This document shows, piece after piece, positions 1 to 42,912 of a stretch of 42,912 nt of DNA. Where the stretch lies: assembly GCA_030645995.1 (NCBI GenBank), contig JAUSMU010000404.1, forward strand, positions 1 to 42,912, given 5' to 3'. Position 1 is the first letter of the stretch. Each line of letters opens with the position of its first letter. The notes below the pieces were generated by a model. The model saw only the letters and a list, made by a program, of their open reading frames with translations, was not told the origin of the DNA and searched no databases. Position numbers and translations under genes: made by a program. This DNA is from Gammaproteobacteria bacterium (GTDB lineage: Bacteria > Pseudomonadota > Gammaproteobacteria > Pseudomonadales > Pseudohongiellaceae).

Positions 1-825
1 CTGCAGTTGATCGAAGGGGCCCATGACCTCATCGAGCGACTTACCCATGACACCAATGACCTGAAGCCCCTCGGAACGAACCAGCGGCAGCATGTTCACC
101 AGATAGTTATGTTGGCCATTGTCGAACGATGGTGCGACCCCGTCCGCCGAGATGAACTGCTCCAGCAGACCATCTCCGACTTCTGTCGGAAAGGTCGAGG
201 CATGCATCTTCCACGGCGTGCCGGCAATCCGGGCAAAGAACGCATAATTGGCATTGGCGTCTCCCCCCAATACCTGCCACAGAGGGTCTCCCATCGGGAA
301 GCCAATACTGAGCCAACCGACTGGCTGCGGGGCATTGATGGGAATCGTCACGATCTGGTGGAGAACCTCGCCGCTGGTATCCATCGGTGCAATCATCTGC
401 GGGGAGGGAGGCGACTGCAGGATCGCAGGATTTACTCTGACAGCGCCGGATTGGCGGGTGGAGGCTGGCCCGGACACATAGGCAATCACATTCCGGTTCA
501 TGTCGGTGAGCAGCATGGCTGCCGCCTGAATGCGAAAGCCGTTATTCTGCAACGTCGCCTCAATGGCCAGCCTGTCCCCGGTTGCTATCGCCTCCCGCAC
601 AGTGGCATCGGCCGCGATCACCTGGCCTGCCAATGCCAGTTGCCGACTGCGCAGGAGGACGAGATTGCGCATGACATCGGATGCGATCTGCAGATCATGA
701 CCAGCGTTCTCGCGCGCGATGTTTTCATTGCTGACCGTCAGCACCATGTAGGCACCGACCTGGATCAACGCGAAAACCACGATGAAGACGTAGATGATCT
801 TCCATTCGTACAAGCGATAATTCAT
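1..825 (-). CDS. membrane-anchored sensor protein, N-terminal part (C-terminus beyond left edge)
   Basis: The - strand is open without a stop from an ATG at 825 to the left edge (275 codons). The protein starts MNYRLYEWK, followed by one hydrophobic helix at about residues 9-30 (IIYVFIVVFALIQVGAYMVL). A long extracytoplasmic region of Cache-like character follows (helix rich in N and R, then a beta-rich part with repeated W, G and P). That architecture is usual for the sensing half of a GGDEF/EAL protein, histidine kinase or chemoreceptor; the output domain is not in the window, so which one is unknown. There is an AAGGA-like ribosome site just upstream of 825. The + strand frame at 7-837 is its antisense shadow. 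The call of a coding region is secure; the sensor role is inference from architecture. Confidence 0.7.
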   Translation of the reverse strand, partial: MNYRLYEWKIIYVFIVVFALIQVGAYMVLTVSNENIARENAGHDLQIASDVMRNLVLLRSRQLALAGQVIAADATVREAIATGDRLAIEATLQNNGFRIQAAAMLLTDMNRNVIAYVSGPASTRQSGAVRVNPAILQSPPSPQMIAPMDTSGEVLHQIVTIPINAPQPVGWLSIGFPMGDPLWQVLGGDANANYAFFARIAGTPWKMHASTFPTEVGDGLLEQFISADGVAPSFDNGQHNYLVNMLPLVRSEGLQVIGVMGKSLDEVMGPFDQLQ

Positions 826-1178
826 GAACATCCTTAGTCTAAATTGCAAACTTCATATTGCAGGCTTCGTCGCAGCCTTTGTCGCAGCCTTAGTCGCAGG
901 ATTTTGTCAGGCTCTCTGCCCGCCATCCTTGTGCCCGATCAATTTTTGCGCAAATAAACACCCTGTGAGCAAATTAATCCAGCGCCTCAGTTTAATCAAG
1001 GAGCGCTGCAATAGATATCGCGACCAACCACAGTGATCTCCGGGATCACGGGAATCGCCTTGCCAAACTTTTACTGTAGAATGCTTTGCATCAGCAGGCT
1101 TGGCAGTCACCCGGCCAGGCAATTGCACCACGATTTTTCAGAGACGCGACACCAACTACAATTATCGAGGGCAGGTCC
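826..1178. other. intergenic region with a 12-bp tandem repeat
   Basis: Between the divergent genes at 825 (-) and 1179 (+) I see no coding region. At 869-904 there are three head-to-tail 12-bp units beginning GTCGCAG (the first two differ at one base, the third is more degenerate). Promoters of both neighbours should lie here, but I see no convincing -35/-10 pair with normal spacing. Confidence 0.5.
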
Positions 1179-1715
1179 ATGCACTTCAGTCTCCCGCTGC
1201 AATTTTTCCGCTCGTTGACAGGTGCGCTGAGTGCCCTGCTGTTTCTCGCAGGATGCAGCGAACCTGCAACCGAACCCAATGCAACTGCCGCTACCGATAG
1301 CGATACTGCGCCGGTAGCCTTTGACACCTCGTTGAACATGCGGGACTTCATGAACCTGATTCTTGACCCGGCAGCTGACGTCCTCTGGGATTCGGCAGGC
1401 TGGGTAGACAGCAGAGAGACAGGTTACGAGGAGCTCTACCCGACCACTGACGAGCAATGGGACTACGTGCGGCGCCATGCGGCACTCATCATCGAGATTG
1501 GCAACATGCTCGCGCTGCCGGGGCGGGCCGTCGACAACGACGCCTGGCTGACGTATGCCAACGGTTTAAGCCAGGCGGGAGCACTCGCCATGGAGGCTGC
1601 CGCCGTCCAGAACGAGGAAGACTTCTTCCAGGCCGGAGCACAGCTCTACAGCGTCTGTACCGCCTGTCACCAGTCCTACAATCCCGAAATCACTTCCAAG
1701 TTTGCCACCAACTGA
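1179..1715 (+). CDS. cytochrome c' (class II c-type cytochrome) lipoprotein
   Basis: 178 residues. The chosen ATG has a good GAGGGCAGG ribosome site. The N-terminus is a lipoprotein signal, with lipobox LAGC ending at Cys26, so the protein should be lipid-anchored on the periplasmic side. The single heme site CTACH is at residues 160-164, very near the C-terminus, preceded by alpha-helical sequence. That is the class II (cytochrome c') arrangement, a four-helix bundle with C-terminal CxxCH. Members bind NO/CO or transfer electrons; the role here is not determined. It is the first of three co-directional genes and is followed 7 bp later by the HupE-like gene, so the two are probably co-transcribed. 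An in-frame upstream ATG at 1086 would bury the lipobox and is unlikely. Confidence 0.75.
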   Translation: MHFSLPLQFFRSLTGALSALLFLAGCSEPATEPNATAATDSDTAPVAFDTSLNMRDFMNLILDPAADVLWDSAGWVDSRETGYEELYPTTDEQWDYVRRHAALIIEIGNMLALPGRAVDNDAWLTYANGLSQAGALAMEAAAVQNEEDFFQAGAQLYSVCTACHQSYNPEITSKFATN

Positions 1716-1722
1716 CTGGACG

Positions 1723-2469
1723 ATGCGTCGCATGCCAGTGAAGACAGCGATTCGCCACAGCCCATGCCTCTGGCATGAGCAGAGGGTGTCCAGCGCCTCA
1801 GTCGTACTGATGCTGCTGACACTGCTGGCATTGACTGGCAATGCCCAGGCCCACTCCATCACCGGCAATGACGCCAATTTCGTGCAAGACATTGATGGCC
1901 CCGCCGTCGTGCCCTTCATCTATCTGGGCGCCAAGCACATGGTCACCGGCTACGACCATCTGCTGTACCTGATCGGCGTCGTCTTCTTTCTCTATCGTCC
2001 GGTGCAGGTGGTTCAATATGTCACCCTGTTTGCCGTGGGACACAGCATCACGCTGCTGACCGGAGTGCTGGCAGATCTGCAGGTGAACGCCTATCTGATT
2101 GACGCCATCATCGGTCTGTCCATTGCCTACAAGGCGCTCGAAAACATGGGCGGCTTCGAGAAGCTCGGGAGATTACACCCAGATCCCCGCCTGGCTGTAT
2201 TCGTTTTTGGACTGTTTCACGGGCTGGGACTCGCCACCAAGCTGCAGGAATTCGAGCTTTCCCCGAACGGCTTGATCATCAATATCATCAGTTTCAATGT
2301 CGGCGTGGAACTGGGGCAGTTTCTGGCGCTATTCATCATTTTCATCGCGCTGAGCTATTGGCGCCGCTTCGCCAGCTACCTGCGTCATGCTTTCATCACG
2401 AACACCGCTCTGATGAGCGGCGGCTTCCTGCTTGCCGCTTACCAGTTCACCCACTATCTGCTCAACTGA
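1723..2469 (+). CDS. HupE/UreJ-family membrane protein
   Basis: 248 residues. A signal-like segment ends in NAQA-HS at about residues 40-45, and six or so hydrophobic helices follow. The motifs GAKHMVTGYDHLLYLIG, FAVGHSITL and FGLFHGLGLA with conserved His residues are typical of the HupE/UreJ_2 family, thought to move nickel/cobalt or other metals across the inner membrane; the substrate cannot be read from sequence. It follows the cytochrome c' gene by 7 bp and precedes a membrane-anchored protein by 62 bp, so the three look like one operon. ATG 1723 is used; ATG 1732 is a close alternative. Confidence 0.8.
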   Translation: MRRMPVKTAIRHSPCLWHEQRVSSASVVLMLLTLLALTGNAQAHSITGNDANFVQDIDGPAVVPFIYLGAKHMVTGYDHLLYLIGVVFFLYRPVQVVQYVTLFAVGHSITLLTGVLADLQVNAYLIDAIIGLSIAYKALENMGGFEKLGRLHPDPRLAVFVFGLFHGLGLATKLQEFELSPNGLIINIISFNVGVELGQFLALFIIFIALSYWRRFASYLRHAFITNTALMSGGFLLAAYQFTHYLLN

Positions 2470-2531
2470 GCCTGACCAACTGAACCGATGAATTCCCCGA
2501 CATGCTGAGCGCAGGGGGTTGGAGATCCGCG

Positions 2532-3116
2532 ATGACAGAACCAACTGACACCCAGCAAGCCCAAGCCCCACTTTCAGGCCGACAGATTCTGCTGGGCACC
2601 GCAGCCGCCATTCTGATCGCAGGCGCAGTATTGGTCGTAGCAGTTCTACCAGCCGAATTCGGGATCGATCCACTGGGTGTCGGTCGCGCGCTCGGACTAC
2701 AGGAACTGGCCGACGCCAACGAAGGGCCTTTAGAGGCTCAAACCACGGCCCACAGAGCCGACACCGTGGAGTTCGTGCTGGGGCCATTCCAGTCACTGGA
2801 ATACAAATACCGGTTCAATGAGGGCAACAGCATGATCTACTCCTGGCAGGCGACGGGCGCGCTGGTCTATGACATGCATGCAGATCCCGATAACTTGGAA
2901 GGCGAGGAATTTGTGGAGAGTTTTGACAAGGGAACCGCGACCAGCAGCATGGGCACTTACCACGCCCCGTTCACCGGCATTCATGGCTGGTTCTGGGAAA
3001 ACCGCACCTTCGAGGAAGTGGTATTGCGTCTGCACAGCGCAGGATTTTACGAGGGCACGATTCTCTTTCGTGACGGTGGGGTCTTCGAACAGACCCTGGA
3101 GCCAGTCCTGAACTGA
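2532..3116 (+). CDS. membrane-anchored periplasmic protein ("transmembrane anchor protein" type)
   Basis: 194 residues. ATG 2532 has GGAG seven bases upstream; ATG 2502 in the same frame lacks such a site. One hydrophobic helix (about residues 18-39) anchors the protein. The rest is a soluble beta-rich domain with the signatures EYKYRFNEG, YSWQATG and APFTGIHGWFWENRT. From memory, proteins with these signatures are annotated only as transmembrane anchor proteins and often sit beside HupE-like genes; no function is established. It is the last gene of the cytochrome c'/HupE set and is followed by a strong hairpin at 3151-3182. Confidence 0.65.
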   Translation: MTEPTDTQQAQAPLSGRQILLGTAAAILIAGAVLVVAVLPAEFGIDPLGVGRALGLQELADANEGPLEAQTTAHRADTVEFVLGPFQSLEYKYRFNEGNSMIYSWQATGALVYDMHADPDNLEGEEFVESFDKGTATSSMGTYHAPFTGIHGWFWENRTFEEVVLRLHSAGFYEGTILFRDGGVFEQTLEPVLN

Positions 3117-3150
3117 CGGTTGTCGTTGCCGCTGAACAGCAACCCATTAA

Positions 3151-3182
3151 AAAGCCCGCACTGCCTTGGCAATGCGGGCTTT
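3151..3182. terminator. bidirectional intrinsic terminator
   Basis: AAAGCCCGCA pairs with TGCGGGCTTT. Inside it, TGCC pairs with GGCA around a TT loop, giving a near-continuous GC-rich stem. A-tracts on the left and T-tracts on the right suit termination from both sides. It lies between the + strand gene ending at 3116 and the - strand gene ending at 3203. Confidence 0.85.
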
Positions 3183-3202
3183 ATTGAGCGCAGGCGGAGC
3201 TG

Positions 3203-3646
3203 TTATCTGTCGCCCGGATCGGAACCGTCGACTGGAGCACCAGTGCCGGAGGATCCCATGAACAGCTTGCGACCATCCGGGAAGGTGATGTCACGGCCAT
3301 TGCCACGGCATTCCGGCGTGCACAGACGATCCTTGCTCTGATAACCCGTCACGATGATCTCAGCACCGATCTGCAGAGAATCGCGATTGATACCACGGCG
3401 CAGCAGTGTGTTGGGCGTGCCGCCCTCAACCATCCATAGCTGCTTGGTGCCGTCTTCATTGGTGTTCTCCAGATGTATCCAGGAGTGCGGATTGATCCAC
3501 TCTACGCGAGTAATCGGCCCACGCAGCGCAATCGGCAGATTCGCATCGAACTCTGCAGAGAATGCGTGGTGTGCGGACGCCGGCATGCTCGCTGCGGCCA
3601 TACTCCCCGCGACTGCCACCACAGCCATCATCGTCTTGATCTTCAT
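3203..3646 (-). CDS. exported DUF6152-like protein
   Basis: 147 residues. The start is ATG 3646, preceded by AGGGGTGAG; a longer frame back to 3721 adds a non-signal-like tail and overlaps the upstream gene. The N-terminus (MKIKTMMAVVAVAGSMAAAS...ASA-HHAF) is a Sec signal peptide. The mature protein begins HHAFSAEFD and contains RVEWINPHSWI, which matches my memory of the DUF6152 family, periplasmic proteins of unknown function. It lies 37 bp downstream of the lipoprotein gene 3684-4607, and these two families are commonly paired, so they are probably co-transcribed. Confidence 0.75.
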   Translation of the reverse strand: MKIKTMMAVVAVAGSMAAASMPASAHHAFSAEFDANLPIALRGPITRVEWINPHSWIHLENTNEDGTKQLWMVEGGTPNTLLRRGINRDSLQIGAEIIVTGYQSKDRLCTPECRGNGRDITFPDGRKLFMGSSGTGAPVDGSDPGDR

Positions 3647-3683
3647 ATTCTCACCCCTTTGCTTGGTCTGAATTAACTTGGTC

Positions 3684-4607
3684 TCAGCGGTCAACTTCCT
3701 GTCCGAAGAGTTCATCCTCACGTCCCTTTCTGAACTGTCCGTACATTAGCTCTTCCACGAATTCCACGCACTTGAATTGCGGCAGTTCGAAGCCTTCTTC
3801 AAGTCTTCGGTAGATCGGCATACTGATAGTCCACGGACGCTCAAAAATATCCGGATCCTCCATCGTCGCTTCGTACTCAATCACATTTTCGCTGACGAGC
3901 GTGTAACGCTCGGTCACCTTGAGTTTGTAGGTGTGATAGTTGCCTGCGCGGTCAAACCAGGATCTATCGTCAAGACCTGTGACTTCGATGACGAAGGTAT
4001 CACCGTCCCAATATCCATAAGACTGCCCCATCCACGCATCCAGGGGCGGTTCACCCGGGTTTTCGAGGTAGACGTTGCGCACTGCACCGGCGAACGAATA
4101 GGCGATGAACATTGCCTGCTGGCTCTGGAAAATCTGGAAAGGGTGCGGCATGTAGGTCGCGCGGGGGACGCCCGGCATAAAGCACTTGATCTCGGGATCG
4201 CTGGTCAGCCAGTTTTCCTGATTGGTCTGGCGCTGCGCCAATGCTTCCGGCTTGTAGGGTATGGTCCCGCCATCCACGACAGAGTAACTCGCAGGCACTG
4301 AACCTATAGCCCCCATCGCCACGATTTCCGGAGCCGGCACCGGTACGAAATCACCTGGCACCATTGCGAGGGCAGCCTTGGCAGGCGCCGATTCGAGATT
4401 GTTGTTCGCTGTGGTCATGACCTGCCAGATACCGTTGAGATCAGGCTTGCCGTCGGGTGTCCTGGGGATAGTGCTGGCCGGGGCGGCGCTAACAGCGGCT
4501 GCAGCAGGATCTTCCGCAGGTGGGGTTCCCGCTGGAGAGCAGGCGGCCAGCGACGCCAACAGAAGTGCGGCAGACAGGCAATTCAACTTCTTTTTACAAC
4601 CGAGCAT
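3684..4607 (-). CDS. lipoprotein with PDGKPDLNGIW motif, function unknown
   Basis: 307 residues. It starts MLGCKKKLNCLSAALLLASLAAC, a lipoprotein signal with lipobox LAAC, followed by an Ala/Pro-rich linker. The linker leads into TPDGKPDLNGIWQ, a motif seen in many exported proteins of unknown function from proteobacteria and acidobacteria. The C-terminal half is Trp/Tyr-rich and beta-like (GYWDGDTFVIEVTGLDDRSW). GGAGG lies about a dozen bases upstream of the ATG. The next gene on this strand is the DUF6152-like gene, which often accompanies this family. Confidence 0.7.
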   Translation of the reverse strand: MLGCKKKLNCLSAALLLASLAACSPAGTPPAEDPAAAAVSAAPASTIPRTPDGKPDLNGIWQVMTTANNNLESAPAKAALAMVPGDFVPVPAPEIVAMGAIGSVPASYSVVDGGTIPYKPEALAQRQTNQENWLTSDPEIKCFMPGVPRATYMPHPFQIFQSQQAMFIAYSFAGAVRNVYLENPGEPPLDAWMGQSYGYWDGDTFVIEVTGLDDRSWFDRAGNYHTYKLKVTERYTLVSENVIEYEATMEDPDIFERPWTISMPIYRRLEEGFELPQFKCVEFVEELMYGQFRKGREDELFGQEVDR

Positions 4608-4697
4608 GTTTCAGGACCTCCGCTTTTGGTCGGCCGATATAAACACTTCGCCTCAAGGAGTGTCAAGCCATAGAAATCAAGCAACCTGCAATGATGA

Positions 4698-4871
4698 AGT
4701 GCTGCACGGAGTACCGGAAATCCTCTTGAAACGCTTGCGCTCTTGGGGCGTTACGGAATCGCCTGGCTGAAGCTCTACATGGATGGGGACGAGCGTTATC
4801 GTCAGTTCGTCGAAGGGTCAGCCCGGCAGGCGGATGACGCGCTGTTTTCGCGCTACACCCTGGGCGAATAA
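4698..4871 (+). pseudogene. C-terminal relic of an alpha/beta hydrolase (PETase/cutinase/dienelactone-hydrolase-like)
   Basis: An open frame without a start reads from just after a TGA (4695-4697) to TAA 4869-4871. It contains RYGIAWLKLYMDGDERYRQF, which resembles the extreme C-terminus of polyester-hydrolase/cutinase-like alpha/beta hydrolases, where a YG(I/V)AW(L/M)K-x-D-x-RY pattern closes the domain. The nucleophile Ser, catalytic Asp and His regions are absent. I interpret it as the stump of a gene whose front was lost, now lying upstream of the divergent lipoprotein gene. Confidence 0.5.
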
Positions 4872-4899
4872 AGGCAAAACGAATGGAGCAGGAGAGCGA

Positions 4900-5271
4900 T
4901 CAGCCGGATTTCTTGCCGGTAAACGTACCGGTGGCCATGCCTCCCAGATCCACGGTGCCGGTGAGGGTGCCGTCGTCCTGCAGCGTGCCCTTGTAAACAA
5001 CAGAGCCCGCCTCGCTCGTCAGCGTGAACTGGAAATCGTCCCCTGTGGCAGTCCCGGCGAAGTCTGTATCGCCGAGCTGACCGGTATAGTGCCCGGTCAC
5101 AGCGCCATCGCTGCCCTGCGCCATGGTCACGGCGGCATTGCCGGTCTGCCCCATGATATCAACGGCGAAAGCCCAGCTGCCGCTGACGTCAGCGCTGGCA
5201 AATTGAGCGCCCAGCGTGAAGACTGCTGCGATAGTGAGGCGTGAAATTCTGGAAATTGTGTTTTTGAGCAT
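4900..5271 (-). CDS. small exported beta-rich protein, function unknown
   Basis: 123 residues. A Sec signal (residues 1-27, ending QFASA-DVSG) precedes a short mature domain. That domain consists of repeated beta-strand/turn pattern rich in Gly and Thr (GTATGDDFQFTL, GTLTGTVDLGGM, GTFTGKKSG). The pattern suggests a small antiparallel beta-sandwich or calycin-like fold and looks like the C-terminal tail domain that some amidohydrolases carry, but I do not recognise a named family. It stands alone between the hydrolase relic and the 18-bp repeats. Confidence 0.6.
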   Translation of the reverse strand: MLKNTISRISRLTIAAVFTLGAQFASADVSGSWAFAVDIMGQTGNAAVTMAQGSDGAVTGHYTGQLGDTDFAGTATGDDFQFTLTSEAGSVVYKGTLQDDGTLTGTVDLGGMATGTFTGKKSG

Positions 5272-5386
5272 GGTGAAGAATCCCCGAGGTACGTGGTTAA
5301 GAATGCGGGTAAAAAAGTAACACGGGCCCCCTCGGTACCGCCAGAAGATCTAGGCGGCAACTGACCTTGCAATACATCTGTCTGTC

Positions 5387-5440
5387 GATTCACCCCTGAC
5401 CGGCGATTAACCCCCAACTGGCGATTAACCCCTGACCGGC
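5387..5440. repeat. three 18-bp tandem repeats
   Basis: Three head-to-tail 18-bp units, 5387-5404, 5405-5422 and 5423-5440, of the form GATTaACCCCtgACcGGC. Unit 1 has C for A at position 5 and unit 2 has a CAACT variant. They lie in the gap between the 2OG-oxygenase stop (5461) and the exported protein start (5271). A C8 run (5443-5450) follows. No function is evident. Confidence 0.7.
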
Positions 5441-5460
5441 GCCCCCCCCTCGAATGCAAA

Positions 5461-6138
5461 TCAGCGCGGAGGATCCGTGCGCCCGTGGCGCGTCTGGTTG
5501 ATGCGGTACCAGCCGGCAATGCTGAAGCGATCTCTCTGCGCGGGCAGCACTTCGTGTGGAATATCCTCGCTCAGAAAGACCACCAGAGTCCCCAGCGCCG
5601 GGGTTACTCGTCCCACCTCCATGTTGCCGTCTGCCGCATAGAGCACCAGCTCCCCGCCATCTTCAGGCTGCCATTGCGAGTTGAAGTAGGCGACCAGCGA
5701 GACTACCCGGTTGGTCCCGTCTCCCCCGGCGGCGTCCAGATTCGACTGCGCCTTGAAGGCGTCAAGATGCTTGCGGTAGAAGGCTCCCGGACCATAGTGC
5801 GCGAAGTGACTCTCAAAGGAGAAGAGCCCGAGAAACAGGCGTCTGTTCAGATAGGACTGCAGACGGCCGGACCAGTCCAGCCACTCCCGCTCTGCCGCCG
5901 TCGCGCCTTCTATCCAGAGAATTTCGTCCCGTCGAACCTGCGCGACGACGGCGTGATCAGTCCCGCGGCCAATGCCGGCTGGGCTGAAATCGATTGTGCC
6001 CATCGAGTGCAGTTGCTGCTGCAAGGCAGTACTTAACGCGGTGGGCAGGCAGGCGGGGAGGACACTCCAGGAGTTTGCCAGGAGATCTTCGGCGATGCGG
6101 GCAAACAGCTTCTCTTCAGCAGCAAGGGCAGCGGCCAA
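5461..6138 (-). CDS. 2-oxoglutarate/Fe(II)-dependent oxygenase (prolyl-4-hydroxylase-like)
   Basis: 225 residues from a TTG at 6138, which has AGGA eight bases upstream and follows the RRM gene stop by 4 bp. An ATG at 6201 in the same frame would overlap the RRM gene by 59 bp and add an Arg/Ser-rich tail that looks like out-of-frame RRM sequence. The catalytic motif is visible: H-x-D in YRKHLDAF, the distal His in EDIPHEVLPA, and the 2OG-binding Arg in RDRFSIAGWYR. Family members hydroxylate protein side chains or small molecules; the substrate here is unknown. Co-directional with the RRM gene. Confidence 0.8.
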   Translation of the reverse strand: MAAALAAEEKLFARIAEDLLANSWSVLPACLPTALSTALQQQLHSMGTIDFSPAGIGRGTDHAVVAQVRRDEILWIEGATAAEREWLDWSGRLQSYLNRRLFLGLFSFESHFAHYGPGAFYRKHLDAFKAQSNLDAAGGDGTNRVVSLVAYFNSQWQPEDGGELVLYAADGNMEVGRVTPALGTLVVFLSEDIPHEVLPAQRDRFSIAGWYRINQTRHGRTDPPR

Positions 6139-6142
6139 TGGA

Positions 6143-6547
6143 TCAGTCCTGCTTCTTCTTGCTGAAGGTGCGCGGTTTTTTGAACCCCAGCGGCGTGCCA
6201 TCCTTCTTGATGCGGGCACGGCCAGCGGCCGCGTCGCCAAGGGCTGCTGTCTCCACTGAAACTTCTGCCGCTGCGGTTTCACCTTGCGCGGCCGTGGACG
6301 CCTGAGCCACTTCCTGCGCCTTCTTGACGCGGATGCGACTACCTCCCACCTCGACGTTGTTCAGTATCCGAATCGCCGCTTTGGCCTCATAAGGGACGGG
6401 CATGTTGACGAATCCGAACCCCTTGGAGCCGCCGGTCGCGGAATCCATGACGATGGTGCAGGACTGCACGCGCCCCTGTGCCTGAAACAGGGCGAGAAGC
6501 TCTGCCTGTGTCGTTTCCCGAGCAAGATTGCGGACTATGATTTTCAA
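6143..6547 (-). CDS. RRM-domain RNA-binding protein
   Basis: 134 residues from TTG 6547, giving the usual family start (M)KIIVRNLARETT; GGGGAATAG lies just upstream. An in-frame ATG at 6604 would add 19 residues before the RRM. One RNA recognition motif is visible, with RNP2 IIVRNL at about residues 3-8 and RNP1 KGFGFVNM at about 43-50. A basic/Ala-rich, low-complexity tail ends in KKPRTFSKKKQD. Small single-RRM proteins of this type are often cold- or stress-linked RNA chaperones; that role is inference. The 2OG-oxygenase follows immediately. Confidence 0.8.
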   Translation of the reverse strand: MKIIVRNLARETTQAELLALFQAQGRVQSCTIVMDSATGGSKGFGFVNMPVPYEAKAAIRILNNVEVGGSRIRVKKAQEVAQASTAAQGETAAAEVSVETAALGDAAAGRARIKKDGTPLGFKKPRTFSKKKQD

Positions 6548-6691
6548 CGCTATTCCCCGAATGACTGGTGCGGTGCCAGGGCAGAAGGCCCGTGGCGGCG
6601 GCAAGATACTGCAATTGCAGCCGTGAGTCTAACGGCGTGAGTCTAGCAAGCTGCCGGGAAATAAGCAGTAGTCGCCTGAGCACGCCTCCTT

Positions 6692-6697
6692 TATAAT
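6692..6697 (+). promoter_or_regulatory. probable -10 box of the ybiT-dbpA-tapT operon
   Basis: A perfect TATAAT followed by a GC-rich discriminator (GCCGCGCGCC) lies 140 bp upstream of the chosen ybiT start. I see no good -35 hexamer 17 bp upstream, so confidence is limited. Confidence 0.4.
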
Positions 6698-6836
6698 GCC
6701 GCGCGCCTGCAATCGACAATCACAATTACAACCATCAAGCCCGCCGCAGTCTCAGCAGCGCCTGCAGGGCCACTACTGCCGCAATTCCGCAGTGACTCTC
6801 ACCCGCAACACTCATCTGCAAAGAACGGACAATACT

Positions 6837-8444
6837 TTGATTACTGCCTCCAATATCACCATCCAGTTTGGTGCCAAGCCGCTTTTCGAGAATGTTTCCC
6901 TGCGTTTCGGCAACGGCAACCGTTACGGCCTGATCGGCGCCAACGGCTCCGGCAAGTCCACTTTCATGAAAATCCTCAGTGGCGAGATTCAGCCATCCGC
7001 TGGCAACGTGAACGTGGATGCCGATGAGCGCGTGGGCATTCTGCGCCAGAACCAGTTCGCCTTTGAGGACTTCACAGCGATCGACACGGTGATCATGGGC
7101 CATGACAAGCTGTGGAAGATCAAGGAGGAGAAAGACGGCATCTACAATCTCCCGGAGATGAGTGAAGACGACGGCATGCGCGTGGCCGAGCTGGAGATTG
7201 AGTTCGCGGAACTGGACGGTTACTCCGCCGAGGCCAATGCCGGGGAGCTGTTGCTGGGCCTGGGCATTCCATTGGAGCAGCATTACGGCCCAATGAGCGC
7301 CATCGCGCCGGGCTGGAAGTTGCGCGTGCTGCTGGCGCAAGCCCTGTTCGCCGATCCGGACATCATGCTGCTGGACGAACCGACCAACAACCTCGACATC
7401 AACGCGATCCGTTGGCTGGAAGGCATCCTCAATCAGCGCGACTGCACCATGATCATCATCTCCCACGACCGTCACTTCCTGAACAGCGTGTGCACGCACA
7501 TGGTCGATGTGGACTACGGCGAGCTGCGCCTGTACCCCGGCACCTACGATGACTTCATGATCGCCTCGACCCAGGCGCGCGAACGCATCCAGTCCGACAA
7601 CGCCAAGAAAAAGACCCAGATTTCCGAGCTGCAGTCGTTCGTGAGCCGCTTCTCCGCGAACGCCTCCAAGGCCAAGCAGGCAACATCACGAGCCAGGCAG
7701 ATCGAGAAGATCAAGCTGGAAGACCTCAAACCTTCCAGCCGCATCAGCCCCTTCATCCGCTTCGAACAGGAGAAGAAGCTGCACCGTCTCGCACTGGAGA
7801 TCAACAAGCTGAGTCTGTCCTACGACGACAACATGCTGATCAAGAATCTCAACCTGATGATCGAAGTCGGCGAGCGGGTTGCCATCATCGGACCGAACGG
7901 TATCGGCAAGACCACGCTGCTGCAGGCCTTGACCGGCAATTTCGGCAAAGTGCCCGGCGAGACGCTGGCGGGCCAGGTCAAGTGGTCGGAGAATGCCAAC
8001 ATCGGCTACTACGCGCAGGACCACAACCACGAATTCGCAGACGACATCAATCTGTTCGACTGGATGAGCCAGTGGGCCAGGCCCGGCGACGACGAGCAGG
8101 TGATTCGCGGCATTCTGGGCAAGATGCTGTTCTCCAAGGACGACAGCCTCAAGAAGGTCAAAGTCATCTCCGGAGGGGAGAAGGGCCGCATGTTGTTCGG
8201 CAAGATGATGCTACAGAAACCGAACATCATGGTCATGGACGAACCGACCAACCACCTGGACATGGAGTCCATCGAAGGTCTCAACCTGGCGCTGGAGAAC
8301 TACCCCGGCACCTTGATCTTCGTCTCCCATGACCGCGAGTTTGTGTCGTCACTGGCGACTCGCATTCTGGAAATCTCGGCAAATGGCGTCGCCGACTTCA
8401 AGGGCGACTACGACGAGTATCTGCATCAACAAGGCGTGGAATGA
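6837..8444 (+). CDS. ybiT: ABC-F family ATPase, YbiT-like
   Basis: 535 residues from TTG 6837, giving (M)[20 protein letters not shown], which matches the E. coli YbiT start; E. coli YbiT is 530 residues. An earlier in-frame start (6696) adds a non-homologous tail. Two ABC domains are seen: Walker [10 protein letters not shown] with DEPTNNLD, and GPNGIGKTT with SGGEKGRM and [12 protein letters not shown]. They are joined by a basic helical linker (P-site tRNA interaction motif region: [22 protein letters not shown]). ABC-F proteins act on the ribosome E site to relieve stalling; no membrane segments are present. It overlaps dbpA by four bases (ATGA), so the two are translationally coupled. 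Confidence 0.93.
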
Positions 8445-9901
8445 GCGAGCAACCTGTGACCGATGCCTTCACCGCACTGAATCTGCCCTCCGAGCAGATC
8501 GACAACCTCACGGCACTGGGCTACACCCGCATGACTCCGGTGCAGGCGCAGGCGCTGCCGATTGCGCTGCAGGGCGGCGATCTGATCGTGCAGGCGCGCA
8601 CCGGCAGCGGCAAGACTGCCGCCTTTGGCATCGCTTTGCTCAACCGCATCAACCAGCGCGACTTCGGCACCCAGACCCTGATCCTGTGTCCAACCCGCGA
8701 ACTGGCCACCCAGGTCGCGACCGAGATTCGCCGACTCGCACGCTACCTTCCCAACCTCAAGGTGGTGGTGCTGTGTGGCGGACAAGCATTCGGGCCACAG
8801 GTCGGTTCACTCGAACACGGGGCTCACATCGTCATCGGCACGCCCGGGCGCATTCGCGATCACATCGAGAAGCAGACATTGAATCTGAGCCGCGTCAGCA
8901 CTTTGGTGCTGGATGAGGCTGACCGCATGCTCGACATGGGCTTCTCCGAAGACATCGGGCTGATCATCGACCAGACCCCGGCAACGCGGCAGACCCTGCT
9001 GTTCTCGGCCACCTTCCCGCACGACATCGAAAGCCTGAGCGCCAAGTACCAGAAAGGGGCTCGCAGGGTGACCATCGAGGAAGGTCATGGTGCCGCCAGC
9101 ATTGCCCAGCATTATTACAGCTGCGGCGCCACCGAGGCGGGCGACAGTCGCTATGTCGCGGTGCTGCGCCTGCTGCTGCATTTCAAGCCCGAATCGTGCC
9201 TGGTGTTCTGCAATACCAAACAGGCTACCCGTGACACCGCACGATTTCTCGTGCACGCGGGCTTGAGTGCCATGCCCCTGCACGGCGACATGGAACAACG
9301 CGAACGCGATCAGGTGTTGATCCAGTTCCGTCATCAGAGCTGTCAGATACTGGTGGCCACCGATGTCGCGGCGCGCGGTCTGGACATCGAGCAATTGCCG
9401 ATGGTCATCAACTGCGAATTGCCGCGCGACCTCGAAGTCTACACACATCGCATCGGGCGCACCGGACGCGCTGGCAACACGGGCATGTCCTTGAGCGTCT
9501 TTTTCGAGAACGAAAGGTTCAGAGTGGATGCGTTGCGGGCACGCCAGGAACAGCTGTCGGATTCCGACATCCAGAGCATTGCAATGGTGCCGCAGGAACG
9601 CGGCAAACCCGCACCGCCCTCCTGGCAGACGCTGAGTATCGCGGGTGGACGCAAGAACAAGATCCGCCCAGGCGATGTGCTCGGCGCGCTGACTGCGGGA
9701 GGCGTGATTCCAGCTACAGCCATCGGCAGGATCGACATTCTGGATCATGCCAGCTACGTCGCGATCGACACCGCCCTCGTCAAAGAGGCGCTGGAGCAAC
9801 TGGCAGGCCGTCCCATCAAGGGTCAGAAATTCAAGGTTCGGCGTTGTTCCATGCATGTGGATGCCGGCACGGAAGAAACCGGTTCGCCCTGGAAACGCTG
9901 A
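8441..9901 (+). CDS. dbpA: ATP-dependent RNA helicase DbpA
   Basis: 486 residues. The DEAD-box motifs are complete: Q-motif (GYTRMTPVQ), I ARTGSGKT, Ia PTRELA, GG, TPGR, II DEAD, III SAT, IV (CLVFCNT), [23 protein letters not shown]. The C-terminal domain (from about residue 405, [17 protein letters not shown]) is the DbpA RNA-binding domain that recognises hairpin 92 of 23S rRNA, so the protein should act in late 50S assembly. The start overlaps the ybiT stop. The neighbouring ABC-F ATPase and DTW tRNA modifier make this a translation-related operon. Confidence 0.93.
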
Positions 9902-9916
9902 CAGAGGGTAACCCGC

Positions 9917-10519
9917 ATGCCGCCCCGAGCGCGTTGCCCACGCTGCCAGCGTCCTTCCCTCCGCTGTTACTGCGCGCAGCTGCCTTCCCCCGCCCTGCAG
10001 AACCACTGGCCCGTCACGATCCTGCAGCATCCGCAGGAAAGTCGTCACGCGCTCGGCACTGCCCGCATCGCACAACTGGGGCTGGGCGATTGCACGTTGC
10101 TCGTCGGCGACACAGAGACATTGCAGGCTGAGGTTGCAGGGCAGGTTGCTGAAAAGAGCATCGCGCTGATCTATCCTGGCACCGCCAGTCAGCCACTCTC
10201 GGTTCTGCGCGAACAGCCGCCACAACGACTACTCTTTATCGATGCCACCTGGCGCAAGAGTCGGCGACTGTTGCTGGAATCCGCATGGTTCGCCGCGCAG
10301 CCTCGTTATCATCTGGAATCCCCACCACCGAGTCGTTACCGAATCCGCAAGGAGCCGCACAGCGATGCACTCTCAACGCTAGAGGCTATTGTCCATGCGC
10401 TCGGCTTTGTAGAAGACGACGAGAATAAATACACGCCGCTGCTGCGGATCATGGACAGCCTGATCGACGAACAGATAAGAGAAATGGGGCTGGAGACTTT
10501 CGCGAAAAACTATCAATAA
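9917..10519 (+). CDS. tapT: DTW-domain tRNA-uridine aminocarboxypropyltransferase (TapT-like)
   Basis: 200 residues. The N-terminal CPRCQRPSLRCYC is a Cys-rich zinc-type motif. The DTW signature appears as DATWRKSRRLL, followed by YRIRKEP and a final helical region (LSTLEAIVHAL). DTW proteins TapT/Tsr3 transfer the aminocarboxypropyl group of SAM to uridine in tRNA (acp3U) or rRNA. The bacterial length fits TapT (former YfiP). It lies 15 bp after dbpA, the last gene of the + strand operon, and converges with the MAPEG gene. Confidence 0.8.
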   Translation: MPPRARCPRCQRPSLRCYCAQLPSPALQNHWPVTILQHPQESRHALGTARIAQLGLGDCTLLVGDTETLQAEVAGQVAEKSIALIYPGTASQPLSVLREQPPQRLLFIDATWRKSRRLLLESAWFAAQPRYHLESPPPSRYRIRKEPHSDALSTLEAIVHALGFVEDDENKYTPLLRIMDSLIDEQIREMGLETFAKNYQ

Positions 10520-10532
10520 CTACTATCAACGA

Positions 10533-10916
10533 CTACAGCAGCGAAAAGACGGCGGCGATGCCACCTCCCAACAATAGAATGAGTGTGGGGAGAATGCTCA
10601 AACCGAAGCCCAGAGAGCGAGTGCCAGGATCAGAAACATAGGCGCGCAGATAGACCAGCCTGCCCACCAGATAGACTGCACCGATGCCGGCTCCGAGATC
10701 GGGCCGCACCCAGTAACCGAACAGGACGATGGCGGGAATGAAGATCACCAGCATTTCCAGAGTGTTCTGGTGCACCCGGTAATACCGCTCGAAAACCGGA
10801 TGTCCGGTGATTGCCGGCGCGGCGACGCTGTACTTGCCACGCGCATTGCCCACCAGGATTCCAAAATAGAAATATTGCAGCAATGCTGCAACGATCACCA
10901 GTGCGACATACTCCAT
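10533..10916 (-). CDS. MAPEG-family membrane protein
   Basis: 127 residues with four hydrophobic helices. The family pattern is visible: an N-terminal helix followed by a RGKYSV loop, then PVFERYYRVHQNTLEML (the conserved R-x-x-x-N-x-x-E-type signature of microsomal glutathione-transferase-like proteins) and GRLVYLRAYV near helix 3. It sits in the inner membrane; bacterial members may have glutathione transferase or peroxidase activity, not determined here. It ends 14 bp from the convergent tapT stop and starts 28 bp after the unknown membrane protein gene, so it may be co-transcribed with it. Confidence 0.85.
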   Translation of the reverse strand: MEYVALVIVAALLQYFYFGILVGNARGKYSVAAPAITGHPVFERYYRVHQNTLEMLVIFIPAIVLFGYWVRPDLGAGIGAVYLVGRLVYLRAYVSDPGTRSLGFGLSILPTLILLLGGGIAAVFSLL

Positions 10917-10943
10917 CGGGCCTGCTCCTTCTAAACGTGGTTT

Positions 10944-11810
10944 TTATTGTGCCTGTCCCTGGCTGTTCTTGATGATCTGCTCAAGATACGAACTGGAGCG
11001 AGTCACCTCATAACGCTTGAACTTGATGCGTGGATGCAGTTCCCGCATTCGGGAACTCAACAGTCCGTGAGCAGAATGTAACTGCGCATCAGTGATAATG
11101 CCATTGGTATCACACTCCTTGGCCAGACGCAGCAGGCGGTCGAAGTTCATGATGAAATTATCGGTATGTGTACTGCGTATCTGCGTGCCGTAAAACAATG
11201 GCTGCAGATCCACTCCCTTGCCCGAAAGCACCAGGAAATTGCGCGAAAAAATTTCGAAGTCGCCGGTGGCGAACAGATGCCACATTTCCATGGACTCCGC
11301 TTCCGAATAGGTTTCGTCGCCCTGCGGTCCCTTGCTCGATTGCAACAGCAGACCACTGATACCACCGAGTTGACGTCGGGTGTTGTCGGCAATCTTGAAG
11401 AAGGTCTCCTGACGGGCATTCATTTCCGTGGCGGCAATCGCCATGGTCTGCTTCTCGGACTGCACGTTGTTGTGGCGCAATTCGCGATTGTTTTCCGCCA
11501 GCACACTCTGCTGAATGAACAGCCCGATGACCAGCCAGAGGAATGCCAGAGGGGCAAACGCACCTTCCAGGAAGTTACCCATCTCACCGATGGGCAGATA
11601 GATGAAATAGCTCCAGCCGACATTGGTGGAGATATAGAGGACAGCCAGCAACAGCCACACCAGCGTCAGAATCAGGCCGAACAAAATCCTCCAGTCGTTG
11701 TGCTGATTTTCTATATCGCTGGGGATGTTCTTGTCCTGACTGACTTCTTCCAACTTTCTTTCTCCACCGATCTGCAATTCGGAATTTGCTTGCAGCGGGA
11801 TTTTTCCCAA
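10944..11810 (-). CDS. two-helix membrane protein with cytoplasmic coiled-coil/helical domain, unknown
   Basis: 288 residues. A charged N-terminus (1-40) precedes two hydrophobic helices (about 42-64 and 82-103: ILFGLILTLVWLLLAVLYIS and FLEGAFAPLAFLWLVIGLFI). A helical stretch (ENNRELRHNNVQSEKQ) and a soluble C-terminal domain of roughly 160 residues follow. I do not recognise the family. The helix-plus-cytosolic-domain layout recalls proteins annotated only as hypothetical membrane proteins with a putative phage-abortive-infection-like domain, but I cannot support that here. It is divergent from xseB and sits upstream of the MAPEG gene. Confidence 0.6.
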   Translation of the reverse strand: MGKIPLQANSELQIGGERKLEEVSQDKNIPSDIENQHNDWRILFGLILTLVWLLLAVLYISTNVGWSYFIYLPIGEMGNFLEGAFAPLAFLWLVIGLFIQQSVLAENNRELRHNNVQSEKQTMAIAATEMNARQETFFKIADNTRRQLGGISGLLLQSSKGPQGDETYSEAESMEMWHLFATGDFEIFSRNFLVLSGKGVDLQPLFYGTQIRSTHTDNFIMNFDRLLRLAKECDTNGIITDAQLHSAHGLLSSRMRELHPRIKFKRYEVTRSSSYLEQIIKNSQGQAQ

Positions 11811-11895
11811 TAAAACCGCGAGCTGCAGCGAACGCTGGGTAGATTACTGCCTGCCCTCTGGCGGGTCAACGAATAACAAGGCGGGGCGCCGCGCA

Positions 11896-11924
11896 TTGCT
11901 ATTGCGGGGCAGAAATTCGATAAT
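11896..11924 (+). promoter_or_regulatory. promoter for xseB-ispA-dxs
   Basis: TTGCTA (11896-11901) and GATAAT (11919-11924) are separated by 17 bp, a near-consensus sigma-70 promoter. A GC-rich discriminator follows, and the xseB start lies 34 bp beyond the -10. The gap also separates xseB from the divergent gene at 11810. Confidence 0.65.
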
Positions 11925-11957
11925 TAGCCGCCCGCGCAAGCCACTGGAATCCGGTCG

Positions 11958-12251
11958 ATGAGCAAGAAAAAAGACAGTGTATTCAACTTCGAGGAGTCTC
12001 TCGCGAACCTGGAGAGTCTGGTGTCTGCCATGGAAGATGGCGAGCTGAGCCTGGAAGAATCACTGCAGGCCTTCGAGAAGGGCATACGCCTGACCCGGGA
12101 ATGCCAGGCCGCGTTGCAGAAAGCAGAGCAAACGGTGCAGATACTCATCGACGAGAATGGCAGCCCCGAACCCATCAGCTTCGATGTTGCCAATACCGTT
12201 GATGGCAGCGCCGTCGATGACGGTGCCGTTGATAACAGTGAAGCACAATGA
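11958..12251 (+). CDS. xseB: exodeoxyribonuclease VII small subunit
   Basis: 97 residues. The family core FNFEESLANLESLVSAMEDG, then LSLEESLQAFEKGIRL and CQAALQKAEQTVQIL, is complete. The C-terminal tail is a short acidic, low-complexity extension. XseB combines in several copies with XseA to degrade single-stranded DNA; xseA is not in the window. It overlaps ispA by four bases (ATGA), the standard gammaproteobacterial xseB-ispA-dxs order. Confidence 0.95.
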   Translation: MSKKKDSVFNFEESLANLESLVSAMEDGELSLEESLQAFEKGIRLTRECQAALQKAEQTVQILIDENGSPEPISFDVANTVDGSAVDDGAVDNSEAQ

Positions 12252-13177
12252 CCAGCCCTCTCTCCAGCACAAACGCTTCCCCCTCTTTCGCGCTCAAAGA
12301 CTTCATGCAGCTGTGCCAGCAGCGCATTCAAGCGACACTGAGCACCCATCTGGAAGCCTTGCCCCCAAGTGCAATCGGGTTGCGCAGCGCGATGCAATAC
12401 GCCAGCCTGCAGGGCGGCAAGAGGGTGCGTCCACTACTGGTATATGCCGCCGCACAGGCCCTGGGTGAAGATCTGGCGAAAGCCGACTTTGCCGCCAGTG
12501 CCGTCGAACTGGTGCACTGCTATTCACTTGTACACGACGACCTTCCGGCCATGGACGATGATGTCCTGCGCCGTGGCATCCCGACGGTACACATCGCCTT
12601 CAATGAGGCTACCGCCATTCTGGCCGGCGACGCGCTGCTGAGTCTGGCCTTTCGCCTTCTCAGCGACCCCCAGCACTTGGGCGTAAGCGACGGCACCAGC
12701 CTGCGCATGGTCAATTTATTAGCGACCGCTTCCGGCTACGAGGGCATGGTGGCAGGACAATCTATCGATTTTGACGCTATGGGACACACCTTGACGCTAG
12801 AGCAGCTGGAAAACATGCACAGCCTGAAAACCGGAGCCCTGATCAGCGCCAGCGTGCAACTGGGCGCATTGTGCACGGAGCGGGCGACAGCGGCACAACT
12901 GGCGGCACTGCAGCAATACAGCCGTTGCATAGGCCTGGCCTTTCAGGTGCAGGATGACATTCTCGATGTGATCAGCGACACCGCCACACTAGGCAAAACG
13001 CAGGGGGCCGATCAGGCACTGAACAAACCGACTTATGTATCACTGCTGGGGCTGGAAGGGGCAACCCGCAAGGCGCGTGAACTGTGCGATGCCGCTGTCG
13101 ACGCACTGCGGGACTTCGATACCCACGCCGACGCCCTGCGGCAGGTAGCCCTTTATATAGTGGAGCGCAAAAGTTGA
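12248..13177 (+). CDS. ispA: (2E,6E)-farnesyl diphosphate synthase
   Basis: 309 residues. Both aspartate-rich motifs of short-chain trans-prenyltransferases are present: DDLPAMDDD (first, with the two-residue insertion of bacterial FPP synthases) and FQVQDDILD (second), together with GGKRVRP near the N-terminus. The enzyme condenses IPP with DMAPP/GPP to make farnesyl diphosphate for quinones, undecaprenyl phosphate and hopanoids. It lies between xseB (overlap) and dxs, linking it to the MEP pathway. Confidence 0.95.
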   Translation: MTSPLSSTNASPSFALKDFMQLCQQRIQATLSTHLEALPPSAIGLRSAMQYASLQGGKRVRPLLVYAAAQALGEDLAKADFAASAVELVHCYSLVHDDLPAMDDDVLRRGIPTVHIAFNEATAILAGDALLSLAFRLLSDPQHLGVSDGTSLRMVNLLATASGYEGMVAGQSIDFDAMGHTLTLEQLENMHSLKTGALISASVQLGALCTERATAAQLAALQQYSRCIGLAFQVQDDILDVISDTATLGKTQGADQALNKPTYVSLLGLEGATRKARELCDAAVDALRDFDTHADALRQVALYIVERKS

Positions 13178-13259
13178 CCCATTTTGCGCTTGATTGACGC
13201 AGTCAGGTCATTCCATTAAGTTAGCGCCAACCCGATCCATCAAGAGTAAGCACATCCAA

Positions 13260-15149
13260 ATGCTCGACGAAATCCCCCTTAGCCGCCCTGACACTCCGCT
13301 GCTTGACCAGATTCAAAGTCCGGACGACCTGAAAAAGATAGACCCAGCCCAATTGCAAGACCTCGCTCGGGAAGTCCGCAAATTCCTGCTCTATTCTGTC
13401 GGGCAGACCGGAGGCCACTTCGGCGCGGGACTGGGGGTCGTGGAGCTGACTATCGCGCTGCACTATGTCTTCAATACTCCGCACGATCGCCTGGTGTGGG
13501 ATGTCGGCCACCAGACTTATCCTCACAAGATTCTTACGGGTCGGCGCGAGCGCATGCTGACAATGCGACAGGCTGGAGGACTGGCAGCGTTCCCGAGTCG
13601 CGAGGAGAGCGAGTACGACTGTTTCGGAGTAGGACACTCCAGCACATCGATCAGCGCCGCACTCGGCATGTTGATCGCCGCCCGCGAGCAGCAGATCGAC
13701 CGCCACACGGTTGCGATTATCGGCGATGGCGCCATGACCGCAGGCATGGCCTTCGAGGCGCTCAATCATGCCGGCGATATCGACGAGAATCTGCTGGTGA
13801 TACTCAACGACAACAACATGTCGATCTCCAAAAACGTCGGCGGATTGTCGAGCTACTTTGCCCGTATGTGGGCGAGCCGCCCCTATAACTTCATTCGCAC
13901 GGGGGGCAAGAAGGTCCTTTCGCACATTCCTCCGGCTTTGAAAGCAGCGCACCGAGCGGAAGAGTATATGAAGGGCATGGTGTCACCTGGCACTCTGTTC
14001 GAGGAGATTGGATTCAACTACATCGGTCTCGTGGATGGACACGACACGCTCGGGCTGATCGATATCCTTGCCAACATCAAACAACTACGCGGCCCGCAGC
14101 TGTTGCACATCGTAACGCAGAAAGGCAAGGGCTATACGGCATCGGAATGCGATCCGTTCGGCATGCACGCCATGAACAAGGTCGAGGCGAAACAAGCACA
14201 ACCCGCCGCACGCAAGGTCGAAACTCCTACCTACTCGGCGGTGTTCGGACAGTGGCTGTGCGACATGGCGGTCGATCATCCGCTACTGGCCGCCATCACC
14301 CCGGCCATGGGGGCCGGATCGGGCATGGATCAGTTCGCCGAGAAATTTCCGCGCCAGTTCCACGATGTCGCCATAGCCGAACAACACGCCGTGACATTAG
14401 CCGCCGGGATGGCTTGTGACGGGCTGAAGCCTGTGGTGGCGATCTATTCGACATTTCTGCAACGCGCCTACGATCAACTGATACATGACGTAGCACTGCA
14501 AAACCTTGATGTGCTCTTTGCCATCGATCGCGCAGGACTGGTGGGCGAAGACGGCCCCACTCACGCCGGCAGTTTTGATCTGAGCTTCCTGCGCTGCATT
14601 CCTAATATGGTGGTCATGGCACCGAGCAATGAGAATGAAGCCCGGCAGATGCTCTACACTGGCTACTGTCACGAAGGGCCAGCTGCGGTTCGTTATCCGC
14701 GCGGCAAGGGGCCAGGTGTCGAGATACGCCAGGCGATGGAATTGCTCCCGATCGGCAAAGGCCTGGTTCGCAGAAGGGGTCAGGATATTGCCATTCTCGC
14801 ATTTGGCAGCATGGTGACTACCGCGCTGGAAGTTGCAGAGATTCTCGACGCCACGGTGGTGGATATGCGTTTCATCAAACCTCTTGATGAGGAGTTGACG
14901 GGAGACATGGCACGACAACATCAGTTGATCGTGACGTTGGAAGAAAACACAGTCATGGGTGGCGCAGGGTCGGCCATCAACGAGTTCCTACTGCACGCGG
15001 ACCATCGCGTTCCCGTCCTAAACCTAGGGCTGCCCGATGCATTCCTGAGCCACGGCAAAGTCCCTGACATCCTCGCCAAAGCCGGCCTGGACACAACCTC
15101 CATCGTCACCGCCATCCGCGCGCGACGCGCGCGGGTCAGACCCACGTAA
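13260..15149 (+). CDS. dxs: 1-deoxy-D-xylulose-5-phosphate synthase
   Basis: 629 residues from ATG 13260 ([15 protein letters not shown]), the usual Dxs start; the frame can be extended to 13194 without homology. Thiamine-diphosphate site [19 protein letters not shown] with NDNNMSIS, transketolase-type centre ([33 protein letters not shown]) and C-terminal domain are complete. It makes DXP from pyruvate and glyceraldehyde-3-phosphate, the first step of the MEP pathway, also feeding thiamine and pyridoxal. Its final residues RVRPT and stop codon are encoded inside a REP-like palindrome (15129-15149), so the C-terminal end may be altered from ancestral. Confidence 0.95.
15129..15149 (+). repeat. 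REP-like palindrome A (contains dxs stop)
   Basis: GCGCGGGTCAGACCCACGTAA: GGGTC-A-GACCC-type dyad with a GTAA tail. The same unit appears inverted at 16059-16079 and again directly at 32221-32240 (19-20 identical bases, and the following ATATTGA is also shared with 15151). It forms the left flank of the RAYT gene. Confidence 0.75.
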
Positions 15150-15175
15150 TATATTGATAATATTTAGTATTTTCC

Positions 15176-15949
15176 TCATTTCCCCGCAATTTTAAGGCTT
15201 GGAAGTATGATTTCTGCCTCAAAATCAATGCTATAGGAACCGCCGTTATCTCTGAGCGAGCAGAAGTCCGTCTGCTCAAGCACCTCACGGTAGCGAGCGG
15301 TTATGCCTAGATCTTTCTGGAATCGCCTTACAAACTCCTCGCTCCCAACGGCAAGACTCTTCGTCCATCGCTCGTCCCGCTGCAGATGTCCACGAAGCAA
15401 CGCCTCCTGAACCCAATGCTTGCGCGCATCACGCATCTCAACTTCGGTCGTGAATCCAAGTAACTTCAACAAAGCGTCTGAATCAATAATCCGGTAGCGC
15501 CTGACGAGAGACTGCAGTTCCAGATATCCACAATGTGCCCATTTTTCCGGGTGATTCACGACTCCCGCTCGCACCATGTTCATATCAATGTAGACTAGAC
15601 ATTCCGCAAGATAGCGCTCGCTATCAACCGCCGTGGCATGATAACGATCCTCCCAGAAAGCCCCTCGGCGCGCTTTACGCTGGTTGTATTCCTGGGCCGT
15701 TCTGCCTTCAATTAATTGCATTGCATCCGCTATCTCACCAAGGCCGCGATCCTGCACCAGGAGATGGATATGGTTTGACGTGACAACGTAATTCAATACG
15801 CACAGCTGGTAACGCTTTCGCGCCTGGAACAGCCAATAGAGCCAGCGCGCGCGGTCACGGGAGAATTTGAATAGAAACTGCTGCTGATGGCAGCGATGGG
15901 TTATGTGCCAGACATGTCCCTGCAGGAAAAAACGATTGGCGCGCGGCAT
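15176..15949 (-). CDS. REP-associated tyrosine transposase (RAYT, IS200/IS605-like Y1 HUH)
   Basis: 257 residues. The start ATG 15949 has a perfect GGAGGGCAAGG site. TnpA_REP features: N-terminal RANRFFLQGHVWHITHRC, the HUH motif NHIHLLV at about residue 59, and the RYLAECLVYIDMNMVRAGVV segment. RAYTs are single-copy domesticated transposases that cut single-stranded REP palindromes. REP-like dyads flank this gene in inverted orientation at 15129-15149 and 16059-16079. No IS ends, TnpB or target duplication are seen. Confidence 0.9.
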   Translation of the reverse strand: MPRANRFFLQGHVWHITHRCHQQQFLFKFSRDRARWLYWLFQARKRYQLCVLNYVVTSNHIHLLVQDRGLGEIADAMQLIEGRTAQEYNQRKARRGAFWEDRYHATAVDSERYLAECLVYIDMNMVRAGVVNHPEKWAHCGYLELQSLVRRYRIIDSDALLKLLGFTTEVEMRDARKHWVQEALLRGHLQRDERWTKSLAVGSEEFVRRFQKDLGITARYREVLEQTDFCSLRDNGGSYSIDFEAEIILPSLKIAGK

Positions 15950-16058
15950 CCTTGCCCTCCGATAAACGATGTCTACCTGCTTAAAAGGTAGTACAAAACT
16001 GCATTCTTAGCCATCAAACATCACAAAAAATTACAACAAGTACTTAAATTTCATGCTG

Positions 16059-16079
16059 TTACGCGGGTCTGACCCGCGC
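16059..16079 (-). repeat. REP-like palindrome B (inverted copy)
   Basis: Reads GCGCGGGTCAGACCCGCGTAA on the - strand, one base different from copy A. Directly beside it is GGAACCCGCGCGG, a further partial half-unit. Forms the right flank of the RAYT gene. Confidence 0.75.
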
Positions 16080-16127
16080 GGAACCCGCGCGGATTGACTC
16101 AGGGGGGAGCAGTGCGTAGACTCGCCG

Positions 16128-16162
16128 GCATTGCGGTGCGGGCCTTGCGCGCGCCGCAATGC
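16128..16162. other. GC-rich hairpin
   Basis: GCATTGCGG (16128-16136) pairs exactly with CCGCAATGC (16154-16162) around a 17-base GC-rich loop, just upstream of the cobalamin riboswitch. It may be part of the RAYT/REP flank or an RNA structure of its own; there is no T-run, so it is not an obvious terminator. Confidence 0.5.
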
Positions 16163-16169
16163 TGATTAG

Positions 16170-16335
16170 TTGTTCAGGTGCTCGATGGCTGCTCGTTCAA
16201 GGACTAGCCGCTGTCGAGATAAATGGGAAGCTGGTTTGATTCCAGCGCTGCCCCCGCAACGGTAATGCGTGACATGCTCTCAAAGGCGTGTTGCATGAGC
16301 CCGACACCAGCCTGACGATGAATTACACCTGTGAT
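16170..16335 (+). ncRNA. cobalamin (adenosylcobalamin) riboswitch
   Basis: The conserved core is readable: GGGAAGCTGG...CCAGC stem at about 16225-16246, the L5/J region GCTGCCCCCGCAACGGTAA at 16247-16265, and the B12 box GCCCGACACCAGCCTG at 16299-16314. It sits about 100 bp upstream of the btuB-like gene. A T6 run at 16381-16386 and the 16416-16437 ribosome-site region lie downstream and could form the expression platform. It should lower expression of the B12 block when cobalamin is plentiful. Outer boundaries are approximate. Confidence 0.93.
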
Positions 16336-16437
16336 GAAGCGGAGGGCTCCATCGGTGGTCGGTTCAGTCGTCTCCTGTCGATTTTTTCCTGCCGCTCCCC
16401 TCCCTCATGAAACTTTTTTCATAGAGGAAAACCAACC

Positions 16438-18324
16438 ATGCATTACCGTAAACTCCTGGCCCTGGCATGTACGACAGGCGCTACGCTATCCCCTTTGGCG
16501 TGCCAACCGGCACTTGCACAGAGTACCTCGTCAGAGTCCAACAGACTGAACGAGGTCATCGTCACATCCAGCCGCATCGCCACCCCGCTCCGGCAAATCG
16601 GCACCTCCGTGTCCGTGCTGAACAGCGACGACCTGAATGCGCGATCAAACGATTCCCTGCTCGACATCCTGCGCACATTGCCCGCCGTCGCCGTCAGCAA
16701 CAACGGGGGACAAGGGCAGATCACGACGATGCGCATTCGCGGCGAAGAAGGCTATCGCACACTCACGCTGCTAGATGGCATGAAACTGTCGGACCCGAGC
16801 GTGACACAAGTGCAACCACAACTGGAGCACCTGCTCAGCAGCGGCATCGAACGCGTAGAGATTTTGCGCGGCCCTCAAGGCCTGAGCTACGGCGCCGATG
16901 CCGGGGGCGTGGTGAATATCAGCACGCGCCGCAGCACCAATGAATTACGCTCCACCGTGGATGTGCTATCCGGCGCCTTTGGCACGCGGCAGCTGAACGG
17001 CAACGTCAGCGCCGGCAATGATCTCGGCGACTTTTTCGTCTCCGCGAGCCAGCTGGAAACCGATGGTTTCAATACCCGCAAGGCCGACACCGTAACCGCT
17101 GATGATGACGGCTACGACAACACATCACTGCACGCACGCGTCAGCGTCAATGCTCGCGAAAATCTGCGACTGGAGTTGGTACACCGCGACGTCACGGGTG
17201 AGTCTGCTTACGATGGCTGCTTCCATCCCACGAACTACAGCCAGGTCCACGACTGTGACGTGGATTTTGAGCAACAGGCATCCCGTGCCTCTGCCACCTA
17301 TGAAGGGGCAACCGGCACCCAATCCCTGGCCTATGCCAGAACAGCCACCGAGCGTGGCTACTTTACGCTGGGCGCACCGGCATACGATTTTACCGGCAAG
17401 ACTCAGCGCTGGGAGTATCTGGGCACCGCTACCGGATTCGACACCTTCAATCTCGTCTACGGCGCCGATCTGGAAGAAGAGAACAATCATGGCGACACGC
17501 GTGACCAGCGTGGCTACTACATCGAATATCTCAGCGACTTCTCGGACGCGTTATTCCTCACCGCCGGAGCGCGGCGTGACGACAGCGACGACTTCGGCGA
17601 TCACAACAGCTATCGCATCAGCAGCGCTTACCTGATTGGCATGCAGAACAACGCGGAACTGAAATTGCGTGCCAGCATGGGCACCGGGTTCCGCGCCCCC
17701 AGCCCCTACGAAGCTGCTTATAACCGAGGACCGTCCGCACAGCCACCAGCCTCGCTGGTCAGCCTGACCGAGGAAACCAGTGCCGGATACGAGCTGGCGG
17801 TGGAATACTACACGCCTGCCGGGTTGCACCTGGAGGCCGTGTACTTCGACCAGAAAATCGAGGATGCCATTCAGTTCGACCTGAACGCCTATTCCGGCTA
17901 TCTGCAAGACGTCGGCAAGAGCACCTCAGAGGGTGTAGAACTCTCCGCCAACCTGCCACTGACGGCTCAGCTGACCCTGAACAGCAACTACACCTACAAC
18001 GAGGCGCTGCGGCCCGACGGCAGCCAGCGCTTCCTGCGCCCCAAACATCTCGCCAACCTGGGATTGTCCTGGCAGAGCGCCGATGAACGTCTGCATCTGA
18101 GCGGCTTCTACCGTCGCTCACAGGACACCATCGACTCTCTATTAGGCAGCGCTGTGGCGCTGGAGGACTACGATGTGGTCGATTTGAGCGCCAGCTTTGA
18201 CCTCTCCCGCATTCTCAACGTCTACGCCAGAATCGATAATGCGACTGACGCAGACTACGAGGAAGTGTTGGGGTATAACACCGCTGGCAGGTCGGTCTAT
18301 GTCGGCATTCGCGCCAACTTCTGA
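16438..18324 (+). CDS. btuB: TonB-dependent vitamin B12 outer-membrane receptor
   Basis: 628 residues. A signal peptide (about 1-27, ending PALA-Q) is followed by a TonB-box-like region (NEVIVTSSRI), a plug domain (RIRGEEGYRTLTLLDGMKL, ERVEILRGPQGLSYGADAGG) and a long beta-barrel. The barrel ends in the C-terminal aromatic residue (SVYVGIRANF), as required for outer-membrane insertion. AGAGGAAAA lies upstream of the ATG. The cobalamin riboswitch immediately upstream and cobO/btuF downstream support cobalamin or a cobalamin precursor as the substrate. Confidence 0.9.
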   Translation: MHYRKLLALACTTGATLSPLACQPALAQSTSSESNRLNEVIVTSSRIATPLRQIGTSVSVLNSDDLNARSNDSLLDILRTLPAVAVSNNGGQGQITTMRIRGEEGYRTLTLLDGMKLSDPSVTQVQPQLEHLLSSGIERVEILRGPQGLSYGADAGGVVNISTRRSTNELRSTVDVLSGAFGTRQLNGNVSAGNDLGDFFVSASQLETDGFNTRKADTVTADDDGYDNTSLHARVSVNARENLRLELVHRDVTGESAYDGCFHPTNYSQVHDCDVDFEQQASRASATYEGATGTQSLAYARTATERGYFTLGAPAYDFTGKTQRWEYLGTATGFDTFNLVYGADLEEENNHGDTRDQRGYYIEYLSDFSDALFLTAGARRDDSDDFGDHNSYRISSAYLIGMQNNAELKLRASMGTGFRAPSPYEAAYNRGPSAQPPASLVSLTEETSAGYELAVEYYTPAGLHLEAVYFDQKIEDAIQFDLNAYSGYLQDVGKSTSEGVELSANLPLTAQLTLNSNYTYNEALRPDGSQRFLRPKHLANLGLSWQSADERLHLSGFYRRSQDTIDSLLGSAVALEDYDVVDLSASFDLSRILNVYARIDNATDADYEEVLGYNTAGRSVYVGIRANF

Positions 18325-18356
18325 CAAGCCGTAAACCATCACCGCCGGGAGCCCCC

Positions 18357-18965
18357 ATGAGCATGCAGGACGATAGAAACGCACGCCACAAGAAGGCGAT
18401 GCAGCGCAAGAAGGCGCTGGTCGACGAGCGCATCGCCGCCGCGACCATCGACAAAGGGCTCATGGTGGTGCTCACCGGCAATGGCAAGGGCAAGAGTTCG
18501 TCGGCCTTCGGGATGCTCGCCCGCAGCGTAGGTCATGGCCTGCGCTGCGGCGTCGTGCAATTCATCAAAGGACAATGGGAGTGTGGCGAGCACCTGCTGT
18601 TCAAGGACCATCCCCTCGTGGAGTTCCACGTCATGAACACAGGCTTCACATGGGAGACGCAGGACCGAGACAAGGACATCGCGGCGGCCCGAGCCACCTG
18701 GCTGCATGCGGCCGAGCTGCTGCGTAACCCGCAGGTGCAGGTCGTGGTCCTCGACGAGCTGACCTACATGCTGACCTACGGGTACCTGGACGCTGCCGAA
18801 GTACTGCAGACACTTGCAGAACGGCCGACACACCAGCACGTCATCGTCACTGGACGCAACGCCAGCGACGCTCTGATGGAGTTGGCCGACACAGTTAGCG
18901 AGGTTCGGGATGTCAAACACGCATTCAATAGCGGCATCAAGGTACAGAAAGGGATCGACTACTGA
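18357..18965 (+). CDS. cobO: cob(I)yrinic acid a,c-diamide adenosyltransferase (CobA/CobO/BtuR type)
   Basis: 202 residues. P-loop GNGKGKSSSAFG at about residues 41-52, then the CobO pattern (VQFIKGQWECGE, VVLDELTYML). It transfers the adenosyl group of ATP to cobalt, turning imported corrinoid into the coenzyme form. The start is 32 bp after btuB, and the stop overlaps the next ATG by one base (TGATG), so it is in the riboswitch-controlled operon. The charged N-terminal helix (residues 1-33) is common in this family. Confidence 0.92.
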   Translation: MSMQDDRNARHKKAMQRKKALVDERIAAATIDKGLMVVLTGNGKGKSSSAFGMLARSVGHGLRCGVVQFIKGQWECGEHLLFKDHPLVEFHVMNTGFTWETQDRDKDIAAARATWLHAAELLRNPQVQVVVLDELTYMLTYGYLDAAEVLQTLAERPTHQHVIVTGRNASDALMELADTVSEVRDVKHAFNSGIKVQKGIDY

Positions 18966-19927
18966 TGCGACACTTTTCATCCATGCGGTTTATGACTGGG
19001 TTCAAGACTGAACTCTTGGCGCTGACACTGGCGCTGACCTCCTCAGCAATCGCACAATCCAGCCCGCTCTCTATTAACCCGCCCGCCATCAACCCGCCCT
19101 CCATCAGCGTGACCGATGACAACCAGCGAATCGTCACGCTGGCCCAGCCCGCTCAGCGCATTGTCAGCCTGGCGCCATCACTAACGGAATTGCTGTATGC
19201 GGCAGGCGCAGGCGCACAGGTCGTCGGGGTGAGCGAATACAGTGACTTTCCACCGGAAGCCAAGACCCTGCCTGTCGTCGGACGCTATGACCTTCTGGAC
19301 ATGGAGACCATCGTCGCCCTCGCGCCGGATCTCATCGTCGCCTGGCGCACCGGCAATCCACGCTCCGCCGTGCAGAGCCTCATCGATCTGGGTTTCAACG
19401 TCTATGTAGCCGAACCCACCACCATTGCCAGCATTGCCGACCACATTGAGCGCTTCGCCACCCTGGCTGGCACGCAAGCTATAGGACTTGCCACTGCCGA
19501 ACATTTTCGCGAAGAGCTGGCCCAGCTGGACAACACTTACCGGAACAGAGAACCCGTGCGCGTGTTCTACCAGGTCTGGAACGAACCGCTGATCAGCGTC
19601 GGGGGCAATGAATTGATCAACGACATCATTCGGCTGTGTGGCGGCAACAACATCTTCGGCGATCTGGGCCTGGCCCCCAAGGTGAGCGAAGAAGCAGTGC
19701 TGTTGCGTGACCCTGCGGTCATCATCGTCAGCGGCATGGACGCTTCCCGCCCCGCTTGGCTGGACGACTGGCTGCGCTGGCCACAGATGCAGGCGGTCGC
19801 CAATGGCCATCTCTATTTCGTCCCCCCTGATCTGGTCCAGCGTCACAGCCTGCGGGTGCTCAGTGGCACCGAGCAGACTTGCCAACACATCGAGGCCGCT
19901 CGCCACAGCCCTGTCAACAACCGTTAA
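18965..19927 (+). CDS. btuF: periplasmic cobalamin-binding protein (BtuF-like)
   Basis: 320 residues. A signal peptide (ends SAIAQ) precedes a short Pro/Asn-rich spacer with a near-repeat (INPPAINPPSI). The class III binding-protein fold follows: QRIVSLAPSLTELLYAAGAG, VVGVSEYSDFPPEA, VGRYDLLDMETIVALAPDLI, FYQVWNEPLISVGG. It would collect B12 in the periplasm for a BtuCD transporter, but no btuC or btuD lies in the window, so these must be elsewhere or absent. Translationally coupled to cobO. Confidence 0.85.
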   Translation: MRHFSSMRFMTGFKTELLALTLALTSSAIAQSSPLSINPPAINPPSISVTDDNQRIVTLAQPAQRIVSLAPSLTELLYAAGAGAQVVGVSEYSDFPPEAKTLPVVGRYDLLDMETIVALAPDLIVAWRTGNPRSAVQSLIDLGFNVYVAEPTTIASIADHIERFATLAGTQAIGLATAEHFREELAQLDNTYRNREPVRVFYQVWNEPLISVGGNELINDIIRLCGGNNIFGDLGLAPKVSEEAVLLRDPAVIIVSGMDASRPAWLDDWLRWPQMQAVANGHLYFVPPDLVQRHSLRVLSGTEQTCQHIEAARHSPVNNR

Positions 19928-20093
19928 TAACAATGACTCTCATCTATCCACGGGAAAAACTGCACATTCACACCGGCAGGCAGGCACCTTGCTGGAAGAA
20001 AGGGGGACATCTTCGGCGATATTGTGCAGAGCCTCCGATATTTCCCGTGCCGTCGGACTATAATTTCGTACCTTGCGGCGAAGCGCTTTTTCC

Positions 20094-21146
20094 ATGCTAT
20101 TGCGACGACTGACACTCTTCTTGACCGGCTTCATGATGTGCCCTATCGGGTACGGTCAAACTCTTACTATTCTCAACTGGGATGCCTATCTCTCCGAGGA
20201 GGCCATCGCACAGTGGGAAGTCAGTACCGGCGCCTCCATCCGACAGATTTATTTCGACAACGACGAGACTCGCAACTCGCTGCTGACCTCCTATGACCAG
20301 AGATCCATCGACCTGGTGATCATTGATCAGGTCACGGCACCGGTCTTCGGCCGACGGGGAATCCTGTTGCCACTGGCAAAATATCAGGACACTCCGAATC
20401 TGCGCCATATCGATCCGATGTGGCAGGCCCAGTGTGGCGAATACAGCACCCCCTATCTCTGGGGAACCATGGGGTTGGTATATCGCACGGACAAACTGGC
20501 GAAGGCCCCTGCCTCCTGGCGCGACCTGCTGACGCCCTCCATAACCCTGAGCGGTCATATTGGTCTGCTGGAAGACTACATCGACACGCTGGCTCCATCT
20601 CTGCTGGTGCGCGGTGCAGACATCAACTCCAGCGACGAGGCGTTGCTGGCAGAAGTATTCGCCGAGATGCGCAGCCTCTTGCCCTCTGTCCTGACGTTCG
20701 ACTATCCGATCACCTTCGTCGGCGAGAACCCAGAGGCAGACAATCTGCACCTCGCGCTGGCCTACAGCGGCGACCAATTGGAGCTCAACGAATTAAGCGG
20801 CGGCGATCTCTGGCAGTACGTCATTCCCAGCGAAGGCACTGTCTTATGGGTCGACTGTCTGGCGGTATTGTCGACGTCGCCTAATCAGGCACTGGCTTTC
20901 AATTTTCTGAACTTCATGAACAGTCCGGACGTTGCTGCCGCCAACTCGGAGGCCTTGTTCGTTGCCACGACCAATGCGGCGGCTTTGCCGTTACAGTCCA
21001 AGCACTTCCGCAACAATCCTCTTATTTATCCAGATGAGGAGACGCTCTCCAACAGTCAGAATTATGACTACGAAATGGACAATTCCAATGTACGCCTCCG
21101 CAACCGCATCACCAGCTCGCTGGTAAATATCCATGAATCTGAGTAA
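20094..21146 (+). CDS. PotD/NspS-like periplasmic polyamine-binding protein
   Basis: 350 residues from ATG 20094; a signal peptide ends at about residue 21 (GYG-QTL). The polyamine-binding family start LTILNWDAYLSEEAI and the later LWGTMGLVYRTDKL and ALAFNFLNFMNSPDVAA are clear. It overlaps the next gene, a membrane GGDEF-EAL protein, by 14 bp, and no ABC transporter genes are nearby. That matches the NspS-MbaA pair of Vibrio cholerae, in which a PotD-like protein (359 residues) reports polyamines to the GGDEF-EAL protein MbaA. Role as a signalling rather than transport protein is therefore likely. Confidence 0.85.
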   Translation: MLLRRLTLFLTGFMMCPIGYGQTLTILNWDAYLSEEAIAQWEVSTGASIRQIYFDNDETRNSLLTSYDQRSIDLVIIDQVTAPVFGRRGILLPLAKYQDTPNLRHIDPMWQAQCGEYSTPYLWGTMGLVYRTDKLAKAPASWRDLLTPSITLSGHIGLLEDYIDTLAPSLLVRGADINSSDEALLAEVFAEMRSLLPSVLTFDYPITFVGENPEADNLHLALAYSGDQLELNELSGGDLWQYVIPSEGTVLWVDCLAVLSTSPNQALAFNFLNFMNSPDVAAANSEALFVATTNAAALPLQSKHFRNNPLIYPDEETLSNSQNYDYEMDNSNVRLRNRITSSLVNIHESE

Positions 21147-23487
21147 ACGCTCGCTACTCGTCATATCACCCGTGGTGCTCTTGAGCTTCCTCGTGGCGTC
21201 GTTGATTATTTATGAGCAGGCGCAGTTGTTCGTCCAGCGCCAGGAGCAGAATCGACTCAACTATGCGGTCAGCCAGCTCGCCGCTGTCTTCAACCAGTAC
21301 ACGACATTCACCGAAAGCTATCTGCACGCCATTACCGAGAGCCACGCCTTTCACGAGTATCTGCAAACCAGTGACGAGGCCTACAACGAGCTGGCACTGG
21401 TACGCAGCGTGGAAGACAGCCTGCGGAGCTTCCGGCAGCATCACTCCGACTACCTCAGCCTGGCGATCGCCAATCGCTCTCCCGAACCCGCCATCACGTA
21501 TTACTTCGAGCTCAGCGACAACCCCTTCAGCACCATTTCCCCGGGACTCTCCGAATTTGCGTTCGACGTCTTCAAGAGCGGAAAGACCGAGCGCTGGAAT
21601 TACCTGCAACCATCTGGTGAGCGCAATACAATCGTCAAGGCCGAGCTGATCGATCGCTTCACTCTCGCCGAACCCTTTCCCGGTCAACTGTCAGACAGTT
21701 TTGTCGTACAACTGGCCATCGAGCCCACCGAGTTCAATCAATTGCGTGCACAGCTGGAAGCCGAGCTGAGGGCAAATTTCGTCATCGCCGAGCAGCCACC
21801 CGAGTTTGCAGGATTGCAGGCGTCCGCCCAACTCAGCGGCAACCGCTTCCTGTTCGCCGGGTTGCCCGAGGATCATCTGCAACAGCAACTACGCCCGGTT
21901 ACCGGATGGCTGATTGTGATCTCTCTGCTGTTCGCGACGACTGCCTCCATCTGCCTGCATGGTCTGGTGCGCCGTTATGTCACGCGCCCGGTGTCGGTGC
22001 TGGAGCGAGATCTTTCGGATGTCATCGCCGGGCGCAGCGCCAGCATTCCTGTCCGACAGGGAGGGGATGACGAGATCAGTCGTCTCGCCAACACCTTCCG
22101 CGCCCTCTATGGCGACCTCGCCAGTGCCTACGAGGCCACGCGCCGCCTGATGCAGCGCGACAACCTCACGAACCTTTACAACCTCAGCCATATCAATGAG
22201 ATGGCTAAAGCTGCGCTGCAGGAGGCGAAGGAGTCGGGAGAACAGGTCGCCCTGCTCTATCTGGATCTGGACAATTTCAAGTTCGTCAATGACAAGTACG
22301 GCCACAAGTTCGGCGACGAGCTGCTGGTGGCATTTGCCTCCCACCTCTCCGAAGTGGCAGACATCGCCACCCGGAAGGCCAATCAGGAGCAGATTCCGCT
22401 GATCCTGCCAGGCAGGGTCGCCGGTGATCAGTTCTGTCTGCTGGTGCGTCATCCACAGGCCTTCATCATCATTCGCGAGATTGCCGAGCGGGTGTTGAAT
22501 CTGCTGTCCAGCGGACTGAGCTTTGCTAATGCCCATTTCCCCATCACCGTCAGCATCGGCATTGCGGTATTTCCGCAGGACGCCGACTCTGTCAGCCAGC
22601 TGATCTCCAACGCCGACACGGCCGTGCATCAGGCCAAACTGCAGGGCAAGAATCAGATCGCCTATTACTCGCCAGCACTCGCGGGCAAGCTGCGACGACG
22701 CCAGGAAATCGAGACAGAGCTGAAGATTGTCAATCCGGATCAGGAGTTCAAGTTGGTGTACATGCCACTGCTCAACGTCCGCAGTGGAGAGCTGGATGGG
22801 TTTGAGGTGCTGCTGCGCTGGGATTCCCCGCGCTTCGGCAATGTTGAGCCGGATGAATTCGTGCCCATCGCCGAGTCCTGTGGCGTATTTGCCATGATCG
22901 ATGAATGGGTGATCCGTATGGGTTTGTCGAGTTACCCTGCTATTCGCAACATGCTGGCGCGCGATTTCAAGATTTCATTGAACATCTCGTCTGCGCAACT
23001 GCAGCTCAGCAATCTGCAGGAGGTGCTGGATCATTACGCCCAGCGCTTCGGCATCCAGCCGCAGTTTATCCAGCTGGAGATCACGGAGACAGTCAACATC
23101 GAGTACACGTCCTACGCGAGCACTTTCTTGAACCAGTTGCACAATGCCGGTTATCTGCTGGCGCTGGATGACTTCGGGGCGGGTTTCACGTCGCTGCTGC
23201 GCATCGTGGAGTATCCAATCTCAATGGTGAAGTTCGACAAGAATTTCATTCAGCAGACGTTGAAGCGGGGCAACCGGCAGATCCTGAAGCCATTGGTGGA
23301 GTTGTGTCACACCAATGGGATGCTGGTGACGATGGAGGGGGCGGAGTCGCAGGAAGATATCGATCTGCTGAGAAGCTTCGATTGTGATTACATCCAGGGT
23401 TATTTCCTGGGCCGCCCCATCTCACTGGCAGACATGGAAGATGCTGTCCAGCGCCTTGGCCAGAATTCTCAGCCCAGTCGGGTGTGA
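21133..23487 (+). CDS. MbaA-like membrane GGDEF-EAL protein
   Basis: 784 residues. Order: transmembrane helix 1 (about 9-28), a periplasmic domain of about 225 residues, transmembrane helix 2 (about 258-279), HAMP (RRYVTRPVSVLERDL), GGDEF domain (about 340-520) and EAL domain (about 530-784). The GGDEF signature is degenerate (AGDQF at 430-434), so cyclase activity is doubtful. The EAL signature is EVL at 558-560, with LEITE, DDFGAGF, K-x-D in MVKFDKNF and the MEGAES Glu retained, so c-di-GMP hydrolysis is plausible. Similar length to V. cholerae MbaA and encoded with an NspS-like protein, so it is probably controlled by a polyamine ligand. Confidence 0.88.
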   Translation: MNLSKRSLLVISPVVLLSFLVASLIIYEQAQLFVQRQEQNRLNYAVSQLAAVFNQYTTFTESYLHAITESHAFHEYLQTSDEAYNELALVRSVEDSLRSFRQHHSDYLSLAIANRSPEPAITYYFELSDNPFSTISPGLSEFAFDVFKSGKTERWNYLQPSGERNTIVKAELIDRFTLAEPFPGQLSDSFVVQLAIEPTEFNQLRAQLEAELRANFVIAEQPPEFAGLQASAQLSGNRFLFAGLPEDHLQQQLRPVTGWLIVISLLFATTASICLHGLVRRYVTRPVSVLERDLSDVIAGRSASIPVRQGGDDEISRLANTFRALYGDLASAYEATRRLMQRDNLTNLYNLSHINEMAKAALQEAKESGEQVALLYLDLDNFKFVNDKYGHKFGDELLVAFASHLSEVADIATRKANQEQIPLILPGRVAGDQFCLLVRHPQAFIIIREIAERVLNLLSSGLSFANAHFPITVSIGIAVFPQDADSVSQLISNADTAVHQAKLQGKNQIAYYSPALAGKLRRRQEIETELKIVNPDQEFKLVYMPLLNVRSGELDGFEVLLRWDSPRFGNVEPDEFVPIAESCGVFAMIDEWVIRMGLSSYPAIRNMLARDFKISLNISSAQLQLSNLQEVLDHYAQRFGIQPQFIQLEITETVNIEYTSYASTFLNQLHNAGYLLALDDFGAGFTSLLRIVEYPISMVKFDKNFIQQTLKRGNRQILKPLVELCHTNGMLVTMEGAESQEDIDLLRSFDCDYIQGYFLGRPISLADMEDAVQRLGQNSQPSRV

Positions 23488-23509
23488 GTCTTGGTGTGCT
23501 TCGTAGGGC

Positions 23510-23630
23510 GAGCGGGGTTGGCCGGGGTGGGGTCGTCAGGACACGCCCGTGAATACTTCCCTGTAGGGCTCGGTCGCGCCATCCATGGCGCTCAACGGTC
23601 CTGCCTGGCCCACCCCGCCCAACCCCGCTC
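23510..23630 (+). repeat. large palindromic intergenic element, copy 1
   Basis: Outer arms (from GAGCGGGGTTGG to its complement at CCAACCCCGCTC) match over about 27 of 32 positions. Between them lies the shared core: AGGACACGCCCGTGAA, a small hairpin, GGGCTCGG and the perfect palindrome GCGCCATCCATGGCGC, then CAACGGTCCT. The RNA or single strand would fold as an outer stem carrying two inner hairpins. It begins 23 bp past the GGDEF-EAL stop. See copies at 23781, 32080 and 32493. Confidence 0.8.
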
Positions 23631-23780
23631 TCACTTCTGTGGAACGTCGAAAGTCACAACCAGCTCAAACGTATGAGATGCAAGCACTGCTCATCTCGTG
23701 AGCACATCAGCATGCTCCGCTCCCCCGCAAGTATGTTCATCCTCGCCCAGACTCCGGGTTTCCGCGAACCACTGCAGCCA

Positions 23781-23898
23781 GATCTTTGGGTGGCCTTGGC
23801 CCGTTCAGGACCGTGTGCCGCCAGGGATGGCGGCACCCGAGCCCCCCATGGATGGGTTCACGGGCGTGTCCTGAACGGGCCAAGGCCACCCAAAGATC
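23781..23898 (-). repeat. large palindromic intergenic element, copy 2
   Basis: Perfect 30-bp inverted repeat (23781-23810 against 23869-23898) enclosing a 58-bp core. The core carries GTGCCGCCAGGGATGGCGGCAC and CCCATGGATGGG hairpins and CACGGGCGTGTCCTG. The core is that of copy 1 in opposite orientation; the arms share no sequence with copy 1 except the last AGGA. It ends 14 bp from the ribA stop. Confidence 0.85.
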
Positions 23899-23912
23899 GA
23901 CCCACAGCGTGA

Positions 23913-24506
23913 TTAATCGTCATGCGTAAGATGACCCATCTTGGTCGCCTTGACCGCCAGATAGGCTTTGTTGTGCAGGTTATGACCCGTATGAATGGGC
24001 ACCCGCTCCGTCACACTAACCCCGATCGCCTCCATCCCCGCCACCTTCGCCGGATTATTGGTCAGCAACCGCAACGCCTTCACCCCGAAATGCGCCAGCA
24101 TCGGCCGACAGATCTCGTACTCACGCCCATCTGCTAGAAACCCCAGACGCTCGTTCGCCTCTACCGTGTCAGCCCCGGCATCCTGCAGCGCATAGGCCTT
24201 GATCTTGTTCAGCAGCCCGATGCCGCGTCCTTCCTGACGCAGATAGAGAATCAGACCACGCCCTTCCTTGGCGATGTTCTGCATCGCATACTGCAATTGC
24301 GGACCACAGTCACAGCGCAGGCTGAACAGCGCGTCGCCGGTCAGACACTCGGAATGAACACGGCACAACACTGGCTCGCCTGTGCTCAGATCACCCATGG
24401 CCAGCACGACATGTTCTTTGCCGGTGCGGGCATCTTCGAAACCGTGAATGGTAAAGTCACCCCATTCGGTGGGCAGCATCGCTCCCGCCACGTATTTGAC
24501 TTGCAC
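23913..24506 (-). CDS. ribA: GTP cyclohydrolase II
   Basis: 197 residues from GTG 24506 (AGAGGAAG upstream); E. coli RibA is 196. A longer frame to 24707 gives an unrelated Arg-rich tail and overlaps pgpA. Zinc ligands are visible in [21 protein letters not shown], the catalytic region in [10 protein letters not shown], and the GTP-binding segment in NNPAKV. It converts GTP to the first riboflavin-pathway intermediate. Its presence matters because the fused cyclohydrolase domain of ribBA here has lost its zinc cysteines. Last gene of the riboflavin block, 14 bp after pgpA. Confidence 0.93.
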
Positions 24507-24520
24507 TGAATCTTCCTCTC

Positions 24521-25012
24521 TTAACCGAATACTGATTGACCTGTTATATACGCTGCAGCCTGCAGACAGCTCAGTGCCATGACTCCCGCCAGCACATCGT
24601 CGATCATCACGCCGAACCCGCCTTCGACATGCTGATCGAGCCAGCGGATCGGCCAGGGCTTCACGATGTCGAAAAATCTGAATAAGACAAAGCCGACCGT
24701 GATCCACAACCAGCCTGCCGGCGCCATGAACATGGTGATCCAGTAGCCAACAAATTCGTCCCAGACAATACCGCCATGGTCATGCACGCCAATGTCACGC
24801 GTCGTTTTGTCACAGAGCCAGATGCCGACCAGTGTAGCGGCGAGCACAAACAGCAGGTACAGCGGCCAGCTCAAAACGGGCAGCAGCAGATACAAGGCCA
24901 CCCCCATGAGCGTGCCGAAGGTGCCGGGGGCGACAGGGGCTGCCCCGCTGCCGAAGCCAAAGGCCGCAAAATGCACGGGATTGCGCCAGACTGAACGCGG
25001 TGTGGATGCCAT
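24521..25012 (-). CDS. pgpA: phosphatidylglycerophosphatase A
   Basis: 163 residues. PgpA features: [33 protein letters not shown] and [12 protein letters not shown] with D at the cytoplasmic/membrane face, and multiple hydrophobic helices. It dephosphorylates phosphatidylglycerophosphate to phosphatidylglycerol. The start overlaps the thiL stop (TGATG), the standard nusB-thiL-pgpA order. Confidence 0.92.
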
Positions 25013-26046
25013 CAGCGACGCTCCTGCGAACTGGATGCGGCAGTGCCGCTGGCGGGAAAGTGATTGTAGCCGCGCACGTTCAAGTCCAAAGTCTCACCAT
25101 CGCGCTGCCAGCGCACACCACTGCCCGCCGCGATGTGACCGATGCACGCCACCGGGGTACCGGCCTCCCGCATCTGTTGTTCGAGCATCTCGGTGTGGTC
25201 GGAGGGCACGGTGAAGCACAATTCATAATCGTCGCCACCACCGAGCGCCAACGCCAGATGATCCTGCGGCGGAATCAGCGCACGAAAGGCTTCGGACAGC
25301 GGCAAGGCATCGACATTGACGACCGCGCCGAGCCCGCTGGCACGGGCTATGTGTCCGAGATCGGAGGCCAGGCCGTCGGAGATGTCGATGGCGGCGGAGG
25401 CCAGCTGCCGCAGGCGCAGGGCGGCACGTACTCTGGATTCGGGCAAATGAAAGGCAGCGATTAGCGCCTGCCGCTGCGCGGGCGTCGCGCGCTCGTCCCG
25501 TGCTCGGCCCTGCAACAGCATCAGCCCGGCAGCTGCATCCCCGAGCGTCCCGGTGACATAGATCATGTCGCCCTCCTGGGCACCGTTGCGCAGCAGAGCC
25601 GCACCCTGCGGCGCACTGCCATGGACCTGAATACAGACCGTCAACACACGATGGTCTGGGTGACAGGCCGTGGTGTCACCGCCGACGAGGGGGCAGGCAT
25701 GCGCGCTGGCGACAACGCCGAGTCCGGCGCTGAAACGTTCCAGCCATTGCGGGTCAGCGTTAGGAAGACTCAAAGCAAGGGTGAAACAGACAGGCTGTGC
25801 GCCCATGGCAGCGAGATCGCTGAGATTGACCAATAAAACCCGCTGACCTAGCAGGTAAGGATCGCTGTCAGGCAGGAAATGCACACCCTCTTGCAGCAAA
25901 TCCATAGACATTACAAGCTCTTGCCCGGGTCCGACCCGCAGCAGGGCGCAGTCGTCGCCAATGCCAAGCGCTACGCCCGGCGCAGCAAATGCCAGTTCAC
26001 TGCGCTGGAAATAGCGGCGGATAATGTCGAATTCATCAGAAGCCAC
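25012..26046 (-). CDS. thiL: thiamine-monophosphate kinase
   Basis: 344 residues. Starts MASDEFDIIRRYF, the usual ThiL N-terminus. GIGDDCALL, SMDLLQEGVHF, LVNLSDLAAMGAQPV, GGDTTA and DISDGLASDLGHI are the AIR-synthase-like substrate and Mg-ATP motifs. It phosphorylates TMP to thiamine diphosphate, the cofactor of Dxs. Between nusB and pgpA. Confidence 0.93.
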   Translation of the reverse strand: MASDEFDIIRRYFQRSELAFAAPGVALGIGDDCALLRVGPGQELVMSMDLLQEGVHFLPDSDPYLLGQRVLLVNLSDLAAMGAQPVCFTLALSLPNADPQWLERFSAGLGVVASAHACPLVGGDTTACHPDHRVLTVCIQVHGSAPQGAALLRNGAQEGDMIYVTGTLGDAAAGLMLLQGRARDERATPAQRQALIAAFHLPESRVRAALRLRQLASAAIDISDGLASDLGHIARASGLGAVVNVDALPLSEAFRALIPPQDHLALALGGGDDYELCFTVPSDHTEMLEQQMREAGTPVACIGHIAAGSGVRWQRDGETLDLNVRGYNHFPASGTAASSSQERR

Positions 26047-26092
26047 GTCGGGAAACCTCGGGTCTCAGACCTCGGATATCAGACTTTCGGTC

Positions 26093-26641
26093 TTAAACTT
26101 CGAGAGTCCGGATGGAGCGGGCAGCACGATCGAGAATGCCGTTGATGTACTTGTGGCCGTCGGTGGCGCCAAACACCCGTGCCAGCTCCACACACTCGTT
26201 GATGACGACCTTGTAAGGCACGTCGATACGGTGCAACAGCTCGTACATGCCATAGCGCAGGAGCGACAGCTCCACGGGATCGAGCGCGTCAATACGGCGA
26301 TCCAGCATCGGCTCAATAGCGGCATCCAGTTCTTTTACCAGCGGCGGGATGGCGGGGAAAACTTCGAGGAAATAGGCCCAGTCGATCTTGCCCAGGTAGT
26401 AGCTGCGAAACTCCGCCTGAATGTCGGCCACCGGAGCGCGGGCGATCTGCCACTGATACAAGGCCTGCAGCACCATGCGGCGAGCCTTCTGGCGCTCCGA
26501 GAGCTTCTTCTTGGAATCGTCACGCGCAGCCCTCGGCAACGGCGGCCGGGCACCTGGCAGACTGGGATCGGCCTCGAGTTTTGCAGACAGCGGCTTTGCC
26601 AGCAGGGATTCCAACGATTCGGGTTTAACGGACACTAGCAT
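26093..26641 (-). CDS. nusB: transcription antitermination protein NusB
   Basis: 182 residues from ATG 26641; a GTG one codon earlier is possible. The NusB domain (SERQKARRMVLQALYQWQ to DGHKYINGILDRAAR) is complete. The first 45 residues are an unusual Ser/Pro/Leu-rich extension not seen in E. coli NusB (139 residues). It works with NusE/NusG at boxA of rRNA operons. Lies 4 bp downstream of ribH, as in most gammaproteobacteria. Confidence 0.93.
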   Translation of the reverse strand: MLVSVKPESLESLLAKPLSAKLEADPSLPGARPPLPRAARDDSKKKLSERQKARRMVLQALYQWQIARAPVADIQAEFRSYYLGKIDWAYFLEVFPAIPPLVKELDAAIEPMLDRRIDALDPVELSLLRYGMYELLHRIDVPYKVVINECVELARVFGATDGHKYINGILDRAARSIRTLEV

Positions 26642-26644
26642 CAC

Positions 26645-27124
26645 CTACATCGACTTCAATTTATTGATAACACTGACCATTTCGATCGCGCTCAGCGCAG
26701 CTTCCGCGCCCTTGTTGCCGGCCTTGGTGCCAGCACGTTCGATAGCCTGCTCGATGGTGTCGACGGTGAGGACACCGAAGGCCACGGGAATACGGCTCTC
26801 CAGACTGACAACACTCAATCCTTTCACGCACTCGCCAGCGACGTACTCGAAGTGTGGCGTGCCGCCACGAATTACGGCGCCCAGAGCGATGACCGCATCA
26901 TAAGTGCCGGTGGCCAGTACATTGCGAGTCAGCACCGGCAGCTCGAAAGCACCAGGAGCCTTGATAACGGTGATGTCTTCATCCGGTACGCCATGACGGC
27001 GCAGGGTGTCAATTGCCCCTTCGAGCAGCTTGTCGACGATGAAACTGTTAAAGCGCGCCACGACGATCGCGTAGGTTGCCTTTTCAGCGACCAGATTTCC
27101 CTCTATTACCTTGATATTGTTCAT
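26645..27124 (-). CDS. ribH: 6,7-dimethyl-8-ribityllumazine synthase
   Basis: 159 residues. Family motifs [28 protein letters not shown] with the active-site His, and [13 protein letters not shown] are present. It condenses the ribBA product (DHBP) with the pyrimidine from RibD to form lumazine, the substrate of RibE. It lies 6 bp after ribBA. Confidence 0.95.
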
Positions 27125-27130
27125 TTTCCC

Positions 27131-28288
27131 TCACCTTTGATTCGAAAAGTCGCGCGCTTCCGCTGACAGCATGAAAGCTTCGTCAAACGGGACAAACTCC
27201 ACCACCTCCAGATCAAAACCGGAAATGGCATGGTAGCGAGCGGGATAGCTGAGCAGACGCATCTTGCTAACGCCGAGATCACGCAGTATCTGCGAGCCGG
27301 TGCCGATGGTCAGATCGCTGCCTTTTCTCGCGGCCCGTGGCGTTCCACTGTCATCGCCGAAAGCGCTGCTCAGCGTCTCGTTGATGTCCTCCGCATATTC
27401 TGCGCCGGATAGTAACACAGCCACCCCCCGCCCTTCCTGTGCGATTCGTGCCAGTGCGGCTCCGAAGGACCAGGATGGCCAGGCGGGATTCACCACATCA
27501 CAGACATCGCGCAACGTATTGGCGACATGGACGCGGACCAGAGTCGGGTCGATCATGTTGATCTCGCCCATGGTGAAGGCCAGATGCGGCCCACCCTGAA
27601 TGGTGTCCTTGAAGGTGTGCACCGTGAACTCACCATGCTCGGTCTGGACGACGTGACTGTCCTTGCGTACCACCGTGCATTCGTTGGCGATGCGGTAATG
27701 GATCAGATCCACAATCGTGCCGATCTTCAGGCCATGCTTCTGCGCGAAGATCTCCAGGTCCGGCCGCCGGGCCATCGTGCCGTCGTCATTCATGATCTCG
27801 ACAATGGCCGCCGCCGGGGTAAAGCCCGCCAGCCGCGCCAGATCACAACCGGCTTCAGTATGACCGGCGCGCTGCAGCACACCACCGGGCTGCGCCATGA
27901 TCGGGAACACATGGCCGGGCTGCACGATGTCATCCGGCTTGCTGTCGCGCGCCACCGCCACCTGAATGGTGCGGGCACGATCGGCGGCGGAAATGCCCGT
28001 CGTTACGCCAGTCGCAGCTTCGATCGACGCCGTGAAATTGGTGGCAAACTGCGTCCCGTTCTTGCTGACCATGGGGCGCAGATTGAGGAACTCGCAGCGC
28101 TCGCGGCTGAGGGTGAGGCAGATCAGTCCGCGCGCATTGGTAGCCATGAAGTTGATGTCTTCGGTGCGCACGCGCTCGGCGGCGATGACGAGGTCACCCT
28201 CGTTTTCGCGATCTTCATCGTCCATCAGGATGACCATGCGGCCCTGGCGGATGTCTTCGATAATTTCTTCTACGGTGTTCAGTTTCAT
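27131..28288 (-). CDS. ribBA: 3,4-dihydroxy-2-butanone-4-phosphate synthase with degenerate GTP cyclohydrolase II domain
   Basis: 385 residues from ATG 28288 (MKLNTVEEIIEDIRQG); GTG 28303 is possible. N-terminal RibB domain (to about residue 205): DDEDRENEGD, HTEAGCDLARLAG and the Mg/substrate residues are intact. The C-terminal RibA-like domain has VRVHVANTLRDVCDVV in place of the [10 protein letters not shown]...RCDC zinc-ligand stretch, so GTP cyclohydrolase activity is not expected. This is the proteobacterial pattern where a separate ribA (23913-24506) supplies that step. Confidence 0.92.
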   Translation of the reverse strand: MKLNTVEEIIEDIRQGRMVILMDDEDRENEGDLVIAAERVRTEDINFMATNARGLICLTLSRERCEFLNLRPMVSKNGTQFATNFTASIEAATGVTTGISAADRARTIQVAVARDSKPDDIVQPGHVFPIMAQPGGVLQRAGHTEAGCDLARLAGFTPAAAIVEIMNDDGTMARRPDLEIFAQKHGLKIGTIVDLIHYRIANECTVVRKDSHVVQTEHGEFTVHTFKDTIQGGPHLAFTMGEINMIDPTLVRVHVANTLRDVCDVVNPAWPSWSFGAALARIAQEGRGVAVLLSGAEYAEDINETLSSAFGDDSGTPRAARKGSDLTIGTGSQILRDLGVSKMRLLSYPARYHAISGFDLEVVEFVPFDEAFMLSAEARDFSNQR

Positions 28289-28368
28289 GTTTTGCTCAGT
28301 CACTCACTTGTATGAGCCAGCCTGCTGGCGACTTGTACTCCGCTTGTCGGTTGGTGCTTACTCTGTCC

Positions 28369-29034
28369 TCAAGCAAAACCTCGCTCGGCCAGGAAGGCAT
28401 GCGTCAGTTTGCTGCCTTCGCCCTCTGTCTCGTCGGCGGCGTGGTCGCCTTGCATGAGGCGCTCCAGGTAGCGGCTGATGAGGTCTACTTCCAGGTTCAC
28501 CTGCTGCCCCGCGCGGTAGTCCTGGATGATGGTCTGGGCCTGGGTGTGCGGGATGATGTTCACGCTGAAGGTGGCGCCGTTGACGGTGTTCACGGTAAGG
28601 CTGGTGCCGTCGATGCAGATGGAGCCTTTCTGGGCTATGTATCTGGCCAGCGCTTTGGGGGCACGGAAGTCCATGCGCACGCTGGCGCCATCGGGGCGGC
28701 GGTCGATCAACTCGCCAACGCCATCGACATGGCCGCTGACGATGTGGCCGCCGAGGCGCTTGGTCGGGGTCAGGGCCTTTTCCAGATTCAGCTTCGCGCC
28801 TTTGCTCAGGCCATGCAGTGTGGTCAGTTGCATGGTCTCGTTGGAGACGTCGGCTTCAAATTGCGCTGGCCCGAGGCGGGTCACCGTCAGACACACGCCG
28901 TTGACGGCTATGCTGTCGCCCAGCACAACATCACTGAAATCCAGCTTCAGGCTGTTCACGCTCAGACGCCACTCGCCGCCTCTGAGCTGCAGATCCGCCA
29001 CCGTTCCCAGCGCCTCGATGATTCCCGTAAACAT
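28369..29034 (-). CDS. ribE: riboflavin synthase, alpha subunit
   Basis: 221 residues from ATG 29034 (MFTGIIEALGTV). Two tandem lumazine-binding domains: the first with MFTGII, SIAVNGVCLTV and SGHVDGVGE-type sequence at the interdomain region; the second with GSICIDGTSLTVN and IIPHT. It dismutates two lumazines to riboflavin. GAGG is 10 bases upstream. Slotted between ribD and ribBA. Confidence 0.94.
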   Translation of the reverse strand: MFTGIIEALGTVADLQLRGGEWRLSVNSLKLDFSDVVLGDSIAVNGVCLTVTRLGPAQFEADVSNETMQLTTLHGLSKGAKLNLEKALTPTKRLGGHIVSGHVDGVGELIDRRPDGASVRMDFRAPKALARYIAQKGSICIDGTSLTVNTVNGATFSVNIIPHTQAQTIIQDYRAGQQVNLEVDLISRYLERLMQGDHAADETEGEGSKLTHAFLAERGFA

Positions 29035-29057
29035 GTTGTCGTTGCCTCGCTTCCCGC

Positions 29058-30194
29058 TCAATGATGGATGATGCGCGCCGTGATACGGCAGTCGCCATCA
29101 AGCATGCACACGTCGATGATGTCCAGGCGCACACGGTCCGACATATGCCGCAGCCCCGGCAGATTCAACAAGGGCTGTGCATCACTGCCCAGGAACATGG
29201 CACCGATGTAAATGACGACTTCGTCGACGAGACCAGCCTTGATCATGGCGCCGCTAAGCGTGGGACCAGACTCCAGCAATACCTCGTTGCAACCGTATTC
29301 ATTCGCCAGGCACTGCATGGCCGCACGCAGATCCACGCGCCCTTCCTGTTCGGTAGAGACTTCGCGCACGATCGCACCGCTTTCAGCAAAGCGCTCTGCA
29401 TGCTGACCATGCGGACTGCACGTCAACACCAAGGTATCCCCCGGCAACGACAATAACTTTGCCTCGGGCGGCGTCCGCAAGGCAGAGTCCAGGATGACCC
29501 GCAGGGGTTGGCGCGCAGCAATCTCTTGCACCTGATCGGGCGCCAGATGAGTATCGGTCCACTGGTCGGGACGGACATTGAGACTGGGGTTGTCGATCAG
29601 TACCGTGTTCACGCCCGTCATCACCGCGCAGGCCGAGGCTCGCAGTCGCTGCACATTCGCTCTGGCAGCCGGGCCGGTGATCCACTGACTTTCCCCGGAA
29701 GCCATCGCCGTGCGGCCATCCAGACTCATGGCCATCTTGCAACGCACATAGGGCAGCCCCCGCGTCATGCGTTTGATGAAGCCTCTGTTGAGCGCACGGG
29801 ATTCTTCTTCCAACAGCGGGCCGCTGACACGAATGCCCGCGTCGCGCAGCGCCTGAATCCCTTTGCCCGCGACGACAGGGTTCGGGTCAAGCATGCCATA
29901 GACTACCTCGGCGACTCCGGCGGCGATCAGCGCCTCGGTGCAGGGCGGGGTCTTGCCATGATGGCAGCAGGGTTCGAGGGAAACATAAGCGACGGCACCA
30001 CGGGCGGCGTCACCGGCGTCCAGAAGCGCGTTGACTTCGGCATGGGGATGGCCTGGTTTCGCGTGCCAGCCGGTGCCGACAATCTGACCATCCTTGACGA
30101 TGACACAGCCCACGCGCGGGTTGGGCGTCGTCGAATAGACGTTGGCCGCCGCCGTTATGGCCACGTTCATGAAGTAAGCGGCAGTGCTGTTCAT
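29058..30194 (-). CDS. ribD: bifunctional diaminohydroxyphosphoribosylaminopyrimidine deaminase / reductase
   Basis: 378 residues from ATG 30194 (MNSTAAYFMNVA); a longer frame runs into nrdR. The deaminase domain carries zinc ligands in HPHAEVNAL and SLEPCCHHGKTPPC. The reductase domain begins near residue 148 (YVRCKMAMSLDGRTAM) with GVNTVLIDNPSLNVR and LESGPTLSGAM. It performs the second and third riboflavin steps. Nr. 2 in the nrdR-ribD-ribE-ribBA order. Confidence 0.94.
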   Translation of the reverse strand: MNSTAAYFMNVAITAAANVYSTTPNPRVGCVIVKDGQIVGTGWHAKPGHPHAEVNALLDAGDAARGAVAYVSLEPCCHHGKTPPCTEALIAAGVAEVVYGMLDPNPVVAGKGIQALRDAGIRVSGPLLEEESRALNRGFIKRMTRGLPYVRCKMAMSLDGRTAMASGESQWITGPAARANVQRLRASACAVMTGVNTVLIDNPSLNVRPDQWTDTHLAPDQVQEIAARQPLRVILDSALRTPPEAKLLSLPGDTLVLTCSPHGQHAERFAESGAIVREVSTEQEGRVDLRAAMQCLANEYGCNEVLLESGPTLSGAMIKAGLVDEVVIYIGAMFLGSDAQPLLNLPGLRHMSDRVRLDIIDVCMLDGDCRITARIIHH

Positions 30195-30210
30195 CACAGG
30201 GTCCGGATGC

Positions 30211-30666
30211 TCAGTTATCGTTGGCCAGACGGTCGATTTCGGCGCGGAACTCATTCAAATCCTTGAAGCTGCGGTAAACCGAGGCGAAGCGCACAAAAGC
30301 AACCTCGTCGAGCTGACGCAGTTCCTGCATCACCTGCTCGCCTACCATGCGGGACGGCACTTCGCGCTCACCGGTGGCGCGCAGGTAATTCTTGATGCGG
30401 TTGATTGCCTCATCGACCTTCTCGATGCTGACAGGGCGCTTCTCCAGCGCCTTGAGAAGCCCGGAATGCAGCTTGCTTTCGTCGAAGGGCTCGCGATTCC
30501 CATTCGACTTCACGATGCGCGGCATCACCAGCTCAGCGCTCTCGAAGGTCGTGAAGCGCTCGGCGCAGGTGATGCACTCGCGGCGACGCCTGACCTGATT
30601 GCCTTCGGACACCAGACGCGAATCGATCACCTTGGTGTCCACCGCGTTACAAAAGGGACAATGCAT
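30211..30666 (-). CDS. nrdR: transcriptional repressor NrdR
   Basis: 151 residues. The N-terminal zinc ribbon has CPFC and CITC (Cys 3, 6, 31, 34), followed by RRRREC and an ATP-cone domain ([19 protein letters not shown]...). NrdR senses ATP/dATP and represses ribonucleotide reductase operons at NrdR boxes. It stands before ribD and 54 bp after glyA. Confidence 0.95.
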
Positions 30667-30720
30667 AACCGAATCTGCCTGATGTCGTCGATTCAGACCC
30701 AGAGTATCCGGGCCTCTGGA

Positions 30721-31974
30721 TCAGCCGTAGACTGGGAAGCGCTCGCACAGGGCCAGCACTTTGTTCTTCACCTGGTCGATCACGGCTTCGTTCTCGATGT
30801 TGTCGAGAATGTCACAGATCCAGTCGGTGAGCTGCATCACTTCCGCTTCCTTGAAGCCGCGACGCGTGACAGCCGGGGAGCCGATACGCAGACCGCTGGT
30901 GACGAAGGGTGGACGCGGGTCGTTTGGCACGGCGTTCTTGTTGACGGTGATGTTGGCGCGGCCCAGTGCAGCGTCTGCATCCTTGCCGGTAATTCCCTGC
31001 TTGACCAGGCTCAGCAGGAACAGATGGTCATCGGTGCCGTTGGAGACGATGTCATAGCCACGCTTGATGAAGCCTGCTGCCATCGCCCGCGCGTTGGTCA
31101 CGACCTGCTGCTGGTAGACCTTGAACTCGGGGCTCATGGCTTCCTTGAAGCAGACAGCTTTGGCGGCGATCACGTGCATCAGCGGGCCACCCTGGCTCTC
31201 GGGGAATACGGCGAAATTCAGTTTCTTTTCCAGCTCGAGGTTGGCTTTGGCCAGAATCAGTCCACCGCGCGGGCCGCCCAGGGTCTTGTGGGTGGTCGAA
31301 GTGGTGACATCGGCGATCTGCACGGGGCTGGGGTAAACACCTGCGGCAACGAGACCTGCGACGTGAGCCATGTCGACCACGAACCAAGCGCCCACCATGT
31401 CGGCGATCTTGCGGAAGCGCTGCCAGTCCACGACTCGGGAATACGCGGAGAAACCGGCCACAATCATCTTGGGCTTGTGTTCGAGGGCGAGTCGCTCGAC
31501 CTGATCGTAGTCGATCTCACCGGTCGCGCTGTTCAGGCCGTACTGCACGGCATTGTAGATGCGGCCGGAAAAGCTGACGCTGGCGCCGTGAGTGAGGTGG
31601 CCACCATCTGCGAGACTCATGCCTAGCACGGTTTCGCCCGGCTTGAGCAGAGCCATGTAGACCGCAGCATTGGCCTGAGAGCCGGAGTGTGGTTGAACGT
31701 TTGCGTAGTCGGCACCGAACAGTTGTTTGGCGCGTTCAATGGCCAGCGTTTCGACCACATCGACGTGTTCGCAGCCGCCGTAGTAGCGCTTGCCCGGATA
31801 GCCTTCCGCGTACTTGTTGGTCAGCACACTGCCTTGTGCTTCCATGACGCGCGGGCTGGTGTAATTCTCCGAAGCAATCAATTCGATATGGTGTTCCTGA
31901 CGCCGGGCTTCCGCGATGATGGCGGCGCTCAGCTCCGGATCAAATTCCGCAATTGTCATTTCACTACTAAACAT
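30721..31974 (-). CDS. glyA: serine hydroxymethyltransferase
   Basis: 417 residues from ATG 31974, preceded by GGGGAA; the E. coli enzyme is also 417. Active-site motif [14 protein letters not shown] with the PLP lysine, [20 protein letters not shown] and [10 protein letters not shown] are intact. It interconverts serine and glycine with tetrahydrofolate. First gene of the - strand block; the upstream region carries palindromic element copy 3. Confidence 0.96.
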
Positions 31975-32079
31975 GCAATTCCCCATTGGCAGGCCTAAGA
32001 TTCAGTGGAGCGGCATTTTAACCCAAGGCTCCTGCGTGAGCACCCACAATCTTGAAACTAATCACTCCGCATGCCGGTC

Positions 32080-32188
32080 GGCGGTGTGACGGAGGCCTAT
32101 GGAGGACACGCCGTGAACCCATCCGTGGGGGCTCGCTTTCGCCATCCATGGCTCAAGACGGTCCACCATGGGCCTCCCCCACACCGCC
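32080..32188 (+). repeat. large palindromic intergenic element, copy 3
   Basis: Outer arms GGCGGTGTGACGGAGGCC and its partner GGCCTCCCCCACACCGCC pair over about 23 of 27 positions, with G-U-compatible changes. The core AGGACACG-CCGTGAACCCATCCGTGGGGGCTCG-...-CGCCATCCATGGC-...-GACGGTCC matches copies 1, 2 and 4. Located upstream of glyA. Confidence 0.8.
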
Positions 32189-32220
32189 ACCCTACCCTCA
32201 AAGAGAATTTCCTCCCTCCT

Positions 32221-32240
32221 CGCGGGTCAGACCCACGTAA
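32221..32240 (+). repeat. REP-like palindrome C
   Basis: CGCGGGTCAGACCCACGTAA is identical over 20 bases to the copy at 15130-15149, 17 kb away, and both are followed by [T/G]ATATTGA. It lies just after palindromic element copy 3. Confidence 0.75.
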
Positions 32241-32389
32241 GATATTGAATTAATAAAAATAGAGCACCCGGAAGGCCTTCTTTAGAGCGTTAAGAAGCTC
32301 TTATTGCCGCAAAAAAATCGACATTTGATTAGCTTGAGAACTGCTAATTTGAGGACGTATTTGCTGGCTTTAAGCACGCTTTAACCTGT

Positions 32390-32444
32390 CGACCCGCGCT
32401 TATTAAGAGCATTATCAGCAGGTTATGGGGGTTCGACCCGCGCT
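32390..32444. repeat. two 11-bp REP-like half-units
   Basis: CGACCCGCGCT occurs at 32390-32400 and 32434-32444 in the same orientation, 44 bp apart. The GACCCGCGC part equals the half-dyad of REP copy B. They may be degenerate REP units. Confidence 0.4.
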
Positions 32445-32492
32445 AGACGCAGTTGAACAATGGCTGAAAGCACACGAGTAACGCGGATGTCA

Positions 32493-32610
32493 GCGCGGCG
32501 TAGGCGATGACGATGGGCAGGACCGTTGAGCGCCATGGATGGCGCGATCCGAGCCCCACATGGATGTGCTCGTGGGCGTGTCCTGACCATCGTCATCGCC
32601 AGCGCCGTGC
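32493..32610 (-). repeat. large palindromic intergenic element, copy 4
   Basis: Outer arms from GCGCGGCGTAGGCGATGACG to its partner CGTCATCGCCAGCGCCGTGC match at about 26 of 30 positions. The core, in the orientation of copy 2, contains GCGCCATGGATGGCGC, CGAGCCCC, CACATGGATGTG and GGGCGTGTCCTG. Arm sequence is unrelated to the other three copies apart from the AGGA/TCCT next to the core. Confidence 0.8.
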
Positions 32611-32687
32611 GGCCTACGGAGCGCATGAGTTCTATGCCATAATGCCCGCGCCTAATTCAGAAAACACACCACGGGAATTCGTTCGTT

Positions 32688-32717
32688 ATGGCTCAGTTTA
32701 ATCATCTACCCCATTAA
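32688..32717 (+). pseudogene. truncated gene start (MAQF...), possibly ettA
   Basis: ATGGCTCAG starts a nine-codon frame ending in TAA. A GGGAA site lies upstream and CATAATGCCCGCGCC (promoter -10/discriminator-like) about 45 bp before it. MAQ(Y/F) is the start of EttA, often encoded divergent from glyA, and base composition falls sharply right after these codons. I read it as a housekeeping gene front cut off by the accessory region; only four residues support the name. Confidence 0.25.
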
Positions 32718-32989
32718 TTTTTCGTTAAGTTTGGTGGGTGGATTTAAAGACCCTACTCTTAAGGGCTCAAGGATCGCCCATACAAAAAAACTGCTCAATA
32801 TCTATAGAAAAATGGAATTTTAGTTAATTTTTGTCTTTTTGAGACAATTTCAGGGCTCAAAACTTAACTTTTTATGCCCTTTAGCGCTTTAATGATTTTC
32901 GCCAGCCGCTTCCGACACCGCGTCAGTAGATCAAGTGCAAAGTCGCCTGCCTAGTGCAACGAGGAAATAACAAATTGTGCATTTCTTGG
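32718..32989. other. AT-rich intergenic stretch
   Basis: No coding frame of note. The composition is clearly more AT-rich than the sequence to the left. Several T- and A-runs are present, but no convincing attachment-site repeat or tRNA fragment. Likely the left edge of the accessory region. Confidence 0.4.
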
Positions 32990-33208
32990 TTAGCTGATAG
33001 TTGCTTCAGGCAGAAGCTCTTTGGCCGAGCAATTTAAGGCGCATGCAATCTGGCACAAAGTCACCACAGTGATATTGACCTCTCCCCGCTCAATCCTCCC
33101 CATATAACTGCGATCCAACCCACATGCAAGGGCAAGGCTCTCCTGAGAAAACCCCGCCGCTTTACGCAGCAAACGAATTCTTTTACCTAATAATAATGCC
33201 AAATTCAT
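32990..33208 (-). CDS. small XRE-family regulator of controller (C-protein) type
   Basis: 72 residues from ATG 33208 (an ATG six codons earlier is possible). A single HTH domain fills the protein: GKRIRLLRKAAGFSQESLA, then LDRSYMGRIERGEVN and LCQIACALN. Its size and the Y-x-x-x-x-E-R-G pattern resemble controller proteins of restriction-modification systems and phage-type repressors. It is divergent from the winged-helix/helicase operon; the shared 86-bp region holds two CGGACTATAA repeats, likely its operators. Confidence 0.85.
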   Translation of the reverse strand: MNLALLLGKRIRLLRKAAGFSQESLALACGLDRSYMGRIERGEVNITVVTLCQIACALNCSAKELLPEATIS

Positions 33209-33225
33209 CTGGCAAATATCATGCA

Positions 33226-33254
33226 TTGCGGACTATAAGGCCACGGACTATAAT
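33226..33254 (+). promoter_or_regulatory. promoter with overlapping operator repeats for the helicase operon
   Basis: TTGCGG (33226-33231) and TATAAT (33249-33254) are 17 bp apart. CGGACTATAA occurs at 33229-33238 and 33244-33253, a direct repeat with 15-bp period covering the -35 edge and the -10. This is how C-protein operators overlap promoters, so the divergent XRE protein probably represses or tunes both directions. Confidence 0.65.
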
Positions 33255-33294
33255 CCTCTTTCTGTGATATTTTGATCACCAAAGCGAGTTGCTT

Positions 33295-33879
33295 ATGACA
33301 GAACGGGGTTTTGCTCTGGATCGGATACTAAGTGAAATTATCCATTCGCCTAGCTTCACGAGTTTTACGATTACGCAGTTGCGGTCGGAGTATATGCGCC
33401 GTATAGCCAGCAATTCCTCGCTGTCCGTGCCACTTGTCCGGCGATATCTTTATAAACAGGTCGGACGTATGGTCCGACTTGGTTGGGTGGTCAGGCACGG
33501 CGCGCCTATGAGCCGAAATGTTGAATATCATGTACAGGAGATGCCTACGGCAATCACACTGAGCCTGACTGAACCCGCATTCGGGCAAAAATTACCCGCT
33601 GAATCAGATACTGAATCTTTCATAACAGATCGCATTTCAAACCCTACACCCGCAGCAAGCTCACTCCATCACATTGAAGCCAAACTAAAGTCAGTCAGGA
33701 TGGACTTCATCTCGACACTCGGAGAAGCCGAAACATACAAATCAATTTTGGCCGATCACCCCTGTTTGCGAGAGAGGCTAGAGGATTTCTACCATCGATC
33801 CAGAGATCAAAGCCTGAGCCTGATGGGTCAGCTAAGAGCTCTTGAGCACACAGTCAAAATTCTGGAAGAACAGCTATGA
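33295..33879 (+). CDS. winged-helix/coiled-coil protein, partner of SF2 helicase; unknown
   Basis: 194 residues from ATG 33295. Residues 1-75 look like a winged-helix DNA-binding domain (FTITQLRSEYMRRI, LVRRYLYKQVGRMVRLGWVVRHG, typical of a recognition helix followed by a wing). The middle is Pro/Ser/Thr-rich. The last 60 residues (LHHIEAKLKSVRMDFISTLGE ... LMGQLRALEHTVKILEEQL) are heptad-like helix, suited to dimerisation or binding the helicase. Its stop overlaps the helicase ATG by four bases, so the two proteins are made together. I do not recognise a named family. Confidence 0.7.
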   Translation: MTERGFALDRILSEIIHSPSFTSFTITQLRSEYMRRIASNSSLSVPLVRRYLYKQVGRMVRLGWVVRHGAPMSRNVEYHVQEMPTAITLSLTEPAFGQKLPAESDTESFITDRISNPTPAASSLHHIEAKLKSVRMDFISTLGEAETYKSILADHPCLRERLEDFYHRSRDQSLSLMGQLRALEHTVKILEEQL

Positions 33880-35312
33880 CTGCAACCGCCGGGTTGAGAG
33901 CGTGGCAATCCGCCTGCATAGGGGCAGCGCTTAGTCACTACCAGAGTGAACGGCATTTCTTTTGTCAGGCCACACCCGGCGCTGGTAAAACGTGGATGTC
34001 CGCCGAGTTGGCAAGACAGCTTCATGCCGAGGGCAAGATCGATTTAGTCGTCTGTTTTGCGCCGACGATACAAGTTGTGGACTCATTCACTCGTACTCTT
34101 GAAGACATCTTCGGTGCTCCCTTCGATGGTCAATTGGGGTCGCTGGGAGGGGTGTATACCTACCAATCGATGGCTTATAAGGATGAGCGATTCTGGTCTT
34201 TGTTCGATCAGTATCGCGTGCTTGTGATATTCGATGAGATCCACCACTGCGCCAGTCAGGACGCGTTATCAGGCAATGTTTGGGGACAGCAAATTGCAGA
34301 CAAAATTCAGGCCAGAGCAGAATTTACGCTGGCACTTTCAGGCACCCCATGGCGAACAGACGACGGGCTAGTCGCATTGGCGAGGTATACAGCTCCTGAG
34401 GGTGAATTAGTAAGAGACTACACCTATGGGCTTGCGCAAGCGATCGAGGACAGGGTGTGCAGAAGACCTAGGATTGTATTGCTGGACAATGAGCAAATCG
34501 AGCGTACCGAATCCAGATTATCGGAATACTGTACAGAATATTTCAGCAGTATACGGGAACTCCTCCTCCACTCTGAGACTCGTTATCAACACTTTTTAGA
34601 GCAAAATACTGCAATAGCAAAGATCTTGGAGATTGCTAATCAGCGGTTAAATTTCATTCGCATGGAGACGCCGGATGCAGCCGGACTCATCGTTGCGTCC
34701 ACAGTAGCTCACGCTAATCAGATTTCTAACATCCTATTAGGGTTAGGCGAGAAATCGACAGTCGTCTCCTATCAGAATGCAGGTTCACAAAAAGCAATAA
34801 ATTATTTTAGGTACGGGAACGAGCGATGGATTGTGTCGGTTGGCATGATCAGCGAAGGGACTGATATACCTCGACTACAGGTGTGCTGCTATCTAAGCCG
34901 TGTCAGGACAGAGCTCTATCTGCGTCAGGTGTTAGGCCGCATCCTTCGTCGCACCAATTCAATCGATGACACTGCCTGGCTGTACCTGTACGTAGAGCCG
35001 AGACTCGAGGACTACTGCCACCGGATTCAGATCGATCTGCCCTCGGATCAATCGGTTGTCAGCAAACTCATCATTGATGATTCAGGCTCGCTGGGTATGG
35101 GTTCACAAATTGATCAGACTATTAGCACCAACTCTGAACTGTATTTGGCCCACACTCTTGTTGATTGGGAGGACAATGCGGAAACGGGTGCATATAGTCC
35201 GCCATGGATGTTTGTCAGCCTCTATCTGTCTGAGCAGTATGTCCAGCGTGTCCTTGATCTATTTGAAGGAAATAAAACGAGTAACACAGGAACCAGCAGT
35301 GATGGTAAGTAA
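33876..35312 (+). CDS. SF2 DEAD/DEAH-type helicase (RecG/XPB/HsdR-like core)
   Basis: 478 residues. Helicase motifs: I ATPGAGKT at 32-39, Ia (CFAPTIQVVDSF), II DEIHH at 120-124, III SGTP near 156, IV-V (SVGMISEGTDIPRL), VI RQVLGRILRR. The two RecA-like domains fill the protein; there is no obvious nuclease domain. The C-terminus is Ser/Thr/Gly-rich. This core resembles the helicases of restriction and defence systems rather than housekeeping RNA helicases. It is the second gene of the XRE-controlled operon, coupled to the winged-helix protein. Confidence 0.85.
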   Translation: MTATAGLRAWQSACIGAALSHYQSERHFFCQATPGAGKTWMSAELARQLHAEGKIDLVVCFAPTIQVVDSFTRTLEDIFGAPFDGQLGSLGGVYTYQSMAYKDERFWSLFDQYRVLVIFDEIHHCASQDALSGNVWGQQIADKIQARAEFTLALSGTPWRTDDGLVALARYTAPEGELVRDYTYGLAQAIEDRVCRRPRIVLLDNEQIERTESRLSEYCTEYFSSIRELLLHSETRYQHFLEQNTAIAKILEIANQRLNFIRMETPDAAGLIVASTVAHANQISNILLGLGEKSTVVSYQNAGSQKAINYFRYGNERWIVSVGMISEGTDIPRLQVCCYLSRVRTELYLRQVLGRILRRTNSIDDTAWLYLYVEPRLEDYCHRIQIDLPSDQSVVSKLIIDDSGSLGMGSQIDQTISTNSELYLAHTLVDWEDNAETGAYSPPWMFVSLYLSEQYVQRVLDLFEGNKTSNTGTSSDGK

Positions 35313-35537
35313 TGGTTTGATGCTCAATCGTTTTTTCAGCTGCTGAACGAAACAGGCGATTACTGTGATTTCGGCTGCAGTAAGGACACGGTTGGCGAAA
35401 AAATCGCACTGGCCAAAACTTTGTTTCCGGAAAAACCTTGCTGCGTCGTCGGCAGATGGTGCTGGGTGTCATCCCTCAGAAAAACTCTTGCCGCCCTCAA
35501 AAAAGCCGCCACAATAAAATATGTTTTTGACACTTAA
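35302..35537 (+). pseudogene. DUF6957-like small gene, copy 1, requiring a -1 frameshift at T TTT TTC
   Basis: ATG 35302 (AGGAA 10 bases upstream) opens a frame that stops after 14 codons. A -1 shift at the slippery heptamer T TTT TTC (35331-35337) moves into a frame open to TAA 35537, giving about 78 residues. The shifted product (GDYCDFGCSKDTVGEKIALA and FPEKPCCVV-RWCWV) aligns with the next gene (GDPSDLGC-HGTVGELLAR, FPDVPVCVVSDWVWV) and lacks its C-terminal third. So it is either a frameshifted, truncated paralogue (one T lost in a T-run) or a programmed-shift gene. Confidence 0.6.
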
Positions 35538-35584
35538 GAATTTAATACATGCCATGTTAAGTCTAACTAAATGGAGCCTAGCCT

Positions 35585-36007
35585 TTGGACGAACGAAATT
35601 TACGCCTGCTGGAACAATTCTCGCGAATCCTCAGCGGCGATGGAGATCCGAGTGATCTGGGGTGTCATGGAACAGTCGGAGAGCTTTTGGCGCGCAGCCA
35701 TGAGATTTTCCCAGATGTGCCGGTCTGTGTGGTCAGCGACTGGGTGTGGGTCGATATTAGTATGAGTGTGGAGATGACCGCGCGCTTGCGTAGTACGAGA
35801 AATTTGGAGCCTGCTGTGCTGTACTCGGAGAGTGTGCAGTTTGATGAGAAGGGTCGATTCGGGCCAGGCTCGGTGGTTCGGACTTCCTGTCTGACGCAGT
35901 TTAAGGCGCCGTGTTTTTTTCGTACTCGAAACACCCTTTATGTGATGCAGGGCCCAGGGGTCAGACTATCTGTTGAGCCAGACGTTATCACAAACATGGT
36001 GTTTTAA
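35585..36007 (+). CDS. DUF6957-like small protein, copy 2
   Basis: 140 residues from TTG 35585, with GGAG eight bases before. Sequence IFPDVPVCVVSDWVWVD, then VLYSESVQFDEKGRFGPGSVVRTSCL and FFRTRNTLYVMQGPG. From memory this resembles the DUF6957 family (short proteins of Pseudomonas-type genomes, function unknown); the name is tentative. A truncated paralogue precedes it (35302-35537). No signal peptide or membrane segment is seen. Confidence 0.65.
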   Translation: MDERNLRLLEQFSRILSGDGDPSDLGCHGTVGELLARSHEIFPDVPVCVVSDWVWVDISMSVEMTARLRSTRNLEPAVLYSESVQFDEKGRFGPGSVVRTSCLTQFKAPCFFRTRNTLYVMQGPGVRLSVEPDVITNMVF

Positions 36008-36074
36008 TGTCATCCCCTATTGTTAAGGGGGCATCAACACTATCTCAATAAAATCCTTACTAGCAGGCGCACTC

Positions 36075-36881
36075 ATGAGCTCCAGAATCGTAAAACTCGC
36101 GCTTGCTTCAGACCTGCATCTGACACCCCACAGCGCAGAGTACCGAAAGGAGTTTCTGGCAGATTACCTGGCGCCAGATATCCTCGTATTGGCGGGTGAC
36201 ATCTCGCATGGGCTCACCACAATTGAAATGGTCCATGAAATCGCGGCGCGTTACCCAGGTCCCGAAATCGTACTCGTCGCGGGAAACCATGAATTTTACA
36301 GCCATATTCCGCGACCAGAGATGATTATCCGGCTGCGGGATGCCTTTAAGGACAATAATCGCATCCGCTTTTTAGAGAACGATCGTATAGACATAAAAGG
36401 AGTCACATTCCTCGGCTTCACACTGTGGAGCGATTTTTCCCTACTCGGCGAACCGGAGTTAGCAATGGCGCAGGCTCAGCGCGACATCAGCGATTTTTCG
36501 TTGATACAGGAGCGATTTAGGGTTCCATTCCATCCTAAAGATTGCGAACGGCTGTTCAGGGAAAGTTATGAATTTTTGACACAAAACTTAGCAGATTGTG
36601 AACCCGATCGGACGGTAGTCGTGAGCCATTTTGGGCCAGGGCTAGAAACGCAAAATCGGAATTTCGAGATAGGGCCGCTATCATCGTATTTTCAGGCAAA
36701 TGTGGCCTACCTGATCGATTGTTACCAGCCCGCGCTGTGGATCTACGGCCATAATCATGACAGCCAAGACTTTGCTCTGGGAGAGACGCGTATAGTCAGT
36801 AATCAATTGGGTTATAGCCGTGAGTCCGAATCCATCACCGGTTTTGATCCCAACAAAATCATTGAGATGGTCGTTGATTAA
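36075..36881 (+). CDS. calcineurin-like metallophosphoesterase
   Basis: 268 residues. Metal-binding motifs in order: D-x-H (SDLHL, D13/H15), GDIS (41-44), GNHE (70-73), VVSHFGPG and GHNHD near residue 225. All ligands are present, so it should be an active phosphoesterase or nuclease of Mre11/purple-phosphatase fold. Downstream lies a decayed second copy of the same gene (38330-38524). It follows the DUF6957-like gene by 67 bp on the same strand. Confidence 0.85.
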   Translation: MSSRIVKLALASDLHLTPHSAEYRKEFLADYLAPDILVLAGDISHGLTTIEMVHEIAARYPGPEIVLVAGNHEFYSHIPRPEMIIRLRDAFKDNNRIRFLENDRIDIKGVTFLGFTLWSDFSLLGEPELAMAQAQRDISDFSLIQERFRVPFHPKDCERLFRESYEFLTQNLADCEPDRTVVVSHFGPGLETQNRNFEIGPLSSYFQANVAYLIDCYQPALWIYGHNHDSQDFALGETRIVSNQLGYSRESESITGFDPNKIIEMVVD

Positions 36882-37044
36882 CACGTGAGCAGTCCGTTGG
36901 CTCAGGAATACGCTCAGCTATTCGATGGATCGGTGTGTCATCACCGTTGCCGCCCAGCCAGGCAATACCGTCAAACTCAACGACTTCCCATCGGCCGCCA
37001 GGGCGGCAAATGGTCCAATAGAACCCGGGTAAACGTGTTTCCAT
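36859..37044 (-). CDS. small protein, unknown
   Basis: 61 residues from ATG 37044 with TGGAG six bases upstream. Sequence TRLPGFYWTICRPGGRWEVVEFDG has the GFYW-x-x...W-x-V-x-E-[WF]-DG pattern seen in many short phage- and plasmid-type proteins of unknown function. It runs opposite to its neighbours and overlaps the phosphoesterase end by 23 bp. Confidence is moderate because it is short. Confidence 0.45.
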   Translation of the reverse strand: METRLPGFYWTICRPGGRWEVVEFDGIAWLGGNGDDTPIHRIAERIPEPTDCSRVNQRPSQ

Positions 37045-37300
37045 GATATCTCCAGCACAAGTTTGTAGTTGTATTTTCAATATAGACTGCTTAGACAGAT
37101 TCTGCTGGATTTTCCTGTCAGATCAGCACACCAATGCAACATCGGTAGATCTTACGACACAAATTATCGCTTACAAGGTGGATTTTGATGCTGAGCCAAC
37201 ACGCGTTTGGTTTGTTGCAAAAAGCAATGTGTCAATGGCCAATAATTTTGGCCCTTACGGCAATAAATTCAGACAGTTATAAATTTCGGGGATGAAAGAC

Positions 37301-37870
37301 ATGAGTGATTTAATTGCGGTCTGCGATTTAGAAGCCACCTGCTGGGAAGATGGGGAGACTCAAACAATCGACCGAATGGAAGTCATTGAAATTGGCTGTC
37401 TATTAACTGATTTCGAGGGCCATCTGATAGATGAGTTTGCGAGTTTCGTACGCCCGGTGCAAAACCCTATCCTGACAGATTTCTGTACCAAACTGACGAT
37501 GATCAGGCAGGAAGATGTCGATAATGCGCCCTTGTTTTGTGATGCCATGAAGGCGCTGGATATATGGGCGGGTGGAAGGAACATTTGCTGGGCCAGCTGG
37601 GGGAAGTTTGATTGCAAGCTTTTGCTCAATGAACAAAAGCGGTACGGGGAGGAGTTTCAGTTTTTGCAGGTTCCTCACTTAAATATCAAAGACGCCTGGC
37701 GACGCTCCACTAGGCACAGTCGAAACACCGATCTTTACCAGGCTTTGGCTTTCCATGGCCTGGAGTTTGATGGTGTACCTCACCGGGCGCTTACGGACGC
37801 AAAAAACACGGCCAAGCTTCTACCATTTATTCCGCGGGCAAATATTGTACGAGAGATGAGAGCAATATGA
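37301..37870 (+). CDS. DEDDh 3'-5' exonuclease (ERI-1/KapD-like), intact copy
   Basis: 189 residues from ATG 37301, which has GGGGA ten bases upstream; ATG 37292 in frame lacks a site. Exo I motif DLEATCW (D9, E11), Exo II around FDCKLLLN, Exo III HRALTDAKN with the catalytic H and D. It resembles ERI-1/KapD-type exonucleases acting on RNA 3' ends or single-stranded DNA. Overlaps the second copy by four bases (ATGA at 37867). Confidence 0.85.
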   Translation: MSDLIAVCDLEATCWEDGETQTIDRMEVIEIGCLLTDFEGHLIDEFASFVRPVQNPILTDFCTKLTMIRQEDVDNAPLFCDAMKALDIWAGGRNICWASWGKFDCKLLLNEQKRYGEEFQFLQVPHLNIKDAWRRSTRHSRNTDLYQALAFHGLEFDGVPHRALTDAKNTAKLLPFIPRANIVREMRAI

Positions 37871-38273
37871 GTAATTCAGGGTTACTCGTTATTTGTGACC
37901 TAGAGGCCACCTGCCGGGAGGATGGCGTATCACCGGCTATTGACGAAATGGAAGCTATTGAAATCGGATGTGTCCTCTGTGATCTAAGTGGCAATGTCTT
38001 TGACGAATTCGCAACGTTTGTTCGGCCTATTCAAAACCCAATTTTGAGCCCATTTTGTCGACAGCTAACAAGTATCTCCCAAAATGATGTCGACTGTGCG
38101 CCATTGTTTGAAGAGGCGATGCAGTTACTTGATGCCTGGTGCGCAGGACGACATGCTTTTTGGTCTAGCTGGGGAAATTACGATCGAAGACTGCTGCTGA
38201 ATCAGGAGCAACGAAATCAGAGCAGCTCCATCTTTACCAACTAAGCTATAGATTAATACTGAAGACGATTCTG
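37867..38273 (+). pseudogene. DEDDh exonuclease, second copy, deleted and frameshifted
   Basis: The frame from ATG 37867 ends at 38244 (125 residues) and parallels the intact gene up to RRLLLNQEQ: VICDLEATCREDG, EAIEIGCVLCDLSGNVFDEFA, WSSWGNYD. About 50 codons are then missing and the homology resumes in another frame (LHLYQLSYRL against DLYQALAFHGL). The Exo III H...D pair is gone, so the product should be inactive. It is a decayed tandem duplicate. Confidence 0.75.
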
Positions 38274-38329
38274 TAGTGCACACAAGATTTAATAACGAAG
38301 GGAATGTTAAGGATCGCTGTTATGCCTAA

Positions 38330-38524
38330 TCCATCATCGAGAAGTTCCAACCTGCTTTATGGATTTTTGGACACAACCATCACAGCCATGACATCCAAAT
38401 AGGAAGCACTAGAGTTGTCAGCAATCAGCTGGGGTATCCATCAGAGGCAGGGTTTATACCCAGTTATCGCGCCGATAAGACAATCGACCTGAACAGCAGT
38501 AGAGAAGAAAATGAGAAGCCCTAG
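38330..38524 (+). pseudogene. metallophosphoesterase C-terminal relic, second copy
   Basis: The frame after TAA 38327 reads FQPALWIFGHNHHSHDIQIG then RVVSNQLGYPSE and ends at TAG 38522-38524. It matches the intact gene (YQPALWIYGHNHDSQDFALG, RIVSNQLGYSRE). The upstream part (D-x-H, GDIS, GNHE) is absent. With the exonuclease copies this shows that a phosphoesterase-exonuclease pair has been duplicated and one set is decaying. Confidence 0.75.
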
Positions 38525-38785
38525 TCCAAGTCGAAAGTCGGGCCTTTCCAACGACTTCATTTTCATAGGAGCCCGAGATAAATGGACCTGCAGCGGTGTT
38601 CACTTATAGGGAAATTAGGAGTGTTATTGAGATAAGCAAACATCGCTAAGATCAATATAAATTGTCTCCAATCGACGGCAATTCAAATAGCGTCACGCAA
38701 TTGACCACCCAGGTATACGGTGTCGCCGTTAACCGCGCCATGATACGACGACTGTCGATTAACTATCAGACATTCCCATACATGA
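38525..38785. other. intergenic stretch with a possible RidA-like relic on the - strand
   Basis: No intact gene. On the - strand, near 38694-38778, one frame reads YHGAVNGDTVYLGGQL before a stop, which resembles the N-terminal strand of RidA-family proteins (A-V-...-G-D-T-V-Y-L-x-G-Q). It is too short to name firmly. The remainder shows nothing I can assign. Confidence 0.25.
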
Positions 38786-38855
38786 ATCACATATGATGAA
38801 TTTGAAAGAAATTGATCATATGTGATTAAAACAGGCCAAAACGATCATATATGAT
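38786..38855 (+). promoter_or_regulatory. three palindromic operators, 29 bp apart
   Basis: ATCACATATGAT (38786-38797), ATCATATGTGAT (38815-38826) and ATCATATATGAT (38844-38855). The centres are exactly 29 bp apart. Copies 2 and 3 continue with TAAAA. They end at the region preceding the XRE gene, the expected place for its autoregulation. The third covers the ATG at 38851. Confidence 0.75.
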
Positions 38856-38880
38856 TAAAATCAACGAAGGCTTGTCGGTA

Positions 38881-39165
38881 ATGATAGGCCGTCAGCTAAA
38901 GGCTCGTCGAAAGCAGGTTTTCCCTAAAGATACACAACGGGACACTGCAATCCGCATAGGAGTCGGTGTCTCCACTTACAGCAGGATGGAGCGAGGAGAT
39001 GACAGGGTCTCCCTGCGTCACTATTTAGACGCTGCAACCATTTTAAGATGCGAGAAATCGTTCCACCCCCTCTTCGTGGAGCCCGATGTCAGAGAAGGGC
39101 TAATTGAACGTGCTCTCCGGGAGCTAAATCAGAAAAAAAGAAAAATTAATAAGGCCGCCAAATAA
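38881..39165 (+). CDS. XRE-family HTH regulator
   Basis: 94 residues from ATG 38881, with GAAGG ten bases before; the frame can be extended to ATG 38851, but that codon lies inside an operator palindrome and has no ribosome site. HTH region IGRQLKARRKQ, AIRIGVGVSTYSRMERGDD; a helical, Lys-rich C-terminal tail follows. It resembles HipB/antitoxin-type repressors, but no toxin gene follows; the next gene is an ABC permease. It most likely represses its own promoter through the three upstream palindromes. Confidence 0.8.
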   Translation: MIGRQLKARRKQVFPKDTQRDTAIRIGVGVSTYSRMERGDDRVSLRHYLDAATILRCEKSFHPLFVEPDVREGLIERALRELNQKKRKINKAAK

Positions 39166-39336
39166 CGCCCAGCTACTCCCAATCCCGTCAGGAACTCCTC
39201 ATTTGATGAAACGCTCGCGAGCCATAGCCGTTGGTCCGTCAAGATAGTGATATCATCTAAAACCAATATTCATAGAACATATCAAATGCAATAGTGCACC
39301 CACATCAGGACCGTAAGATCAAATAAGAGACAGGAA

Positions 39337-41772
39337 ATGTACGCAAGCTACCTGATCATTGCCTTCCGCAACATAGCCAGGAATCCCTTGATTTCAGCTA
39401 TCAAGATTATCAGCCTCGCACTGGGCCTGTCTGCCAGCGTGCTTGTCCTGATGTATACCAACTATGTGAACAATTACGACAAGAGCTTTGATAATTGGGA
39501 AAACATCTATCGCCTGTCAGCCAGCACCAGAGCAGATTTCAACAGCGCTCCCGAGCCGTATGCGGAAAGGTTTGCGCTAGATTATCCGCAGATCGACAAA
39601 ATTGCCAAGATCAGACCAGAGAACGGTCTTTTTACATCGGAGCGTGAATCCTATCAGCTGCCGTTCTTCTGGGTCGATCCGCAAATCATCGAGTTGTTTT
39701 CATTGGAGTTTGAATCCGGTGCGCCGCAAAGCGCCCTGCTGGAGCCCAATTCACTGGTCATAAACCAGAACACCGCGCAGTTGCTGTTCGGGGAAGAAGA
39801 CCCGATCGGCAAGCGGGTGACATACAATGGTATAGCGGATCTGATGGTAACGGGCGTTGTACGCAACGTGCCAGAGAACTCCTATTTTGACTTTTCTGCC
39901 ATGATCACTGTTCAAACTGGCAGGGGCATTTTCGGAGAAGGCTTCATGGGGGGCAATAACTGGATCGTTTTTGCGCCAACCCAGACCTACTTTTCTGTGC
40001 GCTCTTCAAGCGATGCTCAGGCAATTTATGAGGATCGAACAGGATTTCTGGAAAGGAATATTCCCGAGCAGACTAGGGCGTATGCTACCGAGTCGAATCT
40101 CAGGCTTAACATTGAGCCGCTGGCAGACGTCTTTATGTCACCTCTGCCAGGGTACAACAGCGGCGGATATGAGAGAAAAGCATTTTTCTACGCAATCAAC
40201 GCTTTTGGCATGCTTGTACTGGTGGCCTCCTGCATCAATGTCATTAGCCTGTCGATCTCACAGATCAAAAGCCGCGCCAAAGAGATCGGAGTACGAAGAA
40301 CCATTGGGGCAGTCAGGTCCCAACTTGCCGTTCAGTTTGTAGTCGAATCGCTGTTCTTTACTGCGCTCGCTTTTATCGTTGCGGCTCCTATCGTGATTCT
40401 TGCAACGCCCGCTTTTGAAAATTTCACCTACACATCCTTGTCATTTGGGCATCTGGCAGGCTCTGCCTCCATTCTCTGGGTGGTCTCCTCGGTCATTGCT
40501 GTGGGAGTTCTGTGCGGCCTTGTCCCCGCCACTGTCCTGTCCCGAATTCAGCCCAACATATCAAGCACCGGACGCATGACGGTGAGCAGGAGAGGCTCAG
40601 CAGCACGCTCAGCGATTACAACCGTTCAGTTTTTCCTGTCGAACACCTTTGTCCTGCTCGCAATCGCGACCTATGTGCTGATTGATTATTTGAACGAGAT
40701 GGATCTTGGATACAGCAAAGATGATCTCGTGGTTATGGCCGCCACCTACAATCCCAGATCTTATGGGGATTACAACTACGAAGCTTTGGCCAATGAGATG
40801 AGTCAGCACCCGGGTGTTCTGTCGGTAGCAAAGTCGTCTAGTGCTCCACCTGCTGCGGGCGGGAGAAATCCCTGGAGGAGGGCAGAGTGGCCTGCCGATC
40901 GAACCATGCTATTGAGCAACAACGCCGTGGATGTCAATTACATCGATGCATTGCAACTGAAGGTGATCGCCGGCCGTGGGTACTCGCGTGATTTTCCCAG
41001 TGACATTATTCCAGCAACTAATGCGAACCGCGAACAAGTGTATGGCGTGGTACTGACCCGATCCGGAGTCACTGACCTTGAATTCCAATCCATGGAAGAA
41101 GCCGTTGGAAGCGTCTTGGAGTTCAATGGCATGACCACTAAGGTGATCGGTGTAGTCGAAGATTTTCGTCTCTCAGGCGGCATGGAGAACAGCGCCTCTT
41201 CAATTCGCGCACTGTGGGCGACGGATCAGAAACTCCAATACTTTATCCTCAGATTGGATCCGGCTCAAATCTCAAGCGCAACGAGGCACATTGAGGAGGT
41301 CTGGTCACGTCACCGCCCCAATGAAATTGTGAATATGACCTTTTTAGAACAGGCATACGGCTCGTTGATCGAGCAGAGAACCGCCGGAGTACGGATTGCG
41401 TCAATATTTTCCGCCATTACCACCATTGTCATCGCCTTTTTAGGATTATTCGCGCTGGCCTTCTACACGGCTCAGCGTCGAACCAAGGAGATCGGTATTC
41501 GCAGCGTGCTCGGGGCCACCCCCGAATTGATCTCGATGATGATTCTCGTGGATTTTTTAAAACCAGTTGCCATTGCCTGCGTCTTCTCCTCGGTGGCCGG
41601 TCATTATGCGGTGAATTATTTGTACTCCTATTTTTCATCGCGGCCTGACTTCTCCATTTCAATTTACGTAATGGTTTCCTTGTGCACTATTGCACTGGCG
41701 GCCGTAGCCGTCATGAGCCAGTGCTACAGGATGGCCATGCTCAGTCCGGTGAAATCGCTCAGATATGAATAA
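39337..41772 (+). CDS. orphan FtsX/MacB-type ABC permease
   Basis: 811 residues. N-terminal helix (about 18-40), periplasmic MacB_PCD-like domain (about 40-270), a block of three helices (FYAINAFGMLVLVASCINV, FFTALAFIVAAPIVIL, ILWVVSSVIAVGVLCGL) with KSRAKEIGVRRTIGA. A second copy of the pattern follows, with helix near 430-450 and another three helices at the end (RRTKEIGIRSVLGATPELI). This is the tandem-duplicated FtsX permease that exports via a HlyD adaptor and an ATPase. No ATPase is in the window; a broken HlyD adaptor lies to the right on the other strand. Confidence 0.85.
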   Translation: MYASYLIIAFRNIARNPLISAIKIISLALGLSASVLVLMYTNYVNNYDKSFDNWENIYRLSASTRADFNSAPEPYAERFALDYPQIDKIAKIRPENGLFTSERESYQLPFFWVDPQIIELFSLEFESGAPQSALLEPNSLVINQNTAQLLFGEEDPIGKRVTYNGIADLMVTGVVRNVPENSYFDFSAMITVQTGRGIFGEGFMGGNNWIVFAPTQTYFSVRSSSDAQAIYEDRTGFLERNIPEQTRAYATESNLRLNIEPLADVFMSPLPGYNSGGYERKAFFYAINAFGMLVLVASCINVISLSISQIKSRAKEIGVRRTIGAVRSQLAVQFVVESLFFTALAFIVAAPIVILATPAFENFTYTSLSFGHLAGSASILWVVSSVIAVGVLCGLVPATVLSRIQPNISSTGRMTVSRRGSAARSAITTVQFFLSNTFVLLAIATYVLIDYLNEMDLGYSKDDLVVMAATYNPRSYGDYNYEALANEMSQHPGVLSVAKSSSAPPAAGGRNPWRRAEWPADRTMLLSNNAVDVNYIDALQLKVIAGRGYSRDFPSDIIPATNANREQVYGVVLTRSGVTDLEFQSMEEAVGSVLEFNGMTTKVIGVVEDFRLSGGMENSASSIRALWATDQKLQYFILRLDPAQISSATRHIEEVWSRHRPNEIVNMTFLEQAYGSLIEQRTAGVRIASIFSAITTIVIAFLGLFALAFYTAQRRTKEIGIRSVLGATPELISMMILVDFLKPVAIACVFSSVAGHYAVNYLYSYFSSRPDFSISIYVMVSLCTIALAAVAVMSQCYRMAMLSPVKSLRYE

Positions 41773-41995
41773 GCATGCGACGCCCCTGTCACAGATGGCA
41801 TACGCTAAACATATTCGAAAGGTTGTAAGAAGCTGCGCAACAAGCTGGCTCGCCAGGACTCCAGGATTTAGTCCTGCCAGCAAGACGAGTTCGCTGCTAG
41901 CTTGCTGCATGGCTTGGTTGTCAGGAGAAGGCCCCGCTCTGGCAGGATAGTTGACACCACCCACTTTTTACCAGATTGGGCGATTGAGAATAGCA
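41773..41995. other. intergenic stretch with hairpin and possible IS end
   Basis: AGGACT (41857-41862) can pair with AGTCCT (41872-41877), a short hairpin following the permease gene. From about 41949, TAGTTGACACCACCCACT leads into the OrfA stump and could be an IS terminal sequence, but no partner end is seen. Confidence 0.35.
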
Positions 41996-42124
41996 GTGCC
42001 ACGGTTTTCAGAAGGATGCAAAGAAGCAGTTTTAAGTCGGTTGCTGCCACCGTACAACATGACGGTGTCGGAGCTTGCAAAAATGGAAGGCATCAGCGGG
42101 GAAAACCCGCGACAACTATCTTGA
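41996..42124 (+). pseudogene. IS transposase OrfA stump (IS3-like)
   Basis: GTG 41996 opens a 42-residue frame VPRFSEGCKEAVLSRLLPPY then MTVSELAKMEGIS, stopping at 42122. It matches the N-terminal helix-turn-helix of IS3-type OrfA (FKE-VL-RLLPP-N--V-EL---GIS--TLY-W). The part that should read TLYNWR is missing. Only the front of the element remains, and no IS right end or OrfB is seen. Confidence 0.6.
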
Positions 42125-42156
42125 AAAGCGCCACCCGTTGGGCTCTTTCGCCACTT

Positions 42157-42786
42157 CTATTGCACCAGCTCAATCCTCTCTACATCACCGATCTGTGAAT
42201 ACGCGGACGTGATGACACTTTCGCCGACCGAGAGTCCTTCACGTACTTCTACAAAACGGTTGTTGCGTCGGCCGGTGACGATGTTGCGGCGAGCGGCGTA
42301 GTTGCTTTCCGCATCCACGACGAACACCCAGTTACCGCCGGTGTCCTGAATGAAGCCACCGAGTGGCAGCAGCAAGGATTCCACAGGATTGCCCAAAGTG
42401 AGATCCAGCTGCAGTGTCTGTCCGCGACGGATGTTGTCGGGCGTCCCACCTTCGAAGATGAGATCCACAGTGAAGGTACCTTCTATGATCTCCGGATACA
42501 CCTTCAGCACGCTGGCCTGAAACTGCTGGCCAGCCAACGTGAAGCGTGCAGACTGTCCCGGCGCGACCCGTGTTACATAGTATTCGTCAACCTGCGCGAC
42601 TATCTTGTACTTGTCGATCACGTCAATCTGGCCGAGGCGCTGTCCTCGGATCTTGCTCTCGCCAATCTCCACCGGCAGCGAGGTCAGCTGTCCGGCAACC
42701 GGCGCACGCACCAACAGGATCTCGTAACTGTTCACGGAAAGTGTCAGGTTGTCCTGCATATTGCTCATCTGCCCGGCGATCTGCAG
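42157..42786 (-). pseudogene. HlyD-family efflux adaptor, C-terminal part, cut at CTGCAG
   Basis: The - strand is open from 42786 to TAA/stop at 42157. It reads LQIAGQMSNMQDNLTLSVNS, then VRAPVAGQLTSLPVEIGES (lipoyl half), beta-barrel VAQVDEYYVTRVAPGQSARF and the membrane-proximal domain. An in-frame stop precedes CTG at 42787-42789, and the N-terminal half is missing on this strand. The matching coil half lies on the + strand from 42781. Such adaptors join FtsX-type permeases to the outer membrane. Confidence 0.75.
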
Positions 42787-42912
42787 TTACAACTGGCGAG
42801 CAATGACACGCAGACCACCGAGCAGTTGAACAACCTCGCCAACATCAGCAACGGCCTGGAAACCACGCGCCTGATGACCGAACGTGCGTTGATCGATACC
42901 GAGTATCGCATC
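42781..42912 (+). pseudogene. HlyD-family adaptor, N-terminal coil fragment in inverted orientation
   Basis: Frame from CTGCAG to the right edge (44 codons) reads LQLQLASNDTQTTEQLNN then NGLETTRLMTERALIDTEYRI, an alpha-hairpin segment of the same adaptor family that should come before the - strand fragment. It starts at the same six bases at which the - strand frame stops, so an internal piece of the gene is reversed, naturally or through cloning/assembly. Confidence 0.65.

Follow-up and report, generated by a model that had tools for sequence, protein, structure and literature searches.

The window analysed here, a stretch of 42,912 nucleotides, is the entire contig C477 of a draft gammaproteobacterial genome (G000; 3.8 Mb in 502 contigs). 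It carries four palindromic elements, E1 to E4, built around a common core. The preliminary description of this DNA had placed four such elements at the positions given below, and all of them are present there, with a mean column identity of 85% between their aligned cores. The core sequence AGGACACGCC occurs exactly four times in the window, every time within one of the elements. Together they form two inverted pairs, a feature that had gone unmentioned: E1 (+) with E2 (−) and E3 (+) with E4 (−), where the signs denote the strand that reads the core. Strands given for the elements and their hairpins are those of the predicted functional RNA, which is opposite to the core.

In the first pair, E1 (23510..23630) has its predicted functional strand on minus and its core AGGACACGCC on plus, an assignment derived from the mismatch bias described below. 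Its hairpin A (23576..23591, minus; GCGCC-AUGGAU-GGCGC) exposes the loop AUGGAU and is present in the minimum-energy fold, and its hairpin B (23554..23565, minus; UACAGGGAAGUA) is near the CsrA SELEX consensus and absent as such from that fold. A spacer (23631..23780) separates E1 from the outward-pointing E2 (23781..23898, plus), the arms of which pair perfectly over 31 bp around hairpin A (23815..23836, plus; loop AGGGAU) and hairpin B (23845..23856, plus; CCC-AUGGAU-GGG), the latter aligned to the Rfam TwoAYGGAY model. In the second pair, E3 (about 32080..32188, minus) contains hairpin B (32118..32129, minus; plus-strand sequence CCCATCCGTGGG, RNA loop ACGGAU) and hairpin A (32141..32152, minus; plus-strand sequence GCCATCCATGGC, RNA loop AUGGAU). 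After the spacer between them (32189..32492), E4 (about 32493..32610, plus) follows with hairpin A (32530..32545, plus; GCGCC-AUGGAU-GGCGC) and hairpin B (32557..32568, plus; CAC-AUGGAU-GUG); it matches the Rfam model RF01731 at 29.4 bits, below the cut-off. The window additionally holds a gene for a RAYT-like transposase (15176-15949, minus; NCBIfam NF047646, 72.2 bits against a cut-off of 80) and a cobalamin riboswitch (16159-16329, plus; 67.7 bits) located 5' of a 628-aa open reading frame. At about 32690-32700, similarity to genome G004 is lost some 11 bases inside a gene for an ABC-F ATPase; G004 has this gene intact, whereas here it seems to be broken or rearranged.

The outer arms of the elements pair with themselves over 31 nt at 100% in E2, 38 nt at 82% in E1, 28 nt at 86% in E3 and 31 nt at 87% in E4. 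Counts of arms, strands, motifs and promoters were taken from 245 of 305 rows, with weak rows, rows with less than 45 nt of flank and duplicates left out. Across these 245 elements from this and other genomes, arms had a median identity of 0.76 with their own partners, compared with 0.41 between different elements, which bears out the earlier claim of self-pairing arms. The accompanying claim that the arms differ wholly between copies holds only in part. Many do differ, but 21 of the 245 left arms have an identical twin in another element, 85 of 245 have a twin at 80% identity or more, and at some orthologous sites the arms have been inherited. Genome G080 has essentially one arm sequence common to the 20 copies listed.

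Structural constraint is evident in the core as well. Paired cells reached 96.2%, against 78.9% in shuffles and 32-42% when the partners were slid, and 16 of 20 core pairs were changed on both sides, against 9.4 in shuffles; covariation by further pair types was not clearly above shuffles (37 of 500 reached the value). All four elements of the window folded more stably than their dinucleotide shuffles, with z-scores of −4.9 to −11.1 on the strand originally read and −5.2 to −14.0 on the opposite strand. A covarying structure is thereby established computationally, and selection on structure, as first proposed, is supported by the covarying core pairs and by arm mismatches that are strand-biased as expected of a folded RNA. 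The architecture suggested at the same time, an outer stem with two inner hairpins, stands at the level of the family through its covariation, but single-copy folds reproduce it incompletely. The outer stem appeared in the minimum-energy folds of all four elements, whereas only E1 and E2 formed hairpin A and none of the four formed hairpin B as modelled, which argues against a rigid structural reading.

The mismatches within the arms indicate which strand folds. Read on the core strand, isolated arm mismatches comprised 186 A·C and 25 G·T (194 of 245 elements), a split found both in the genus (67 vs 17) and in the named genomes (119 vs 8). In a dereplicated set, A·C outnumbered G·T by 85 to 13 (105 of 125 elements used), with 53 elements leaning towards A·C and 7 towards G·T (sign test, p about 4e-10). 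On the functional strand of this set, purine-purine mismatches numbered 54 and pyrimidine-pyrimidine mismatches 9. Genome G096 (18 elements) showed the same direction weakly, with 12 A·C and 5 G·T. An A·C mismatch on the core strand is a tolerated G·U pair on its complement. Selection therefore acts on the fold of the strand opposite AGGACACGCC, as RNA or as single-stranded DNA, and the strand on which the elements were originally read has to be exchanged for the other one. This comparison of A·C with G·T mismatches is simple and separates strand-specific, RNA-like selection from selection on double-stranded DNA in palindromic repeats.

On the functional strand, both inner loops read A-N-G-G-A, where N is any of the four bases, in 150 aligned cores. 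The GGA is invariant save for two cells, one per loop. This loop rule is likewise established by computation, and its strand specificity is marked: of 245 elements, 211 have at least two ANGGA motifs on the functional strand and the remaining 34 have one, compared with a single element of the 245 that has at least two on the core strand. The two motifs lie 23-28 nt apart in 195 of the 210 short cores measured. According to a review (PMC7652899), the CsrA SELEX consensus is RUACARGGAUGU, with GGA in a hairpin loop of mostly six bases, most of the selected hairpins have four or fewer contiguous pairs, and CsrA bridges sites 10-63 nt apart, best above 18. Judged by sequence, the elements thus have GGA in hexaloop hairpins at the dual-site spacing of a CsrA/RsmA-binding RNA, and csrA was found in all 14 genus genomes. 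Several hairpins A are longer than four pairs, which counts against the CsrA reading. In genome G080, where the copies are part of a larger repeat described below, that repeat bears further ANGGA-loop hairpins in the four loci scanned, for example GCGGTGCATGGATGCACCGC.

An RNA family of this type is already represented in Rfam. An E-value scan of the first pair matched RF01731, TwoAYGGAY, to E2 at 23775-23905 on the plus strand (49.2 bits, gathering cut-off 43), a match that the default Rfam scan of the whole window missed. Genome-wide, RF01731 gave 52 matches in 9 of the 14 genus genomes, none of them at or over the cut-off in any of the 14 (best 42.9). E2 is missing from these matches, which indicates that the filters of the scan lose real ones; most copies nevertheless score low. 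All 46 matches compared, from nine genomes, overlap copies of the repeat and lie on the predicted functional strand, a further 6 in G011 and G013 falling outside the comparison. One paper lists TwoAYGGAY as probably an RNA and probably not cis-regulatory, occurring in the human gut, Gammaproteobacteria and Clostridiales (PMC2864571); in Rfam, its type is cis-regulatory. Another paper predicts that CsrA binds it and describes little conservation of its external stem (PMC4333381). The variable arms of the present elements correspond to that external stem. The two share the pair of hairpins with AYGGAY-type loops, the poorly conserved stem around them and, among the taxa listed for TwoAYGGAY, the Gammaproteobacteria. 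Unlike TwoAYGGAY, the repeats described here number dozens per genome and form outward-pointing pairs with or without genes inside. They also accept any base as N of ANGGA, and most copies stay under the Rfam cut-off. In hairpin B, N is a pyrimidine in only 83 of 150 cores, so the loop rule is wider than the name AYGGAY implies.

Signals of independent transcription were sought around the elements. A crude consensus scan placed a sigma70-like site upstream of 1 of 235 elements, compared with 2 on the reverse strand and 6 in shuffles, and a GacA-type box upstream of 0 of 235. No T-run follows the stem, the T content there remaining flat at about 0.2. Within the reach of this crude scan, the elements thus showed neither the promoter or GacA box of their own nor the terminator that would mark a stand-alone Rsm-type sRNA gene. 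The idea that the spacer harbours divergent promoters for stand-alone sRNA genes was rejected, as the scan gave no promoter signal. Flanking genes, called with a crude ORF caller at the 45 pairs whose loci had an open reading frame on either side, were convergent in 16 cases, tandem in 20 and divergent in 9. A role as terminators, which the preliminary description had put forward for testing, is not supported by a stem without a T-run in such a mixed context. That the elements are bidirectional intrinsic terminators or stabilisers of 3' ends is accordingly highly improbable: their stems are strong and several cores lie only 39-49 nt from the neighbouring open reading frame, but the flat T content and the mixed arrangement of genes speak against it, and terminators would have no need for conserved loops. 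The lack of promoter, GacA-box and terminator signals, combined with the mixed gene context, instead suggests that the RNA is carried within longer transcripts and would be made by their read-through.

The covariance model R1, built from the four window cores, was used for the genome-wide search that had been proposed at the outset, and it recovered 45 copies in this genome. Across 14 genus genomes, R1 found 14-50 copies each. A stricter scan of the class located the repeat in 21 of 143 genomes, this one included, and a pattern scan of named genomes returned at least 120 stretches. Among the matches listed, 75 of 80 had titles that point to Gammaproteobacteria, with Xanthomonas, Stenotrophomonas, Marinobacter, Microbulbifer, Halopseudomonas and Cellvibrio as carriers, and R1 confirmed the element in 114 of 120 stretches. 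One model match (L207, 7765-7828; 56.1 bits) lies in a contig whose title names Bacillus subtilis, and this assembly may be contaminated.

Pairing is as regular as the dispersal is wide, and both the multi-copy dispersal and the outward-pointing inverted pairs are established computationally. In this genome, 32 of the 45 copies form 16 pairs, each a + followed by a −, and neighbours within 1 kb are all so oriented. In nine genomes, 84 of 87 neighbours within 1 kb were + then −, the rest being one each of ++, −+ and −− (from 328 of 343 matches; those set aside include 3 readings of palindromic sites on their second strand and 6 weak hits of 28.2 bits). Start-to-start distances within close pairs range from 169 to 969 bp. 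Such pairs include 30 of 45 copies in this genome, 8 of 29 in G005 and 10 of 32 in G001; single copies are also common. Since both members of a pair face outward, a transcript that traverses the pair in either direction would meet one of them in the folding orientation.

Other arrangements were encountered in individual loci. L254 holds an alternating + − + − array with a period of about 303 bp, L170 (Xanthomonas euroxanthea) has one resembling it, and direct arrays of elements at about 150-180 bp were seen in L152 and L204. In the spacer at C217 (L028), additional right halves of the element are joined at GACCGTCTTGAG, a pattern that looks like the tandem addition of half-elements. In six loci (L041, L044, L035, L037, L075 and L036), the hairpin A loop is enlarged by an insertion of some 50 nt, the second half of which resembles, by eye, the cargo end of the C496 pair described next, as if the loop were an insertion site.

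Some pairs enclose genes, and a number of these resemble phage-defence genes. Two PADLOC candidate models, HEC-01A (305 bits) and HEC-01B (53 bits), are matched within the C496 pair by an AAA ATPase and its partner. In G001, the C69 pair encloses a Fic protein (SoFic model, 134 bits) with a protein without family, and the C5 pair encloses a DUF6988 protein (PDC-S52 model, 40 bits). The C5 pair of G010 holds a rhomboid, and the pairs at C214 and G004:C45 hold proteins without family. A Pfam match was lacking in 5 of the 9 proteins scanned, one of these five (G004:C49) being located next to a lone element where the contig ends and hence only possibly within a pair. The open reading frames of the cargo pairs examined included no transposase. 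The same sites also vary between species. In G004 and G008, the C496 site is a gene-free pair with a short spacer, and the right half of an older element persists at the end of the G000 cargo. C353 is absent from G007. At the site of the first window pair, G004 and G008 carry a single chimeric element of two left halves, with different junctions, and in G007 the E2 arms persist, enclosing a loop of 12 nt. G008 has, at the C214 site, an inverted pair of short repeats that we take, by eye, to be an ordinary REPIN. These comparisons of sequence indicate differences in state rather than prove transposition. For all 13 non-window pairs tested, at least one flank was present in G004, and most of the sites fetched also carry elements there, which suggests that the copies are mostly old. 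Two apparent rearrangements were set aside. The one seeming spacer inversion between species (C473 against G004:C57) consists of an inverted duplication where a contig begins and probably arose in assembly, and the C461/C33 similarity (83% over 2.9 kb) more likely reflects homologous loci of a mixed assembly than a fresh transposition.

A mobiliser was sought among the RAYT-like transposases. This genome has a single Y1_Tnp match, the gene in the window; the sequence CGCGGGTCAGACCCACGTAA (15130-15149) that flanks it is found again in the E3-E4 spacer (about 32221-32240), and many elements end, by eye, in GTAG or GTGG. In the genus, 30 Y1_Tnp loci, each taken with about 1.5 kb on either side, gave no significant match to the repeat, the sole one having an E-value of 2.2. 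RAYT was rejected as the mobiliser on this ground, and with it a RAYT/REPIN origin. The same result bears on a broader alternative, in which it is single-stranded DNA that folds, into a strand-specific hairpin on which a recombinase or HUH transposase would act in trans, in the manner of attC or REP sites, with the pairs as ends of a mobile unit and the conserved loops read by the enzyme. The strand bias fits folding of single-stranded DNA equally, and the inverted pairing of close neighbours, the variation of presence, absence and cargo at the same site, and cargo without a recognised mobility gene would all suit it. Set against these points are the free N of ANGGA, which fits the CsrA rule, and the 30 loci without a match. 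Integron attC sites, moreover, lie in direct orientation, whereas the present sites are inverted. We regard this alternative as unlikely.

Orthologous sites reveal how the arms change. Arms are identical in two or three species at C356 left, C347 left and C214. Between G000 and G004, they are widely different yet self-pairing at C305 left, C217 left, C82 right and C473b left, and at C356 right, they are widely different across three species, each still self-pairing. The G004 element at C347 right is a mosaic, its left arm being of the G007 type and its right arm of the G000 type. Regeneration of arms by a copying mechanism, as previously suggested, agrees with the joint replacement of both arms at some orthologous sites, but exchange with other copies gives the same outcome. 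The arm patterns fit a swapping of entire elements or of halves among the copies, after which pairing was selected for or one arm was corrected from the other. The arms would then diverge because pairing alone is selected, with G-U as a tolerated intermediate, and because elements or their halves are swapped between copies.

The arms could also be kept by mutational correction of quasi-palindromes, in plain MITE- or REP-like palindromes that have no RNA function and resemble CsrA sites by coincidence. The patchy occurrence in the class, the mixed gene context and the paired replacement of arms would agree with such an origin, as would the situation in G080, where the element sits within a larger repeat with inverted ends. 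The 20 G080 loci (L332-L351), in which near-identical arms recur, each lie inside this larger repeat, and inverted ends are visible around the copies. A MITE would have both terminal inverted repeats and a target-site duplication, and no duplication was established. Template correction, however, would not account for a roughly sevenfold excess of A·C over G·T on one strand, and the invariant GGA with its free N would be left unexplained. We therefore hold plain palindromes to be decidedly improbable.

The repeats also resemble several other known systems in part. Like the Csr/Rsm decoy RNAs (CsrB, CsrC and RsmX/Y/Z), they present GGA in hairpin hexaloops at a bridging distance, but they carry two sites each and are highly repeated, and the GacA box, promoter and terminator were not found. 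They are dispersed, palindromic and arranged in inverted pairs, as are REPINs and RAYT-associated REPs, but at about 110-120 nt with a fixed inner RNA core they are of another build, and they matched 0 of 30 Y1_Tnp loci. Small accessory and defence-like genes between structured sites recall integron gene cassettes; here, the sites are inverted (84 of 87 close neighbours), with two per cassette. MITEs and mobile insertion cassettes, too, are non-autonomous units bounded by inverted structures, with or without passenger genes; neither a parent transposase nor a target-site duplication was identified for the present repeats. The core sequence was not found in the literature searched, and the available portions of the literature on CsrA or RsmA with dispersed repeats, REPs or MITEs, or on Halomonas repeats, contained no description of them.

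Taken as a whole, the elements are probably dispersed MITE-like repeats that encode a TwoAYGGAY-type and likely CsrA-binding RNA on the strand opposite to the one first read. CsrA binding, function and mobility are what we infer from the patterns above. A long outer stem, kept by pairing rather than by sequence, would bear two A-N-G-G-A-N hexaloop hairpins, and the two loops, mostly 23-28 nt apart, could be bridged by one CsrA/RsmA dimer. The RNA could serve as a decoy that titrates CsrA, or as a site at which bound CsrA acts on the host transcript, and the pair may spread as a non-autonomous mobile unit. A more far-reaching and still doubtful proposal is that of a cassette-like mobile system of Gammaproteobacteria, in which outward-pointing, CsrA-binding boundary RNAs of the TwoAYGGAY type flank exchangeable cargo, including defence-like genes, and the copies together form a dispersed CsrA sponge.

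The RNA is of a known type in a new setting, namely its paired, multi-copy state. A widespread repeat has now been assigned a strand and a testable protein partner, and an Rfam family without an assigned function has been linked to dispersed, mobile-looking repeats. This suggests that such repeats could supply a genome with many sites to which a global regulator binds. If the cassette proposal is true, any transcript leaving a cassette would carry a CsrA site, and tens of copies could tune the Csr/Rsm regulon of the host. If the exchange of cargo is confirmed, the pairs would provide an additional route, outside integrons, for shuffling accessory and defence genes.
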